Source: Candidatus Tidjanibacter gallistercoris (GTDB taxonomy: Bacteria; Bacteroidota; Bacteroidia; Bacteroidales; Rikenellaceae). Taken from it: a DNA stretch of 64,000 nt. Positions 1 through 64,000 of this stretch are shown here, one piece after another. The notes below the pieces were generated by a model, which was given only the letters and a program-made list of their open reading frames with translations, had not been told where the DNA came from and did not search any database. The position numbers were made by a program, and so were the translations under genes. Numbering within the stretch: position 1 is the stretch's first letter; each line of letters starts with the position of its first letter. The stretch covers positions 1 to 64,000 of the forward strand of contig DXFY01000045.1 of assembly GCA_019114205.1 (NCBI GenBank), given 5' to 3'.

Positions 1-282
1 ACGCTCCTCTACTGTACAACAATACACCGGCTACTTTCAATACGTCACAAGTCACATTCAAATATATGCCAATATACAACAACAAATCGATATATTACTT
101 ATCTTTATCTCAAACAACACCAATCTTTAAATCTGAATAAACCACTTTTCATCCAATCCTGGTCATACAAGCATCGATTATGTAATCGAAATATTCTACC
201 ACGTGAACGGTTCTTCGGAAACGTTGCTGTCGGAAGTAATCGTTTCCAATTTTGAATAACCCTTAATACTAAAAACCTTGCC
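1..282. other. AT-rich leader region without a gene
   Basis: No convincing gene is seen here; the minus-strand ORF reaching into it is a shadow. The stretch is visibly AT-richer than the rest of the window. It contains a 16-bp dyad at 174-189 (TCGATTA, 2-bp spacer, TAATCGA), and GGAAACG (217-223) can pair with CGTTTCC (241-247). It presumably carries the promoter of the lipoprotein gene at 283. A weak -7-like TATCTTTA lies near position 100, but no clear consensus promoter was found. Confidence 0.5.
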
Positions 283-1149
283 ATGAAAACGAAATATCTC
301 CGTATGGTTTCCGTCCTGTTCCTCTTAACGGGATGCACCATTGTCGATGGAAACATTACCACGACCTATATATATAAAAACGATTCGAGTTACGACATAG
401 CCATCCATGTGAATCAAGAGACTTCGGACAATCATCCGTGGAAAGGAGAAAAAATTTTTGCACTGGCTGCCGGTGAAGAGCAATCGTTCGAATTCTCCGA
501 TGTGGGCCCACGGAAAAGCTGGGGATTCTTCCAACCGTTTCCGGACTATCCGCATATGAACAGCATGGTCGTTTCCATAAACGACGCAGTATGGGAAGTT
601 GTCTTCGACAAACAAGACGTCGAAAACAAAAACAACCCTTTGGTGACCTCCGGCTATGAAACGGTCTCCCGCGACCACTCGGTCAGCGTATTCCGATACG
701 TTTTTACGGACGACAGGGTGGCGGATATCGTCAAAGACACCGAAGCGAACCATACATCCGTATTCACCTACCGCAACGAAACGGCTCAGGACATCACCCT
801 GTGGATTGTCGACGAACCGGGAGAGGGTATAATATACGATTACAAACACCTGATAGCTCCGGGCGAGGAGGTATCCGACACGCTCACCCTCCGGGGAAAA
901 GCTCCTGCCCCTTTCTGTTACAAAGAAAATCATGAATATTCCGAGAATACGTACCTCGGTATCTGGCTCGGCGATATGAATCCCGGTCTCGCGCCCCCCG
1001 AACCCGATGTCCGACAACCTTACGCAGCCCCGGAAGGCACACTGTTCGACACGTCGGTTTATACGCTGACAAAGCGCAAGGACGAATTCCGTGCCGCGTA
1101 CCTGTTTACTTTTACCGACAACTTTTTTGAAACCGCCGCGGCGAAATAG
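283..1149 (+). CDS. Predicted lipoprotein of unknown function
   Basis: A 288-residue protein starting with a type II signal peptide: a basic start, a hydrophobic stretch, then FLLTGC, so Cys18 would be lipidated. It is therefore probably anchored in the outer or inner membrane facing the periplasm or surface. The mature part is rich in beta-type segments and acidic residues, and I recognise no family. Base composition is less GC-rich than the neighbouring pst genes, which may indicate a recent arrival. It is a single gene followed by a hairpin terminator at 1174-1216, so it is probably not co-transcribed with the phosphate locus. The ATG at 283 gives a complete signal peptide, which supports the start. 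Confidence 0.75.
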   Translation: MKTKYLRMVSVLFLLTGCTIVDGNITTTYIYKNDSSYDIAIHVNQETSDNHPWKGEKIFALAAGEEQSFEFSDVGPRKSWGFFQPFPDYPHMNSMVVSINDAVWEVVFDKQDVENKNNPLVTSGYETVSRDHSVSVFRYVFTDDRVADIVKDTEANHTSVFTYRNETAQDITLWIVDEPGEGIIYDYKHLIAPGEEVSDTLTLRGKAPAPFCYKENHEYSENTYLGIWLGDMNPGLAPPEPDVRQPYAAPEGTLFDTSVYTLTKRKDEFRAAYLFTFTDNFFETAAAK

Positions 1150-1173
1150 CATCCGGTTTCGACACCCCGACAC

Positions 1174-1216
1174 AAAAGCCCTTCGCTCAGGCTCCCTGCT
1201 TGTGCGAAGGGCTTTT
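1174..1216 (+). terminator. Hairpin terminator after the lipoprotein gene
   Basis: AAAAGCCCTTCGC (1174-1186) pairs perfectly with GCGAAGGGCTTTT (1204-1216) across a 17-nt loop and ends in four Ts. It lies 24 bp after the stop codon and separates the lipoprotein gene from the Pho promoter. Confidence 0.7.
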
Positions 1217-1461
1217 CACAACTCCGTACCGGCGAGGGAATGCACTGCGGCAACATTGCATTTTTGTTACGGCGACCGGACAGGCAGCCGTCCGGTCGTG
1301 CCGGACGGCACGATACGGCCGTTCCCAACATTTCATAACGCGCTACACACATGTACGTTACAAGTTACAAATCCCTCTGTATCGTTGTAACATTTTCGTA
1401 ACACGAACGTAAACGGTGCGTAAATGCGTCTCGATAGCTTTGCGGCGACAAACCGAACGAG
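1217..1461. other. Regulatory intergenic region before the porin
   Basis: No gene is seen. The region holds the direct repeat GTTACAAGTTACAA at 1357-1370, followed by the PHO-box-like array and promoter annotated separately. Several TGTAAC/GTTACA words occur on both strands within 70 bp, which suggests dense regulator binding. Confidence 0.6.
1386..1442 (+). promoter_or_regulatory. PHO-box-like repeat array with -7 element
   Basis: Four heptamers, TGTAACA, CGTAACA, CGTAAAC and CGTAAAT, start at 1386, 1397, 1408 and 1419. They are spaced exactly 11 bp apart (7-bp unit plus 4-bp gap). The -7 element TAGCTTTG (1435-1442) follows, and no TTTG-type -33 box is present where it would be expected. 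In E. coli, PhoB binds 7-bp direct repeats at 11-bp spacing in place of the -35 box. The same layout here, in front of porin-pst-phoBR, is strong contextual evidence for control by the PhoB encoded downstream. Confidence 0.75.
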
Positions 1462-2718
1462 ATGACACGACGCACGAAAGCTGCAATCCTTCTCGCCGCA
1501 CTGCTGGCCGTCCATAGCGGGGTACAGGCGGCGCCGGACGGAAAAGAGGACCGGGAAGAGAAAAAACGCGAAGCCCCGGCTTCCGACAAGGGCAAACTGA
1601 AAATATCCGGTTACCTGCAACCGCAGTTCCAATGGGGCGAACGCGACGCCGCACTCAAGGTGGGTACGGAGAACGAAAACCCGACGGAATCCTTCAACCG
1701 CTTCGGGCTGCGCCGCGGTCACCTCAAATTCGCCTACGACTACAAGACGGTCGCGGCGGTAGTGCAAATCGACGTCAGCACGGAAAAGGGCGTCATCCTG
1801 AAAGACGCCTACATCAATGTGCAGGAACCGTGGCTGCGGACGTTCGGCATCCGGGCCGGCGTATTCAACCGTCCCTTCGGCCTCGAAATCGAACTCTCCT
1901 CTTCGGTACGCGAAACCCCCGAACGCGCATACATCTTCCCGATGCTCTTTCCCGACGAACGCGACTTCGGCGCCATGTTCACGGTACAGGCGCCGGAAGA
2001 CTCCCCGTGGCGCATCGTCGCCCTCCAGGCGGGCCTCTTCTCCGGCAACGGCATCAGCCGGGACAACGACAGCCGCAAGGACTTCATCGGCCATCTCTCC
2101 TTCGGCGACGAGTTCGACGACTTCTCTTTCCGGGCCGGGGCATCGTATTACCGCGGCGGCGTCCGGCAGGGAACCGGCACCGTCCACACGATGACCGACG
2201 GCGGTTTCCGCACGGACACCGACCCGGCCAACAAGGGCCGCTACGCCAAACGGGAATACATCGGCTTCGACGCCTGCATCCACTTCGAGAGCGACTGGGG
2301 TACGACCACCCTGCGGGGCGAATACCTCTTCGGCACGCAGCCCGGCACGCAAACCTCCGGCAAGAGTCCCGACTCGGCCGCACTGCCCGCATCGGACACC
2401 TACATCCGGCCGGTTCGGGGCGGTTACGTCCTGCTCGCCCACGACATCGAAGATACGCCCTTTTCGCTGGTAGCCAAATACGACGTCTACGACCCCAACA
2501 CGAAGGTATCGGGCAATGCGCTCGGGACGGGCGAGACGGGCGTCACCGACGCGATGCGCACGGCTTTCGGCTTCGGTGCCACGTGGCACATCATGAAGGG
2601 GCTGAAGCTCACCGCCTACTACGACATCGTACGCAACGAAACGAGCACGGCGCTCGACGGTTTCGCCTCCGACCTGAAGGACGACATGTTCACCCTCCGA
2701 CTGCAATACAAGTTCTGA
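1462..2718 (+). CDS. Phosphate-selective porin (OprO/OprP family)
   Basis: A 418-residue outer-membrane beta-barrel. It has a signal peptide (hydrophobic residues about 8-20, cleavage near VQA-AP), then a short charged linker, then GYLQPQFQWG, the typical opening strand of the Porin_O_P family. The chain alternates polar and aromatic residues and ends in F (LQYKF), the usual last barrel strand. Such porins pass phosphate or other anions across the outer membrane. Its place directly behind the PHO-box promoter and 31 bp before pstS suggests it is the outer-membrane entry step for the Pst system. The substrate is inferred from context; a polyphosphate or general anion channel is also possible. 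Confidence 0.88.
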   Translation: MTRRTKAAILLAALLAVHSGVQAAPDGKEDREEKKREAPASDKGKLKISGYLQPQFQWGERDAALKVGTENENPTESFNRFGLRRGHLKFAYDYKTVAAVVQIDVSTEKGVILKDAYINVQEPWLRTFGIRAGVFNRPFGLEIELSSSVRETPERAYIFPMLFPDERDFGAMFTVQAPEDSPWRIVALQAGLFSGNGISRDNDSRKDFIGHLSFGDEFDDFSFRAGASYYRGGVRQGTGTVHTMTDGGFRTDTDPANKGRYAKREYIGFDACIHFESDWGTTTLRGEYLFGTQPGTQTSGKSPDSAALPASDTYIRPVRGGYVLLAHDIEDTPFSLVAKYDVYDPNTKVSGNALGTGETGVTDAMRTAFGFGATWHIMKGLKLTAYYDIVRNETSTALDGFASDLKDDMFTLRLQYKF

Positions 2719-2749
2719 AACGACAACATTCACAGGAATATCGAAAAAA

Positions 2750-3577
2750 ATGAAGACCATGAAAAAGTTCATGCTTGCGGCCGCCCTCCTGCTGACAGGG
2801 TTCGCAACGGCCAGCGCACAGAAAATCAAAGGTTCGGACACCGTACTTCCCCTCTCCCAAAAAGAGGCCGAGGAGTACATGAAAGTCAATCCGTCGGCCA
2901 CAATTACCGTAACGGGCGGCGGCAGCGGCGTAGGCATCTCGGCCCTGATGGAGGGTACGACCGACATCGCCCAGGCTTCGCGCCGCATGAAGTTCGACGA
3001 GAAACAGAAAATCCAGAAAGAGGGCGACAAGGTGAAGGAAACCGTCATCGCCTACGACGCCCTCGCCGTCGTGGTACATCCCTCCAATCCGGTCACCGAC
3101 CTCACCCGCGAGCAGCTCGAAGGCATCTTCACGGGCCGCATAACCAACTGGAAAGAGGTGGGCGGCCCCGACATGAAAATTGTCCCCTACTCGCGCGAGA
3201 CCTCTTCGGGCACCTACGAGTTCTTCAAGGAGAGCGTCCTGCGTAACCGCAACTACATGAACGGCATCATGAGCATGCCGGCCACGGGGGCCATCATCCA
3301 GAGCATCAGTCAGACCAAGGGCGGCATCGGATACGTGGGGCTCGCCTACCTCAACGACAACGTGAAGGCCGTCCACGTATCCTACGACGGCGGCAAGAGC
3401 TTCACCGCCCCGTCGGTGGCCAACGCCAAAAACGGCAGCTACCCCATCGTCCGGCCGCTCTACTACTATTACATGGCGCACTCCGAAAAGACGGTGAAAC
3501 CTTTCGTGGACTACATCCTCTCCCCCGCGGGACAGAACATCGTCCGGGAAATAGGCTTCGTCCCCGTAAGCGAATAA
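2750..3577 (+). CDS. pstS: Phosphate ABC transporter, substrate-binding protein PstS
   Basis: A 275-residue periplasmic phosphate-binding protein. The signal peptide occupies residues 1-23 (cleavage near ASA-QK). The mature protein shows the PstS phosphate loop words GSDTVLP, TGGGSGVG and SRETSSGTYEF. The block LTREQLEGIF...TNWKEVGGPD is diagnostic of the family. It is short compared with proteobacterial PstS (about 320 residues), as is usual for the compact Bacteroidota form. It captures phosphate delivered through the upstream porin and passes it to PstCA. A second ATG nine bases downstream could also be the start. It is the first gene of the transporter proper. Confidence 0.95.
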   Translation: MKTMKKFMLAAALLLTGFATASAQKIKGSDTVLPLSQKEAEEYMKVNPSATITVTGGGSGVGISALMEGTTDIAQASRRMKFDEKQKIQKEGDKVKETVIAYDALAVVVHPSNPVTDLTREQLEGIFTGRITNWKEVGGPDMKIVPYSRETSSGTYEFFKESVLRNRNYMNGIMSMPATGAIIQSISQTKGGIGYVGLAYLNDNVKAVHVSYDGGKSFTAPSVANAKNGSYPIVRPLYYYYMAHSEKTVKPFVDYILSPAGQNIVREIGFVPVSE

Positions 3578-3628
3578 ACGGCCGGCAAACCGGGCGGCGG
3601 CCCCATGCCGCCGCCCCATCCGATTCCC

Positions 3629-4837
3629 ATGAAGAAGTTAAGGAAAATACTCGAACGCACGATAGAAGGCATCTTCACCGTCAGCGGAGCCGTGACGACC
3701 GTCACCATCCTGCTCATCGTGGTGTTCCTCTTCCGCGAAGGGCTCGGACTGTTCGGCAGTCCGGCGGTGGAGAAGGGCTACCTGCTCTGCGTCAATACCG
3801 CCAACACGACGGCGCATCTGGACTCCCGGCAAATCATGGACATCTTCGACTACCGAACCGAAAACTGGGAACAGGTCGGGGGGCCGGACGAGGCCATCGT
3901 CCCGTTCCGCTTCGAGGAGGTATTCGACCGCTACCCGGAGGAGGCCTTCGGAGAGGATTACGAACTGCTGCCCCAGCGACTGGGCGAGGTCATCGCCTCG
4001 ACACCCGGCATCATCGCCTTCATCCCCGACCAATACGTCCCGGACGGAATGCCCGGAGTGAAAATCCTGCGCAGCGACCGCATCACCCCCGCCGACTTCT
4101 TCGGGGGACGCCAATGGATGCCCACCGCCACCCCCGCCCCGCAGTTCGGCGTGCTTCCGCTAATCCTGGGGACGCTGCTGGTCAGCTTCGTGGCAATCCT
4201 CATCGCCCTTCCGTTAGGACTGGGCGTGGCCATCTACATGTCGGAGCTGGCAGGCGAACGGATGCGCAAAATCCTCAAACCGACCATCGAACTGCTGGCG
4301 GGCATTCCCTCGGTGGTGTACGGATTCTTCGGACTGGTGGTGCTCGTACCGCTGATACAGAAGACCTTCGGACTGGCGGTAGGCGAAACGGCCCTCGCCG
4401 GCAGCCTGATACTGGCCATCATGGCCTTGCCGACCATCATCACCGTCGCCGAGGACGCCATGCGCGGCACCCCGCGCGCCATGCGCGAAGCGAGCCTCGC
4501 CCTGGGGGCCACACACTGGCAGACCATCTACCGCGTGGTTATCCCCTACGCCGGTTCGGGCATTTCCGCCGCCGTGGTGCTGGGCATCGGCCGCGCGATA
4601 GGGGAAACGATGGCGGTACTCATGGTGACGGGCAATGCCGCCGTGATGCCCCGCTCGCTCTTCGAACCGGTGCGCACCATTCCCGCCACCATCGCGGCCG
4701 AGCTGGGCGAAGCCCCCGCCGGAGGCGCACACTACCAGTCGCTGTTCATGCTGGGATGCATCCTCTTCATCATCACGATGATAATCAGCATCACGGCCGA
4801 AATGATTTCCAAACGACAAACCAACAAGGGACTATGA
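3629..4837 (+). CDS. pstC: Phosphate ABC transporter permease PstC with PstS-like insert
   Basis: An inner-membrane permease of 402 residues, starting at the ATG at 3629 (MKKLRKIL) rather than the proline-rich upstream ATG at 3605. TM1 is about residues 17-37. Residues about 49-155 form an extracytoplasmic insert resembling part of PstS: QIMDIF...TENWEQVGGPD and a later GIIAFIPDQY block match the corresponding stretches of the neighbouring binding protein. The binding-protein-dependent permease core with its other TM helices runs from about 175 to the end and includes the EAA-type loop REASLALGATHWQT. The stop overlaps the pstA start (ATGA). It pairs with PstA to form the phosphate channel. 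Confidence 0.93.
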   Translation: MKKLRKILERTIEGIFTVSGAVTTVTILLIVVFLFREGLGLFGSPAVEKGYLLCVNTANTTAHLDSRQIMDIFDYRTENWEQVGGPDEAIVPFRFEEVFDRYPEEAFGEDYELLPQRLGEVIASTPGIIAFIPDQYVPDGMPGVKILRSDRITPADFFGGRQWMPTATPAPQFGVLPLILGTLLVSFVAILIALPLGLGVAIYMSELAGERMRKILKPTIELLAGIPSVVYGFFGLVVLVPLIQKTFGLAVGETALAGSLILAIMALPTIITVAEDAMRGTPRAMREASLALGATHWQTIYRVVIPYAGSGISAAVVLGIGRAIGETMAVLMVTGNAAVMPRSLFEPVRTIPATIAAELGEAPAGGAHYQSLFMLGCILFIITMIISITAEMISKRQTNKGL

Positions 4838-5691
4838 CGGGAAAAAGAACCAATCAGCGCATCGCCTTCTGGATATTCCGCATCCTGGGGCTCATCGTCG
4901 TGGGGATACTGTTCTGGATACTCGGCTTCATCGTCTGGCACGGGGCCGGCGTCATCGACTGGAAGTTCCTCACCACGGCACCGACCGACGGCATGACCGG
5001 CGGCGGCATCTTCCCCGCCATCGTCGGAACGTGCTGCCTCATCGTGGGCAGCATGGCGGTGGCCTTCCCGCTCGGCGTCATGTCGGCCATCTACACCACC
5101 GAATATGCCGGCAACGGGAAAATCGTCCGCTTCATCCGCATCATGACCAACAACCTCGGCAGCATCCCCTCCATCATCTTCGGACTGTTCGGCATGGCGC
5201 TCTTCGTCAATGCCCTCGGCTTCGGGGACTCCATCATCGCCGGTTCGTTCACCCTCGGCCTGCTCGCGCTGCCGCTGGTCATCCGCACCACGGAAGAGGC
5301 GCTCAGGGCCGTTCCAGACTCCTACCGCACGGGGAGCCTCGCGCTCGGCGCCACCAAACTCCAGACCATACGGCGCGTGGTGCTGCCCACGGCCTTCCCC
5401 AACATCACGACGGGCCTCATCCTCGCCATCGGGCGCGTGTCGGGCGAAACGGCGCCGATACTCTTCACCGCGGCGGCCTACTTCCTGCCCAAGCTGCCGA
5501 CGAGCATCTACGACCAGGTCATGGCGCTCCCCTACCACCTCTACGTGATAGCCACGAGCGGTACCGACCTGGAGGCCACCCGCCCCATAGCCTACGGTAC
5601 GGCGCTGGTGCTTATCGTCATCGTGCTGGCCATGAACCTGCTCGCCTCGTTCCTCAGGCGCCATTTCGGTAAAAAAGTCAAAACGAACTGA
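4834..5691 (+). CDS. pstA: Phosphate ABC transporter permease PstA
   Basis: A 285-residue inner-membrane permease. The start is the ATG at 4834, which overlaps the pstC stop by four bases; the long upstream extension in the ORF track is out-of-frame reading of pstC. It begins with a TM helix (residues about 10-35) and shows five further TM segments. The cytoplasmic coupling loop reads [18 protein letters not shown], the region that contacts PstB. With PstC it forms the translocation path. Length and order fit the standard pstSCAB operon, and translational coupling with pstC is likely. Confidence 0.95.
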
Positions 5692-5698
5692 CAGCATT

Positions 5699-6445
5699 AT
5701 GATAGAAGCGAAAAACATAGATTTCCATTACGGCGATTTCCATGCGCTGAAAAACATCAGCATGACCATGGAAAGCAACACCGTGACGGCCTTCATCGGC
5801 CCGTCGGGCTGCGGCAAGTCCACCTTCCTGCGGCTGTTCAACCGGATGAACGACCTCATTCCCGGCGCACGCCTCACGGGGCAGTGCCTCGTGGACGGCA
5901 AAGACATCTACGCCAAAGGGGTGAACGTGGACGAGCTGCGCAAAAACGTGGGCATGGTGTTCCAGAAACCCAACCCCTTCCCCAAGTCGATATTCGAAAA
6001 CGTGGCCTACGGGCTGCGCGTGAACGGCGTCCGCGACCAAGCCTTCATCCGCCGGCGCGTGGAGGAATCGCTCGTGGGTGCGGCGCTTTGGGACGAGGTG
6101 AAGGACAAGCTCAAAAAGTCGGCCTACGAACTCTCCGGCGGGCAGCAGCAGCGGCTCTGCATCGCACGGGCCCTGGCCGTCTCGCCCTCCATCCTCCTCA
6201 TGGACGAACCCGCCTCGGCGCTCGACCCCATCTCGACATCCAAAATCGAAGAACTGATTCATTCGCTCAAGAAGGACTACACGATTGTCATCGTCACCCA
6301 CAACATGCAGCAGGCCGCACGGGTGAGCGACAAGACGGGATTCTTCATGCTGGGCGAACTGGTCGAATACAACGACACCAAGAAGATGTTCCTCAACCCG
6401 GAAAAGGTACAGACGCAGAACTACATCACCGGCCGGTTCGGTTAA
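5699..6445 (+). CDS. pstB: Phosphate ABC transporter ATP-binding protein PstB
   Basis: A 248-residue ABC ATPase powering phosphate import. Visible motifs are Walker [10 protein letters not shown], the PstB-typical [14 protein letters not shown] after the Q-loop, signature LSGGQQQR, Walker [14 protein letters not shown] and switch histidine VTHNMQQA. It starts seven bases after pstA, consistent with an operon. PstB is cytoplasmic, sits on PstCA, and in the Pho signalling model also relays transporter state through PhoU to PhoR. Confidence 0.96.
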
Positions 6446-6465
6446 ACGGAAAAACACACAGCGAT

Positions 6466-7140
6466 ATGGCAATGAAACATACGGAAAAAGAGCTGACGCT
6501 CCTGCGCGAGGAGGTCAGCCAGATGTGGGGGCTGGTACTCTCGCAACTCGAAAAGACCCGGCAGGCCTACCTGAACGACGATGCGGAACTCGCCCGCGAA
6601 GTGGCGAGCCGCGAGAAACGGGTGGACACCTACGAACTCAAGATAGACAGCGACTGCGAAAACTACATCGCCCTGTTCGGGCCGGTCGCCGTAGACCTGC
6701 GGCTGGTGCTCTCGCTCATCAAAATCAGCGGTACGCTGGAACGCATCGCAGACCTGGCCGACGGCATCGCCCGCCACGTAATAACGGGCGAATGCACCGC
6801 ACTGCCGGCTGCGTTCAAAGAGGAACTGCGCATCGGCACGATGTTCGATACGGTCATTTCGATGCTGTCGGACAGCTTCGTGGCGCTCGACTCGGAGAAC
6901 ACCAAGCTCTCCGGACGCATTCTCGCCAAGGACGAAACGGTGGACGAAATCTACCACGACGACATCCGGCTGCTTTCCGAATACGTCCAGCAGGAGCCGC
7001 AGGGAGCGCGGTGCGCGATGGAAACGCTGCTCATCGCCCGCAAAATCGAACGCATCGGCGACCATTGCAGCAACATCGTGGAGGAAATCGTCTTTTACAT
7101 AGATGCCAAGATACTCAAGCACAACAGGAACGAAGAATAA
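6466..7140 (+). CDS. phoU: Phosphate signalling regulator PhoU
   Basis: A 224-residue all-helical protein with two PhoU repeats (first half around REVASREKRVDTYELKIDSD, second around KDETVDEIYHDD). The acidic E/DxxxD pattern of each bundle that binds metal is visible. The start is the ATG at 6466 (MAMKHTEKEL); the rest of the listed 418-residue ORF is an out-of-frame reading of pstB. PhoU damps the Pst transporter and keeps PhoR off when phosphate is plentiful. It follows pstB by 20 bp. A TATCTTTG promoter element lies just after its stop, so phoBR may also be expressed separately. Confidence 0.93.
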   Translation: MAMKHTEKELTLLREEVSQMWGLVLSQLEKTRQAYLNDDAELAREVASREKRVDTYELKIDSDCENYIALFGPVAVDLRLVLSLIKISGTLERIADLADGIARHVITGECTALPAAFKEELRIGTMFDTVISMLSDSFVALDSENTKLSGRILAKDETVDEIYHDDIRLLSEYVQQEPQGARCAMETLLIARKIERIGDHCSNIVEEIVFYIDAKILKHNRNEE

Positions 7141-7143
7141 TCC

Positions 7144-7151
7144 TATCTTTG
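7144..7151 (+). promoter_or_regulatory. Candidate internal -7 element before phoB
   Basis: TATCTTTG matches the Bacteroidota -7 consensus TAnnTTTG and starts four bases after the phoU stop, 27 bp before the phoB ATG. No clear -33 box was seen. It could give phoBR a basal level of expression independent of the PHO-box promoter. Confidence 0.5.
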
Positions 7152-7177
7152 TACACGGACACGCAAACACCCCGGAC

Positions 7178-7870
7178 ATGGACGAAAGGATACTCGTCGT
7201 AGACGACGAAAAGGACATTTGCGAAATACTGGGCTTCAACCTTTCCAACGAAGGGTACCGGGTGGACACGGCCACTTCCGCCGAAGAAGCCCTCCGGACG
7301 CTGACCCCCGAACACGCGCTCATACTGCTCGACGTCATGATGGGCGGCATGTCGGGTTACAAGATGGCCGAAAAGCTCCGGCACGAGGGCAACCGGATAC
7401 CCATCATCTTCCTGACGGCCAGGGACACGGAGAACGACATGCTGACGGGATTTTCCGTCGGAGGCGACGACTACATCTCCAAGCCTTTCTCCATCAAGGA
7501 AGTAGTGGCGCGGGTGAAAGCCGTTCTCAAACGCAGCGCCGGACAGATGGCCGCAGCAGGACAGCGCGAGGGAAAACTGTCGTTCGGCGACTTCACCATC
7601 GACTTCGACACGAAAGAGGTTGTCATCGGCCGCGAGGCCATCCCGCTGACACGCACCGAATTCGACATCCTCACCACGCTCGCGTCCAATCCGGCCCGCA
7701 TCTTCAGCCGCGAAGACCTGATAGACCGCATCTGGAAAGACGCTCCCTTCGTGACGGAACGCACCGTGGACGTCCACATAACGCGGCTGCGCAAGAAACT
7801 GGGTGACAAGGCTTCGCTCATTTCGAGCCGGCCGGGGTACGGATACCGATTCAACTGTACGGAAGCATGA
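7178..7870 (+). CDS. phoB: Response regulator, PhoB/OmpR family
   Basis: A 230-residue two-domain transcription factor. The receiver domain (residues about 3-118) has the acidic pair DD9-10, phospho-acceptor Asp52 in ILLDVMM, and the conserved KPF lysine. The C-terminal winged helix (about 135-228) has the OmpR/PhoB features LTRTEFDIL and TVDVHITRLRKKLGD. The start chosen is the ATG at 7178 (MDERILVVDDE); the listed upstream 25 residues are untranslated leader. The gene overlaps phoR by four bases. Context names it PhoB; it probably binds the repeat array at 1386. Confidence 0.9.
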   Translation: MDERILVVDDEKDICEILGFNLSNEGYRVDTATSAEEALRTLTPEHALILLDVMMGGMSGYKMAEKLRHEGNRIPIIFLTARDTENDMLTGFSVGGDDYISKPFSIKEVVARVKAVLKRSAGQMAAAGQREGKLSFGDFTIDFDTKEVVIGREAIPLTRTEFDILTTLASNPARIFSREDLIDRIWKDAPFVTERTVDVHITRLRKKLGDKASLISSRPGYGYRFNCTEA

Positions 7871-9603
7871 AACCGACATTCCAGCGGAAGCTCACGCTCA
7901 GCTTCCTCGTCATATTCGTCATATTCACCGCCGGTGTGGTGGTATTCGAGCAGCGACAGGCACGGCGTTACCGTACCGAAGCGCTGGAGGAACGGCTCGA
8001 CGCCTATGCGGAGATGATACACGCATGCGCAGCGGGCAACGCTCCCGCGGGCGAAGACCTGCGGGCGCTGCTCCCCCTGCTGCCGAAAGAGCTGCGCCTG
8101 ACGGTCATCGGGGCCGACGGCACGGTCGTGTACGACAACCTCTTCGCCCGGCCGGGCGAACTCGACAACCATGCCGGACGGCCGGAAGTGGCCGGGGCAC
8201 GGCAGACGGGCGCCGCCTACGACATCCGCACTTCGGCTTCCAACCAGGTGCCGTACATCTATTACGCCAAATACTTCGGCAACGACTTCGTGCGCGTGGC
8301 GCTGCCTTACGACATCCGGGTGAAACACTTCCTCCAGCCCGACAACGGCTTCCTCTACTTCATCGTCCTCCTGTTCGCCGCAGGATTGCTCGTCATCCAC
8401 TACGTGGGGAGCCGGTTCGGCCGGTCGGTCAGACGGCTCCGGGACTTCGCGGCCAAGACGGACGAAGGCGACGCGGACATCAACATCGCCCGGTTCCCCG
8501 GCGACGAGCTGGGCGAAATCGGCCGCCGCATAGCCGGAAGCTACAAAAGTCTGAAAGAGAGCGAGCAAACGCTCGTCCGCGAACGCGAAAAGCTGCTTCA
8601 GCACGTGCACAGTTCGGCCGAAGGAGTGTGTTTCTTCCGGCCGGACTGCTCGGTAGAATTTTACAACGGCCTGTTCCTGCAATACATGAATACCATCAGC
8701 GACGTTGTGGTGAGCGACAACCCCGCCCTTCTGACGCTCGACGTATTCGAACCGGTCCGGCGCTTCCTCGCATCCGGGTCGGGCGAACAGTATTTCGAGA
8801 CGCACCTTCAGGACCAGGGCAGGGAGTTCCTGCTACGGGTGAACGTGTTCGACGACAAGAGCTTCGAGGTGGTATTCAACGACATCACCCGACAAGAAAA
8901 GACGCGCCGCCTCAAACAGGAAATGACCGGCAACATCGCGCACGAGTTGCGGACACCCGTCACAAGCATCCGCGGTTATCTCGAAACGGTGCTCGAAACA
9001 CCCCTGCCCCCCGAAAAGAAAGAGGACTTCATCCGCAAGGCCTACCGCCAGACGCTTTCCCTTTCGGAACTCATCCGCGACATGAGCCTGCTCACGAAAA
9101 TCGAGGATACGCCCGGTTCGTTCAATTTCGGCCGCGTGGAACTCCGGCCGGTCATCGGCCGGGTGGTGGCCGAACTCGAACCGGCGCTCCGGGCCAAACG
9201 CATCGTCTTCGACGACGAGCTGCCGGAAGGCCTCGCGGTAAACGGCAACGAAAACCTCCTCTACTCGGTATTCCGCAACCTGACCGACAACGTCATCAAC
9301 CACGCGGGCGAGGAGGTGCGCATCACCGTCTGCAAACGGGGCGAACGCAACGGCTACGTCTATATCTCGTTCGCCGACAACGGATGCGGCGTCGGAGACC
9401 GCAGCAAGCTGAACCGGCTTTTCGAACGGTTTTACCGCCTCGACGAGGGCCGCACGCGCGATGCGGGCGGTTCGGGACTCGGACTGTCGATTGTCAAAAA
9501 CATCGTCAGCCTGCACGGAGGTACCATCACCGTGAAGGAACGCCGCGAAGGAGGCCTCGAATTTCTTTTCAGCCTGCCGACAGCGAACGAAATCGTCCAA
9601 TGA
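7867..9603 (+). CDS. phoR: Sensor histidine kinase, PhoR-like
   Basis: A 578-residue membrane kinase. TM1 is about residues 8-28, followed by an extracytoplasmic sensing domain to about 158, TM2 (FIVLLFAAGLLVIHYVG), and a HAMP-like linker. A PAS-like segment leads to the HisKA domain, with phospho-acceptor His359 in NIAHELRTPV. The HATPase domain shows the N box NENLLYSVFRNLTDN and the G boxes DNGCGVGD and GSGLGLSIVKN. It is translationally coupled to phoB (ATGA overlap). Context supports a PhoR role, answering to PstSCAB-PhoU. E. coli PhoR lacks this large periplasmic domain, so it may sense something additional. I saw no obvious terminator after it. Confidence 0.88.
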   Translation: MKPTFQRKLTLSFLVIFVIFTAGVVVFEQRQARRYRTEALEERLDAYAEMIHACAAGNAPAGEDLRALLPLLPKELRLTVIGADGTVVYDNLFARPGELDNHAGRPEVAGARQTGAAYDIRTSASNQVPYIYYAKYFGNDFVRVALPYDIRVKHFLQPDNGFLYFIVLLFAAGLLVIHYVGSRFGRSVRRLRDFAAKTDEGDADINIARFPGDELGEIGRRIAGSYKSLKESEQTLVREREKLLQHVHSSAEGVCFFRPDCSVEFYNGLFLQYMNTISDVVVSDNPALLTLDVFEPVRRFLASGSGEQYFETHLQDQGREFLLRVNVFDDKSFEVVFNDITRQEKTRRLKQEMTGNIAHELRTPVTSIRGYLETVLETPLPPEKKEDFIRKAYRQTLSLSELIRDMSLLTKIEDTPGSFNFGRVELRPVIGRVVAELEPALRAKRIVFDDELPEGLAVNGNENLLYSVFRNLTDNVINHAGEEVRITVCKRGERNGYVYISFADNGCGVGDRSKLNRLFERFYRLDEGRTRDAGGSGLGLSIVKNIVSLHGGTITVKERREGGLEFLFSLPTANEIVQ

Positions 9604-9978
9604 CCAGGCAGGGCGGAAAAGCCGGATGACCGGCCTGCACACACAGCCGCAGGGAGGGACAACGGAACAACCGGACAAAGCCGAAACAAAAACGGCGACC
9701 GGCCCGCTCCGTCGCAATGCAGCCCCCGACACTAAAGGAGGAGATGCCGGGAACAGTATCTGTCCGGACGACTGCACACAGTTCCGGGCTTCGGCACAGC
9801 GCCCCGACGGAATGAACGGCACCTCGGACAAAAGCCTTCCTTCTCGTCCGTATCGGGCAGAAACAACCGGATGACCGAACCGTATCCATACGGGCAATCG
9901 GAAAGAGGAAATAACCGCAGCAACGGCCGACCGGCGAATACGGAAAGGGAAGCAGACGAAACTCCCCGAAAAATGCAC
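9604..9978. other. Intergenic region after phoR
   Basis: About 375 bases with no supported gene. The short ORFs in all frames have arginine/glycine/proline-rich translations typical of GC-rich noncoding DNA. No RNA signature was recognised. It separates the plus-strand Pho locus from a convergent minus-strand pair. Confidence 0.5.
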
Positions 9979-10004
9979 GGGCTGCCGGTTTTTGCCGGCA
10001 GCCC
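9979..10004 (-). terminator. Terminator of the VOC-protein operon
   Basis: GGGCTGCCGG (9979-9988) and CCGGCAGCCC (9995-10004) form a perfect 10-bp stem with a 6-base loop. Read on the minus strand the stem is followed by GTGCATTTTTC. It lies 30 bp beyond the stop of the minus-strand gene ending at 10034. Confidence 0.75.
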
Positions 10005-10033
10005 AATGTATGCGATGGCCGAGCCTGAAGAGG

Positions 10034-10501
10034 CTATGCGCCGAGCAGTTTCCGCAGGTCTCCGACCGACACGTCCATTCGGACGGATACCGCTTCCGGC
10101 GTCATTCCGGACGCGAGGAACCGGCGCGCGACCATGCGCATCGCTTCGCCCACCTCGACGAGGTGTCCGTCCGGGTCGTAAAACCGTACCACCCGTTGCC
10201 CCCAGGCGTGCTCGACCGGTTCCCCTAACCATTCAATGCGGAGGTAGCGTTTCAGCCGCTCCAGAAAGCCATCGAAATCCTCCTCCTCGAAATACAGTTC
10301 CATATTGCACGGCCTCGACAGCACGCACTCCTCCGGCAACCCGACGAGCCGGCCGAAATGCTGCTGTAAAACGAGACCGCAGGTGAAAGCCACGTCGATT
10401 CCGTAATCCTGCCACACCTCCAATCCGAACAACTCCTCATAAAACCTCCGCGCGGCGGCGATATCCGTCACCGACAAAACCGTACCGCCGTATCGCATCA
10501 T
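10034..10501 (-). CDS. VOC (glyoxalase/bleomycin-resistance) superfamily protein
   Basis: A 155-residue protein with the vicinal-oxygen-chelate fold: an opening strand and helix SVTDIAAARRFYEELFGLEV, a central ELYFEEEDFDGFLERL strand-helix, and the closing RVVRFYDPDGHLVEVGE typical of glyoxalase-like domains. About 35 C-terminal residues (ASGMTPEAVSVRMDVS) form a helical extension not seen in minimal VOC proteins. The metal-binding residues could include the Glu of ELYF and of VEVGE. The substrate cannot be told from sequence. It lies 12 bp downstream of the TIGR04076-like gene on the same strand, so the two are probably co-transcribed. Confidence 0.82.
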   Translation of the reverse strand: MMRYGGTVLSVTDIAAARRFYEELFGLEVWQDYGIDVAFTCGLVLQQHFGRLVGLPEECVLSRPCNMELYFEEEDFDGFLERLKRYLRIEWLGEPVEHAWGQRVVRFYDPDGHLVEVGEAMRMVARRFLASGMTPEAVSVRMDVSVGDLRKLLGA

Positions 10502-10513
10502 TTCGTTTCCGAA

Positions 10514-10861
10514 TCAATCGTGCACTTTCCCCGTATAAAAATTCGCACCGCCGAGCTTCCTTGCCGTCAGCCGGAAGCACACGCAGCCGTCCGGACATAC
10601 AAATTCCTTGACATACCGGCCGGTGCCGCCGACACGTTCCAAATCGCCGCCGCTGCGTACCGCCTCCATGACCGGGAACAGCACCGTCATCATCTTGGAA
10701 CAGATGCCCTCGCCCGCCGCATTGACCGGACAGCCGTAGGTACAGACATACCGGTCTCCGACCTCCTCCCCGTTGCGGCAATACCCTTCCGTACGGTCGC
10801 CGTGCAGGAATCCCGTCACCTCGATTTCAAACCCGTACTCTTCGTCAAACCATTTCTTCAT
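10514..10861 (-). CDS. TIGR04076-like small cysteine-rich protein
   Basis: A 115-residue protein starting at the ATG at 10861 (MKKWFDEEYGFEIEV); the longer ORF start lies in noncoding sequence. It has the TIGR04076 layout: an N-terminal strand with a GDRT turn, a central GICSKMMTVLFPVMEAV helix, and a closing VCPDGCVCFRLTA strand. It has seven cysteines. Molecular function is unknown for the family. It is probably transcribed with the VOC gene 12 bp downstream. Confidence 0.7.
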   Translation of the reverse strand: MKKWFDEEYGFEIEVTGFLHGDRTEGYCRNGEEVGDRYVCTYGCPVNAAGEGICSKMMTVLFPVMEAVRSGGDLERVGGTGRYVKEFVCPDGCVCFRLTARKLGGANFYTGKVHD

Positions 10862-10951
10862 ACTCGTTCCTGTCGCTATGCCCCACCGTTTCGCGCCCGA
10901 CGAAAGCCCCGCCGCACCGAGCGGGACGGCTCCCCGCACGGAAGGGGCATA

Positions 10952-11158
10952 TCACTCCTCTGGAAGTACTCCGGCCTCGTCGTAAACGGGCCTCTTCCCG
11001 ACTCCTGCCTCATCCAGCGCCTCAGGTATCCGTTCGTCCACAGGCACCTCTTCCGCCAGGTCGGCCGCAAAAGCCGTTTCATCGTTCGTGCCTTCCGCAA
11101 AATCGTTGTTGCCGGTGGAATCCACCGTCCGGTCCGACCGTATCCTAATCTCTGCCAT
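10952..11158 (-). CDS. Small acidic protein, hypothetical
   Basis: A 68-residue ORF (MAEIRIRSDRTVDSTGNN start). The translation is acidic, with a plausible amino-acid mix that differs from the Arg/Pro/Gly-rich shadow ORFs around it, so it may be a real gene. No family is recognised and no promoter consensus was found. It lies 90 bp upstream of the TIGR04076-like gene on the same strand and could lead that operon. Confidence 0.45.
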   Translation of the reverse strand: MAEIRIRSDRTVDSTGNNDFAEGTNDETAFAADLAEEVPVDERIPEALDEAGVGKRPVYDEAGVLPEE

Positions 11159-11344
11159 ACCGCTTCGTTTTAGTAATCCGTCCGGGCGGGCCGCCTCCGG
11201 CCAATCGCCGCAGGCAGGCGCCCCACCCGTACTTTCCTAACGGACAAAAACGATACCACGGAGGGAAGCCCCGAACGGGAACGGACGGAAAGAACGGCGG
11301 AACGCACGCTGCAACCATGCGCGGTGCGCACGCCGCGGAGGGGC

Positions 11345-12466
11345 TCAGCGCGTCTTCTGCGAAAAGAAGCCGGTCACCTTATAAGTATAACGTTCGTCCC
11401 TGCGACGGATGCGCCGCATCCACGTGCCGTACAGATAGCCGAGCCCGTAGCCGTACAGCTGGATGAACGATGTCCACACGGAAAGCCAGCCGATGCGGAT
11501 GCTCCGGTTGCGCAGCGACGAGTCCGCGAACCACAACAGCATGAGCGCTCCGAAGGGAATGCCGAACCACCACGGCGCATAGGCGATGCCGAACACGGTC
11601 AGCAGCAGCCCGCCCCATTGGACGGGAGTTCCGAGCAGCCACAGGGCAGTCACGCCGATACAGGCGAGCAGAAACCACGGACTCGCATACCATGCTGCGA
11701 GCAGCATCGCCAGGGAACCCGCCGTAAAGAGCGACGGCAGCGCATACAGCACCCTGCGCGAAGCGGGATGGCGCATATCGAGATTTACCCGTGCCGTACC
11801 GAAAACGAAAACCTGTTTGAAGAAAAGACGCATGCTCGTCCTTCTCTTGTGGCACACCTTCGCATCGGGCAGAAACCAAGCCTGCGCTCCTGTCGCTGCC
11901 ACACGCATGCTGAAATCGATATCTTCTCCGATGCGCATGTCGCTGAAACCGCCTACCCGCTCGAACAGCGGACGCGCAATGCCGAGGTTGAAACTGCGCG
12001 GGGAGAACTTCCCGATGCTGTGCCGGCTGCCGCGGATGCCGCCCGTCGTGAAAACGGAGGTCATCGAATAGCTGACCGCTCGCTGCAACGGGCTGAAATC
12101 GGGCGCCGCCATATCCGGACCGCCGTAGAACTCGATGCCGCGGGCCTCCACCTCCGCATATACGGTGGCGAAATAATCCGGCGGGACAATGCAGTCGGAA
12201 TCCATGATGACGAAAAAGTCGCCGTGCGCATGGGCCGCCCCCGTATTGCGGGCCGCCGCAGGGCCGCCGTTGGGCTGACGGACATAACAGATATCCAGCC
12301 GGTCGGCATACTCGCGGACCACCCTGTCCGAAGCGAGATGCGGCGCGGAACCGTCCTCGACGACGACCGTCTCGAAATCGCGCCGCGTCTGGCGCGTCAG
12401 CGAGTCGAGCAGCTCGCGCGTCTCCTGCGGCCGGTTGTACACGGGTATGATAAGCGATACGAACAT
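11345..12466 (-). CDS. Membrane-anchored family 2 glycosyltransferase
   Basis: A 373-residue protein. The GT-A domain (residues about 1-225) opens with SLIIPVYNRPQETRELL and carries the nucleotide-sugar/metal motif MDSDC near residue 88. The acceptor-side motif GEDIDFSMR provides the likely catalytic acid, and a QxxRW-like region appears as KRRTSMRLFFKQ. Three to four hydrophobic helices follow (about 240-330), then a basic tail. It probably transfers a sugar at the inner membrane during surface polysaccharide or glycolipid synthesis; donor and acceptor are unknown. It is a single gene with its own -7 element at 12492-12499. Confidence 0.88.
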   Translation of the reverse strand: MFVSLIIPVYNRPQETRELLDSLTRQTRRDFETVVVEDGSAPHLASDRVVREYADRLDICYVRQPNGGPAAARNTGAAHAHGDFFVIMDSDCIVPPDYFATVYAEVEARGIEFYGGPDMAAPDFSPLQRAVSYSMTSVFTTGGIRGSRHSIGKFSPRSFNLGIARPLFERVGGFSDMRIGEDIDFSMRVAATGAQAWFLPDAKVCHKRRTSMRLFFKQVFVFGTARVNLDMRHPASRRVLYALPSLFTAGSLAMLLAAWYASPWFLLACIGVTALWLLGTPVQWGGLLLTVFGIAYAPWWFGIPFGALMLLWFADSSLRNRSIRIGWLSVWTSFIQLYGYGLGYLYGTWMRRIRRRDERYTYKVTGFFSQKTR

Positions 12467-12491
12467 CCTGTTTCCTTTTTCGACTACGCTG

Positions 12492-12499
12492 CAAAGATA
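12492..12499 (-). promoter_or_regulatory. -7 element for the glycosyltransferase
   Basis: On the minus strand this reads TATCTTTG, a full match to TAnnTTTG, 25 bp before the glycosyltransferase ATG. No convincing -33 box was seen. Confidence 0.6.
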
Positions 12500-12934
12500 G
12501 GTTTATATTGGATGAAAAAGAACGGTTTCCGCCGAATGCGTTCCACCGGGAGTCCGGCAGGGCAACGCAGCCGAAGCGAACATGCGGTCCATCAGCGTCG
12601 AGTTGCGGCCGCGCCTGGCGCGTATCGCCTGCCTTACGACGGCAAGGCCCTTTCCCCGCCCGCAGGCGGACGAACGGCGGCAGGCGGACGACACGCATGC
12701 ATCCAACTGCCGGGTACCCGATACAACCGAACCGCACGGCTGCGAATGCCGTGCACAGGCTGTTAGGGACGCTGCACTATCCGGAGCGGACAGGTCGTCG
12801 CATCCGTCTGTCGCACCCGGTGCGAACGAGTACAGGCCGAAAGACGGCGCCGGAAAACAAAGCAGGACGCGGCGCTTCCTGCGGCATACCGTCGCCTTTC
12901 CCCGGCGGCGGCACACCCACGACCGCGCACGAAA
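12500..12934. other. Intergenic region without recognised genes
   Basis: Roughly 435 GC-rich bases between the glycosyltransferase promoter and the ferritin terminator. ORFs crossing it are extensions of shadows. No RNA or repeat was recognised. Confidence 0.45.
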
Positions 12935-12957
12935 GAAGGCGGCCCGAAGCCGCCTTC
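12935..12957 (-). terminator. Terminator of the bacterioferritin gene
   Basis: GAAGGCGGC and GCCGCCTTC form a perfect 9-bp stem around a 5-base loop. The minus-strand transcript continues with TTTCG. It is 23 bp after the ferritin stop. Confidence 0.7.
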
Positions 12958-12980
12958 CGCAAGACATGCCGCAAAAGAGA

Positions 12981-13475
12981 CTATTCCGCATGCTTGAGGT
13001 TGTCCACCACCTGAAGCGCAAGGTATTCCTTGCCGTACTCCCTGGAGTTCTCCATCTCCAGCCGGAACTGGTCCATGTGGTCCTCCTCCACGACGAGGAT
13101 ATCCTCGAACAGCTTGTGCGAACCGGCGTCGCCGATGGCGGCCGTCTCCTTCGACCACGCGTTGTAATCCTCGATGGTGCATTTTTCCAGTTCGCGCGCA
13201 TAATCGAGCATTTCAGGAACTTCCGTAATATGCTTCACGCCCTTCGCGAGCACCATCTTCACTTCGCCTTCGAGGAAAAGAATGCGTTCGGCGAATTCCT
13301 CGGCGTGCTTCATCTCCTGAATGGCGGTTCTTTTGAAATACTGCGCCAGCGGACGATATCCCTTGTCCTCGCAGATGAAATGGAAATACATGTACTGCAA
13401 CGATGCCGTGTTTTCTTCCGCGAGCGCATTGTTGAGCAGGTCGATACTGCGCTCATACTTTTTGTCGTTTGCCAT
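12981..13475 (-). CDS. bfr: Bacterioferritin-like ferritin
   Basis: A 164-residue four-helix iron-storage protein. The di-iron ligands expected for the family are visible: Glu in LAEENTASLQYMYFHF, the E..H pair in EMKHAEEFAER, and EExxH in VVEEDHMDQF, plus a Glu in the third helix. Length matches bacterioferritin (about 158 residues). It would oxidise Fe2+ and store it as ferric mineral in the cytoplasm. Whether it binds heme between subunits cannot be decided here (Met residues in helix B are candidates). It is a single gene with a terminator directly downstream. Confidence 0.88.
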   Translation of the reverse strand: MANDKKYERSIDLLNNALAEENTASLQYMYFHFICEDKGYRPLAQYFKRTAIQEMKHAEEFAERILFLEGEVKMVLAKGVKHITEVPEMLDYARELEKCTIEDYNAWSKETAAIGDAGSHKLFEDILVVEEDHMDQFRLEMENSREYGKEYLALQVVDNLKHAE

Positions 13476-13599
13476 AATCCTTAAAGTTTAAGTATGCTAT
13501 CCGGAAACAATCCGTATTACGAAAAGACAGCAAATTCCGTACCCGGCCGCACGCGGAAGGCAGCGGACCGCATTTTTCCGGCCTCCCGGCACATGTATT

Positions 13600-14322
13600 T
13601 CAGACCAGCTCGAAAGCGAGCCGGCACACGGCCTCTCCGCTGCCGTTGCGTATCTCGAAAAGGGGTTCGTCCGCACCGCATGCGAAGATGCGGAGCCGTT
13701 CGCCGTAATGCACCTCCCGGAGGAAATTGATGTCCGTCCGGGCGAATCGTTTCTCCCGCAGCACCTCCAACGGCAGCGTATCGACCACCCACTGTATGTA
13801 TTTCACGCTGTTGGCGTGGCAGTTGAAATCGAGGTCGCTGTACACCACGTCATGTTCGTACTCCCGTTCCGCATCGGGCGTCCCCAGCCTGCGCGGCAGG
13901 GCGGCCGGCAGGGGAAAATCCTGCGTCATCGAATCGCAGGCCCGCAGCGAGTGCAGGTCGAGCATGCGCCGGGCCGAAAGGTCCATCATGGCCCAGTTGG
14001 TGACCGCACACGCTGCGGGGGTTCCGTCCTCCCCGAACACTTCGAAATTACGGGTGGTCATGGCACGGGTGACGTCGCTCACCCACGTGGCAATCCTTAT
14101 GCGCTCGTACTCGGCAGGCATCCGCACCACTTCCAGCGCCATGCGCACGAGTACCCACGAAGCGTTGCGCATGTTGAGGTCGCGTACCCCGAAACCGCCC
14201 CGGTCGGCATCCTCGCCGGCCGTATGGAGTATGTAATCGGCGAGCGACATCAGCGTGGCCCGCTTCATGAAATCCGAATCGCGCGGTTCTATCCTGTAAT
14301 TATATTCCCTTTTCTTCTCCAT
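13600..14322 (-). CDS. Acyl-ACP thioesterase
   Basis: A 240-residue double hot-dog thioesterase of the FatA/FatB type found in bacteria. The first hot-dog domain covers about residues 5-135 (LADYILHTAGEDADRGGFGV then SWVLVRMALEV). The second begins near VYSDLDFNCHANSVKYIQW, where the Asn-x-His-x-Asn arrangement supplies catalytic residues. It releases fatty acids from acyl carrier protein and so affects chain length and free fatty-acid supply. It is a monocistronic gene divergent from the DUF2975 gene; a TTG-N20-TATCTTGG promoter sits about 75 bp upstream. Confidence 0.88.
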   Translation of the reverse strand: MEKKREYNYRIEPRDSDFMKRATLMSLADYILHTAGEDADRGGFGVRDLNMRNASWVLVRMALEVVRMPAEYERIRIATWVSDVTRAMTTRNFEVFGEDGTPAACAVTNWAMMDLSARRMLDLHSLRACDSMTQDFPLPAALPRRLGTPDAEREYEHDVVYSDLDFNCHANSVKYIQWVVDTLPLEVLREKRFARTDINFLREVHYGERLRIFACGADEPLFEIRNGSGEAVCRLAFELV

Positions 14323-14396
14323 AAAACTATAATAATTATTAACTTGCCGGAGTATTCAGAACCGTTCCGACACTCCGGAACGAATTCCGGCTCCCC

Positions 14397-14427
14397 CCAA
14401 GATACGCACAATCCCGCGAATCTGCAA
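14397..14427 (-). promoter_or_regulatory. Promoter of the thioesterase gene
   Basis: On the minus strand, TTG (14425-14427) is followed after 20 bp by TATCTTGG (14397-14404), one base off the TAnnTTTG consensus. Confidence 0.5.
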
Positions 14428-14473
14428 GGACGTATTACGGAAGGATGATAAGGTTAAAAATAAAAATATATCG

Positions 14474-14499
14474 AAAAACAATAAAAAACTATTGTTTTT
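14474..14499. promoter_or_regulatory. Operator-like inverted repeat over the DUF2975 promoter
   Basis: AAAAACAATA (14474-14483) and TATTGTTTTT (14490-14499) are perfect 10-bp inverted arms with a 6-bp spacer. The right arm covers the TTG -33 element at 14492-14494. A second dyad, AATAAC/GTTATT, lies at 14529-14548 between the promoter and the start codon. This placement fits autorepression by the XRE protein encoded in the same operon. Confidence 0.6.
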
Positions 14500-14521
14500 A
14501 CGGGAAAGAGCGCTATATTTG
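14492..14521 (+). promoter_or_regulatory. Promoter of the DUF2975/XRE operon
   Basis: TTG (14492-14494), a 19-bp spacer and TATATTTG (14514-14521) form a near-ideal Bacteroidota promoter, 32 bp before the DUF2975 start. Confidence 0.75.
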
Positions 14522-14553
14522 CATATCGAATAACGATAAATAGTTATTGAATC

Positions 14554-15258
14554 ATGAAGTCGAAGAAAATCATCCTGCGCCGCATCACCACGCTGTACGT
14601 CGTCTTCTTCGTGGTAATCGTCTTCGGAATCATCCAGACGGTCTCCCGGTTTTCGGGCGAAGACTTCAATACGGGACGGAACGATGCGCGGCGGATGGTG
14701 GCGGCCGAGAAGATGGAGGACGGTCGGAACGTGGAACTGCTTTACGAACTGCGGGTGGCCACCAGTACGACCGACTTCGACATCCCCATCTACCGCAACG
14801 ATGCCGACAACGTCACGCTTCGGGCCCGCCCGGCTCTGCTCGACCTGGTGGCGGTCATGCCCGACGGCGTATCGCTCGGCGGTTTCGCCTTCAACTCCTA
14901 CAGCATCACGTACGGCATTCTGGCCATGCTGATTTACGCCGCCATTTTCGTCATCCTGTTCGTCATCATCGGCTCGCTGCGGAAAAGCATCCGGAACGAC
15001 GACGTGTTCCGCAAATCGAACATAGCGCTCACACGCGCCATCGGCATACTGCTCATCGCCGCTTCGCTGCTCTTCTCGCTGATGAGCTGGCTCGAAGCAC
15101 GGGCGGCGGCCCCCTATTTCGCCGGCAGCCCCTATGCCATCAATACGGCATTCCCGTTCAATTTCGGGGAAATCATCATGGGGGTACTCATTTTCATCAT
15201 CGCGGAGATATTCTCCATCAGTTCGTCGCTCAGCGAGGAACAGAAACTCACCATCTGA
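14554..15258 (+). CDS. DUF2975 family membrane protein
   Basis: A 234-residue protein with four hydrophobic segments: about residues 12-28, 122-142, 157-175 and a last one in GEIIMGVLIFIIAEIFSIS. The long loop between the first and second is probably extracytoplasmic. Pattern and neighbourhood match DUF2975, a family of unknown role usually encoded directly before a small Cro-like XRE repressor, as here. Codon use resembles its neighbours. It may act as membrane partner or sensor for the regulator, but this is inference. Confidence 0.82.
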   Translation: MKSKKIILRRITTLYVVFFVVIVFGIIQTVSRFSGEDFNTGRNDARRMVAAEKMEDGRNVELLYELRVATSTTDFDIPIYRNDADNVTLRARPALLDLVAVMPDGVSLGGFAFNSYSITYGILAMLIYAAIFVILFVIIGSLRKSIRNDDVFRKSNIALTRAIGILLIAASLLFSLMSWLEARAAAPYFAGSPYAINTAFPFNFGEIIMGVLIFIIAEIFSISSSLSEEQKLTI

Positions 15259-15303
15259 CGGCAGGGAGGGAACAAACGGAAAAGCAAGAAGGGAAAAAGG
15301 GAA

Positions 15304-15549
15304 ATGGCGATTATAATCAACATAGACGTCATGATGGCCAAACGGAAGATGTCGCTAAACGAACTTTCCGAACGCGTCAACATCACCCAGGCCAACATGT
15401 CGATTCTGAAGACCGGCAAGGCGAAGGCCATCCGCATATCGACGCTCGACGCGATATGCCGGGTGCTGGAATGCCAGCCGGGAGACATCATCGAATACCG
15501 TCCGGACGAACCGCAGGACGAAACGGAGCGGGACGGGAAGATACGCTAA
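15304..15549 (+). CDS. Small XRE-family (Cro/YozG-like) transcriptional regulator
   Basis: An 81-residue DNA-binding protein made almost wholly of one helix-turn-helix domain: KMSLNELSERVNITQANMSILKTGKAKAIRISTLDAICRVL carries scaffold, turn and recognition helix. An acidic tail follows. The start MAIIINIDVMMAKRK is typical of YozG-like repressors paired with DUF2975. It lies 45 bp after the DUF2975 stop and is probably co-transcribed. The inverted repeat overlapping the operon promoter is the obvious candidate operator. Confidence 0.87.
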   Translation: MAIIINIDVMMAKRKMSLNELSERVNITQANMSILKTGKAKAIRISTLDAICRVLECQPGDIIEYRPDEPQDETERDGKIR

Positions 15550-15594
15550 CAGGACAACACGGATAATTCAATCAACTTTTTAAAAGTTTATTTT

Positions 15595-18402
15595 ATGATT
15601 AAGAGAATCTTTTTAACGGTAGCTGCAACGCTCGCAGCCGTTACGGGGCTGTTCGCTCAGGAGCTTCCCGACGACCCGGAAGTACGCAAGGGCGTGCTCG
15701 ACAACGGGATGACGTACTACATCCGCCACAACTCCAAACCCGCCAACCAGGCCGAGTTCTGGATTTTCGACAACGTAGGCGCGCTTCAGGAAGAGGATTC
15801 CCAGCAGGGTCTCGCACACTTCCTCGAACACATGGCCTTCAACGGAACGCAGAACTTCCCCGGCAAGGAGATGATTAACTACCTGGAAAGCATCGGCGTG
15901 AAATTCGGTGCCAACCTCAACGCCTTCACCGCACAGGAAATGACGTGCTACAACATGTCCAACGTGCCCATCACCCGCGAAGGCGTCATCGACTCCGCAC
16001 TGCTCATTCTCCACGACTGGGCTTATTACATCACCCTCGACGGCGATGAAATCGACAACGAACGCGGCGTCATCGTCGAAGAGCTCCGCACCCGCAACAG
16101 CGCGGGATGGCGTACGAACGAAAAGATGCGTCCCTTCTTGTACGGCGATACGCGGTACACCCACCGCAACATCATAGGCAGCGAGGAAGGTCTCCGCACA
16201 TTCGAACACAAGGAGCTCCGCGACTTCTACCACCGCTGGTACCGTACCGACATGCAGGCCATCATGATTGTCGGCGACTTCGACGTGGACATGATGGAGC
16301 AGAAGGTCATAGCGCTCATGTCGGACATTCCGGCTGTAGAGAACCCCGAACCGAAACAGGAAATCGTGGTTGCCCCGAACGAAGAACCCGTCGTAGGCAT
16401 CATCACCGACCCCGAACTGACCGGTACGAACGTCACGCTGTACATCAAACGGGACCCCATGCCCCGTGAATACAACAAGACGGCGGACGTGGCCCTGCTC
16501 GACATGCTCGACCAGTTCATGATGACCATCGCCGACGAACGCCTGAGCGACATCGCCCAGAAGCCCGACGCACCGTTCGTATCGGCAGGCATGTACAGCG
16601 GTTACATGGTCAACGCGATGGACGCCACCCTCGTACAGGCCAACGCCCGCGACGGCGAAGCCCTCAGGGCATTCGACGCGATGTACACCGAGGTGGAAAA
16701 GATGATACGATTCGGCTTCACGCAGTCCGAGTTCGACCGTGCCAAAACCGAAATCGAACGTCAGATACAGCAGGAATACGACCGCCGCGACGACCGCCGC
16801 AGCGACGAATTCATGTGGACGTTCATCTACAACTACATGCTCAACGCCCCCATGATGAGCGCACAGGACGAATACGAGCTCAACAACTACCTGCTGCAGG
16901 TCATCAACCTCGACATGCTCAACCAGTTCGTACAGCAGATGCGCCTCACCCCGACCAACCAGGTAGTCATCGTCATGGCGCCTGAAAAGGAAGGCACCGT
17001 CATCCCGACCGCAGAACAGATAGAGGAGACCATCGCCAAGGTACACGCAGCCGAATTGCAGGCCGACATCGAGGACTTCGTAATCGAACCGCTCATCCCG
17101 GCCAAGACGAAACTCAAAGGCTCGAAGGTGACGAAGACCGAAACCGACAAGTTCGGCGCCACGATATGGACGCTCAAGAACGGCGCGAAGGTCGTCGTAC
17201 TTCCCACCGACTTCAAAGCAGACGAAGTGACGATGCAAGTGATTTCCAAGGGCGGCAAATCGGTACTGGCCGACGACGAAATGCTCTCGGCCGACGTACT
17301 GCCCAACTATACCGCTTTGGCCGGCCTCGGCAAATTCAACGCCAGCGACCTGCGCAAGCAGCTTACCGGCAAGATGGCCAGCGTAAGTCCGTTCATCGGC
17401 AACTACAGCAACGGCTTCTATGCTTCGGCATCGCCCAAAGACCTCGAAACGATGCTCCAGCTGCTTTACCTGTCGTTCACCTCGCCCCGGTTCGATGAAA
17501 GCGATTTCAACGTGATGATGGACAAGCTCGAAGCTGCATACCTGAACATGGCCAGCAACCCGATGTTCCAGCTTCAGGATACGCTGACCAGCACGCTCTA
17601 CAACCACAGCCCGCGCCGTACGATGCTCACGTACGACAAGCTCTCGGAAATCGACTTCGCGAAGTTGCAGGAAATTTACAACAAGCTGTACAGCAACGCG
17701 GACGACTTCACCTACACCATCGTGGGCAATGTAGACCTCGATACGCTGAAACCGCTCGTAGAGAAATACATCGGCTCGCTGCCCAAAACCAAACAGGGAT
17801 ATTCGTGGGTCGACGACGGCGTAAGGTACCCGAAAGGCAAGGTGGTCAATCACTTCTCCACCGAAATGGAGATGCCCAAGACCAGCGTGCTCACCATCTT
17901 CACCGGCGAAATGCCCTATACGCTCGAAAACATCCTCGCAATGGATATCCTGTCGCAGATTCTCGACATCCGCTACACCGCCACCCTGCGCGAGGAGAAG
18001 GGCGGAACCTACGGTGTCCAGACTTCGGGCGATGCCTCCTTCGCACCGGTGCAGACCTATATGCTCTTCACCATATTCGATACCGACCCGGCCATGGCCG
18101 ACGAACTCAAGCAGGACATTGTGAACGAGATTCAAAAACTCTCCGAAGAGGGCGTGAAGGAAGAAGACCTCAGCAAGATTAAGGAATACTTCGCAAAACA
18201 GTATCCCGACCAGATTAAACAGAACGGTTACTGGCTGAGCACCCTCGTCAATTACCACCTCTACGGTTACGACCTCGACGAAAACTACATGGAGACGGTG
18301 AACGGCTTCACGTCCGACTACTTCAAGAAACTCGCCGCAAAAATCCTCGCAGACGGTAACGTAGTCGAAATTCTCATGACCCCCGAAACCGCTGCGGAAT
18401 AG
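15595..18402 (+). CDS. Two-module M16 family zinc metallopeptidase
   Basis: A 935-residue secreted or periplasmic peptidase with a signal peptide (cleavage near LFA-QE). The N-terminal M16 module carries the inverted zinc motif His75-Phe-Leu-Glu-His79 (HFLEH), with the downstream zinc-ligand Glu expected in ERGVIVEELR. A second M16 module from about residue 500 lacks HxxEH and is structural, as in pitrilysin-like enzymes fused in one chain. The arginine/tyrosine pair for substrate binding (R..Y) is plausible in ATLREEKGGTYGVQ near the C terminus. It would degrade peptides in the periplasm. It is monocistronic, with a strong terminator after the stop. Confidence 0.92.
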   Translation: MIKRIFLTVAATLAAVTGLFAQELPDDPEVRKGVLDNGMTYYIRHNSKPANQAEFWIFDNVGALQEEDSQQGLAHFLEHMAFNGTQNFPGKEMINYLESIGVKFGANLNAFTAQEMTCYNMSNVPITREGVIDSALLILHDWAYYITLDGDEIDNERGVIVEELRTRNSAGWRTNEKMRPFLYGDTRYTHRNIIGSEEGLRTFEHKELRDFYHRWYRTDMQAIMIVGDFDVDMMEQKVIALMSDIPAVENPEPKQEIVVAPNEEPVVGIITDPELTGTNVTLYIKRDPMPREYNKTADVALLDMLDQFMMTIADERLSDIAQKPDAPFVSAGMYSGYMVNAMDATLVQANARDGEALRAFDAMYTEVEKMIRFGFTQSEFDRAKTEIERQIQQEYDRRDDRRSDEFMWTFIYNYMLNAPMMSAQDEYELNNYLLQVINLDMLNQFVQQMRLTPTNQVVIVMAPEKEGTVIPTAEQIEETIAKVHAAELQADIEDFVIEPLIPAKTKLKGSKVTKTETDKFGATIWTLKNGAKVVVLPTDFKADEVTMQVISKGGKSVLADDEMLSADVLPNYTALAGLGKFNASDLRKQLTGKMASVSPFIGNYSNGFYASASPKDLETMLQLLYLSFTSPRFDESDFNVMMDKLEAAYLNMASNPMFQLQDTLTSTLYNHSPRRTMLTYDKLSEIDFAKLQEIYNKLYSNADDFTYTIVGNVDLDTLKPLVEKYIGSLPKTKQGYSWVDDGVRYPKGKVVNHFSTEMEMPKTSVLTIFTGEMPYTLENILAMDILSQILDIRYTATLREEKGGTYGVQTSGDASFAPVQTYMLFTIFDTDPAMADELKQDIVNEIQKLSEEGVKEEDLSKIKEYFAKQYPDQIKQNGYWLSTLVNYHLYGYDLDENYMETVNGFTSDYFKKLAAKILADGNVVEILMTPETAAE

Positions 18403-18425
18403 TCTCCGCACCATACTCGAAACGA

Positions 18426-18457
18426 CGAAGGCCCCGATGCGGGGCCTTCGCTGTTTT
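18426..18457 (+). terminator. Terminator of the M16 peptidase gene
   Basis: CGAAGGCCCC and GGGGCCTTCG form a perfect 10-bp stem with a 5-base loop, followed by CTGTTTTT. Confidence 0.9.
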
Positions 18458-19189
18458 TCGTTCCCGCCCCTGCGAAAGGAGAACGGACGCATGCACACTT
18501 TCCGCAATCCACCGATGCACAACATCCCGACAGCGACGTCCCGGGCAAAAAGGAGCGATACAAAATTGCCGTAAGGAAAGACGTGCAGGCGATGCCCTTC
18601 GGAATGACAACCGGTCGGAAAATCCGAAGGCTGCTCCCAAAGACAGAACGAAACGCCCGACGCTAAAATACAGAACGCCCGTCGATGTCCGGAAAGGACT
18701 CCGACAGCCCGGCCTCACCGCGCAGGACGCTCTTGCGGAGCCGCAATCGCCGTTACACCCTCCTCCGGCAGGACATACGGAAAGCAGCGACACCGCAGCC
18801 TGCCGGTGCCCATCTATGGTCGGACATCGAATTTCCGGACACGTCCCGTGCTGCGGACGATGAAGTTCGGCAGTTCGCAGCGTTCCTCACCTGCGATTGC
18901 GGAAACAGGAGGATATTTCCCGAACGGCCGGAACGTCATCCCCCCCAGCAATAATCCTGTCGCAGCCACCGAAGCATCGGGACGAGGCCCCGACAACAAC
19001 TGTGCCCGTCCGGCACCGGTCGCCACCGCGCAGTCCGATGCGGTACAAGGGAAGACGCGTGCCGCACAAATGCCCCAAACAGGCGAACAGGCCTGCATCG
19101 GATTCGTCCGACTGTTCCAATCGTTTCGGACGACAGTACGCCGACGTGCAATCTCAGGCAGTCGTGCGTTCCTTCCCCCGCAAAAAGAA
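18458..19189. other. Long intergenic region without recognised genes
   Basis: About 730 bases. ORFs in all six frames are short and of shadow-like composition, overlapping each other without a winner. I recognise no RNA, repeat or mobile element. It may be decayed coding sequence. Confidence 0.45.
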
Positions 19190-19212
19190 AAAGGATGATA
19201 TACCCATCCTTT
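19190..19212 (-). terminator. Terminator of the outer-membrane protein gene
   Basis: AAAGGATG and CATCCTTT form a perfect 8-bp stem with a 7-base loop. On the minus strand it continues as TTCTTTTTG. It lies about 160 bp beyond the stop at 19373, longer than usual. Confidence 0.7.
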
Positions 19213-19372
19213 CCATTGTTAACAGGGAAAACGGTACTCCGCCAAAGCGAAAGGCATGTAGCCATGGAAAATCCAAATGTTTCTGAGGCCGATACCGAAT
19301 GTTATCCGGTCGTCATTCCGCAGCCAGAATCGGGAGCCCATCAGGTTCGGAAGCGGCGCCTGCCTTAGGCCG

Positions 19373-20113
19373 TCACATGCGGAAAGAGAGCCCTCCCGTG
19401 AAATTGACATCCTCCAGCGCAGGGTTCCAGCTGACGGAGGTGAAAATGCCGAACTCCAGTCCGGCGAGCCCCTCGAACGTCCAGCTGCGCCCGGCACTGA
19501 TGAAGATGTCCTGTACGTAGAAATCGCGATCGATGCCGTACACGCCGACGGAGTTCCACGGTACCACGCCGATGCCGGCCCGCAGCTCGATGCCCTTCAC
19601 GGCGAACGGGTACGATACCTCCGCGTAGGAGGCGTACGCCCGCCGGCCCGCAGCATTATAATCCGAACCGCCCCACACGGTGGTGTACCAGGCGAGCGTC
19701 ACGGGCACCTGCTCGGACACCCGCCACTTGACGCCCGCTTCGATACGGTGCGGAGAACCCTTCGTGAAATCGAAATAGCCGTACCGCTTCTGCCCCGCGG
19801 GCGTGACGCAGTAGATATCGGCGAGCGACAGGGAAACCGGGCCGAGTTCATAGGCAACCGTCAAGTCCATTTCCTTGTACGACGCCGCGGCGAAATCGGT
19901 CGTACCCCACGCCGCGACGGAAAAGTTCCCCGCCTGCATCGCAAGGGAAGGCTGTATGCTGGCACCCGCTTCCCGCAGGCCACGCCACATGTAATTGCTC
20001 ACGATATCCACCTCTCCCGAAAACACAACGCCGCACCGCTGCTCCTGTGCATACGCTCCGCTGGCGAAGATGACCGCCACGACGGTCGCTATTCCTTTCA
20101 TCCAATGCTTCAT
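19373..20113 (-). CDS. Outer-membrane beta-barrel protein, hypothetical
   Basis: A 246-residue protein. The start at 20113 (MKHWMKGIATVVAVIF) gives a clean signal peptide with cleavage after AYA-Q; the listed start nine codons upstream does not. The mature chain opens with VDIVSNYMWRGLREAGASIQ, a pattern seen in TorF-like putative porins, and has regular alternating beta strands with aromatic ends. The last strand is FTGGLSF. It probably forms a 12-strand-size barrel; cargo is unknown. It is monocistronic with a strong promoter at 20188-20219. Confidence 0.75.
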   Translation of the reverse strand: MKHWMKGIATVVAVIFASGAYAQEQRCGVVFSGEVDIVSNYMWRGLREAGASIQPSLAMQAGNFSVAAWGTTDFAAASYKEMDLTVAYELGPVSLSLADIYCVTPAGQKRYGYFDFTKGSPHRIEAGVKWRVSEQVPVTLAWYTTVWGGSDYNAAGRRAYASYAEVSYPFAVKGIELRAGIGVVPWNSVGVYGIDRDFYVQDIFISAGRSWTFEGLAGLEFGIFTSVSWNPALEDVNFTGGLSFRM

Positions 20114-20187
20114 ATCCGTAATCGTTTCTTCCTCCGCCATGCAGCCGCACGGCTACGGGTTTTCGTTCCTGCCCGCTGCGGGCGGCA

Positions 20188-20219
20188 CAAAAATACACAA
20201 TCCGCACCCGACGAACAAA
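20188..20219 (-). promoter_or_regulatory. Promoter of the outer-membrane protein gene
   Basis: Minus strand: TTTG (20216-20219), 20-bp spacer, TATTTTTG (20188-20195). This is a full consensus Bacteroidota promoter, leaving a leader of about 70 nt. Confidence 0.75.
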
Positions 20220-20936
20220 TGCCGGTGTCGCTTCCGCCCCGCCTACCCGCCGCCCGTACTTACCGAACGGGGCGTACTCCAACGTCCGCCCGACCGCCCC
20301 CACGAACAGGCATCATGCACTGAACGGACGGCAACCGAATGCCGCAGCCGGAAAAAGAGCCCGCCGAGCAATGTCCTTCATGCCCTTTGCAACAATCTTG
20401 CCCCCCGCCGGCCTGCCGCATCATCCGCAAATAGCCGTGCGGCAACCTGCCCTCCGCATCGCCCGCATCCGAAGAACCGTTTCTGCGTGACACCGGCATC
20501 CCTGCCGGGAACACGGCAGCAACCGACGAACGACGCGACAAAACCGGACGGCAGTCCGGTCGTACCACAGGAACATGCGGCCACCGGCCGCCCCATGCAA
20601 CGTCCCCGCAAACGGGCTTCGCCCCCGCCCGCAACCCACCGTCACAGGCCGGTCGCCGCCGAAACCGCGACACTCTTCCGCTCATCCTGCCCGCAGCCGT
20701 TCGCCGAAAGCTTCGGCACGCTGCGGCGTCCAACCCGGTTCACACGTCTCTCCCCGCCGGAGTCCGCATCCGGAATGTCCGCACACCTCGCCTGCCCGAC
20801 CATCCCCCGAAAAGGCAACGCCGACCCGAAACGGTCGGCGCCATACGATACAAGACCAAACCGGTCGCACCGAATGCCGCCCCCATACCGGCGCACGGCA
20901 CATATGTCATCGGTCTTCGGAGCGCCCGTAGCCGGT
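20220..20936. other. Long intergenic region without recognised genes
   Basis: About 715 GC-rich bases between the promoter of the outer-membrane protein gene and the end of the aminotransferase gene. The ORFs here have Arg/Pro/Cys-rich shadow-like translations. No RNA gene or terminator was recognised with confidence. Confidence 0.45.
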
Positions 20937-22124
20937 TTACAACAGGTCGAGACAGCCGGTCACGATGCGGCACACATCCGCTGCCTCTTCATCGGTAATG
21001 GTCAACGGCGGCGAAATACGGAAAGCCGTATCGCAGAACAGGAACCAGTCGCTCAGGATACCGTGTTCCTTGAAAAGTTCCATGATTCGGAACAGCCTTT
21101 CGCTGCTGCCGAGCTCCACGGCCATGAGCAGTCCGCTGCGACGAATCTCCCGAACCGCCGGATGGCCGCCGAGCAGCCGCTCGAACAGCGCGCCCCTGCG
21201 TTCGACTGCGGCCAATACGTCATTGTCAATCAGGTAATCCATTGCGGCGAGCCCCGCGGCGCAGCATACCGGATGGCCGCCGAAGGTCGTGATGTGTCCC
21301 AGCGACGGGTCGTGCGATATACACTCCATGACCCGGTTCGACGATACGAAAGCGCCGAGCGGCATGCCCCCGCCGAGTGCTTTGGCAAGAGTGACGATGT
21401 CGGGCGTCACGCCGTATTTCGTCATGGCGAACATCGTTCCCGTCCGACCGAAGCCGGTCTGTATCTCATCGAACACCAGCAGCGCCCCCGTCTCGTCGCA
21501 GCGCCGGCGCAGCGCCTGAAGGTAACCCTCGTGCGGAATGCGCACCCCCGCCTCGCCCTGCACGGGCTCCACGAGCACGCACGCAGTCTCTTCCGTTATC
21601 CGCTCCAGGTCGTCCGCTTCATTGAACCGTATCCAGTCCACACCGGGGAGCAGCGGCCCGTAGGCATCGGAAAACTCCCGGCTGTCCATGACGCTCATCG
21701 CCCCCTGCGTGGAACCGTGGTAGGCGTTGCGGCAGGCCAGCATGCGCCGGCGGCCGGTAAAGCGTTTGGCGAGCTTAAGCGCCCCTTCGACCGCTTCGGC
21801 ACCCGAATTGACGAAATAGACCGACTCCAGCGGGGCGGGCAGATGCTCCGCGATGCGGGCGGCATACCGTACCTGCGGACGCTCGACGAGTTCGCCGTAA
21901 ACCATGACGTGCATGTACGCGCGTGCCTGCCGGCAGACGGCTTCCGCGACTGCCGGATTGCCGTGCCCGACATTGCTGACGGACACGCCCGCGATGAGGT
22001 CGTAATACTTCTTCCCTTCGGGCGTGAAGAAACATACCCCTTCGGCCCGCTCCACCTCCACCAGCATGGGCGAAGGGGACGTCTGGCCGACATGCTGCAA
22101 AAATTGCCGTCTCAATATATCCAT
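20937..22124 (-). CDS. Class III PLP-dependent aminotransferase (ArgD-like)
   Basis: A 395-residue PLP enzyme of the acetylornithine/succinyl-DAP aminotransferase type. Seen are FVNSGAEAVEGALKLAKRF (phosphate-binding region), VEPVQGEAGV, the PLP-ring Asp in VFDEIQTGFGRTG, the Schiff-base lysine in TLAKALGGGMP, and TFGGHPVCCAA. It lies four bases after the aspartokinase gene on the same strand, so they share an operon. With dapD 3.7 kb away, a role as N-succinyl-diaminopimelate aminotransferase (a known second activity of ArgD enzymes) is plausible. Acetylornithine or another omega-amino acid are alternatives. Confidence 0.9.
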   Translation of the reverse strand: MDILRRQFLQHVGQTSPSPMLVEVERAEGVCFFTPEGKKYYDLIAGVSVSNVGHGNPAVAEAVCRQARAYMHVMVYGELVERPQVRYAARIAEHLPAPLESVYFVNSGAEAVEGALKLAKRFTGRRRMLACRNAYHGSTQGAMSVMDSREFSDAYGPLLPGVDWIRFNEADDLERITEETACVLVEPVQGEAGVRIPHEGYLQALRRRCDETGALLVFDEIQTGFGRTGTMFAMTKYGVTPDIVTLAKALGGGMPLGAFVSSNRVMECISHDPSLGHITTFGGHPVCCAAGLAAMDYLIDNDVLAAVERRGALFERLLGGHPAVREIRRSGLLMAVELGSSERLFRIMELFKEHGILSDWFLFCDTAFRISPPLTITDEEAADVCRIVTGCLDLL

Positions 22125-22128
22125 GGCG

Positions 22129-23394
22129 CTATGCTTCCTTTTTACGAACCGCCTGCAGGGTGCGGCGCGTGCGTTGCACGAGGTAAACGTCCGGTGCCCC
22201 GTCCAGCGAAGCGAGCTGTGCGGGAGTATAATTACGGATGGTCAGGAGTTCCATGCCCGTGTTGTAGCGCGTGTAATATCCCTCCTCGCGCAGCCTTTCG
22301 GTCAGTTCCTCCAGATGGCGCGAGCGGTCCAGGCACAGGTCGAGGTTCACGGCGGAACTCTGAATGAGGTTCACCTTCACCATGTACTCGTCGAGCAGGG
22401 CGAATATCCGCGCGAAACGCTCCTCCAGGATGAACGAGAAGTCGTTCGCCCGGATGGTGAGCAGCACCTGCGCCGGCTTGACAATCAGGATGGGCAACTC
22501 CCGGTTCTTCTCCACCCCGCCGCGGATGACGCTGCCCGGCAGCGCGGGGTCGAGGAAACAGCGTACATGCAGCGGAATCCCCCGGTTCTGCAAAGGCTTG
22601 ATGGTTTTCGGATGGATGACCTGCGCCCCGCTGTAAGCGAGCTCGATGGCATCGAGATAATTCATCTCCGGAATGTGGCGCACATCGTCGAACAGCTTCG
22701 GGTCGCCGTTCAGGATACCGGGCACATCCTTCCAGATGGTCACGCTCTCCGCGCCGAGAATGTAGCCCGCCGCAGCTGCCGAATAGTCGGAACCCTCGCG
22801 GCCTATCGTCGTCGGAGCACCGTCCTCGGTGGCGCCGATAAAGCCCTGCCCCACATAGACGCGCGCATCCGTCGCCTCCACCAGCGGTACGAGCCTTTCG
22901 GCCGAACGCTCCAAATCCACATTCGCATCCTTGTGGCGGGCGGTGGTTACGAAACACTCCCGCATGTCCACCCAGGTATTGGGGACGCCTGCGGCGGCGA
23001 GGTATTCCGAAACGATGGCCGTGGAGATGAGCTCGCCGTACCCCACGATGCGGTCATACCATACTTCGTACTCCCGCACGGCGGGATTCGACACGACGAC
23101 CAACTCCTCCAGCTCCATGTAGAAACGCGCCACGCGCCGGGGAAGCGAAGGCGCTCCCCAGAGTTCCGCGATGATTCGGTTGTGGAAATCGACGATTTCC
23201 TGCAAGCGCTCCAGCGCCGCGGCCGTCTTTCCGTCATAAAACGTATCGAGGAGCCTTTCGAGCGCATTGGTGGTCTTACCCATGGCGGAGACGACGACGA
23301 AAAGCCGTTCCTGCTCCGCCCCCACAATCGAGGCGATGTTGCGCACCCCTTCGGCATTCTTCACCGACGCGCCCCCGAATTTGAACACTTTCAT
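22129..23394 (-). CDS. lysC: Aspartate kinase
   Basis: A 421-residue monofunctional aspartokinase. The start is the ATG at 23394 (MKVFKFGGASV); the 664-residue ORF in the track continues out of frame into the next gene. The catalytic domain has KFGGASV, the FIGAT...TTIGREGSDYSA loop for aspartate and ATP, and EVxxWKDVPGI-type residues in VTIWKDVPGIL. The C-terminal third carries ACT-like sequence (VNLIQSSAVNLDLCLD), normally the allosteric site for lysine or threonine. It commits aspartate to the lysine/threonine/methionine branch. It forms an operon with the downstream aminotransferase. Confidence 0.93.
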   Translation of the reverse strand: MKVFKFGGASVKNAEGVRNIASIVGAEQERLFVVVSAMGKTTNALERLLDTFYDGKTAAALERLQEIVDFHNRIIAELWGAPSLPRRVARFYMELEELVVVSNPAVREYEVWYDRIVGYGELISTAIVSEYLAAAGVPNTWVDMRECFVTTARHKDANVDLERSAERLVPLVEATDARVYVGQGFIGATEDGAPTTIGREGSDYSAAAAGYILGAESVTIWKDVPGILNGDPKLFDDVRHIPEMNYLDAIELAYSGAQVIHPKTIKPLQNRGIPLHVRCFLDPALPGSVIRGGVEKNRELPILIVKPAQVLLTIRANDFSFILEERFARIFALLDEYMVKVNLIQSSAVNLDLCLDRSRHLEELTERLREEGYYTRYNTGMELLTIRNYTPAQLASLDGAPDVYLVQRTRRTLQAVRKKEA

Positions 23395-23481
23395 ATCGTA
23401 AATATCCTTTTCTTCCTTAAATGCTTCAACGTTCGCATATCCGTTCCGCCGGCACGCCCCGCACGAACGCGCCTTAACGAA

Positions 23482-23513
23482 ATTCAAGGCTTCCGCATGC
23501 GGAAGCCTTGAAT
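23482..23513 (-). terminator. Terminator of the prolyl oligopeptidase gene
   Basis: A perfect 32-bp palindrome (arms ATTCAAGGCTTCCGCA and its complement) 33 bp beyond the minus-strand stop at 23547. The tail is AT-rich but not a pure T run. Confidence 0.75.
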
Positions 23514-23546
23514 ACGTATACGGATTCCGGAAATCCGTCCCTTCCC

Positions 23547-25700
23547 CTATTCCGCCGGCACGTACTCGGTATCGGTGTTCCAGAAGAAGAACGACAGCAT
23601 GTCTGCCGCCTCGGCAATCCGCTTGGCGGTCGGCTTGCCCGCACCGTGACCGGCATTGGTATCGATGCGGATGAGCACCGGCTTGTCGCACCCTTGCGCC
23701 TGCTGGAGCGTCGCGGCGAACTTGAACGAATGGGCCGGCACGACCCGGTCGTCGTGGTCGCCGGTCGTAATCATTGTGGCCGGATAGCAGACGCCGTCCT
23801 TTATGTTGTGCAGCGGCGAATACTTGTAGATGTACTCGAACTGTTCGGGGTTCTCGCTGGAACCGTATTCCACTACCCAGCCCCAGCCTACGGTAAAGAG
23901 GTGGTAGCGGAGCATGTCGAGCACGCCCACCTGCGGGAAGGCCACGGCGAAAAGGTCGGGACGCTGCGTCATGCAGGCACCCACGAGCAGGCCGCCGTTG
24001 GAACCGCCCGCTATGGCGAGTTTCCTGCTCGACGTGTATTTGTTGCGCACGAGGTATTCGCCCGCCGCGATGAAGTCGTCGAACACGTTCTGCTTGTTGG
24101 CGAGCATGCCCGCCTTGTGCCACTCCTCGCCGTACTCGTTCCCGCCACGAAGATTGACCGAAGCATAAATGACTCCCTGCTCCATCATGGCGATGTTCGT
24201 CGGGCTGAATCCGGGCGTCAGCGGTGCGTTGAAACCGCCGTAACCGTAAAGGTAAACAGGGTTCTTGCCGTTCTTCTTGAGTCCCTTGCGGTAGGAAAGG
24301 AACATAGGCACCTGCGTGCCGTCCTTGCTGGCGAAGAAGACCTGTTCGGTCACGAAATCCTCCGGATTGAACTTCACCTCCGGTGCGGCGAACAGGGTGG
24401 ATTCGCCCGTCTCCAGGTCGTAACGGTAAACGGCCGGGGGTGCCGTGAAGGTGGAGAAGGTGTAGAACGTTTCGGTGGAATCGTCGTCGCCGCCGAATCC
24501 GCTCACGGTACCGATACCCGGCAGCTGCACCTCACGCACGAGGGTACCGTCGAGCTGATACTGGTACACGCGGCTGGAGGCATCCTTCATATAGACGGCG
24601 AAAATATAGTCGCCCACGAAGCTGACCGACTGCAGGAGCATTTCCGGATGTTCCGGCAGTATCTTTTCGGCCGGCGAAGGCAGGAAGCGCACATCCATCC
24701 GCAGCAGATGATAGTTGGGAGCACCTTCGTTGGTATAGAGGTAAAGCATGTTGTCGCGTACCTTCGCTACCGCATGTTCGTAGTCGAAGCCCTTGAGGAA
24801 TACGCGGAAAGGCTCCCGTACCCCCACGCGCTTGTACATGAGCTGCTTGCCCGATGTCCCTTCGGAAACGCTCACGAACAGGTAACGGCCCTGGTCGCCG
24901 TCGTCGAATCCGGTGAAATAGCGGAGCGGATGCGAGGGGTCGGCGTACACCAGCTCGTCCTCGGACTGCGGCGTGCCGAGCTTATGATAGTAGATTTTCT
25001 GGAACTGGTTCTGGCCGGAGAGTTCGGAACCTTTGGTCGGCTCGTCGTATCCGCTGTAATAGAACCCCTTCGAATCGGCCGCCCAGTTGGCGCCGGAGAA
25101 TTTCACCCAACGCACCACATCGTCGAGCACGCGCCCCGAAGGAACTTCTTTCACGAACAGCTCCACCCAGTCGGAACCGGAACGGGCGATACCATACGCC
25201 ATGTATTTGCCGTCTTCGGAAAACGCCACGCTGTTGAGCGCTGCCGTACCGTCCGTCGAAAGCGTATTGGGGTCGAGGAACACCTCAGGCTGCGGGTCGT
25301 CGAGGCTGTCGAGCATGTACAGTACGCTCTGGTTCTGCAACCCGTCGTTGCGGAAATAAAAATAACGGTCGCCCACACGCGTCGGCGTACCAATCTTTTC
25401 GTAGTTCCACAGTTCCGTGAGGCGCTTGTCTATCGCCGGACGGTAAGGTATCTGCGACAGGTAGTCGAACGTCACCTCGTTCTCGGCGGCCACCCATGCG
25501 GCCGTCTCCGGCGCATTGTCGTCTTCGAGCCAGCGGTAAGGGTCGGCGACCACGGTGCCGTGGTAATCGTCCGTGACGTCCACCTTCGCCGTCTGCGGAT
25601 AGGGTTTCATCTTAATCTCCATCTTCTTCTTTCCGGAAGTACAGTCTGTCACTGCGAGGCACAGGACCGCCAACGCGGCGTAAAACGGGATTCTCTTCAT
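23547..25700 (-). CDS. Prolyl oligopeptidase (S9A family)
   Basis: A 717-residue serine peptidase, starting at the ATG at 25700 (MKRIPFYAALAVLCL); the upstream extension reads through noncoding DNA. It has an N-terminal export signal; Cys20 in AVTDCTSG could be a lipobox, but Asp at -1 is unusual. Residues about 80-430 form the beta-propeller (DPYRWLEDD opening). The C-terminal hydrolase has the nucleophile GGSNGG, the Asp in GDHDDRVVPAHS and the His in NAGHGAG. It cleaves short peptides after proline, probably in the periplasm. Own promoter and terminator indicate a single-gene unit. Confidence 0.94.
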   Translation of the reverse strand: MKRIPFYAALAVLCLAVTDCTSGKKKMEIKMKPYPQTAKVDVTDDYHGTVVADPYRWLEDDNAPETAAWVAAENEVTFDYLSQIPYRPAIDKRLTELWNYEKIGTPTRVGDRYFYFRNDGLQNQSVLYMLDSLDDPQPEVFLDPNTLSTDGTAALNSVAFSEDGKYMAYGIARSGSDWVELFVKEVPSGRVLDDVVRWVKFSGANWAADSKGFYYSGYDEPTKGSELSGQNQFQKIYYHKLGTPQSEDELVYADPSHPLRYFTGFDDGDQGRYLFVSVSEGTSGKQLMYKRVGVREPFRVFLKGFDYEHAVAKVRDNMLYLYTNEGAPNYHLLRMDVRFLPSPAEKILPEHPEMLLQSVSFVGDYIFAVYMKDASSRVYQYQLDGTLVREVQLPGIGTVSGFGGDDDSTETFYTFSTFTAPPAVYRYDLETGESTLFAAPEVKFNPEDFVTEQVFFASKDGTQVPMFLSYRKGLKKNGKNPVYLYGYGGFNAPLTPGFSPTNIAMMEQGVIYASVNLRGGNEYGEEWHKAGMLANKQNVFDDFIAAGEYLVRNKYTSSRKLAIAGGSNGGLLVGACMTQRPDLFAVAFPQVGVLDMLRYHLFTVGWGWVVEYGSSENPEQFEYIYKYSPLHNIKDGVCYPATMITTGDHDDRVVPAHSFKFAATLQQAQGCDKPVLIRIDTNAGHGAGKPTAKRIAEAADMLSFFFWNTDTEYVPAE

Positions 25701-25755
25701 CGATTCTATTTTTTGGTTCGTAAAATTCCTAACGCGGACACGGCCGTACGGCAAA

Positions 25756-25763
25756 CAAAAATA
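25756..25763 (-). promoter_or_regulatory. -7 element for the prolyl oligopeptidase
   Basis: Minus strand TATTTTTG, a full TAnnTTTG match, 55 bp before the ATG. The -33 box is not clear. Confidence 0.55.
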
Positions 25764-25878
25764 CAAAACTTCCCGCGACTTGCATCTTCTTCTTTCGCGA
25801 AAATGGTTCGCATGACGGAAAAAATGGCTAATTTTACCCCTGATTACATCCGAATATCGTTCAAAACAAGGAAGCACT

Positions 25879-26712
25879 ATGGAAAACTTGGACCATGAAA
25901 ACCTGAAAAGCCTGATAGAGAAGGTCTGGGAAGACCATGCGCTTCTCAGAAACCTCGAAACGCAGGCTGCGGTCAACGAAGTAATCGAACGGCTCGACCG
26001 GGGCGAACTGCGTACCGCACAGCCCGACGGGGAAGGCGGCTGGCAGGTAAACGACTGGGTGAAGAAAGCGGTCATACTGTATTTCCCTACGCGCGAACTG
26101 CGGCAGACCAACGCGGGGGAGATGGAATATAACGACAAGATGGACCTCAAGCGCAACTACCGGGAACTGGGTGTTCGCGTCGTTCCGCCGGCCGTCGCAC
26201 GCTACGGCTCCTATCTGGCCCGCGGCGTGGTCATGATGCCCTCCTACGTCAACATCGGCGCTTACGTGGACGAAGGTACGATGATTGACACTTGGGCTAC
26301 GGTAGGTTCCTGCGCCCAGATAGGCAAAGAGGTGCACCTGAGCGGCGGCGTAGGCATAGGCGGCGTGCTCGAACCGGTACAGGCCGCACCCGTCATCGTC
26401 GAGGACCACTGTTTCATCGGTTCGCGCTGCATCATCGTCGAAGGGGCCCGGATAGGCCGCGAGGCGGTAATCGGGGCGGGAACGGTCATCACGGCCTCTA
26501 CCAAAATCATCGACGTGTCGCAACCCGCCCCCGTCACCTACAAAGGATACGTACCGCCGCGTTCGGTCGTCATCCCCGGCAGTTATGCAAAACGGTTCGC
26601 CGCGGGCGAATACGGAGTCCCGTGCGCGCTCATCATCGGCCGGCGGAAAGAAAGCACCGACACGAAGACGTCGCTGAACGACGCCCTGCGGGATTTCGAC
26701 GTACCGGTATAA
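25879..26712 (+). CDS. dapD: Tetrahydrodipicolinate N-succinyltransferase
   Basis: A 277-residue enzyme of lysine/peptidoglycan precursor synthesis that transfers succinyl from succinyl-CoA to tetrahydrodipicolinate. The N-terminal helical domain (about 1-100) is followed by a left-handed beta-helix with hexapeptide repeats. Family words include MMPSYVNIGAYVDEGTMIDTW, VGSCAQIGKEVHLSGG, GIGGVLEP and CFIGSRCIIVEGARIG. Length equals the family norm (about 274). It is divergent from the peptidase gene and 49 bp before the PCMD lipoprotein gene. With lysC and the aminotransferase nearby it suggests the succinylase variant of the DAP pathway. Confidence 0.96.
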   Translation: MENLDHENLKSLIEKVWEDHALLRNLETQAAVNEVIERLDRGELRTAQPDGEGGWQVNDWVKKAVILYFPTRELRQTNAGEMEYNDKMDLKRNYRELGVRVVPPAVARYGSYLARGVVMMPSYVNIGAYVDEGTMIDTWATVGSCAQIGKEVHLSGGVGIGGVLEPVQAAPVIVEDHCFIGSRCIIVEGARIGREAVIGAGTVITASTKIIDVSQPAPVTYKGYVPPRSVVIPGSYAKRFAAGEYGVPCALIIGRRKESTDTKTSLNDALRDFDVPV

Positions 26713-26761
26713 AGGATGCCGGCGGCCGCGGCACACCACAATCAACCGACAACGGACACTT

Positions 26762-29755
26762 ATGAAAAGCTATAAACTGTTATTGCCGTCGCTCCTGTTG
26801 CTGCTGCTCGGCGCATGCAGCGACATCGACGGCCTGAACGACTACAACGCCGTGTTCTCTTTCACGATAACGGAACACAAGGGGACGGGCGGCGAAATAG
26901 AAATCGGAGAACCGGTAATGGCCGGCAATACCATCCGCATCCCCGTCCTGCACGGCATCCACAACTTCCCGCTCTATTTCAAGGGGGAACCCCGGTTCGA
27001 GAACCCGATAGACCGCATCACGGGGCTCGACTTCAACGACTGGATTGAAATCGACCTCCAGCGGGGCGGCGAAAGCGGAAACGAACCCGTACTCGACGAG
27101 CACGGGAACTACATTTTCCAGGAACCCAAATTCTACGTACAGGCGCTCAGCGGCATGCCGCGCGAATATACGTTCGAAATAGACTATACGGCCACGAGCA
27201 GCGATGCCGACATTTTCGCGCCGGTATCGTTCGCCGACCTGCCTCAGGAGTACGTGGTGGGCGACCTGCTTACCGTGACGAGCAGCGATGTTCCCGAAGA
27301 AGGGGACATGGTGCTGTTCAATGTAGCCGCGCCGCAATTCCCGCTGACACTGACGCCCGAATTCATGCTCAGCGACGGCGCGACGCTCGAAGGAAACGGT
27401 ACGACCTCCTATACGTTCGAGACGGCCGAAGACCGGCACGACCTGACGGTCGTGGCACGCGACGGAACGACGAAGCGCTGGACGCTCGGCCTTTCCGTCC
27501 TCCCGGTAGTGAGCGCCGTGAGCGCCGGCATGGACGAAAGCATGCTTGCGCTCACCGACCTGACCGGGTTCTCCGCCGAACCGGGCAGCAAGGGTTTCTC
27601 CATCGAGGAACACCGCTTTGCCGCCTCCGCCGGTACGGAAGGCGGTACGGAAGATGCGGCGCCTTCCCGGCAGGCCGCAAAGACGGGAACACCGCAATCC
27701 GAAAAGGCGGCAGCAACTCCTGCGACGGCAGCGAACCGCCTCCACGCCGCAGGGCAGCCGCACAAGACACTCCTCCGCATGGCAGCATCCGGAATGCCTG
27801 CTGCCGAGGAAGTGCTGCCGGCCGATACGCTCAAACTCTACATCAACACGCTCTCCGGCACGCCGTTCCCGATAAGCATCGACATGGAGGTTCCGCTGCC
27901 CGACGGCGTATCGCTGGTCGGCGACACTTCCGACTTGCCATTCGCCGACATGGAGAGCGAAAACGTGTTCTGGCTTCTGGATACGGTGGACGGCATCGCC
28001 CGCCGCTGGGTGGTGGTGCTGGAAGAGTACGACTCGCCCGTAGCCTCGGTGCTCGCATTCTCCTACGAATATACGGCATCGGAGGTGCGGGAAACATCCC
28101 TTTCCGGCCCGAAGGTACCCGCCATCGTCATGGACAAAGAACGCACGGCGGACATCGACCCGGTGAACCGCTGCATTTATCTGCGGGCCGTGGAGATACA
28201 CAATCCCAAATACGCCTCGTTAGACCCATGGGAGCTCAGCCTGACGGTGGACATCAAAATCAGCAGCGGGGCATCGCTCGTGAACGTGACCAACTTCGAC
28301 TGGAGCGGTACGGATTCGTGGAAAAATCCGAAGACGTTCGGCGTACAGGCTTCGGACGGCACCGTCTACGAATGGAAAGTCGTCATCCGCGACTGGAGCG
28401 ACGGAGCGCCCGAAGCATCCGACGAATGCGAACTGTACGGGGTAACAATCAAAGAAATACGGCCCTACACGGTGGAAACCGAGGCGGAACCCCTGACGGT
28501 CGATTACGACGACCGTACCATTACGCTGAACCTGACCAAGGACGACAACGCCTACCCGATAACGGTGGCAGTCGATTACGAGCTCTCCGAATACGCCCGC
28601 ATCGCGACGCAGAACGGCGGGCGCGACCCGCTGGTGTTCGACACCCCCGAAACGGTCAATACGGTGGAAGTGGTGTCCGAAAGCGGCACGAACAGCGCGG
28701 AATGGAAATTCGAACTCCGGCCCCCGCTCAAGGAAACCGGTACGGACGTGACCTCTTTCCGTATCGTATCGTTCTCCGAAAGCGGTTTCAGTGCCGAGCT
28801 GGTCGGAATAGACACGGACAATGCAACGGTCACGGTGAACTTCACGCAGGCCGGGCGTTTCCCCGTCACGATGAATTTCCGCATGGGCCTCTCCTACAAG
28901 GCGACGAGCACCATCACGGACCAGTACGGAGCCGGAACGGTCGAGTTTTCCGCAATCGAGGACAAGCCATTCACCGTGACCGCACAGAACGGCGAGACGC
29001 GCCAGTGGACGCTGCGCACCACCTACATGCCGCAGTTGCAGAACTCCGATTTCGAACTGTGGGCGAACATGACCACCCCCCTGCCCAAAGGCATAAAGGG
29101 CAGTCCCTACTGGGCCAGCGCGAACATGACCTCGCCGGTGCTCGTCGAAAACACCACCCAGACGGAAGGGGCGCCGGGGCAGGGCAAGGCCGTTCAAATG
29201 ACGACCAAGAATACGATTATCGGCAAACTCGCCGCCGGGTCGTTGTTCCTCGGATGGTTCGATGACTCGAACCCCATGGGCAACATGAACGACCCCACCG
29301 TCATGATGTTTTACGGCATGCCGTTCTCGGCCAACAAACCCATCAAGGGTTTCCAGGCGGATGTCCTCTACCACCCCGGCGACGGACCGTCGAGCGATTC
29401 GGGTTCGCTGGCCATCGAACTGATACGGCAGCGCGACCCGTCGATGGAACTCGAATTCCACGGCATGCGTCCCGACGGCACATGGCATCCGAAGAACAAT
29501 GCCGACCGGGTAGCGCGCGGACAGGCCATCGTCGCCACGCAGTCCGGCCTGCTCGATAACGGCGACACGGCCGACATCGTCGTAGCCGACAACACGTGGC
29601 AGACGGTATTCGTCCCGCTGGAATACGACGGGGCCTACCCCTCGTATACCCACCTGACGGTAATATTTTCTTCATCGTCGCAGGGCGACTCCTTCAAAGG
29701 CGCCGTCGGCTCCATACTGAAAATCGACAATATCAAACTGATTTATGAAGAATAG
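26762..29755 (+). CDS. Large PCMD-domain surface lipoprotein
   Basis: A 997-residue lipoprotein with signal peptide and lipobox (LLLLLGAC, Cys19). The body consists of repeated beta-rich units with recurrent phrases of the DGTTKRWTL / TVYEWKVVI / ETRQWTL type, as in tandem Ig-like or DUF5018-like modules. An Ala/Pro-rich, low-complexity linker lies near residues 290-345. The C-terminal 240 residues (from LQNSDFELWANM) match the PCMD (putative carbohydrate metabolism) domain, a jelly-roll-like module found on Bacteroidota surface lipoproteins. It probably binds glycans or host/diet polymers at the cell surface. Its end overlaps the next gene by 11 bases, indicating coupled expression. Confidence 0.85.
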   Translation: MKSYKLLLPSLLLLLLGACSDIDGLNDYNAVFSFTITEHKGTGGEIEIGEPVMAGNTIRIPVLHGIHNFPLYFKGEPRFENPIDRITGLDFNDWIEIDLQRGGESGNEPVLDEHGNYIFQEPKFYVQALSGMPREYTFEIDYTATSSDADIFAPVSFADLPQEYVVGDLLTVTSSDVPEEGDMVLFNVAAPQFPLTLTPEFMLSDGATLEGNGTTSYTFETAEDRHDLTVVARDGTTKRWTLGLSVLPVVSAVSAGMDESMLALTDLTGFSAEPGSKGFSIEEHRFAASAGTEGGTEDAAPSRQAAKTGTPQSEKAAATPATAANRLHAAGQPHKTLLRMAASGMPAAEEVLPADTLKLYINTLSGTPFPISIDMEVPLPDGVSLVGDTSDLPFADMESENVFWLLDTVDGIARRWVVVLEEYDSPVASVLAFSYEYTASEVRETSLSGPKVPAIVMDKERTADIDPVNRCIYLRAVEIHNPKYASLDPWELSLTVDIKISSGASLVNVTNFDWSGTDSWKNPKTFGVQASDGTVYEWKVVIRDWSDGAPEASDECELYGVTIKEIRPYTVETEAEPLTVDYDDRTITLNLTKDDNAYPITVAVDYELSEYARIATQNGGRDPLVFDTPETVNTVEVVSESGTNSAEWKFELRPPLKETGTDVTSFRIVSFSESGFSAELVGIDTDNATVTVNFTQAGRFPVTMNFRMGLSYKATSTITDQYGAGTVEFSAIEDKPFTVTAQNGETRQWTLRTTYMPQLQNSDFELWANMTTPLPKGIKGSPYWASANMTSPVLVENTTQTEGAPGQGKAVQMTTKNTIIGKLAAGSLFLGWFDDSNPMGNMNDPTVMMFYGMPFSANKPIKGFQADVLYHPGDGPSSDSGSLAIELIRQRDPSMELEFHGMRPDGTWHPKNNADRVARGQAIVATQSGLLDNGDTADIVVADNTWQTVFVPLEYDGAYPSYTHLTVIFSSSSQGDSFKGAVGSILKIDNIKLIYEE

Positions 29756-30668
29756 CTATCGGGGAATCTGCATGGCCGTCCTGCTCGGCGCCTTCCTGTG
29801 CGGAACGGGGAGCACATACGCCGGAAGCTGTACGGCCGACACCACGGTCGTCCGGTACATCGACGGCGAAGGCGTCTACACCTACACGGGCCACCGGTCA
29901 GCCGGGAAGGTCGGAACCTTCAAACGGCAGCCCGAACAACCCAAATATGCATTCGGGGTACACGTCGGAGTGGATATCGGAGCAGCGGCTCCGTGGCCGC
30001 CGGCTCACATGCGGGCCGGGGCCATGAAGATGAGCGCCGTACCCAAGCTCAATCCTTCGCTCGGCGTCTCCTTCACCGGCCATCTGGCACGCCGGTGGTC
30101 GCTCACGGCGGAACTGACCTACAAACAGGTGGGCATCGACGCCGAGGCATGGGTATCGGGCCAACAGTTCCGAATGCCCAATCCCGACGGCGAGGATTTC
30201 ATTACCCGGTTCAGAGGAACGGCCAACGTCGTCATGAACTTCTCCATGCTCGAAGTACCCGTCTATGTCGGATTCAGTTTCGGCGGAGGCCGCAGCAGGA
30301 TTTACCTCGGCGCCTATTACAGCTACATTCTGAAAAGCCAGTTCAACACCACGCCGCTGAAAGGGCTCGTGGAAAATCCCAACGACCCGTCGCAGCCGCC
30401 CATCATGGTCACGCCGGAGAGCCCCGTACCGCCGGATGCAATGCCCGTGTTCAACGATTACCTGGGAAAATGGGATGCCGGAATGCTGCTGGGATACGAA
30501 TGGCAAATCGTGCCGCGCGTCAAGATGACCGCCCGTTTCTCGATGGGTTTCAAGGATATCTTCCGCCCCGGCAGCAACTACCTCGAATACAAGATGCTGC
30601 ACATGCGCGGCACCGTGGCGGTCAGCTACTCGTTCCTGCGCTACAACGAAAAACCGTTCCGGAAATAA
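29745..30668 (+). CDS. Outer-membrane beta-barrel protein (PorT-like)
   Basis: A 307-residue protein with signal peptide (hydrophobic residues about 8-25, cleavage near TYA-GS). About 60 unstructured residues precede a barrel of eight or so strands (FGVHVGVDIGAAAP..., VVMNFSMLEVPVYVGFSFG, RIYLGAYYSYILKS). It is the layout of the PorT/OMP_b-brl families. It overlaps the PCMD gene by 11 bases and directly precedes birA (one base apart). The pair lipoprotein plus barrel suggests a shared surface complex, but no function is known. Confidence 0.8.
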   Translation: MKNSYRGICMAVLLGAFLCGTGSTYAGSCTADTTVVRYIDGEGVYTYTGHRSAGKVGTFKRQPEQPKYAFGVHVGVDIGAAAPWPPAHMRAGAMKMSAVPKLNPSLGVSFTGHLARRWSLTAELTYKQVGIDAEAWVSGQQFRMPNPDGEDFITRFRGTANVVMNFSMLEVPVYVGFSFGGGRSRIYLGAYYSYILKSQFNTTPLKGLVENPNDPSQPPIMVTPESPVPPDAMPVFNDYLGKWDAGMLLGYEWQIVPRVKMTARFSMGFKDIFRPGSNYLEYKMLHMRGTVAVSYSFLRYNEKPFRK

Positions 30669-30669
30669 C

Positions 30670-31398
30670 ATGCTTCAAGGCACCATCACGGTACTGGACG
30701 AATGCGGCTCCACCAATACCGAAGCCGCAGACAGCGCCCGTTATGCCCACGGCGATGCGGTCGTCGCCGTACGTCAGACGGCCGGCCGGGGCCAGCGGGG
30801 GCATCGCTGGGACAGCACGCCCGGTGAAAACCTTACCTTCAGCCTCGTCCTGGAACCGACTTTTCTCGAAGCGGGACGGCAGTTCCTCCTTTCCGAAGCC
30901 GTGGCGCTCGCTGTCGCGGATACCCTGGCGGACTACGGTGTGGACGCCCGTATCAAATGGACCAACGACATCTACGCAGGCGACAGGAAACTGTGCGGCA
31001 TGCTGCTGGAACACAGCCTCGACGGGGAACGGCTCCGCCGCACCGTGGCGGGCATCGGTCTCAACGTCAATCAGGAGACATTTCCCGCATGGGTGGCCAA
31101 CCCGTGTTCCATCTATACGGAAACCGGCCGGCGGCACGAGGTCATGGAGGTATTCGCCAACCTGTACGAAAAGCTCTCGGCCCGTTACGGCATGCTGGAG
31201 GAGGACGGGGCGGAACGGATAAGCGAAGCGTACAATGCCCGGCTCTACCGCCGCGGAAGGCCGTCGCGCTTTTTCCTCCCCGGCACGGGAGAAGTCGTCG
31301 GCACGATTCTCGGAGCGGCACCCGACGGCAGGCTTTCGGTCGAAATCGACGGAAAAGTACACGGATACCTGTTTCGGGAAATCGAGTTCGTCATCTGA
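30670..31398 (+). CDS. birA: Biotin-[acetyl-CoA-carboxylase] ligase
   Basis: A 242-residue biotin protein ligase of the short type, without an N-terminal repressor domain. Catalytic-loop words are STNTEA, QTAGRGQRGHRW (biotinyl-AMP binding), KWTNDIY with the conserved lysine, and GIGLNVNQ. A small SH3-like C-terminal domain follows (GEVVGTILGAAPDGRLSVE). It activates biotin with ATP and attaches it to the carboxyl-carrier subunit of acetyl-CoA or other carboxylases. It is the last or middle gene of the PCMD-barrel-birA unit. Confidence 0.92.
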   Translation: MLQGTITVLDECGSTNTEAADSARYAHGDAVVAVRQTAGRGQRGHRWDSTPGENLTFSLVLEPTFLEAGRQFLLSEAVALAVADTLADYGVDARIKWTNDIYAGDRKLCGMLLEHSLDGERLRRTVAGIGLNVNQETFPAWVANPCSIYTETGRRHEVMEVFANLYEKLSARYGMLEEDGAERISEAYNARLYRRGRPSRFFLPGTGEVVGTILGAAPDGRLSVEIDGKVHGYLFREIEFVI

Positions 31399-31520
31399 AT
31401 CCGCACGCCACCGATAACAGTTACATAAACAAGCACATACAGGCCGACACGGACAGGCGTACCTCCCTGCATGCGGCACGGAAGGCGCGGAAGCGACCGG
31501 ACCGTCGGCCACCCGCAGCA

Positions 31521-32552
31521 ATGAAAATAGTAATCGACGACAAGATACCCTACATCCGCGGGGTATTCGAACCCTATGCCGAAACGGTTTACCTGCCGGG
31601 CAAGACCATCTCCCGCCGGGATGTCGCGGATGCTGATGCACTCCTCGTACGCACGCGCACGCGATGCGATGCGGCGTTACTCGACGGTTCCTCGGTCGGA
31701 CTGGTGGCTACCGCCACGATAGGTACCGACCACATCGACCGCTCCTGGTGTGCGGCAAACGGCATCGAAACGGTATCGGCACCGGGATGCAATGCCGGCG
31801 GCGTGCTCCAATGGGTCGCGGCCGTCCTGGCCCGCACGGTCGCAGTGCGGAAGGCACGCCCGGCGGAACTGACACTCGGCGTGGTGGGCACCGGACACGT
31901 CGGTTCGTTAGTCGAACGGTACGCCGCAGCATGGGGGTTCGGAGTGCTGTGCTCCGACCCCCCGCGCGAGGAGGCGGAAGGGCTCGGCAGACGGGAGGGC
32001 TATGTTCCGCTCGGCGAACTCGCAGCCCGTTCGGACATCGTCACGTTCCACGTTCCGATGCTGCGGACAGGCCCCCACCCCACTTTCGGGCTGGGCGGAA
32101 CGGAATTTTTCGCCGCACTGAAAAACGGTGCGACGGTACTCAACTCCTCGCGGGGCGGCATCGTGGACGAAACGCTGCTGCTGCACCGCGTCGCCGAGGG
32201 ACGCTGCACCTGCTGCATCGACACTTGGGAAAACGAACCGGCGATAAACAGCCGGCTGCTCGCGGCGGCATCGCTGGCCACACCGCACATCGCCGGATAT
32301 TCGGAACAGGGCAAGGCCAACGCATCGGCCGTCGTGGTCGCCGCCGTAGCCGAACATTTCGGACTGCCGCTCGCACACTGGTATCCCCGGCAAGTACGAC
32401 CGGTGACGCGCCGTCCCTTAAGCTGGGAAGCGCTGTGTGCCACGATTACCGACCGGTTCGCTATCGAAGACCAGTCCGAGGCGCTCAAAGCCGCTCCGGA
32501 ACGATTCGAGGATTTCCGCGAACACTACGCCTTCCGGCAGGAATACTTCTGA
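31521..32552 (+). CDS. pdxB: Erythronate-4-phosphate dehydrogenase
   Basis: A 343-residue NAD-dependent D-2-hydroxyacid dehydrogenase. The start is the ATG at 31521 (MKIVIDDKIPYIRG), a typical PdxB opening; the longer ORF begins inside birA. The Rossmann motif reads GVVGTGHVGSLVE. Catalytic Arg, Glu and His are seen in SSRGGIVDE, DTWENEP and TPHIAGYS. The C-terminal part (from about 280) corresponds to the PdxB dimerisation domain. It carries out the second step of the DXP-independent (PdxA/PdxJ) vitamin B6 route, producing 3-phospho-hydroxy-2-oxobutanoate. Confidence 0.93.
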   Translation: MKIVIDDKIPYIRGVFEPYAETVYLPGKTISRRDVADADALLVRTRTRCDAALLDGSSVGLVATATIGTDHIDRSWCAANGIETVSAPGCNAGGVLQWVAAVLARTVAVRKARPAELTLGVVGTGHVGSLVERYAAAWGFGVLCSDPPREEAEGLGRREGYVPLGELAARSDIVTFHVPMLRTGPHPTFGLGGTEFFAALKNGATVLNSSRGGIVDETLLLHRVAEGRCTCCIDTWENEPAINSRLLAAASLATPHIAGYSEQGKANASAVVVAAVAEHFGLPLAHWYPRQVRPVTRRPLSWEALCATITDRFAIEDQSEALKAAPERFEDFREHYAFRQEYF

Positions 32553-32626
32553 ACCGCCCTGCACAAACCGCCGAGCAGCACGGTACGCCTCCACGAAACG
32601 ACAGGCCCCCACACGGGGCATGACAA

Positions 32627-32676
32627 AACGACCGCAGCCGCAGGATGTATTCTCCGTCCCTGCGGCTGCGGTCGTT
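32627..32676. terminator. Strong bidirectional terminator between pdxB and a lipoprotein gene
   Basis: Perfect 18-bp arms (32627-32644 and 32659-32676) with a 14-nt loop, followed by CTTT on the plus strand and TTGTC on the minus strand. It sits between two convergent genes. Confidence 0.8.
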
Positions 32677-32695
32677 CTTTCCCGACACCACGGAG

Positions 32696-33622
32696 CTACA
32701 CGGCAGGCCGCGGCGAATAGGTTCTGTCGTAGGCGATGTGCTCGCCGTCTTTCACCACGTTCAGCGTCAGGGTGTAGCGGTCGTTATGGAACACGGCCGT
32801 AATCGTCGCCTCACCGGAGGCCAGCCCCGCATCGATACGCTCCTGTTTCTCCTTGTCCTTGTTGTCGTTCTCCGCATCGGGCGTTTCCGTCGTGCCGTCC
32901 GCCCATGCAACGACCGTACTGTCGCAGACGAGCCCCAACGTCGTACCTCTCGTTATCCGATGGTGCAGCAACAGGTAATACATATAAAACCCGCTTCCGC
33001 GCGAAACAGCCGACTCCTCCGTCTGCAATATCCGGTCGAGTTTCCCGTCCGAGAAGCGGAAACCCGTCACCACTTCGGAACTGCCATACTGCAAAGGGTC
33101 GTACACCATGCCGGCCAACATGTCGTCGCCCTTCGCGGCGAGTCCCGCATAATTGCGTTCGGTCTCCTGCATGGTATCGCCCCAGAACGAACGGAGCACG
33201 TCGCATGCCTCTACCCGAACGGTTTCCTCGCAAGTCACATCCCTGTATAAATTGCCTTCCGTATCGGGCGCACCGAAGACATACCGTGCCGTGCAGCGCA
33301 CCGCATAGGTGCCTTCCGTGTCCGGAGCGGTAAAGTCGTGAGCCTCCACCTGAGGCCCCGCCGCAACATCCCGAACAGGTACGGCCGCCTGCTGCGCTGC
33401 GGATGCCAGCGACCAGTAAAACTCGACGGACGAGATGTTGTGTCCGTCGGCCGGAATCACGCAGGTCGCCCGGAACGGTTGCCCCGTACCGATACGCTCC
33501 CTGTCCACCGTAATGGGGCCGATGCTTTCGGGGGCACGCCCGTGGTCGGTCAGGTCCACCGGTGCGCATGCGGAAAGCGCCAGAGCCGACGCAACGGCAG
33601 CGAAGCAGATAAAACGTTTCAT
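32696..33622 (-). CDS. Predicted lipoprotein of unknown function
   Basis: A 308-residue protein. The start at 33622 (MKRFICFAAVASALALSAC) gives a lipobox at LSAC, Cys19; the listed start is 23 codons further up, in the promoter region. The segment from about residue 30 to 130 looks like an Ig-like or Big-type beta sandwich (TGQPFRATCVIPADGHNISS). The second half shows mixed alpha/beta sequence, with an acidic stretch TPDAENDNKDKEKQE. I recognise no named family. It is probably a periplasmic or surface lipoprotein, transcribed alone and divergent from fabI. Confidence 0.7.
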   Translation of the reverse strand: MKRFICFAAVASALALSACAPVDLTDHGRAPESIGPITVDRERIGTGQPFRATCVIPADGHNISSVEFYWSLASAAQQAAVPVRDVAAGPQVEAHDFTAPDTEGTYAVRCTARYVFGAPDTEGNLYRDVTCEETVRVEACDVLRSFWGDTMQETERNYAGLAAKGDDMLAGMVYDPLQYGSSEVVTGFRFSDGKLDRILQTEESAVSRGSGFYMYYLLLHHRITRGTTLGLVCDSTVVAWADGTTETPDAENDNKDKEKQERIDAGLASGEATITAVFHNDRYTLTLNVVKDGEHIAYDRTYSPRPAV

Positions 33623-33663
33623 ATTCGATATTTTTAATATGTTCCCGCAGCAATGCGGACGCG

Positions 33664-33671
33664 CAAAGATA
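33664..33671 (-). promoter_or_regulatory. -7 element for the lipoprotein gene
   Basis: Minus strand TATCTTTG, a full consensus -7 element 41 bp before the ATG at 33622. Confidence 0.6.
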
Positions 33672-33724
33672 TTCAAAAAATTGAAAAACATATACCGACT
33701 CCGTTGCTACGGTCCGACCGGGCG

Positions 33725-33757
33725 TTGCGGCAAATCGGAAGCAAGTCCTTATCTTTG
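33725..33757 (+). promoter_or_regulatory. Promoter of fabI
   Basis: TTG (33725-33727), 22-bp spacer, TATCTTTG (33750-33757), 25 bp before the fabI ATG. The spacer is slightly long. Confidence 0.6.
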
Positions 33758-33782
33758 TCCCTGCACTTCTAAACGGAAACTT

Positions 33783-34643
33783 ATGTCCTACAATCTCCTC
33801 AAAGGGAAGCGCGGCCTGATATTCGGCGCGCTCAACGACAAATCCATCGCCTGGAAAGTAGCCGAACGCGCTCGCGAAGAGGGTGCGGAACTCGTGCTGA
33901 CCAACACCCCCGTATCCATCCGTATGGGCAACATCGGCGAACTCGCCGAAAAATGCGGGGCCGTCGTGATACCGGCCGATGCCACCAGCATCGCAGACCT
34001 CGAAAACCTCATCGCCCGCGGGACGGAACACCTCGGCGGGAAGTTCGATTTCGTGCTCCATTCCATCGGCATGTCGCCCAATGTACGCAAGGGGCGCATG
34101 TACGACGACCTCGACTACGACTACTACCACAAGACGGTGGACATCTCGGCCATCTCCTTCCACAAGGTGATACAGACGTGCCGGAAGTACGATGCCATCG
34201 AGGAGTGGGGTTCGGTCGTAGCGCTAACCTACATCGCCGCCCAGCGCACCCTGTACGGCTACAACGACATGGCCGATGCCAAGGCCATGCTCGAATCCAT
34301 CGCCCGCAGCTTCGGTTACATCTACGGCCGCGAGAAGAACATCCGCATCAATACCGTATCCCAGTCGCCCACTCCCACCACGGCCGGGAGCGGCGTGATG
34401 GGGCTCGACAACCTGATGGACTTCGCCGAACGCATGTCGCCCCTGGGCAACGCCACCGCAGCGGAATGCGCCGACTACATCATCACGCTCTTTTCCGACC
34501 TCACGCGCAAGGTAACCATGCAGAACCTCTACCACGACGGCGGATACTCCAGCATGGGGATGAGCATGCAGGCAATGCACGTATATAACGAAGGACTCGA
34601 ATACCGCGACGTGCGCAGCGACAAGACCAGCCGCCGCAAATAA
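33783..34643 (+). CDS. fabI: Enoyl-[acyl-carrier-protein] reductase (NADH)
   Basis: A 286-residue short-chain dehydrogenase for the last step of fatty-acid elongation. The start is the ATG at 33783 (MSYNLLKGKRGLIFG). The nucleotide loop reads GLIFGALNDKSIAWKVAE, a FabI form of the Rossmann motif. Catalytic Tyr and Lys are in YNDMADAK (Y-x6-K). Substrate-loop features SQSPTPTTAGSGV and the extended C terminus fit Bacteroidota FabI. It acts in the cytoplasm on trans-2-enoyl-ACP. It is a single gene with consensus promoter and hairpin terminator. Confidence 0.95.
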   Translation: MSYNLLKGKRGLIFGALNDKSIAWKVAERAREEGAELVLTNTPVSIRMGNIGELAEKCGAVVIPADATSIADLENLIARGTEHLGGKFDFVLHSIGMSPNVRKGRMYDDLDYDYYHKTVDISAISFHKVIQTCRKYDAIEEWGSVVALTYIAAQRTLYGYNDMADAKAMLESIARSFGYIYGREKNIRINTVSQSPTPTTAGSGVMGLDNLMDFAERMSPLGNATAAECADYIITLFSDLTRKVTMQNLYHDGGYSSMGMSMQAMHVYNEGLEYRDVRSDKTSRRK

Positions 34644-34667
34644 ACGACGGAGCGGACGTTCCGTACC

Positions 34668-34716
34668 GGCGGGAAGTGGATGCGGCTGCCGCACGTCCGC
34701 TTCCCGCCGCCTTTTT
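34668..34716 (+). terminator. Terminator of fabI
   Basis: GGCGGGAAG (34668-34676) pairs with CTTCCCGCC (34700-34708). An inner stem TGCGG/CCGCA extends it, and GCCTTTTT follows. Confidence 0.75.
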
Positions 34717-34856
34717 CGCGACCGCGGCCGGTACGGGGATGCACAGGAAGCACCCCGGTTCCGTCTATGGCGGTAAACCGACCGTCCCGCACGAACGCAT
34801 CCTTTACACTCCGGAAAACGGAAAGCGGTCGGAAGAGACGGGCGGAACGGGTAAAG

Positions 34857-34891
34857 ACAAAAAGAACCGCGCAGGCTTCTATCCTGCGCGG
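34857..34891 (-). terminator. Terminator of tRNA-Pro
   Basis: CCGCGCAGG and CCTGCGCGG form a perfect 9-bp stem with a 7-base loop. The minus-strand transcript runs on into TTCTTTTTG. It lies six bases beyond the tRNA 3' end. Confidence 0.85.
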
Positions 34892-34896
34892 CCTCG

Positions 34897-34971
34897 TCGG
34901 GATGACTGGACTCGAACCAGCGACCTTTGGTCCCCCAGACCAACATTCTAACCGGACTGAACTACATCCCG
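34897..34971 (-). tRNA. tRNA-Pro (anticodon GGG)
   Basis: The minus strand folds as a cloverleaf. The acceptor stem is CGGGATG/CATCCCG with discriminator A. The D-arm region is GTTCAGTCCGGTTAGAAT. The anticodon stem TTGGT/ACCAA has loop CTGGGGG, giving anticodon GGG for proline codon CCC. The T arm contains GGTTCGAGTCC. CCA is not encoded. It is a single tRNA with its own consensus promoter and terminator. Confidence 0.95.
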
Positions 34972-34986
34972 CCTTCAATCGAGGTG

Positions 34987-35018
34987 CAAATATATTCCAT
35001 TTTTTATAAAAAAGCAAA
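34987..35018 (-). promoter_or_regulatory. Promoter of tRNA-Pro
   Basis: Minus strand TTTG (35015-35018), 20-bp spacer, TATATTTG (34987-34994), a full-consensus promoter. The -7 element ends 15 bp before the tRNA 5' end. Confidence 0.85.
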
Positions 35019-35327
35019 AAATAAAGGAATTATCCTTCCTTTGCCGGAGAACGAACCGGAGAACGGCCGCAGGACCGAGCAAAGCGCTCCCTGCTGCCTT
35101 CGGTCCCGCAGAGGCGAACCGAAACCGTTCGGGCGCAAGGTTCCCGAAAGCCGACACGAAACTGTACGGACAAAGGGGCCGCAGGCACGCCGTAAACCTA
35201 CCTCCGCATCCCGAAAGACTGTTTTGGATTGGTTTTTGTTGCACCATTCCCGTACCGGAAAGCGCACCGCACCGCTTTGCGAGACAGACAGCAGCACCCG
35301 CAACACCTCAAGAAAAACCAGCCTCTT
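35019..35327. other. Intergenic region before the AI-2E family gene
   Basis: About 310 bases with no supported gene. It should hold the promoter of the plus-strand transporter gene, but no clear TAnnTTTG element was identified. Confidence 0.4.
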
Positions 35328-36437
35328 ATGACGGAAACAGACGAAAACCTCAAAAGAAACAACCTGTTTTTCAGACAGCTCCTTTTTCTGGCCGTACTGA
35401 TAGTGATAGGCGTCGTCATGCTTCGGGAACTCTCCTTCATCATCGGTTCGTTCCTGGGAGCCATCACCCTGTATATCGTATTCCGGCCCTGGCAGTACAA
35501 ACTGACGGACCGTTACCGTTGGCGGCCCTGGCTCGCATCGCTGCTGATGGTCTGCATCGCGCTGCTCGTGCTGGCCGGCCTGCTCTTCGGCGTATTCCGC
35601 GTAGTGTCGGCCGAAATCATCAACATCGATTTCAAGAGCCTGCTTTCCGGACTCGACAGCGTGGTGGAAAAAATCAACCGCGAACTGCCATTCAATCTCA
35701 TCCCGGCGACCTACCTTTCCGATTCGTCGGCCTACCTGACGAAAGCGGCCGGCTCCATCATCAACACCACGTACAGTTTCGTCATCAACATCCTCTTCAC
35801 CATCATCATCCTCTACTTCATGCTGGCCAATTCGAGAACGCTCGAACGCCGTCTGGGACGGTACAATCCCTTCAAGGGCGAAAGCCGTGACCTGGTGACC
35901 AGAGAAATAACCGACATCATTTACAGCAACGCGCTGGGAATACCGATTATCATGCTCGGACAAGGCCTGACGGCGGCACTGGTTTATTGGCTGTTCGGCA
36001 TCCAGCACATCGCCTTCTGGGCCTTTCTGACCGCCATCGCGGGGCTGATTCCGGTGGTCGGTTCGATTATCGTCAGCGTACCGCTCGGCATTTCCTTCAT
36101 CATGCAGGGACACCTATGGCAGGGCATCCTGCTGATGCTGTGCGGCATGCTCATCATCGCCAACGTGGACAACCTGATACGCATCTTCCTTAACAAACGA
36201 ATGACCGACACCCATCCCCTTATCGTCATCTTCGGAGTCTTCATGGGTATCCCCTTGTTCGGCTTCTGGGGAATCATCTTCGGGCCGCTGCTCATTTCGG
36301 TCTTCCTGTTGCTCATCAAAATCTATTACCACGAGTTCAAACTCATGACGCCGCAGGAAATCAAGGAGGAACAAATCGACGACATGGCCACGAAAAGCGG
36401 CGGACGCAAAAGACTGCGGTTCGGACGCAAACGGTAA
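35328..36437 (+). CDS. AI-2E family transporter
   Basis: A 369-residue membrane protein. The start is the ATG at 35328 (MTETDENLKRNNLFF); the longer ORF begins in noncoding DNA. It has the family's eight-helix pattern: two N-terminal helices, a hydrophilic middle (about 105-150), then helices around VINILFTIIILYFMLAN and GLTAALVYWLFGIQHIAFW. The signature-like region GLIPVVGSIIVSVPLGI is followed by PLFGFWGIIFGPLLISVFLLL. Family members export autoinducer-2 or act as Na+/H+ antiporters, so the substrate is uncertain. The tail is basic. Confidence 0.9.
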   Translation: MTETDENLKRNNLFFRQLLFLAVLIVIGVVMLRELSFIIGSFLGAITLYIVFRPWQYKLTDRYRWRPWLASLLMVCIALLVLAGLLFGVFRVVSAEIINIDFKSLLSGLDSVVEKINRELPFNLIPATYLSDSSAYLTKAAGSIINTTYSFVINILFTIIILYFMLANSRTLERRLGRYNPFKGESRDLVTREITDIIYSNALGIPIIMLGQGLTAALVYWLFGIQHIAFWAFLTAIAGLIPVVGSIIVSVPLGISFIMQGHLWQGILLMLCGMLIIANVDNLIRIFLNKRMTDTHPLIVIFGVFMGIPLFGFWGIIFGPLLISVFLLLIKIYYHEFKLMTPQEIKEEQIDDMATKSGGRKRLRFGRKR

Positions 36438-36486
36438 AATCCGCTACCTGCCCGGAGGCGGATACGCCGGACACGTCCCGCAATAC

Positions 36487-36525
36487 ATGCACGGCGGCGA
36501 CGCATGATGCGTCGCCGCCGTGCAT
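36487..36525. terminator. Bidirectional terminator-like hairpin
   Basis: Near-perfect 39-bp palindrome: 19-base arms starting ATGCACGGCGGCGACGCA around a single central base, giving an 18-bp stem with a TGA loop. It lies between two convergent genes. No T run follows on either strand. Confidence 0.65.
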
Positions 36526-36550
36526 TCACCCGTTGCGGTAAGTCCTATAC

Positions 36551-37213
36551 CTACTTTATCTGCCGGTAGGTCACCAACCAATAATCGCCGTCATATACGG
36601 TACGGCTGACCAGCATGGAGGATGTGGTATAAGTCAGGTTGTCGATGTAATCCTTGTCCTGCCGGTCGCTGTCCCCCAACAGGAGGTACCGTTCGTTCAG
36701 GAAATCGTCGAGCTGCGCCGTCTTGTCCCGGCTGACCGTAATGGAAGAAGCCGTCAGCCTGTTGTTGCCGTCGAACTCATACGACTTGAACGAATTCACC
36801 GAAGAGACGAGCTCGTAGGTCAGGATGCCGTCCTCCATTCTGTCGGGCAGACCGAGCCGGTTCACCACCTGTTCCTTAGTCATTCCCCAGGTCAGATTAG
36901 CCATGGGCTCGTCGTATAAATCGACCCGTCCTTTGACCGTTACGGATACCGATGCATTATTCGCCGTAATGCGTGTCTGTCCGATGCGCAGGCCCGATAT
37001 CCGCCCCGCGTCCACGGTAGCGACGAACTCGTTGTCGCTGCGCCAGGCCACGCCGTTCGGATTGCCCGTCACGACATACACGGTCTGCGTATCCCCCGTT
37101 CGCATTTCGAGCACGTATCTGTCCAACGTCACGTTGTTGTAACCGTCATCATTCTTGCACCCTGCGAGCAGCGCCGCAAAAAGTGCGACGCATGCCAAAC
37201 TCATTCTCTTCAT
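36551..37213 (-). CDS. Lipoprotein with Big_2-type Ig-like domain
   Basis: A 220-residue lipoprotein. The start at 37213 (MKRMSLACVALFAALLAGC) gives a lipobox at LLAGC, Cys19. Residues about 28-100 form an Ig-like domain of the Big_2 kind: LEMRTGDTQTVYVV, then AWRSDNEFVATVDAGRISGLRIGQTRITA. The C-terminal half contains a short domain starting WGMTKEQVVNRLGLPD, resembling SmpA/BamE-like or DUF-type modules that follow a stem such as G-x-S/T-x-x-E-V. The function is unknown. It is transcribed alone, with a TAAATTTG promoter element upstream. Confidence 0.78.
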   Translation of the reverse strand: MKRMSLACVALFAALLAGCKNDDGYNNVTLDRYVLEMRTGDTQTVYVVTGNPNGVAWRSDNEFVATVDAGRISGLRIGQTRITANNASVSVTVKGRVDLYDEPMANLTWGMTKEQVVNRLGLPDRMEDGILTYELVSSVNSFKSYEFDGNNRLTASSITVSRDKTAQLDDFLNERYLLLGDSDRQDKDYIDNLTYTTSSMLVSRTVYDGDYWLVTYRQIK

Positions 37214-37303
37214 ACGCTTCGTACGATTGTTATCCTTCCAATATGTTAAAGACGCCGGAGACCGCCCGTTTGTTGCATCCCGACCGGAAAAAACATCTTT
37301 CCG

Positions 37304-37311
37304 CAAATTTA
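37304..37311 (-). promoter_or_regulatory. -7 element for the Ig-like lipoprotein gene
   Basis: Minus strand TAAATTTG, matching TAnnTTTG, about 90 bp before the ATG. Confidence 0.5.
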
Positions 37312-37392
37312 CGCAAATTTCACGAACGACGGCACACCCCCTCCCACTGCCGGGAACGACGGAGCCGGAACGCCCGCCGCCGCGAATACGAA

Positions 37393-37419
37393 CCGAGCCG
37401 CCCTTCGCGGGCGGCTCGG
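37393..37419 (-). terminator. Terminator of the xerC-hpf unit
   Basis: CCGAGCCGCCC and GGGCGGCTCGG form a perfect 11-bp stem with a 5-base loop, 43 bp after the hpf stop on the minus strand. The T run is weak. Confidence 0.7.
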
Positions 37420-37461
37420 AACGAAGTCATGTCCCGTATGCCTCTTCGGGCGGCCGGAAGA

Positions 37462-37758
37462 CTATTTGGCGTAACGCTCCTTATGTTTCTCTATCTGTCT
37501 CTTCAGCGCATCTATGGCGTTGTCCACCGATTCCTCGAAACTCCTGCTGCGCGCCTCGGCCACCAGGTCGTCGCCGGGAACCTCTATCCGGATAATAGCC
37601 ACCTTGTTCCCCTTCTCGTTATCCTTGTCGAGTTTCAGCATCACGTCCGCACCCGTCGCACGTTCTATGAAACGGTCGAGCTTCGCCATCTTTGCTTCCA
37701 CGAATTCGATGAGCTTCCTGTCCGCATCGAACTTAACTGCCTGAATCTGTACGTTCAT
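37462..37758 (-). CDS. hpf: Ribosome hibernation-promoting factor (short HPF/RaiA)
   Basis: A 98-residue protein, starting at the ATG at 37758 (MNVQIQAVKFDADRKL). It shows the beta-alpha-beta-beta-beta-alpha fold of HPF/YfiA: an opening strand, helix LIEFVEAKMAKLDRFIE, strands ADVMLKLDK and NKVAIIRIEVPGDDLVAEA, and C-terminal helix SVDNAIDALKRQIEKHKERY. It binds idle ribosomes in stationary phase at the tRNA/mRNA channel of the 30S subunit. It is the short form, without the dimerisation tail of long HPF. It lies 72 bp downstream of xerC on the same strand, a common Bacteroidota pairing. Confidence 0.93.
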   Translation of the reverse strand: MNVQIQAVKFDADRKLIEFVEAKMAKLDRFIERATGADVMLKLDKDNEKGNKVAIIRIEVPGDDLVAEARSRSFEESVDNAIDALKRQIEKHKERYAK

Positions 37759-37830
37759 AACTAATCCTCCCATATTTTAGGGCGCCTGCCCGGCGCCGTT
37801 TGTCCCATACTGCCCCGCCACCGGCTGCCG

Positions 37831-38748
37831 TCACCGGCCCCGGCCCCGCGGATGCGCCTCGTCGTACACCTCCTTCAGCTTCGCAATGCTGTTGTGCGTA
37901 TAAACCTGCGTGGTGTTCAGGGAGGCGTGTCCCAACAGTTCCTGTATCTCCCGCAGGTCTGCGCCGCCGTTCATCATGTGGGTGGCGAACGTATGCCGCA
38001 GCACGTGGGGGCTCCGTTTGCCCTGCACTCCGAGCAGCGTCAGCTGGCGCTTCACGATGCGGTATACCTCGGTTCTCGAAATGCGGGTTCCCTGCTCTGT
38101 TAAAAATAAGGCTTTTTCTCCGGATTTGCAAATTCCGTCGCGTTTTATTACGTCCGTATAGGCGACCAACCGGCGCCTCAGTTCGGGCACCACGGGCACC
38201 ATTCGTTCCCGGTCGCCCTTCCCCGTCACGTGCAGCTCTCTGAAATCCTTCTCGAAATCGGTTCTGTCGATGGCAATCAGCTCCGCGAGCCGCAATCCCG
38301 TAGCGTACAAAAAGAGTACCACCAGCGCGTCCCGCATCCCGCGGAAATCGACCGCCTCGTCCATCTCCTCGGACAGCTCCGCCACGAGTGCCGCCATCCG
38401 GTTCTCCGGAATGAAGGCGGGGAGCAGTACGGGCGTTTTCAGCGACGATACCTTCCGGAACGGATTCTGCACGACGATTCCCTCGCGCTGCATGTAACGG
38501 TAGAACGAACCGCACGCGGAAAGCATCCGGTTGATGCTCGACGGCTTCAGCCCGCTCTCCGAAAGCGCCATAACCCATTCCCGCACGTCGTCGGCCGTCA
38601 CCAGTGCCGGCTCGAACCGCTCGCCGTCCGTTCCGAGAAAGGCGAGCAGCGAGTCGATGTCGCGCCGGTAGCTTTTCACCGTATTGGGCGAATAGCGCTT
38701 TGCGCTTTCAATATAAGTCAGATACGATTCGACGACATTATGGGTCAT
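37831..38748 (-). CDS. xerC: Tyrosine recombinase XerC
   Basis: A 305-residue site-specific recombinase (start at 38748, MTHNVVESYLTYI; an in-frame ATG at 38760 is the alternative). The N-terminal SAM-like domain (about 4-90) is followed by the catalytic domain. Catalytic residues are Arg in ATGLRLAEL, Lys in TGKGDRER, the HxxR box in HVLRHTFATHM, His in LLGHASLNTTQ, and nucleophile Tyr in VYTH. Length equals Xer proteins and no integrase-type extra domain is present, so this is most likely the housekeeping chromosome-dimer recombinase. Its neighbour hpf supports that. Confidence 0.92.
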   Translation of the reverse strand: MTHNVVESYLTYIESAKRYSPNTVKSYRRDIDSLLAFLGTDGERFEPALVTADDVREWVMALSESGLKPSSINRMLSACGSFYRYMQREGIVVQNPFRKVSSLKTPVLLPAFIPENRMAALVAELSEEMDEAVDFRGMRDALVVLFLYATGLRLAELIAIDRTDFEKDFRELHVTGKGDRERMVPVVPELRRRLVAYTDVIKRDGICKSGEKALFLTEQGTRISRTEVYRIVKRQLTLLGVQGKRSPHVLRHTFATHMMNGGADLREIQELLGHASLNTTQVYTHNSIAKLKEVYDEAHPRGRGR

Positions 38749-39024
38749 TGCAGCAAACATTCATGAAGGCGCCGTTTCCGACGCACGTCTCTTTGTATCG
38801 GTATAACGGCGGAACGGGACGGATAGTACGACACGGTGCGATTGCATCCGGACTTTTATCGACGAAAAAGATTCCGATGCCTCCGCGCCCTGCGCGATAC
38901 CCCTGCAAAATATACGGGCAACCTCCCGCACCGCCCTTCCGGAAACGCACCGGGACGCCGCAGTCCGAAACAAGCGGTCGCAGCAACCGACGCCCCGCAT
39001 CGGAGACGGAGCGGAACGGTACCG

Positions 39025-39750
39025 CTAAGCCCGCACCGCAGGACGTATTCTGCGGAACCGCAGCCGGATAACGCCCCAGAACGCTTCGCCGAAAATGCCG
39101 CTGCTCATCTTGGATACTCCCGCCGTACGGTCCATGAAGACAATCGACACTTCCCGTATCCGGAAGCCGAGGCGCCAGGCCGTATATTTCATTTCTATCT
39201 GGAATCCGTATCCCTTCATCCGCACCGCATCCAGGTCGATGGCTTCGAGCACCCCGCGGGAATAACAGACGAATCCCGCCGTCGCATCGCGCACGGGCAT
39301 GCCCGTGACGGTGCGCACATACGACGAGGCGCAGTAGGACATCAGCAGCCGCGACATGGGCCAGTTCACCACGTTCACCCCCTGCACGTACCGCGACCCC
39401 ACCACGACATCCGCCCCCTCGACGGCGGCACGGTAAAGCCGGAGCAGGTCGTCGGGATTGTGCGAAAAGTCGCAGTCCATCTCGAATACGTAGTCGTATC
39501 CCTGCCGGAGCGCCCACCGGAAGCCGGCGATATAGGCCGTACCCAGACCGAGCTTGCCGGCACGCTCCAGCAAAAAGAGCCTGCCGGGAAATTCCCCCTG
39601 CCGGCCGCGCACGATATCGGCCGTCCCGTCGGGCGAGGCGTCGTCTATAACGAGCATGTCGAACCGCTCCGGAAGCGAGAACACCTTGTCAATCATGGCC
39701 GATACGTTCTCCCTTTCGAGATATGTAGGTATTATGACGAGTTTGCGCAT
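39025..39750 (-). CDS. Polyprenol-phosphate mannose synthase-like glycosyltransferase
   Basis: A 241-residue family 2 glycosyltransferase of the DPM1 type. It opens with LVIIPTYLERENVSAMID, then VIDDASPDGTAD (donor site). It has the metal-binding motif MDCDFSHNP (DxD-like) and GSRYVQGVNVVNWP, the typical downstream block, followed by DATAGFVCYSR. There is no C-terminal membrane domain. It probably transfers a sugar from GDP- or UDP-sugar to a polyprenyl phosphate, making a lipid-linked donor for glycan synthesis. Which sugar is not shown by the sequence. Monocistronic. Confidence 0.9.
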   Translation of the reverse strand: MRKLVIIPTYLERENVSAMIDKVFSLPERFDMLVIDDASPDGTADIVRGRQGEFPGRLFLLERAGKLGLGTAYIAGFRWALRQGYDYVFEMDCDFSHNPDDLLRLYRAAVEGADVVVGSRYVQGVNVVNWPMSRLLMSYCASSYVRTVTGMPVRDATAGFVCYSRGVLEAIDLDAVRMKGYGFQIEMKYTAWRLGFRIREVSIVFMDRTAGVSKMSSGIFGEAFWGVIRLRFRRIRPAVRA

Positions 39751-39785
39751 GAAACAAAAAAAGATATGTCAGTCCCCCTTGCATA

Positions 39786-39793
39786 CAAACTTA
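39786..39793 (-). promoter_or_regulatory. -7 element for the DPM1-like gene
   Basis: Minus strand TAAGTTTG, a full TAnnTTTG match, 35 bp before the ATG. Confidence 0.5.
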
Positions 39794-39878
39794 CGAAAAA
39801 AAAAGGAATTCGTCCGGATTAGCGCGGATTTAAGCACGGCGGCGCTGCATTTCGTGCGGTAAATGGAACGGAATTGCT

Positions 39879-39886
39879 TACCTTTG
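39879..39886 (+). promoter_or_regulatory. -7 element for tgt
   Basis: TACCTTTG, matching TAnnTTTG, 31 bp before the tgt ATG. The -33 box is not clear. Confidence 0.55.
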
Positions 39887-39917
39887 GGGCTCAGAAAAAG
39901 GACGACGGCAAACTGCA

Positions 39918-41045
39918 ATGACTTTCGAGCTGGAACATACGGCGGCGGGAAGCGCCGCCAGAGCCGGACGGTTCACCACCGACCACGGCGTCGTGGAAAC
40001 CCCCGTCTTCATGCCGGTGGGAACGGCTGCGAGCGTGAAGGGCGTCTTCCATCGCGACCTCGTCCAGGCGGGCGCACGCATCATCCTGGCCAACACCTAC
40101 CACCTCTATCTGCGTCCCGGCATGGACGTCATCGAGGCGGCCGGCGGCGTCCACCGGTTCTGTACATGGGACCGTCCGATGCTGACCGACAGCGGAGGCT
40201 TTCAGGTCTTCTCGCTCGCCCAGTGCCGCAAGCTGACCGACGAAGGGTGCCGTTTCAGCTCCCACATCGACGGTTCGCGGCACCTGTTCACGCCCGAAAG
40301 CGTCATCGACACGCAGCGTACCATCGGGGCCGACATCATGATGGCGTTCGACGAATGCCCTCCGGGAGACTCGCCGCGCGACTATGCGGCCAAATCGCTC
40401 CGTCTCACGCACCGATGGCTGGAACGCTGCTTCGACCGGTATGCATCCACGTCGCCCAAGTACGGACACGGACAGTCGCTCTTCCCCATCGTCCAGGGCT
40501 GCACCTACCCAGACCTGCGGGCCGAATCGGCCCTGTTCGCCCGGCAGTTCGACGCCGACGGCTATGCCATCGGCGGACTCGCCGTGGGAGAGCCGGCACC
40601 GGTGATGTACGAGATGATTGAAATAGTGAACGACATACTGCCGCGGGACAAGCCGCGTTATCTTATGGGCGTGGGCACTCCGGTGAACATCCTCGAAGCG
40701 ATAGACCGCGGCGTGGACATGTTCGATTGCGTGATGCCTACCCGCAACGGGCGCAACGGGATGCTCTTCACCTCGGAGGGCGTCATCAACATCCGCAACC
40801 TGAAGTGGCGCGAGGACTTCTCGCCCATCGACCCCGCAGGGCACTGCTTCGTCGACACGCTCTACTCGAAGGCCTACCTGCGCCATCTGGCCGTGTCGGG
40901 CGAAATGCTGGCCGCGCAAATCGCCTCGCTGCACAACATCGCCTTCTACATGTGGCTCGTGGACGAAGCGCGGCGGCGGATTCTGGACGGTACGTTCGCG
41001 CAGTGGAAACGCGGAATGGTTGTAAAATTGACCGAGAGGTTGTAA
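39918..41045 (+). CDS. tgt: tRNA-guanine transglycosylase (queuine tRNA-ribosyltransferase)
   Basis: A 375-residue TIM-barrel enzyme that exchanges guanine 34 for preQ1 in GUN-anticodon tRNAs. Visible are TPVFMPVGTAASVK, LANTYHLYLRPG, the active-site TDSGGFQVFSL (proton acceptor Asp), the nucleophile Asp region FDCVMPTRNGRNG, and SKAYLRHL. The family zinc motif CxCxxC before this last block is not present: the equivalent stretch reads GHCFVDTLYSKAYL, with only one of the three cysteines. The chain length is normal. The stop TAA forms part of the -7 box for the following gene. Confidence 0.93.
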   Translation: MTFELEHTAAGSAARAGRFTTDHGVVETPVFMPVGTAASVKGVFHRDLVQAGARIILANTYHLYLRPGMDVIEAAGGVHRFCTWDRPMLTDSGGFQVFSLAQCRKLTDEGCRFSSHIDGSRHLFTPESVIDTQRTIGADIMMAFDECPPGDSPRDYAAKSLRLTHRWLERCFDRYASTSPKYGHGQSLFPIVQGCTYPDLRAESALFARQFDADGYAIGGLAVGEPAPVMYEMIEIVNDILPRDKPRYLMGVGTPVNILEAIDRGVDMFDCVMPTRNGRNGMLFTSEGVINIRNLKWREDFSPIDPAGHCFVDTLYSKAYLRHLAVSGEMLAAQIASLHNIAFYMWLVDEARRRILDGTFAQWKRGMVVKLTERL

Positions 41046-41050
41046 CTTTG
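41020..41050 (+). promoter_or_regulatory. Promoter of the lptG-like gene inside the end of tgt
   Basis: TTG (41020-41022), 20-bp spacer, TAACTTTG (41043-41050). The tgt stop codon TAA (41043-41045) is the first half of the -7 element. It lies 38 bp before the lptG-like ATG. Confidence 0.7.
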
Positions 41051-41088
41051 GCTTACCCTGCGGCCGGGAGCCGCTTTTCGACAGGAAC

Positions 41089-42207
41089 ATGGCAGACAGG
41101 AAAAAGATAAAATTTCCGGGGTTCAAGATACTCGACGGGTACATAACCCGTAAATTTCTCGGCACCTACGTGTTCGCCATCGCGCTCATCATCGTCATCG
41201 TCGTCGTGTTCGACGCGGTGGAGAAGATGGACGACTTCATCACCACGAAAGCCTCGCTCAAATCCGTCGCGCTGGACTACTACCTCAACTTCATCCCCTA
41301 TTTCATCAACCAGTTCAGCGGTCTGTTCACCTTCATCGCCGTCATCTTCTTCACTTCGAAGATGGCCTACCAGACGGAAATCATCGCCATTCTGTCGAGC
41401 GGCGTCAGTTTCCGCAGGCTCATGTGGCCCTATTTCCTCTCGGCCATACTCATCACCCTGCTCTCGCTCAGCCTCAACCTGTGGGTGATACCCAGCGCCA
41501 ATGCGCGGCGGGTGGAGTTCGAGCGGGACCACCTCACCAAGAATGCCTACATCCGCTACGACCGGCACATCTACCGGCAGGTCTATCCCGGAACGTTCGC
41601 CTACATACGCGGGTACAACGGCACCACGGAAAAGGCCTCCTACCTCGCCATAGAGAAATACGACGGCAACCGCATGGTGGCCTCGCTCGAAGCCTCGGAC
41701 GTGAAGTTCGACCCCGACACCAGACACTGGACCGCAACGAAATACATGACGCGCACGTTCGACGAACACAACGTCGAACGCCTCGAAAAGAAGGAGAAAC
41801 TCGACACGATGATAAACCTCGACGTGCTGGAACTCGGCAAACTGGAAGACATCATCCAGACCATGAGCATCGGCCAGTTGAACCGGTTCATCACGGAACA
41901 GAAAGAGAAAGGTTCGGACATGGTCTCGACGTTCGAGGTGGAACGGCAGAACCGCTTCGCCTACCCGATGGCCACGTTCGTACTCACGGTCATCGGCGTT
42001 TCGCTCTCCTCGCGCAAGGTGCGCGGCGGGACGGGGCTGCACATCGGCGTAGGTATCGGACTCTGCTTCACCTACATTCTCGTGTGCAGGTTCGCTGCCG
42101 AATTCGCCAAGAGCAGCACGTTCTTCTCCCCCATCCTGCTCGTCTGGCTCCCGGACATCTTCTACGCCTTCATCGCCCTTTATCTGTACAAAAAAGCGCC
42201 CAAATAA
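41089..42207 (+). CDS. LptF/LptG-type lipopolysaccharide export permease (YjgP/YjgQ)
   Basis: A 372-residue inner-membrane protein: TM1 at about residues 25-45, two more helices up to about 130, a periplasmic beta-jellyroll domain (about 140-275), and three C-terminal helices from about 285. Family words include ILDGYITRKFLGTYVFAIA, the coupling-helix region TSKMAYQTEIIAILSSGVSFRRLMWP, and the AYPMATFVLTVIGVSL block. It would work with the LptB ATPase to extract LPS from the inner membrane. It resembles LptG more than LptF by position and length, but I cannot separate them firmly. Confidence 0.9.
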   Translation: MADRKKIKFPGFKILDGYITRKFLGTYVFAIALIIVIVVVFDAVEKMDDFITTKASLKSVALDYYLNFIPYFINQFSGLFTFIAVIFFTSKMAYQTEIIAILSSGVSFRRLMWPYFLSAILITLLSLSLNLWVIPSANARRVEFERDHLTKNAYIRYDRHIYRQVYPGTFAYIRGYNGTTEKASYLAIEKYDGNRMVASLEASDVKFDPDTRHWTATKYMTRTFDEHNVERLEKKEKLDTMINLDVLELGKLEDIIQTMSIGQLNRFITEQKEKGSDMVSTFEVERQNRFAYPMATFVLTVIGVSLSSRKVRGGTGLHIGVGIGLCFTYILVCRFAAEFAKSSTFFSPILLVWLPDIFYAFIALYLYKKAPK

Positions 42208-42326
42208 CGCTCTTTCCGTGCCGCATGCGCTACTTCATGGCGCAACTCGAAAGTAACAAAATGACAGCGGCGGGGCGTCTTTTGTAATTTTTCGTAGCAG
42301 AAAGGACATTTACACATAAAAATGGC

Positions 42327-42334
42327 TACATTTG
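42327..42334 (+). promoter_or_regulatory. -7 element for aspA
   Basis: TACATTTG, matching TAnnTTTG, 72 bp before the ATG. The -33 box is unclear. Confidence 0.5.
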
Positions 42335-42406
42335 CGAAATTAGAAGATTCACAATCCGATAATCGATAATCGACATACGGGTTCTTTAAATTAACCGCAT
42401 TTTATT

Positions 42407-43840
42407 ATGGACATCACGACCGCCCGGCTTTCGGGCAAAACACGAGAAGAACACGACCTGATAGGCAATATGCAGGTTCCGGAAGAATACTATTTCGGCG
42501 TGCAAACGATGCGTGCCATGGAGAACTTCCACATCAGCCGCGTACGGCTGAGTTTTTTCCCGGAAATCATCAAGGCTCTCGCCGATGTGAAGGAAGCCGC
42601 CGCCCTGGCCAACCGCGACCTGGGGCTGCTCGATGAAAAGACCGCCCAGGCCATCGTGGACGCATGCCGCCTGGTACGCGACGGCAAGTTCGACGACCAG
42701 TTCGTCGTGGACATGGTACAGGGAGGTGCGGGTACCTCGACCAACATGAACGCCAACGAAGTCATCGCCAACGTAGCGCTCGAACTGCTGGGCCACCGGA
42801 AAGGCGAATACCGCTACTGCCACCCCAACAACCACGTAAACCTGTCGCAGTCCACCAACGATGCCTATCCCACGGCCATGAAGATAGCGCTCATCCGGAG
42901 CATCGCCAAGATGGAAGATTCGCTCAAGCAGCTCGTGGACGCATTCCGCGCCAAAGGCGTAGAATTTGCCGACGTCATCAAGATGGGCCGCACCCAATTG
43001 CAGGACGCCGTGCCGATGACGCTGGGCCAGGAATTCGAAGCCTATGCCGCCAACCTGACCGAGGAGATGGAACGTCTGGAACAGAACTACAAGCTGTTCT
43101 ACGAAATGAACATGGGCGCGACGGCAATCGGTACGGGTATCAACGCCGACCCCGACTATCCGGCCATCTGCGAGAAATACCTGCGCGAAATCACGGGGCT
43201 GCCGATGGTAGTGGCCTCCAACATGATTGAGGCGACGAACGACACGGGAGCATTCGTCATGAACTCTTCGGCACTCAAGCGGCTCGCCGTGAAACTCTCC
43301 AAGATATGCAACGACCTGCGCCTGCTTTCGTCGGGTCCCCGTTGCGGGCTGAACGAAATCAACCTGCCGCCCCGCCAGCCGGGTTCGTCCATCATGCCGG
43401 GCAAGGTCAATCCGGTCATTCCGGAAGTGGTGAACCAGGTGGCATTCCGCGTCATAGGCAACGACCTGACCGTCACGATGGCGGCGGAAGCGGGGCAGCT
43501 CGAACTGAACGTCATGGAGCCCATCATCGTACACTGCCTCTTCGAGAGCATCGAAATGCTGGCCAATGCGATGAACACCCTCCGCGAGAAGTGCGTGACG
43601 GGCATCACCGCCAACAAGGAAGTATGCCGCAACATGGTATACAACAGCATCGGTCTCGTTACGGCGCTCAACCCCTACCTCGGCTACGAAACTTCGACCA
43701 TGCTCGCCAAAGAAGCGCTCACCAGCGGCAAGGGTATTTACGACCTCGTTCTCGAACACAAGCTCATGAGTCAGGAGGAGCTGGACAACATCCTGCGTCC
43801 GGAGAACATGGTAAAACCGAGGAAATTCCTCAAAAAATAA
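42407..43840 (+). CDS. aspA: Aspartate ammonia-lyase
   Basis: A 477-residue member of the fumarase/aspartase superfamily. The N terminus REEHDLIGNMQVPEEYYFGVQTMRA is aspartase-like rather than fumarase-like. Substrate regions are GAGTSTNMNANEV and NLSQSTNDAYPTA. The flexible SS-loop signature is GSSIMPGKVNP, whose serine acts as base. It deaminates L-aspartate to fumarate and ammonia. In gut Bacteroidota this feeds the fumarate-respiration branch. It is monocistronic with a tight UUCG-loop terminator. Confidence 0.95.
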   Translation: MDITTARLSGKTREEHDLIGNMQVPEEYYFGVQTMRAMENFHISRVRLSFFPEIIKALADVKEAAALANRDLGLLDEKTAQAIVDACRLVRDGKFDDQFVVDMVQGGAGTSTNMNANEVIANVALELLGHRKGEYRYCHPNNHVNLSQSTNDAYPTAMKIALIRSIAKMEDSLKQLVDAFRAKGVEFADVIKMGRTQLQDAVPMTLGQEFEAYAANLTEEMERLEQNYKLFYEMNMGATAIGTGINADPDYPAICEKYLREITGLPMVVASNMIEATNDTGAFVMNSSALKRLAVKLSKICNDLRLLSSGPRCGLNEINLPPRQPGSSIMPGKVNPVIPEVVNQVAFRVIGNDLTVTMAAEAGQLELNVMEPIIVHCLFESIEMLANAMNTLREKCVTGITANKEVCRNMVYNSIGLVTALNPYLGYETSTMLAKEALTSGKGIYDLVLEHKLMSQEELDNILRPENMVKPRKFLKK

Positions 43841-43860
43841 ACATCTTACCGTATGCAACG

Positions 43861-43898
43861 AAAAGCGGGGAAGTTTCGACTTCCCCGCTTTTTTATCG
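43861..43898 (+). terminator. UUCG-tetraloop terminator of aspA
   Basis: AAAAGCGGGGAAGT and ACTTCCCCGCTTTT are perfect 14-bp arms with a TTCG loop and a final T run. Confidence 0.95.
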
Positions 43899-43999
43899 GT
43901 TTTCCGCTCCGGTGCGCCGCGCCAACGGAACTATGTACTGCAAACCGTCCCCGTGTACCGCCGGCAAACAGCGCACCTTAACTGCAAAACAACGACAGG

Positions 44000-45014
44000 C
44001 TAATCCGCCGCACGACGCCCGGCATAGTAAGCCTGTACCCGACGGGCGACATTGTGCCGCAAATTGCCGAAATAGATGTTCAGTTCCTGTACATGGTAGT
44101 TCCCTTCGGGAGCTATCGCCTCAATCTCAGGCATGAAACAGGCCGCCGGGTCGAGCCCCTCCACCACAAGCGTATGGTACGTCGTATCGATACGTGCCGA
44201 AACGGGAGCGATTCGAGCGACCGTACCGTCCGGATTCAGGAACACGGTACCACGGTTCTCTTCCGGCAGGGAAGGCCGGTCGTCCGTGCGCCAGTTCAGG
44301 GGATTGATACAGACACGGTTGCGGCGGAACAGCGACGAAACGGCCGCAGTATCGGCCACGCTGTTGAAACATACCGCCACGCCCGTGTCGAGCGAATCGG
44401 CTGCGGGCACCAGAAACCGGGCCCCAGCCAGGTCATCTTCCGTAATTTCGTACCCGACTGCATAGGCCGCCACCAACCGTTCGTACGACCGGGCATCCAT
44501 TCGTGTCTTGAGCAGTTCGATGATGCATTTGGCCCCCTGGCTGTGCCCCGCCAGGACGAACGGACGGCCGTCGTTGAGCTTTTCGAGGTAATAGTCGAAC
44601 GCGCGCGCCACATCCTCCATCGCCGTCGCGAACCGTCGCTCGATGACCGAATCCGGCTCGAACCACGACTCCATCGTAATCTGACGATAGTAAGGCGCAT
44701 AAAACCGGTTCCCGGCAGCGAATACCCGTTCGGCCAGCTTCAGGGGTTCCTGCAGGTTGCCGCGTTGTGTTTCATCGTACACATCCATCAGCCACCGGGC
44801 GTTTCCGTCCTCGTCCGTCCAGCCCCAGTTGCAGGTAGGCGCTACATAAAACACATCCGCATTCGTCTCCGTTGGGGCCGCACCGCCCGTGCACCACATC
44901 GCGGGATTGCCGTAATCCGGCTTTTCGTTTGCCTTCCCGCTGCGGCAGCTTTCCGCCGCAAGACCAGATGCAGAGGCATGCCAGCAGGCGGACAAATATT
45001 CCGCTTTTTATAAT
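44000..45014 (-). pseudogene. DUF3089 alpha/beta-hydrolase gene with damaged 5' end
   Basis: The DUF3089 domain is intact in one frame (44000-44995): it opens EKPDYGNPAMWCTGG, has the nucleophile elbow LAGHSQGAK, and ends normally. In that frame there is no ATG start, only TTG at 44995, and no export signal. In the neighbouring frame upstream, the minus strand reads a near-perfect lipoprotein signal (IKSGIFVRLLACLCIWSCGGK) starting at ATT/ATA codons around 45009-45014. So both the start codon (ATG changed to ATA or ATT) and the frame have been lost: a likely frameshift of one base within about 20 bp of the lipobox. The remnant also abuts the pckA terminator. A rare non-ATG start plus assembly error cannot be excluded. 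Confidence 0.6.
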
Positions 45015-45019
45015 GATGT

Positions 45020-45052
45020 AAAAAAGCGGGACAGCAACATCGCCGCCCCGCT
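45020..45052 (-). terminator. Intrinsic terminator of pckA
   Basis: The minus-strand RNA AGCGGGGCGGC/GCUGUCCCGCU forms an 11-bp stem (two G-U pairs) with a 6-base loop, then five or six Us. It is 25 bp beyond the pckA stop, and its end is only a few bases from the remnant signal sequence of the DUF3089 gene. Confidence 0.8.
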
Positions 45053-45076
45053 CCGCTTTATGACTTGAAAGGAACT

Positions 45077-46690
45077 TTATTTCAATTTCGGACCGGCTGC
45101 GACGAGCGACTTGCCTTCCGCATTGCCCGTAAATTTCTCGAAGTTCTTGATGAACCTGCCGGCAAGGTCTTCCGCCCTCCTGTTCCACTCGACCGCGTCA
45201 GCATAGGTATCGCGCGGGTCGAGAATGGCGGGGTCTACGCCCGGAAGCGCGGTCGGTACCGTGAAGTCGAAATAAGGTATCTGCTTGGTCGGTGTCTTGT
45301 CTATCGAACCGTCGAGGATGGCATCGATAATACCGCGGGTATCCTTGATGGAGATACGCTTGCCCGTACCGTTCCAGCCGGTGTTCACGAGGTATGCCTT
45401 GGCGCCGGATTTCTCCATGCGTTTCACCAGTTCTTCGCCGTATTTGGTCGGGTGCAGCGAAAGGAACGCTGCGCCGAAGCAGGCCGAGAAGGTCGGAGTC
45501 GGTTCTGTGATACCGCGTTCGGTACCGGCGAGCTTGGCGGTGAAGCCCGAAAGGAAATAATATTTCGTCTGTTCCGGAGTCAGTATCGACACGGGCGGCA
45601 GTACGCCGAACGCATCGGCCGAAAGGAAGATGACACGCTGTGCGGCCGGCCCCTTCGATACCGGTTTCACGATGTTGTTGATGAAATAAATCGGATAGGA
45701 AACACGGGTATTCTCGGTTACGCTCTTGTCGGCGAAATCGATATGGCCGTCCTTGTCCACCGTCACGTTCTCCAGCAGCGCATCGCGTTTGATGGCATTC
45801 CAAATGTCCGGTTCGCTCTCCTTGTCGAGGTTGATGACCTTCGCATAGCAGCCGCCTTCGAAGTTGAAGACGCCCTCGTCGTCCCAACCGTGTTCGTCGT
45901 CACCGATGAGCAAACGCTTCGGGTCGGTCGAAAGAGTGGTCTTGCCCGTACCGGACAGGCCGAAGAAGACCGCCGTATTCTTGCCCTCCTTGTCGGTATT
46001 GGCCGAACAGTGCATCGAAGCGATGCCCTTGAGCGGCAGCAGATAGTTCATGTAGGAGAACATGCCCTTCTTCATCTCGCCGCCGTACCACGTGTTGATG
46101 ATGACCTGCACTTTCTCGGTGAGGTTGAATACCACGGCCGTTTCGGAATTGAGACCGAGTTCCTTGTAGTTCGTCACCTTGGCCTTCGATGCGTTCATCA
46201 CCACGAAATCGGGTTCGCCGTAGTTTTCGAGCTCTTCCTCGGTGGGACGGATGAACATGTTCTTCACGAAATGGGCCTGCCAGGCCACCTCCATGATGAA
46301 ACGTATCTTCAGACGGGTATTCTCGTTGGCGCCGCAGAAGGTATCCATGACGAAAAGCCTCTTTCCGGAGAGCTCTTCCGTAGCTATCCTCTTGACCTCT
46401 TTCCAGGTTGCTTCGGTGACCGGTTTGTTGTCGTTTTTGTACTCGTCGCTCGTCCACCAGATGGTATCGCGCGTGGTGTCGTCCATGACGAAGAACTTGT
46501 CCTTGGGCGAACGGCCGGTATATTCGCCGGTCATCACGTTCACCGCGCCGGTATCGGTAAGCTGCCCCCGTTCGTAACCGGTGAGAGCCGGATTCATCTC
46601 CTCTTCGAAAAGCTGTTCGTAAGACGGATTGTACACAATCTCCGGAGTTCCGGTGATGCCGTACTTGGTCAAATCAATCTTCTTTGCCAT
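45077..46690 (-). CDS. pckA: Phosphoenolpyruvate carboxykinase (ATP)
   Basis: A 537-residue ATP-dependent PEPCK. The P-loop reads [11 protein letters not shown]. The metal/ligand block [15 protein letters not shown] and [12 protein letters not shown] are present, as is the ATP-type GTVFN-like [14 protein letters not shown]. Oxaloacetate-binding Arg is expected in [10 protein letters not shown] near residue 60. It interconverts oxaloacetate and PEP; in Bacteroidota it often runs in the carboxylating direction during fermentation and fixes CO2. It has its own promoter (TATCTTTG) about 140 bp upstream, with an inverted repeat around the start site. Confidence 0.96.
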
Positions 46691-46803
46691 AATCTACTGT
46701 ATGTTATGTGTTTGTATCGCAATCATCCGTTCGCGGACGCATGGGCGGTCTGCAGCGTTCCGCTCCCCTTCCACGGTCATATAACTGTTTTTCGGGAAAA
46801 TTA

Positions 46804-46821
46804 TTGTTAGCACACTAACAA
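46804..46821. promoter_or_regulatory. 18-bp inverted repeat at the pckA transcription start
   Basis: TTGTTAG (46804-46810), 4-bp spacer CACA, CTAACAA (46815-46821): perfect arms. It lies just downstream of the -7 box on the minus strand, about where transcription should begin, a typical position for a repressor operator. No cognate regulator is encoded in this window. Confidence 0.55.
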
Positions 46822-46826
46822 CGGCG

Positions 46827-46834
46827 CAAAGATA
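46827..46834 (-). promoter_or_regulatory. -7 element for pckA
   Basis: Minus strand TATCTTTG, a full consensus match. The leader from here to the ATG is about 130 nt. Confidence 0.65.
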
Positions 46835-46967
46835 TGCAATAATTCCGTCCGCGGTACGAAAAAGCGGTGCGTAACCCGACTTTTTTTAGCGATGCCGGCA
46901 CTGTACGACCCGCAGACCGCCGGCGTCCGCATACCGAAACCGGCGACCGGCGTATTCCCGCCCACCG

Positions 46968-46998
46968 TTGTCATTGTCATGGTTTTTTGCTAACTTTC
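46968..46998 (+). promoter_or_regulatory. Promoter of hemW
   Basis: TTG (46968-46970), 20-bp spacer, TAACTTTC (46991-46998), one base off the -7 consensus, 53 bp before the ATG. Confidence 0.5.
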
Positions 46999-47051
46999 GC
47001 ACGTTTTTCGCGCTGACCTTCAACGAATAATTACACTCATACGAGCAAGAC

Positions 47052-48185
47052 ATGTCCGCATTGTACATCCACATTCCGTTTTGCAAAACACGCTGTAACT
47101 ATTGCGATTTTTACAAAAGCACATCGTGTGCCAAAACCGAAGCCTATATCGCGGCCCTCGAACGGGAAATGGACTACCGGCGGGACTTCTTCGGGAATAC
47201 GCCGGTCGAAACGGTTTTCTTCGGCGGCGGCACCCCGTCGCTCCTGCCGCCGGCCGTACTGCAGCGCATCATCGACAAGGCCCGTTCCCTGTGGAACCTG
47301 AGCGGCGTCAAGGAAATCACGGCGGAAGTCAATCCCGACGACATCACGGAGCCGTATCTCGACCGGCTCGCCGAGACGGACATCAACAGGCTGAGCTTCG
47401 GGGTACAGTCGTTCATCGACCGCGACCTGAAGCTGCTCGGCAGACGGCACACCGCCGGGCAGGCCATCGACGCCATCCGGCTGGCTCAGGCAAAAGGGTT
47501 CTCGAACATCTCCTTGGACCTGATATTCGGCATTCCGGGCATGTCGTTGCGCGAATGGGAGAACAACGTATTGCGGGCGGTCATCATGAAGGTGCAGCAC
47601 ATCTCCGCATACTGCCTGACCATCGCCGACAACACCGCGTTCGGAAAGATGCAGGAGGAGGGAACGCTGGCGCCCGCCAGCGACGAAATGTGCGAAAACC
47701 AGTTTCTCATCGCCCACCGCATCCTGACCGACAGCGGTTTCTGCCACTACGAAATTTCCAACTATGCCCTGGGCGAGAAACGGCGTTCCATGCACAACTG
47801 GGCCTACTGGTGCGGCGGAACCTACCTCGGCCTCGGCCCTTCGGCCCACTCCTACGACGGCAACGAGCGCATATACGGCATCAACGACGTGGACCGATAC
47901 ATCGAACTGGCCGGAACCGACCGGATTTACGGCCGTGAAATCCTTTCGCGCATCGACAAATACAACGAATACGTCATGACTGCCCTGCGGACCGACTACG
48001 GCGTTCGCCGCGATGTCCTTTCGGAACGGTTCGGGTTCAAGAGGCTGCTCTATTTCGAATACTGCGCCGGAAAGTTCCTCGAAAACGGAACGATGGTCCG
48101 CGACGGCAATGTATACCGAATCCCGCCCGAAAAGCTGATGATATCCAACAGCATCATCAGCGACCTTTTCTACATCGAGGAATAA
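47052..48185 (+). CDS. hemW: HemW-like radical SAM heme chaperone
   Basis: A 377-residue radical SAM protein. The cluster motif is CKTRCNYCDF (CxxxCxxC) near the N terminus, followed by VFFGGGTPSLL, EVNPDDI and SFGVQSF, all typical of the HemN/HemW group. A C-terminal HemN-type domain begins near LGLGPSAHSY. Length (about 380) and absence of the extra N-terminal segment of true HemN point to HemW, which binds heme rather than decarboxylating coproporphyrinogen. Databases often label such genes coproporphyrinogen III oxidase. It is transcribed alone, divergent from pckA. Confidence 0.9.
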   Translation: MSALYIHIPFCKTRCNYCDFYKSTSCAKTEAYIAALEREMDYRRDFFGNTPVETVFFGGGTPSLLPPAVLQRIIDKARSLWNLSGVKEITAEVNPDDITEPYLDRLAETDINRLSFGVQSFIDRDLKLLGRRHTAGQAIDAIRLAQAKGFSNISLDLIFGIPGMSLREWENNVLRAVIMKVQHISAYCLTIADNTAFGKMQEEGTLAPASDEMCENQFLIAHRILTDSGFCHYEISNYALGEKRRSMHNWAYWCGGTYLGLGPSAHSYDGNERIYGINDVDRYIELAGTDRIYGREILSRIDKYNEYVMTALRTDYGVRRDVLSERFGFKRLLYFEYCAGKFLENGTMVRDGNVYRIPPEKLMISNSIISDLFYIEE

Positions 48186-48356
48186 TGCCGCGGGCCGCCC
48201 CGTGTCGCAGCGCTTCGGGCGGCATAGAACGAGCGACATCTTTCCCATCCCGCCGGAACCGTCGCTCCCGCCTTTCCGGAAAACGTGCGGCGCGGCACCG
48301 CTCCCACTGATAAGCGCCCGTGCACAGGCACGGGATGAATCTTCAAAAACGAACGC

Positions 48357-48935
48357 ATGTTCCCTTACATCGAAACGGAACGGCTGCACCTGCGGCCGTT
48401 CGCCGAACAGGATGCGAAAGCCCTGCCGGACATTCTGGGCGCCCCCGAAGTGAATACGTTTCTGCCCATGTTCCCGCTGAAAAATCCGGAAGAAGCCGAG
48501 GCGTACCTGCACAGGAAACTCGCTGCGCTGCGTTCCGGCGAATCGCTTTTATACGAGGCCGTCTGCCTGAAAGGCAGCGATGTGCCCGTCGGTTATGTCC
48601 ACGTAAGCGGCGATGGAAGCCATGATTTGGGGTACGGACTCCGGAAAGCGTTCTGGCACCGGGGCTTGTGTACGGAAGCCTGCCGGCCCGTTATCGACCG
48701 GCTTCGGCGAGACGGCCTCCCTTATATCACGGCGACCCACGACGTGAACAATCCGAGAAGCGGGAATGTCATGCAGGCCATAGGCATGAAATACCGTTAC
48801 TCGTACCGGGAACTCTGGCAGCCCAAAAACATCCCGGTCGTCTTCCGCATGTATCAACTCAATCTCGACGGACAGGAAGAACGGATTTACGACGAATATC
48901 GGAATAGATATCCGCATTTCATAGAGGAACTCTGA
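48357..48935 (+). CDS. GNAT family N-acetyltransferase
   Basis: A 192-residue acetyltransferase of the RimJ/RimL type. It begins IETERLHLRPFAEQDAKAL, has the acetyl-CoA region DLGYGLRKAFWHRGLCTEA, and then the TATHDVNNPRSGNVMQAIGM block typical of ribosomal-protein or small-molecule acetylating GNATs. The substrate is unknown. A small hairpin (CCCGTGC/GCACGGG) lies 23 bp upstream of the start. The C-terminal 30 residues are an acidic/aromatic extension. Confidence 0.88.
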   Translation: MFPYIETERLHLRPFAEQDAKALPDILGAPEVNTFLPMFPLKNPEEAEAYLHRKLAALRSGESLLYEAVCLKGSDVPVGYVHVSGDGSHDLGYGLRKAFWHRGLCTEACRPVIDRLRRDGLPYITATHDVNNPRSGNVMQAIGMKYRYSYRELWQPKNIPVVFRMYQLNLDGQEERIYDEYRNRYPHFIEEL

Positions 48936-49039
48936 CCTGCCGCAAAACCATCGTCCTCCATTCCTTGCCACACAACGCTTTTCAGGCAGCGGTACGGCAG
49001 CCACGAACCGGCAACATCCCGTACCGCATGTTCCCGTCC
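48936..49039. other. Spacer between GNAT gene and repeat array
   Basis: No gene; the last bases before 49040 begin to resemble the repeat unit. Confidence 0.4.
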
Positions 49040-49640
49040 CCGCAACAGCACGACACACACGATGATTCCGAATACCTCCTCCGGCTACCTGTTCCCGGTG
49101 CTCCGGCTAACGGCACACAGGATGCACACAGCCCACAACGACACGACACACGCCAGGGGTTCCGAATACCTCCTCCGACCGCCCATTCCCGGTGCTCCGG
49201 CCAACGGCACACTGGATGCACACAGCCCACAACGACACGACACACGCCAGGGGTTCCGAATACCTCCTCCGACCGCCTGTTCCCGGAGCTCCGGCCAAAC
49301 GGCACACTGGATGCGCACAGCCAACAACTGCACGACACACGCCACGGGTTCCGATTACCTCCTCCGACCGCCTGTTCCCGGTGCTCCGGCCAAGCGGCAC
49401 ACTGGATGCGCGCAGCAAACAACTGCACGACAAACACGACGGTTCCGAATACCTCCTCCGGCTACCTGTTCCCGGTACTCCGACCAACGGCACACTGGAT
49501 GCGCACAGCAAACAATTGCACGACACACACGACAGTTCCGATTACCTCCTCCGACCGCCTGTTCCCGGTGCTCCGGCCAAACGGCACACTGGATGCGCAC
49601 AGCAAACAACTGCACGACAAACACGACGGTTCCGGAATAC
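49040..49640. repeat. Tandem array of about six 94-bp units
   Basis: The anchor TTCCGA(A/T)TACCTCCTCCG recurs at 49066, 49160, 49254, 49349, 49443 and 49536, with a last partial copy at 49630, so the unit is 93-95 bp. Each unit continues with CCTGTTCCCGGTGCTCCG, then GGCACACTGGATGC and an AAC..CACGACA stretch. Copies differ by scattered substitutions and single-base indels and alternate between at least two variants (GGCTACC or GACCGCC after the anchor). Because the period is not a multiple of three, no frame is kept open in a shared way, and the ORFs crossing it are phase-rotated readings. It is noncoding and not CRISPR-like, as there are no variable spacers. Confidence 0.85.
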
Positions 49641-49795
49641 CGGCAGGAACGATTTTCAGTTCCGTCGAGAAAACGCTTCACGGAACGGCATCATTTCCGA
49701 TTGCACTCTGCCAACGGGTTACTGTCCGGCCGGCGGCCCCTCCTTGCCGCACGATTCCGCAGCCGGCACCCTGCGGCTGCCCGCAGTACAGGAAC

Positions 49796-49835
49796 GAGAC
49801 GAGGGGTGCGGCAATCTTGCCGTACCCCTCGTCTC
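49796..49835 (-). terminator. Terminator of the etfBA-acyl-CoA dehydrogenase operon
   Basis: GAGACGAGGGGT/ACCCCTCGTCTC plus inner CGGCA/TGCCG, with one G-T pair, make an 18-bp stem with a 4-base loop, 36 bp after the stop. Confidence 0.75.
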
Positions 49836-49870
49836 AATCGGCCGCGCTTTTCGCACGACCGCTCCTTATC

Positions 49871-51592
49871 TTATTCCAGCCTGTCGTTCAGCACGGACTT
49901 GTAGAGGTCGATGTCGCCGCAACAGGAACCGGCGATAAACGTTGCGGCTGCCTTGTTCTGAGCCTGTGCATACTTGATATAGGTTTCCGCAGGCACCCGG
50001 TACTCGTCGCTTTCGGCAGCCTGCCGCAACAGCAGGTGCGATAGGACGATGTGTCCGGTCATCTCCACAAGCCTGCGGGCATGGAAATCGATTTGTTCGG
50101 CATCGCCGCCCGTCACGCGGGCGATGGCCTGCTCGTACTCCTCGCGCATGGCGACGAGCCGGTCGAGCTGGAACTTGAACTCGGCCGGACGCTCGGCAGC
50201 CTCGTATGCCTTCATCTGCGCGAGGAACGTGCCGGTCGTCACGTGGCGGATGGCGGCCACCACCTGAAGCTGCGTCGTGCCTTCGTAAATGTTGGTAATG
50301 CGGGCGTCGCGGTATATCCGTTCGATAGGGTAGTCCTTCATATAGCCCGAACCGCCGTGTATCTGGATGGCCTCGTAGGCGAGCTGGTTGGCATATTCGC
50401 TGGCGAACATCTTGCAAAGCGGCGTATAGGCGTCGGCGAGCTTGTTGTAAGCCTTCATTTCGCTCTTTTCCTCAGCCGTCAGCGGACGGTCCTTGCCTAT
50501 CTCCGCCCAGCATTTGTAAAGTTCGACGAACCGGGCCGTCTCGTACAGCATCGCACGCGATGCGTACAGTTTCGCCTTCATGTTCGTCAGGATTTCGTAA
50601 ATAGCCGGGAACTGGATGATGGGCTTGCCGAACTGTTGGCGCTCGTTGGCATACTTCAGCGCCTCGCGGTAGGCGGCTTCGCACAGCCCCGTGCCCTGTG
50701 CGCCGATACCCAGACGGGCGGCATTCATCAGGGACATCACATATTTGATAAGGCCGAGCTTGCGGTCGCCGACGAGCTCCGCCGGAGCGTTCGTATAGAC
50801 GAGCTCGCAGGTAGGCGAACCCTTGATACCCAACTTGTTCTCGATGCGGCGCACCTTCACCCCACCGTCGCGGCGGTCGTACACGAACATCGACAGGCCG
50901 CGCCCGTCTTTCGTACCCTCCTCCGAACGGGCCAGCACGAGCGAGATGTCGCCGTCGCCGTTGGTGATGAAACGCTTCACGCCGTTGAGGAGCCATTTTC
51001 CGCTGGCCTCATCGTAATGCGCCCTGAGCATCACCGCCTGCAGGTCGGAACCGGCGTCGGGCTCGGTAAGCGCCATGGCGCAGGTAGCCCCGCGCGACAC
51101 GAGCGGCAAGTATTTCTGCTTGATTTCCTCGCTGGCAAACTCGTTGATGGTCTCGGCGCAGTCCTGCAGGCCCCAAATGTTCTCGAACCCCGCATCGCCG
51201 CGCGCCACCATCTCGTTGGCCATTACGAAACAGATGAGCGACATGTTGAGCCCCTCGTACTTGCGGGGCAGGTGAATGCCGCCCAGTCCGGCTTTGCGGA
51301 TGGCATCGAGGTTGGCCTGCGTGCCGCGGGCATAGACGACATGGTCGTCCACCACCTTCGGCCCCTCCTTGTCCACGTCCTCGGCATTGGCCGCAATCAC
51401 GTCAGCACAAATACCGCCCGTTATCTCCAGCACGCGGCGGTAGCTGTCCATCGCATCCTCGAAATCCGACGGCGCATAATCGTACACGTCCTTGTCGGCG
51501 AAATTCTTCTCGCGCAGTTCCACGATTTTCTTCATCAGCGGATGATTCAGGTGGAACTGCAAATCCTTATTATCTAAAAAAAAGTTTCCCAT
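49871..51592 (-). CDS. Acyl-CoA dehydrogenase
   Basis: A 573-residue flavoprotein, longer than the 380-residue standard, with an N-terminal extension (about 1-70) and a C-terminal helical extension (from about 450) seen in Bacteroidota members. The ACAD core shows ATCAMALTEPDAGSDLQAV, KWLLNGVKRFITNGD, RRIENKLGIKGSPTCELVY and IHGGSGYMKDYPIERIYRDARITNIYEGTTQLQ. The usual catalytic Glu position corresponds to the IYEGT region. It transfers electrons to ETF encoded just upstream. The substrate chain is unknown. It is the last gene of the etfB-etfA-ACAD operon. Confidence 0.92.
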   Translation of the reverse strand: MGNFFLDNKDLQFHLNHPLMKKIVELREKNFADKDVYDYAPSDFEDAMDSYRRVLEITGGICADVIAANAEDVDKEGPKVVDDHVVYARGTQANLDAIRKAGLGGIHLPRKYEGLNMSLICFVMANEMVARGDAGFENIWGLQDCAETINEFASEEIKQKYLPLVSRGATCAMALTEPDAGSDLQAVMLRAHYDEASGKWLLNGVKRFITNGDGDISLVLARSEEGTKDGRGLSMFVYDRRDGGVKVRRIENKLGIKGSPTCELVYTNAPAELVGDRKLGLIKYVMSLMNAARLGIGAQGTGLCEAAYREALKYANERQQFGKPIIQFPAIYEILTNMKAKLYASRAMLYETARFVELYKCWAEIGKDRPLTAEEKSEMKAYNKLADAYTPLCKMFASEYANQLAYEAIQIHGGSGYMKDYPIERIYRDARITNIYEGTTQLQVVAAIRHVTTGTFLAQMKAYEAAERPAEFKFQLDRLVAMREEYEQAIARVTGGDAEQIDFHARRLVEMTGHIVLSHLLLRQAAESDEYRVPAETYIKYAQAQNKAAATFIAGSCCGDIDLYKSVLNDRLE

Positions 51593-51670
51593 ATGCTCGT
51601 TCGCTCCGGCAGGTTTGCGCCCGTGCGGCCACCCTGCGGGACACCCCGCGGCAGCCCGCGCCGTGCCCGC

Positions 51671-52690
51671 CTATTTGGAATTTTGTTTATAGAACTTTAT
51701 CATTTTGGGCACGACCTCCGTCGCATTGCCGGTAATCACGTAATCGGCGAATTTGTTGATGGGCGCCTCCGGGTCGGTGTTGATGGCGATTACGATGGAG
51801 GACTGGTCCATGCCGGCCGTATGCTGTATCTGCCCGGAAATGCCGCAGGCGATATAGAGTTTCGGGCGCACCGTCACACCGGTCTGCCCCACCTGACGGG
51901 CATGGTCGGCGAACCCGGCGTCCACCGCGGCACGCGACGCGCCCACCTCGCCGCCGAGCAGGTCGGCCAGCTCGTACAGCATGGCGAAGTTCTCTTTCGA
52001 CCCCATCCCGTAGCCGCCGGCCACGATGACCGGAGCGCTTTTGATGTCGATGCCCCGCTCCTCGATATGACGGTCGATGATTTTCACCGCCAGGTCACTG
52101 TCTTTCAAATACTTCCTTACATCCACCGTTTTCACCTCCGGATGCTTCGGCTCTTTCAGTTCCACCCGGCGCATCACGCCTTCGCGGACGGTGGCCATCT
52201 GCGGCCGGTGGTCGGGATTCACGATGGTAGCGATGATGTTGCCTCCGAAGGCCGGACGTATCTGGTAAAGCAGGTCCGTGTACGACTTGCCGCTCTTGGC
52301 ATCGGTATAGTCGCCGATGACGAGGCTCGTGCAGTCGGCCGTCAGACCGCTACCCAGCGTCGACGAAACACGCGGGGCGAGGTCGCGTCCGACGGGCGTG
52401 GCGCCGAAGAGCGCTATCTGCGGCTTCTCCTCCCCGAAAACGCCGCATACCACCGCCGTGTGCGGCAGGGTACGGTACGGAGCGAGTTCCGCATCGTCCG
52501 CCAGCCAGAGCGTATCGGCTCCGTAACGTCCGACGGTCTTGTCCATATCCTTGAGCCCGTGACCGATGGCGAGCGCCTCCAGCTTGCATCCGAGGCGGTC
52601 GGCCAGTTCGCGGCCCTTGGTGAGCAGTTCGAGGCTGACGTCCGCCGTCCTGCCTCCTTCCGTTTCTATATATACGAATACGTTGTTCAT
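51671..52690 (-). CDS. etfA: Electron transfer flavoprotein, alpha subunit
   Basis: A 339-residue subunit. The start is the ATG at 52690 (MNNVFVYIETEGG); the 447-residue listing begins out of frame inside etfB. The C-terminal FAD-binding domain (about 205-335) carries VIVAGGYGMGSKENF, GASRAAVDAGF, the GQTGVTVRPKLYIACGISGQIQHTAGM block and the final INTDPEAPINKFADY. It takes electrons from acyl-CoA dehydrogenase and passes them on. It lies 14 bp downstream of etfB. Confidence 0.95.
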   Translation of the reverse strand: MNNVFVYIETEGGRTADVSLELLTKGRELADRLGCKLEALAIGHGLKDMDKTVGRYGADTLWLADDAELAPYRTLPHTAVVCGVFGEEKPQIALFGATPVGRDLAPRVSSTLGSGLTADCTSLVIGDYTDAKSGKSYTDLLYQIRPAFGGNIIATIVNPDHRPQMATVREGVMRRVELKEPKHPEVKTVDVRKYLKDSDLAVKIIDRHIEERGIDIKSAPVIVAGGYGMGSKENFAMLYELADLLGGEVGASRAAVDAGFADHARQVGQTGVTVRPKLYIACGISGQIQHTAGMDQSSIVIAINTDPEAPINKFADYVITGNATEVVPKMIKFYKQNSK

Positions 52691-52704
52691 CTTGCGTTCC
52701 TCCT

Positions 52705-53583
52705 CTATCCGAGCGTATGGCTGGCAATAAGTTCGACCATCAGTGAATCGATATCCCCGTCCGAGGCGGTCAGCCTGCGCGACTCCTTGGCCTGGAATAC
52801 CACGTTCTCTATCTGTTTTACCTTGGTCGGCGAACCGAGCAGACCGAGCTGTGCGGGGTCGGCGTCGATGTCGCCTACGTTCCATTCGTTGATTTTCAGG
52901 TAACTCCTGGCTTCGAGCAACTGCATGTAGTAATCCTCTCCCGACTGCTGGAGTTCGCTGCGCGTGCGGGCATGCTTGTACTTCATCACCCGCTTCGCAT
53001 TCTGCGGACGGCATTCGGGTGCGGAGCCGTTCACGGTCATGACCATCGGATACGGCGACGAAACGGTCTCCACGCCGTGTTCGAGACGGCGGACGATGAC
53101 GATTTGCCGGTCGTCAATCGACACGATTCGTTCGGCATAGGTCACCTGCGGCAGTCCGAGTTTCTCGGCCACCTGCGGCCCCACCTGCGCGGTGTCGCCG
53201 TCGATGGCCTGACGGCCCGCGACGATGATGTCGGGTTTAATCTCCGCCAGCGCCCGCGAAAGGGCATAAGAAGTGGCGAGGGTATCGGCGCCCGCGAACG
53301 CCCTGTCGGTCAGCAGGTATCCGCCGTCGGCGCCGCGATACATCGCATCGCGTATGATATCCGCGGCCCGAACCGGCCCCATCGTCAGGATATATACCGT
53401 ACTGCCTTCGCACATGTCCTTTATGGTCAGCGCCTGTTCGAGCGCGTTCAGGTCTTCGGGGTTGAAGATTGCCGGCAGGGCGGCACGGTTCACCGTACCG
53501 TCGGCCTTCATGGCGTCCTTGCCCACGTTGCGCGTGTCGGGAACCTGCTTGGCGAGTACCACTACTTTCAACTGTTTTCCCAT
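52705..53583 (-). CDS. etfB: Electron transfer flavoprotein, beta subunit
   Basis: A 292-residue subunit with the ETF beta signature region: VVVLAKQVPDTRNV at the start, FNPEDLNALEQALTIKD, AGRQAIDGDTAQVGPQVAEKLG and VTYAERI. The chain is about 30-40 residues longer than mammalian or E. coli-type beta subunits, mainly at the C terminus. It binds AMP or a second FAD, and forms a heterodimer with EtfA. It is the first gene of the operon, with a long leader of about 200 nt. Confidence 0.95.
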   Translation of the reverse strand: MGKQLKVVVLAKQVPDTRNVGKDAMKADGTVNRAALPAIFNPEDLNALEQALTIKDMCEGSTVYILTMGPVRAADIIRDAMYRGADGGYLLTDRAFAGADTLATSYALSRALAEIKPDIIVAGRQAIDGDTAQVGPQVAEKLGLPQVTYAERIVSIDDRQIVIVRRLEHGVETVSSPYPMVMTVNGSAPECRPQNAKRVMKYKHARTRSELQQSGEDYYMQLLEARSYLKINEWNVGDIDADPAQLGLLGSPTKVKQIENVVFQAKESRRLTASDGDIDSLMVELIASHTLG

Positions 53584-54019
53584 TAGCTTAATTTTATGTT
53601 AGTAACCGGAGCCCCAGGGGACGGCGCCCGCATACGGCTCCCATTCATTCGGCTTCCGATGCCGCCGGCCCGACTGCTTCCCCTTCCGGGATGCCCGTCC
53701 CGCCGGTTCTTCCGGCAATCCGCTGTATGCCAGGCGTATCGTCTTTCGGCCCGAAAGGAGGAAACACACCGTTCCAAAATAGGGCCGGATGCAAATTTAC
53801 TGTTTTTTCGCAAGAAAGGCACAGATACGCCGCGTTTTTTCCGGTCGCCGCCGGACGGCACCGCGTCCCGTCCGGAAGACGTTCTGCCGATATGCCGCAT
53901 ACCGCAGTGCCCCGCAGCACGTTATACACGGAAAAGAATCCGCCGCCTTCCCGAAAAAAGGGCGGCTGCCGTTCATATTCCGATTATAATCGTTATATTA
54001 GCAAGCTTAAATTCCGGGA
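53584..54019. other. Divergent regulatory region between etfB and the TPR gene
   Basis: About 436 bases without a gene. It holds the etf promoter (minus strand), a 12-bp palindrome CGATTATAATCG (53981-53992) just upstream of the TPR gene, and a leader of about 200 nt on the etf side. A stem GCCGCC/GGCGGC lies near 53943-53965. I see no known riboswitch consensus. Confidence 0.5.
53792..53799 (-). promoter_or_regulatory. -7 element for the etf operon
   Basis: Minus strand TAAATTTG, matching TAnnTTTG, about 210 bp before the etfB ATG. A TG about 20 bp further up could be the -33 element. Confidence 0.5.
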
Positions 54020-56020
54020 ATGCGTAAATTCATTGGGGCCATATTCTTCCTGCTGTGTGCGTTCGCTCACGAGGCCGGAGCGCAGTACGACAAACGGTAC
54101 TTCGTATGGATTGGCCGCGACATGATTATGGACAACCGCTACCGCGAAGCCATCGAAACGCTCAACATCCTGCTGCGGTCGGACCCGGATGCCTACGAAG
54201 CCTATTTCTGGCGCGGCATCGCCAAATACAACCTCGACGACCTGCTCGGCGCCGAAGCGGACTTCACCCTGACGCTTTCCAAAAATCCCGTCTATACCAA
54301 CGCCTACCAGTTCCGTGCGCTCACCCGCTCGCGCATGGGCAATTATGACGACGCCATGAAGGATTTCGCCGAGGCCATCGACCTCCGCCCGGACTATCCG
54401 GCCCCCTACTACAGCCGCGGCGTCACCAACATCCTGACGGGACGCTACCGGGAGGCCATCGACGATTTCGACATGTACATGCGTTTCGTCCGGCGCGATG
54501 CAGACGCATACGCCAACCGGGGGCTGGCCTACCTCAACCTGAAGGACACCACCGCCGCATACGAGGATTTCGAACGGGCCATCCGCACGAACCGCGAATA
54601 CCCGCGCGGCTATCTCGAACGCGGCTCGCTCTACATGCAGCAGGAGCGGTACGACGAGGCGCTCGCCGACTTCGACCGGGCGGTAAGCTGCGACACGACC
54701 TGCATTCCGGCCTATTTCAGCCGGGCGATGGCCCATTACAGGAAGCACGAGCTTCGGGACGCTCTGGCCGATTTCGACCGCGTACTGGAACTCGACCCCG
54801 CAAGTTCGGTCACCTATTTCAACCGGGCCCTCGTCCGCACCGAAACGGGCGACTACAACCGGGCGCTGGAAGACTACGACCGCGTGGCGGCCTACTCCCC
54901 CGACAACGTCATCGTATATTACAACCGCGCAGGCCTGCACTTCAAACTCGGCGAGCTGCAAGATGCCCTGGCCGATTACGACCGCGCCATCGAACTGTAT
55001 CCCGATTTCGCCAACGCCTACCTCGGCAGGGCCTCTGTGAAATACCTGCTGCGCGACAGCGAAGGGGCCGAACGGGACCGCAGCGTCGCCGAACGCAAGA
55101 TAGCCGAATACCGCGCACGGCTCGAAGGGGGAGGCGAAGTCTCTTTCGCGGATACCTCGCGCCGTTTCGACCGGCTGCTGTCGTTCGATGCGCAGCTTAC
55201 GGACGGTCCGGCCCGGAGCGCGGCGGCCGCACAGGGAGAACGCATCACGCTGCGCCCCTCCTTCCGATTCACGCTGCGGGCTGCGCACGACACCGCTCCT
55301 GCCTACCACCCCGGACAGGACGAAACGGAGGCTTTCCTGGCTTCGACGGGCGACCGTTCCGTAATATTCGACACGGCCGGCAGCGACCTGTCCGCCGACG
55401 CGCTGATGGAAAAAGACGAGGCCGTTTCGGCCGCCATCGCTTCCGGCGGCCCGCGCTGGGAGACGTACTTCATGCGCGGCGTGACGCAGTCGCTGCTGAA
55501 ACAGTACACCAATGCGGTGGACGCACTCTCCGGCGCCATCGCCCTCGCTCCGCGCAATGCGTTCCTGTACATCGCACGCAGCGCGGTACAGGCGGAAATG
55601 ACCGACTTCATCTCCTCCATGGACAGCGAATATTCGCGCATATCGCTCGAAAGCGACCGTTCGGCACGGATGCGCGACGCGGCACGCACCTACAATTACG
55701 ACGACGCCATCTCCGACCTGAACAAGGCGGCGAAGCTCTCCCCCCGGCTGCCGCAAATCTACTACAACCGCGGCAACCTGCTGGCGCTTTCGGGGCGCTT
55801 CCCCGAAGCGTTCGACGACTATACCCGTGCCATCGCGGAAGACCCGCGCTTCGCGGAAGCCTATTTCAACCGCGGCCTCGTACAGCTCTACATGAAGGAT
55901 ACCCGCAAGGGACTGCTGGACATCAGCAAGGCGGGCGAATTGGGCATCGACGACGCCTACGACCTGCTGCGGCTCTACTCCGTACCGGAACCGGACGACG
56001 ACAACCGACAAAATCCATAA
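54020..56020 (+). CDS. Exported TPR-repeat protein
   Basis: A 666-residue protein with a signal peptide (cleavage after AGA-Q). Residues about 30-370 contain around nine TPR units, each with the usual YxxRGxxxxxxGxYxxALxDFxxAIxxxPxxxxAY pattern. A less regular linker follows (about 370-460) and then three to four further TPRs to the end. It is probably a periplasmic or outer-membrane-associated scaffold. Similar proteins in Bacteroidota often have no assigned role. It lies 16 bp upstream of an MFS gene on the same strand, so the two are probably co-expressed. Confidence 0.85.
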   Translation: MRKFIGAIFFLLCAFAHEAGAQYDKRYFVWIGRDMIMDNRYREAIETLNILLRSDPDAYEAYFWRGIAKYNLDDLLGAEADFTLTLSKNPVYTNAYQFRALTRSRMGNYDDAMKDFAEAIDLRPDYPAPYYSRGVTNILTGRYREAIDDFDMYMRFVRRDADAYANRGLAYLNLKDTTAAYEDFERAIRTNREYPRGYLERGSLYMQQERYDEALADFDRAVSCDTTCIPAYFSRAMAHYRKHELRDALADFDRVLELDPASSVTYFNRALVRTETGDYNRALEDYDRVAAYSPDNVIVYYNRAGLHFKLGELQDALADYDRAIELYPDFANAYLGRASVKYLLRDSEGAERDRSVAERKIAEYRARLEGGGEVSFADTSRRFDRLLSFDAQLTDGPARSAAAAQGERITLRPSFRFTLRAAHDTAPAYHPGQDETEAFLASTGDRSVIFDTAGSDLSADALMEKDEAVSAAIASGGPRWETYFMRGVTQSLLKQYTNAVDALSGAIALAPRNAFLYIARSAVQAEMTDFISSMDSEYSRISLESDRSARMRDAARTYNYDDAISDLNKAAKLSPRLPQIYYNRGNLLALSGRFPEAFDDYTRAIAEDPRFAEAYFNRGLVQLYMKDTRKGLLDISKAGELGIDDAYDLLRLYSVPEPDDDNRQNP

Positions 56021-56036
56021 ATTAAATGAAGGAAAA

Positions 56037-57434
56037 ATGACACAGACAATTCAAAGAAAGCTGAACGACTCGGTCGTGGCAAGATGGGGGGCGCTGGTGC
56101 TCATCGCGCTGATGATGTTCTTCGCCTACATGTTCGTGGATGTGATATCCCCGATTTCATCGTTATTGGAAACCCAGCGGGGATGGTCGCCTGACGTTTA
56201 CGGCACGGTCGTGGGTTCGGAGTATTTCCTCAACGTATTCGTGCTGTTCCTGATTTTCGCAGGCATCATCCTCGATAAGATGGGGGTACGCTTCACCGGT
56301 CTTCTGTCGGCGGGCGTAATGATAATAGGCGCCGGCATCAAACTGTACGGCATCAGCGACTATTTCGTGAGCGGCGGCTTCGGCTGGGAGTTCTTCAACT
56401 CCTTCTGGCCTTCCATGCCCGCCAGCGCGAAGGTGGCCTGCATCGGTTTCGCCATCTTCGGGTGCGGCGCCGAAATGGCGGGCGTGACGGTTTCGCGCGC
56501 CATCGCACGCTGGTTCGACGGTAAGGAAATGGCGCTCGCCATGGGTGTCGAAATGGCCATCGCACGCCTCGGCGTGACGGCCGTCTTCTTCCTCTCGCCC
56601 CGTCTGGCCGCAATCGCACCCGAAAGCGTCGTGCGCCCGGTAGCGGTCGTAGGCACCCTGCTCTGCATCGGCTTCCTCACCTTCCTCGTCTTCACGTTCA
56701 TGGACCGGAAACTCGACCGGCAGATGGGCAACATCGAAGAATTAGAAGAAGACAAGTTCAAGGTGAAAGACCTCGGCAACCTCTTCGGCAGCAAGACATT
56801 CATGATTGTCGCATTCCTCTGCGTGCTCTACTACTCGGCCATCTTCCCGTTCCAGAAGTTCGCCGTGCCCATGCTCCAAAACACGCTCGCCATCTCCAGC
56901 CAGGAGGCATCCGACCTCTTCGCATGGTTCCCCATCGGGGCGATGATACTGACGCCGCTGCTCGGCGCCTTCCTCGACTTCCGGGGCAAGGGGGCCACGA
57001 TGCTCATCCTCGGCGCCATTCTGATGTGCGCCTGCCACCTTACCTTCGCGCTCGTCCCGCTGACGAAGCCCATCGCCTACATCGCCATCATCCTGCTCGG
57101 CGTATCCTTCTCGCTCGTCCCCGCGGCGCTCTGGCCCTCGGTTCCCAAACTCGTGGACGGCAGGTACCTCGGTTCGGGTTATTCGGTCATCTTCTGGATA
57201 CAGAACCTCGGCCTGTGGGCTTTCCCGCTCATCATCGGCAAAACGCTTCAGGCGACCAATCCCGGCGTATCGGAACAAATACAGGCCGGCGTGGAAGGCG
57301 TGACCTACAACTACACGGTGCCGATGCTCGTCTTCGCAAGTCTCGGTGTCCTCGCATTCTTCCTCGGACTGTGGCTCAAACGCCTCGACACGAAGAACCA
57401 TTACGGCCTCGAACTGCCGAACGTGAAGAAATAA
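56037..57434 (+). CDS. Major facilitator superfamily transporter
   Basis: A 465-residue MFS protein with about 12 TM helices and a longer cytoplasmic loop (about 225-250, DRKLDRQMGNIEELEED) between the halves. Helix 1 carries FFAYMFVDVISPISSLLE and helix 4-5 FGCGAEMAGVTVSRAIARWF, an RxxxR type A-loop motif variant. The overall look is the MFSD1-like group. The substrate is unknown. It follows the TPR gene by 16 bp and ends before a strong terminator. Confidence 0.85.
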   Translation: MTQTIQRKLNDSVVARWGALVLIALMMFFAYMFVDVISPISSLLETQRGWSPDVYGTVVGSEYFLNVFVLFLIFAGIILDKMGVRFTGLLSAGVMIIGAGIKLYGISDYFVSGGFGWEFFNSFWPSMPASAKVACIGFAIFGCGAEMAGVTVSRAIARWFDGKEMALAMGVEMAIARLGVTAVFFLSPRLAAIAPESVVRPVAVVGTLLCIGFLTFLVFTFMDRKLDRQMGNIEELEEDKFKVKDLGNLFGSKTFMIVAFLCVLYYSAIFPFQKFAVPMLQNTLAISSQEASDLFAWFPIGAMILTPLLGAFLDFRGKGATMLILGAILMCACHLTFALVPLTKPIAYIAIILLGVSFSLVPAALWPSVPKLVDGRYLGSGYSVIFWIQNLGLWAFPLIIGKTLQATNPGVSEQIQAGVEGVTYNYTVPMLVFASLGVLAFFLGLWLKRLDTKNHYGLELPNVKK

Positions 57435-57456
57435 CGGAACGGCCCGTAAAACGCGG

Positions 57457-57497
57457 AAGGGGTTGTATCAAAACGCAGGTTTTTGATACAACCCCTT
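57457..57497 (+). terminator. Terminator of the TPR-MFS unit
   Basis: AAGGGGTTGTATCAAAA (57457-57473) and its perfect 17-base complement (57481-57497) surround a 7-base loop. Confidence 0.85.
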
Positions 57498-57620
57498 AAG
57501 GTGTATCCGAATTAGCAAAATGCAAGGCATCGAGGGTGACGGCGACAGGAATTTACTTCCGTAAATGACTTAGCCTGAATCCCGAAAATAACGCAGCAGT
57601 TCGCAATTATGACACGCCGC
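57498..57620. other. Possible structured or repeated intergenic element
   Basis: Directly after the terminator lies a stretch that is compositionally unlike its surroundings. It has a small hairpin ATTTAC-TTCC-GTAAAT (57551-57566), flanked by GGCGACAGGA and GACTTAGCC. It resembles intergenic repeats I recall near terminators in Alistipes-like genomes, but only one copy is present here, so repetition cannot be shown. Confidence 0.3.
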
Positions 57621-58185
57621 CTTTTCTCGTATCCGCCCGGCCGATGAAGCGCACCCTCGCCGGGGGCCGATACGCAACCGTTCCCTGCCCCGGCCGCAGC
57701 CTACACTGCTCACAACAGCCGCACCGAATCCTCCCACCGGCACCGTCTCCGCAACTCCGGCCTGCTCATCCTCTCCTGCTTTCCTGCGGCCGCGCCCCAC
57801 GACGGTATACCGGTACCATCCGTATCGAAAGGCGACATTTCCGCCGCCGGAAGCAAAAAGCGGGGATAGGGCCGACCGCTCGTCTCCTGCCCTGCCCCGA
57901 CCGCAGCCCGCAAAGTTCCGCGTATCCTGTCCGCATCGGCAGCAACGATGGCAGGCCGAATCGCGGCGACGAGCTTTCCGAAGAACGGACACGCACGATA
58001 CCGTAACCCGCCCCCGGTTCCGAAAGTTGCCGCACGGAGAGCGGCAGCCGGCCGTTCCGCAGAAGCATACCCGATGTTTCGCTCCGCATTCCGTCGGATG
58101 GGCCGGCCGACGCACATCCAGCACCCGCCGCTCAATCATCCGGCCGGTCGGCATGCCGGCCGCAGACCGACAGTACCGAAAAGAA
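57621..58185. other. Intergenic region without recognised genes
   Basis: About 565 GC-rich bases; ORFs are short or shadows, and their translations are Arg/Pro-rich. Nothing recognised. Confidence 0.4.
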
Positions 58186-58217
58186 CGTTCGGCCGTCGAT
58201 GTGTCGGCGGCCGAACG
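58186..58217 (-). terminator. Terminator of the RNase R gene
   Basis: CGTTCGGCCG and CGGCCGAACG are perfect 10-bp arms around a 12-base loop. The minus-strand tail is TTCTTTTCG. It lies 46 bp after the stop. Confidence 0.75.
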
Positions 58218-58263
58218 CAAAAGGACGAACCGGTTGCCCGGAAGAAAAACAACAGTCTCCTGC

Positions 58264-60516
58264 CTAACGGCGGCGCCTGCCCCGCGGCTTCGCCTGCGCC
58301 GGACGACCGGTCGGAACGGGCCCCATGGGCCGGAAATGCCCCGTACCGAACTCGATGGTTCCGACGAGCTCGAAATCGAGCTGTTTGCGTGCCAGGTCGG
58401 CATGTTTCACCCGGATGCGCACGCGGTCGCCGAGCATCAGCGTCCGTCCCGTCCGCTGGCCGCGCAGCGCATAATTCTCTTCATCGAACGCATACGCATC
58501 GTCGCAAATATCCCTCGTGGAAACCATTCCCTCGATATGCGTATCGTCGAGCTCCACATAGACGCCCCATTCGGTAACGCCCGAAATCGCCCCGTCGAAT
58601 TCCTGCCCTATCTTGTCTTCCATAAACTCCACCATCTTGTATTTCACCGAGGCGCGTTCGGCGTCGGCGGCAACCACCTCCATGTCCGAAGAGTGTTCGC
58701 ACTGCCGGTTGTAGAAGTCCGCGTCGGGCGACTTGCCGCCGGCGAGGTAATGCGCGAGCAGCCGGTGCACCATCATGTCGGGATAGCGCCGGATGGGCGA
58801 CGTGAAATGCGTATAGTAGGGAAATGCAAGCCCGTAGTGCCCGATGTTGTCGGTGGAATAGTATGCTTTGGCCATCGAACGTATGGCGAGCGTCGAAATG
58901 ACATTCTCCTCGCTCTTCCCCTTGATTTCCTTGAGCAGCCGGTTGATTTCGCGCGAAATATCCTTTCCTCTGGCGTCCGGCTTGAAATAGTAGCCGAACT
59001 TGAGGATGAAATTGCTGAAACGCTCCAGCTTGTCAGGGTCGGGCTTGTCGTGCACGCGGTAAACGAACGTGCGCTCGGCATCGGCCCCCCTGCCGCGCTT
59101 GCGGCCCACGAATTCCGCCACCTTGCGGTTGGCCAACAGCATGAACTCCTCGATGAGCTGGTTGGCCTCCTTCTGTACCTTGAAATAGACGCCCGTGGGC
59201 TTGCCCTGCCCGTCAAGGGTGAATTTCGCCTCCTCGCGTCCGAAGGAAATCGCACCGTTGCGGAAACGCTCCGCACGCATTTTCTGCGCGAGCATGTTCA
59301 GCGTAAGCACCTCCTCCCTGAATTCCCCCTCGCCGGTCTCTATGATGCGCTGCGCCTCCTCGTAGGTAAACCGCCGGTCGGAACGAATCACCGTGCGGCC
59401 GAGCCATTCGCCCGTAATGTTCAGTTCGGCATCCATCTCGAATACGGCCGAGAAACAGAGCTTCTCCTCCTCCGGCCGCAGCGAACAGAGGTAATTGGAG
59501 AGTTTCTCCGGCAGCATGGGAATAGTACGGTCCACCAGATAGACGGATGTGGCGCGTTCGCGCCCTTCGGCCTCTATCACGCTGTCTTCCTTCACATAGT
59601 AGGTAACGTCGGCGATATGTACGCCCACTTCCCACCGGTTCTCCCCTATGGTACGTATCGAGAGCGCATCGTCGAAATCCTTGGCATCGGCCGGGTCGAT
59701 GGTAAAGGTCGTCACGCCCCGGAAGTCGCGGCGGCGGGCGATTTCTTCGGCGGGTATCGCTTCCGGTATGGCGTCGGCCGCACGCTCCACCTCTTCGGGA
59801 TACCTGTAAGGCAGATTGAACTCGGCCAGTATGGCGTGCATTTCGGTATCGTTGTCGCCCGCGGGGCCCAGCACATCGACGATTTCACCCGAAGGCGACT
59901 TGGTGTCGGCCGGCCACTCCTTTATCCGCACCACGACCTTATCGCCGTCGTGCAGCTCCATCCCTTTGGTATAGACGAAGATGTCGTAGGGCATCTTGCG
60001 CGAATCCACTCGCACGAACGCATGGTTGCGCGTCAGTTCCACCCTGCCGACATAGCGTTTGTCCGCCCGTTGAACGATTTCGGTAATCTCTCCTTCGGGG
60101 TCGCCGTTGCGCTTGCGGCGGATGACGACCAGCCGCACCACATCGTCCTGCAGGGCATGGTGCGTATTGCGGCCGTCCACATAGACGTCCTTGTCGAAAC
60201 CTTCCACCTTCACATAGGCCGCACCCGACGGTACGAGGTCTACCACGCCCACATAGGAGGGCATTTGCGAGGTGCTCAGCCTGTACTTGCCGGGGAGCGC
60301 CTCGGTCACCCTTCCTTCCTTCACCATGCCGTCCACAATCTCCCTGGTACGGCAGCGGCCCTCCCGGTCGTTTCCGCCGCTGGCCGAAGCAAGATGCTTT
60401 ATCGTGTACAGCTTGCCGGGGAACGAACGGAACAGCTCCGCTATCACCGCACTGCGGTCGGTTCCCCGTCTCGACGAAGCCCCCTTCGGACTTCCTTCAG
60501 TCTTCTTCTTAGACAT
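58264..60516 (-). CDS. rnr: Ribonuclease R
   Basis: A 750-residue 3'-5' exoribonuclease. The start is the ATG at 60516 (MSKKKTEGSPKG); the listed start lies in the promoter. Domain order: a basic N-terminal winged-helix-like region (about 30-100), cold-shock domains CSD1 and CSD2 (about 105-245), the RNB catalytic domain (about 260-590) with TIDPADAKDFDDALSI carrying the metal-binding Asps, and YTHFTSPIRRYPDMMVHR, then an S1 domain (about 640-720) and a basic tail PRGRRRR. It degrades structured RNA, including rRNA and mRNA fragments. Monocistronic. Confidence 0.95.
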   Translation of the reverse strand: MSKKKTEGSPKGASSRRGTDRSAVIAELFRSFPGKLYTIKHLASASGGNDREGRCRTREIVDGMVKEGRVTEALPGKYRLSTSQMPSYVGVVDLVPSGAAYVKVEGFDKDVYVDGRNTHHALQDDVVRLVVIRRKRNGDPEGEITEIVQRADKRYVGRVELTRNHAFVRVDSRKMPYDIFVYTKGMELHDGDKVVVRIKEWPADTKSPSGEIVDVLGPAGDNDTEMHAILAEFNLPYRYPEEVERAADAIPEAIPAEEIARRRDFRGVTTFTIDPADAKDFDDALSIRTIGENRWEVGVHIADVTYYVKEDSVIEAEGRERATSVYLVDRTIPMLPEKLSNYLCSLRPEEEKLCFSAVFEMDAELNITGEWLGRTVIRSDRRFTYEEAQRIIETGEGEFREEVLTLNMLAQKMRAERFRNGAISFGREEAKFTLDGQGKPTGVYFKVQKEANQLIEEFMLLANRKVAEFVGRKRGRGADAERTFVYRVHDKPDPDKLERFSNFILKFGYYFKPDARGKDISREINRLLKEIKGKSEENVISTLAIRSMAKAYYSTDNIGHYGLAFPYYTHFTSPIRRYPDMMVHRLLAHYLAGGKSPDADFYNRQCEHSSDMEVVAADAERASVKYKMVEFMEDKIGQEFDGAISGVTEWGVYVELDDTHIEGMVSTRDICDDAYAFDEENYALRGQRTGRTLMLGDRVRIRVKHADLARKQLDFELVGTIEFGTGHFRPMGPVPTGRPAQAKPRGRRRR

Positions 60517-60536
60517 ATCATCATTATTTCTCGGGC

Positions 60537-60544
60537 CAAAGGTA
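60537..60544 (-). promoter_or_regulatory. -7 element for rnr
   Basis: Minus strand TACCTTTG, matching TAnnTTTG, 20 bp before the ATG; a TGG about 21 bp upstream may be the -33 element. Confidence 0.5.
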
Positions 60545-60683
60545 CACATAAAAACCGGTTATCGCCACCGTGCCCGGTCAATCGGCCGGACACTGCGCGT
60601 TCGGCAGGCGGCCGGCAGCCCCGCTTCGGTGCCCTCCCGCCAAATCCGGAACGCCGTCCGGTCAAAAAGGCAGAATAATTGCA

Positions 60684-60691
60684 TATCTTTG
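60684..60691 (+). promoter_or_regulatory. -7 element for the AsmA-like gene
   Basis: TATCTTTG, full consensus, 24 bp before the ATG at 60716. Confidence 0.6.
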
Positions 60692-60715
60692 GTGGAAACG
60701 AAAACGGAATCATTC

Positions 60716-62353
60716 ATGAAGGGGAAAAGAGACGGTCGGCTTTCACGAAAAGCACGGATTTTACTGACGGCGGGGATTGTGGCGGCCGTACTGCTGGGGG
60801 CATGGTTCGGAGTACAGGCATGGCTGGGGTACAAGGTGACGGAGCTGCTTGAAAGCGCCCCCCTGAACCTCGACGGCAGCGCGTACGTCGCGGACGTGCG
60901 GAAGACGCGGGTGGACATGGCCCGCCGCAGCGTTACGCTATACGGCGTGAGCATCCGCACGCAGAAACATTCCCACAACCGCAGGAACGGCCCCGTACCC
61001 GTACTCGAAGCCAGCGCCGCACGGATAAGCGCTTCGGGCGTCCATTTTCGCAGGGAACGCGACATCCTTCCGGCCGGTCTGCGCATCCGCAACATCGAAG
61101 TGGAATCGCCCGAAATACTGTTCGAAGGTATCCCCGGTTCGGGTTGCGACACGTGCCGGACAGAAACGACGGGCAGGAAGTTGGATGTGGCCATCGACCG
61201 CCTCGCGGTAAGGAACGCCACGGTTCATGCGGGCCTGTGGGCAGGGGACGAAAAGAACACCCTTTCGGTCGAGGGGCTCGACCTGACGCTCCGCGGCATA
61301 GCGCTGGACGGCACTCCGGCACCGGACACCCTCCGAACGGAACAAACGGCACGGCAGGCAGTAGCGGCTGCACGCCTGTCGGTGCGGAACTGCTCCTACG
61401 CATTCAAGAACGGAGCGCTCAAAATAGAGGCGGACACCCTTTCCGCCGACACCGAAACGGGAACGCTGTCGGCCGAACGGCTGGCGCTGCTTCCGCAGTA
61501 CGACAAGTACCAGTACTCGCTGCGCGTCGGCGACCATACGGACTGGGTACTGCTCGATGTGAAGGACGTCGCAGGAACCGGCGTCCGCTTTCCCTACCTT
61601 TCGGGCGAACAGACATTCCGTGCCGACTCGGTCGGGGTGGGCAGCGTGGAGATAGACAGCTACAAGGACCGCAACCAGCCGCAGTCGCCCGCCTTCCGGC
61701 AGATGCTCTATACGTCGGTGCAGCGCATCCCCGTGGGCATCGACATCCCCGTTATCGACGCACACAATATCAACATCCGTTATGAAGAGGTATCCAAAGG
61801 AGCTTCGGTACCGGGCGTGGTACGGTTCACCGACATGAACGCCCGCGTTACGGGACTCACCAACCGGCCGCGAGAAGAGGCGCAGCAATACCGTATATAC
61901 GCCGAAGGTTACCTGTTCGGCGGAGCGCCCGTGACGACCGTCCTTTCGCTTCCGGCCGACAGTCTGAACGACCGCTTCTCGCTCCGGGCCGTGGCGGGGC
62001 CCATGTCGGCCACGCTGGCCTCGCCCGTCACGGAACCCATCGCCAACGTGCGCATCGTATCGGGCGACATCCATTCGGTACGCGTCGAGCTGTCGGGCAA
62101 TTCCCTCCGGGCACAGTCGGTGGTGGACATGCGTTACGATGACCTGCAAATCGCCATCCTGCGCAAGAACGACCCCGACCGGGAACGCGAACTGCTCACG
62201 ACGATAGCCAACGGCATGGTACTCCACCGCAACAATCCGCAGGACGGCAAGCTGCGCATCGGACACGGCGCATTCGAACGCGACCCGCAGAAATCGTTCT
62301 GGAACTACCTGTGGAAAACCTCGTTCGCCGGAGTATCGGACATCGTGATGTAA
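60716..62353 (+). CDS. AsmA-like/DUF748-type single-pass membrane protein
   Basis: A 545-residue protein. The start is the ATG at 60716 (MKGKRDGRLSRKARIL); the listed ORF starts antisense to rnr. A basic N terminus is followed by one TM helix (about residues 16-38). The rest is a long, beta-rich extracytoplasmic domain with repeated RxxxxLYGVSIRT / LSVEGLDLTLRGIAL / LSAERLALLP phrases. This is reminiscent of AsmA, TamB and DUF748-type bridge proteins, which carry lipids or assist outer-membrane assembly. The match is by general layout, not by a firm motif. Monocistronic and divergent from rnr. Confidence 0.65.
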   Translation: MKGKRDGRLSRKARILLTAGIVAAVLLGAWFGVQAWLGYKVTELLESAPLNLDGSAYVADVRKTRVDMARRSVTLYGVSIRTQKHSHNRRNGPVPVLEASAARISASGVHFRRERDILPAGLRIRNIEVESPEILFEGIPGSGCDTCRTETTGRKLDVAIDRLAVRNATVHAGLWAGDEKNTLSVEGLDLTLRGIALDGTPAPDTLRTEQTARQAVAAARLSVRNCSYAFKNGALKIEADTLSADTETGTLSAERLALLPQYDKYQYSLRVGDHTDWVLLDVKDVAGTGVRFPYLSGEQTFRADSVGVGSVEIDSYKDRNQPQSPAFRQMLYTSVQRIPVGIDIPVIDAHNINIRYEEVSKGASVPGVVRFTDMNARVTGLTNRPREEAQQYRIYAEGYLFGGAPVTTVLSLPADSLNDRFSLRAVAGPMSATLASPVTEPIANVRIVSGDIHSVRVELSGNSLRAQSVVDMRYDDLQIAILRKNDPDRERELLTTIANGMVLHRNNPQDGKLRIGHGAFERDPQKSFWNYLWKTSFAGVSDIVM

Positions 62354-62453
62354 CACGTATCCGCGGACGGGAAACAGCAGCAACGGAATACGGAACGGCC
62401 GGGGCGGGAACGAATGTTCCCGCCCCGGCTTCATTTGCATGTCCTACGCAAGG

Positions 62454-63004
62454 TCAGCGTTTCCGTCGCGCCTCCCGCCGCCGTCGCAATTCGGCCTTCA
62501 GCATGGTCAGCTCGCGCGCAGTCTGTCCGCCACCGAGGTGTTCTCCTCGGCCCGGCGAATCAGGTACGGCAGCACTTCCCGCACGCCGGCGTAAGGTACG
62601 TATTCGACCGCGTTGTACCCCGCGGCAGCCAGGTTGAACGAGATGTGGTCGCCCATGCCGTACAGCTGGGCGGAGAACACCCGCCCGTCGTTTCGTGCGA
62701 TTCCATGCTCGTCCGGCAGCCGCGCGAGCAGGCAGTTGCTTTGCTCGTTGTGGCTCCCCATGAAAATTTCCATCCGGTCGAGGTGGTGCATCTGGAGCGT
62801 CTCACCCCCGACGAACTGCCGGTACAGGGTAGGTTTCAACGCCCAGCCTGTCGGCAGCCGGAGCGCGGCAGCGATGCCGGCGAGCCTCTTGCCGGTCTTC
62901 ACGATTCCCGGATGCCGCATCATGCCGAAAAGCATGACGGCATTGCGCATCCCGCCGTCGCTTTTGCCGGCGAATGCGGTCGCGGTGTCGTCGAAATCCG
63001 ACAT
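62454..63004 (-). pseudogene. Proline dehydrogenase pseudogene (internal deletion and frameshift)
   Basis: The start at 63004 (MSDFDDTATAFAGK) and the first 71 residues match the N terminus of Bacteroidota proline dehydrogenases, ending at YRQFVGGETLQ. The frame then jumps straight to HHLDRMEIFMGSHNEQSN and continues with the family C terminus (FSAQLYGMGDHISFNLA, YLIRRAEENTSVAD). About 200-230 residues of the catalytic barrel, including the FAD and active-site middle part, are missing at around position 62790. Near the end the frame is lost: the open frame stops at 62507, while the +1 frame goes on as TARELTMLKAELRRRR to a stop at 62454, as in intact homologues. A single lost base explains it. 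Not expected to encode active enzyme. Confidence 0.85.
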
Positions 63005-63014
63005 GGCCGCCCTC

Positions 63015-64000
<986 letters not shown>

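Follow-up and report, generated by a model that had tools for sequence, protein, structure and literature searches.

The PHO-box promoter as such is already known. At E. coli pstS, which PhoB activates through two PHO boxes, the repeats TGTCATA aaac TGTCATA ttcc TTACATA taac TGTCACC are followed after 9 bp by TATTTT (checked in E. coli genomes), which we take to be the -10 box. PhoB sites elsewhere in E. coli include TGTAATA-N4-CGTAAAC at phoE and TGTAACC-N4-TGTAACA at mglB, and structural models there support a tightly constrained distance from the pho box to the core promoter (PMC10294691). In Bacteroidota the core promoter box has the consensus TAnnTTTG and lies at -12 to -5 (PMC9723704). 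In Bacteroides fragilis, pstC expression requires PhoB, and EMSA shows PhoB binding to the pstC promoter; the fragment used was 512 bp long and the box within it was left undefined (PMC3547664). Among the papers searched, the nearest published motif in the phylum is that of Riemerella anatipestifer PhoP, obtained by DAP-seq, with the core TTTAACA (PMC9603813). We found no PHO box defined for Bacteroidales in the literature searched, which comprised open-licence papers and so leaves such an absence unproven; measured against those papers, four things described below are new: a PHO consensus for Bacteroidales, its linkage to TAnnTTTG at a fixed distance, the set of regulon members, and the switch between TGTAA and TGTCA.

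We analyzed a 64,000-nucleotide stretch of the genome of Candidatus Tidjanibacter gallistercoris (hereafter the window), in which an intergenic region ahead of a porin-pstS-pstC-pstA-pstB-phoU-phoB-phoR operon carries the following elements:

1357..1370, + strand: direct repeat GTTACAAGTTACAA (GTTACAA/GTTACAA) with a 7-bp period (from the sequence; partly kept in the nearest relative only)
1386..1425, + strand: predicted PhoB-site array, four heptamers at exact 11-bp spacing (from the sequence; kept in 82 related promoters)
1426..1434, + strand: spacer GCGTCTCGA, 9 bp from array to -7 box, its length kept and its sequence not (TAA at -14 in 62/82 promoters; also 9 bp in E. coli pstS)
1435..1442, + strand: TAGCTTTG, a Bacteroidota -7 box of the form TAnnTTTG (sequence read)

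The four heptamers, TGTAACA (1386-1392), CGTAACA (1397-1403), CGTAAAC (1408-1414) and CGTAAAT (1419-1425), lie to the base where a sequence-only reading of this DNA had placed them, as direct repeats with 4-bp spacers and thus an exact 11-bp period, and the 9-bp gap that it had reported before the -7 box was likewise recovered at 1426-1434. With the box at 1435-1442, transcription is predicted to start near 1447. The direct repeat further upstream was real, but its distance to the array proved to be 15 bp and not the 16 bp first given. We rejected this repeat as a member of the array on account of its 7-bp period and its partial retention, confined to the nearest relative, and it probably lies outside the phased element.

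The operon itself reads as follows:

1462..2718, + strand: Porin_O_P outer-membrane porin, first gene of the operon (PF07396, E 3.3e-06; orthologs before pstS in most relatives)
2750..3577, + strand: pstS, phosphate-binding protein (PF12849; synteny)
3605..4837, + strand: pstC permease (PF00528)
4834..5691, + strand: pstA permease (PF00528)
5699..6445, + strand: pstB ATPase (PF00005)
6466..7140, + strand: phoU (PF01895)
7178..7870, + strand: phoB response regulator with recognition helix ERTVDVHITRLRKKL (PF00072 and PF00486)
7867..9603, + strand: phoR sensor kinase (PF00512 and PF02518)

Its gene order is kept across the family, the nearest named relatives being Tidjanibacter and other Rikenellaceae. 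In the nearest relatives phoB and phoR adjoin phoU; in many others they were not found within the stretch examined.

Set against E. coli pstS, the locus shares the four 11-bp repeats, the 9-bp gap and the box that follows, with TAGCTTTG in the place of TATTTT. It differs in the repeat core (TGTAA here, TGTCA in E. coli), in the box (TAnnTTTG instead of TATTTT) and in a sigma factor that belongs to another phylum; the TGTCA consensus is not followed in the window's own genome. The phoE and mglB sites of E. coli are nearly identical to the window's repeats, and half-sites of the types TGTAAYA and CGTAAAC are among those bound by E. coli PhoB, although both sites are listed as two-repeat elements and stand before other genes with another core promoter (PMC10294691). 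B. fragilis offers the parallel of a Bacteroidales PhoB that binds and activates a pst promoter (PMC3547664). Riemerella PhoP is likewise a PhoP/PhoB-type regulator of a Bacteroidota species with a matching half-site, but it belongs to the Flavobacteriales and is reported to regulate pathogenicity widely, and the passages of that paper considered here describe no phased array joined to TAnnTTTG (PMC9603813). A phased repeat of this length joined to TAnnTTTG had been put forward as defining the PHO motif of this lineage: the join holds and is kept in relatives, whereas the length is unexceptional, since E. coli pstS also has four repeats and a 9-bp gap. The comparison suggests that the PhoB-to-promoter geometry of E. 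coli pstS persists in a phylum whose core promoter is of another type.

The array pattern is unique in the genome. The pattern YGTAAM-N5-YGTAAM, searched with zero mismatches, gave three matches in the window, all inside 1386-1425, and a three-repeat pattern allowing at most one mismatch matched the 2.03-Mb genome only at the array locus, with 0 matches for its reversed control; given the base composition, about 6e-7 runs of four YGTAAM in 11-bp phase would be expected in this genome.

We then asked how far this layout extends across Bacteroidales, collecting the sequence ahead of the operon's first gene, be it porin or pstS, in 32 genomes of the family, including the window, and at 80 named Bacteroidales loci; duplicates were dropped, and further loci from an order-wide pstC search were left out. 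The last TAnnTTTG before the gene was used with no further choice, which yielded 82 distinct promoters; in 22 of the 104 upstream regions (300 bp searched) no TAnnTTTG with enough sequence upstream of it was present. Measured from the T of TAnnTTTG, a TAA core starts at -14, -25, -36 and -47 in 62, 32, 58 and 45 of the 82 promoters, respectively, whereas all other offsets average 1.5, and the two highest of these, -58 and -69 (12 each), fall in the same phase. Independently of the box, 83 KTAAM pairs at 11 bp were counted where dinucleotide shuffles gave 3.0 (28-fold, z of about 46), with additional peaks at 22, 33 and 44 bp; the 82 promoters share descent, so that these counts are non-independent and the figures overstate significance, but the flanks have diverged, most spacer columns being low in information. 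Among TAA-bearing promoters, the commonest letters of the slots from -47 to -14 are [CT]TTAAC[AC], [TC]GTAACA, [CT][TG]TAAAA and [TC]GTAA[TC]A. At orthologous porin-pst loci, where a missing repeat had been named beforehand as the result that would speak against the array, Rikenellaceae and other Bacteroidales alike keep the repeat in its 11-bp phase and at 9 bp from TAnnTTTG. These data yield a PHO consensus and a promoter geometry, both open to testing, for an abundant gut order in which PhoB genetics and EMSA are already published. A few porin-less loci (L051, L061, L148 and L149) have 11-bp repeats upstream of pstS that are inverted relative to pst and do not stand 9 bp from a -7 box, an arrangement that counts against the explanation we favor below.

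Replacement of the -33 box, another claim of the initial reading, was borne out. Positions 1405-1434 contain neither TTTG nor TTG, and the -33 slot is filled in the window by the third repeat, CGTAAAC. Relative to the box, a TTG occupies -22 or -23 in 4 of the window's 8 remaining TAnnTTTG promoters and in only 2 of the 82 pst promoters, in 62 of which the repeats stand at the fixed distance of 9 bp. A constitutive -33/-7 promoter was rejected, the slot being without TTTG. Outside the window's lineage this slot is the weakest of the array (TAA in 32/82) and degenerate in many other Bacteroidales; E. coli pstS is likewise weakest in its third repeat, TTACATA.

The array is very probably the PHO box of the operon, bound by PhoB and controlled by phosphate, with the proximal PhoB replacing the -33 contact. 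The conservation and association data thereby support what the initial reading had proposed, namely that the PhoB encoded at 7178 binds here and recruits a Bacteroidota sigma factor. We infer binding, control and sigma contact along these lines: when phosphate is scarce, PhoR would phosphorylate PhoB, dimers of which would bind the four heptamers (two PHO boxes) head to tail on one helix face; the promoter-proximal PhoB, 9 bp from TAnnTTTG, would substitute for the missing -33 contact and recruit the housekeeping sigma factor; and the operon, phoB itself included, would be induced.

Further phosphate genes carry the same motif. Within the genus, exact three-repeat arrays occur in all six genomes that encode PstS and in none of the 17 that lack it, a split with a probability of 1e-5 if genomes are taken as independent, some of them being incomplete. 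The enrichment scan proposed at the outset placed the motif before porin, pst, TonB-receptor, ppk and phosphoesterase genes. A second Porin_O_P gene is preceded by arrays in the window's own genome (L192, C38:31247-31303) and in two relatives (L193, L188), the former reading TGTAACA atct TTTAACG ccgc TTTAACG acag GGTAAAT, then 9 bp and TTCTTTTG. Two repeats, 9 bp and TTCTTTTG or TTCCTTTG precede a TonB-dependent receptor in the same genome (L066, C73:27607) and in three relatives (L190, L191, L200); this receptor, which carries a CarboxypepD_reg domain, is a candidate for phosphate or organophosphate uptake. Boxes of two or three repeats stand before ppk (ppk1) in 5/5 genus genomes that have the gene (L204-L208), the window's own genome giving no match to ppk (PF02503), and in one relative the motif and its 9-bp gap precede a calcineurin-like phosphoesterase. 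Together with the array, the sites before the second porin, TonB receptor, ppk and phosphoesterase make up a predicted small Pho regulon, small because a scan of the window's genome for two repeats plus T...TTTG returned only 3 matches against 1 in the reversed control, hardly an enrichment. With two mismatches, the own-genome scan for two repeats plus TAnnTTTG gave 8 matches against 10 in the control and is informative only in its best matches. With the motif, Pho regulons of gut Bacteroidota can be predicted, TonB receptors, a second porin and ppk among their members.

A further line of evidence comes from the regulator. The PhoB recognition helix region reads ERTVDVHITRLRKKL in the window and DRTVDVHIRRLRKAL in E. 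coli (PDB chain 1gxp, retrieved from PDB sequences with a PhoB-like consensus query), with three positions differing; most Bacteroidales have T or A as the residue beside the conserved R-L-R; one termite-gut clade has G there, and E. coli shares R with one sister genome. In the three genomes whose helix reads VHIG, the repeats are TGTCATA or TGTCACA, with unchanged spacing and the 9-bp gap kept. One of these loci, a pstS promoter (L097), reads TGTCATA tttt TGTCATA cgat TTTCAAA agac CGTCAAA, 9 bp, TACCTTTG; at another (L255), four TGTCACA, 9 bp and TATCTTTG stand ahead of a pstC-like gene, and two more sites of this form (L252, L258) occur in the genome of L093. Repeats of the TGTCATA/TGTCACA type in the VHIG clade were also noted at L254/L095. 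Where the helix has VHIT or VHIA and an array can be recognized, the repeats are of the TGTAA type; a single VHIR genome has a mixture. A PhoB tree computed with the helix left out groups this VHIR genome with the three VHIG genomes in one clade, and the TGTCA switch therefore counts as one event; independent origins were not found. This joint change of repeats and helix is suggestive of PhoB as the binder. We tentatively propose, at somewhat less than an even chance, that the residue beside R-L-R contributes to the choice between A and C at base 4 of the heptamer, and that one clade rewrote its boxes from TGTAA to TGTCA under a fixed 11-bp/9-bp geometry. If true, a regulon would have been rewired in nature while its geometry stayed constant; the switch also allows PhoB specificity to be tested in a simple, naturally occurring case.

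The joint change bears on whether another OmpR-family response regulator, rather than the operon's own PhoB, binds the array. A tandem layout of 7 + 4 bp is common to regulators of this family, several of which are encoded per genome (giving many candidates at first look), and the ArcA motif resembles that of Riemerella PhoP (PMC9603813). Against such a regulator stand the position of phoB inside the operon, the recurrence of the motif before ppk, porin and phosphoesterase genes, and the one clade in which the repeats and the PhoB helix change together, and we consider it improbable.

Helically phased short A-runs upstream of a promoter can bend DNA, and on this general ground the phased TAA runs could instead form a structural element (curved DNA or UP-like) that strengthens the promoter with no specific activator involved. 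Their period is 11 and not about 10.5, however, non-A positions are kept (YG or T before TAA, C after it), and the clade with TGTCATA/TGTCACA retained the spacing while losing TAA, which makes this account very hard to sustain. Repression by PhoB, or an array serving autoregulation only, with activation from another upstream element, is just as remote: the site is close to the core promoter and PhoB can repress depending on position (PMC10294691), but in E. coli pstS the activating site has exactly this position, and pstC expression in B. fragilis needs PhoB (PMC3547664).

By eye, positions 1178-1217 of the window show a hairpin-like CCCTTCGC ... GCGAAGGG followed by TTTTC, which resembles a terminator for the gene upstream and would set the array apart as a separate promoter region.
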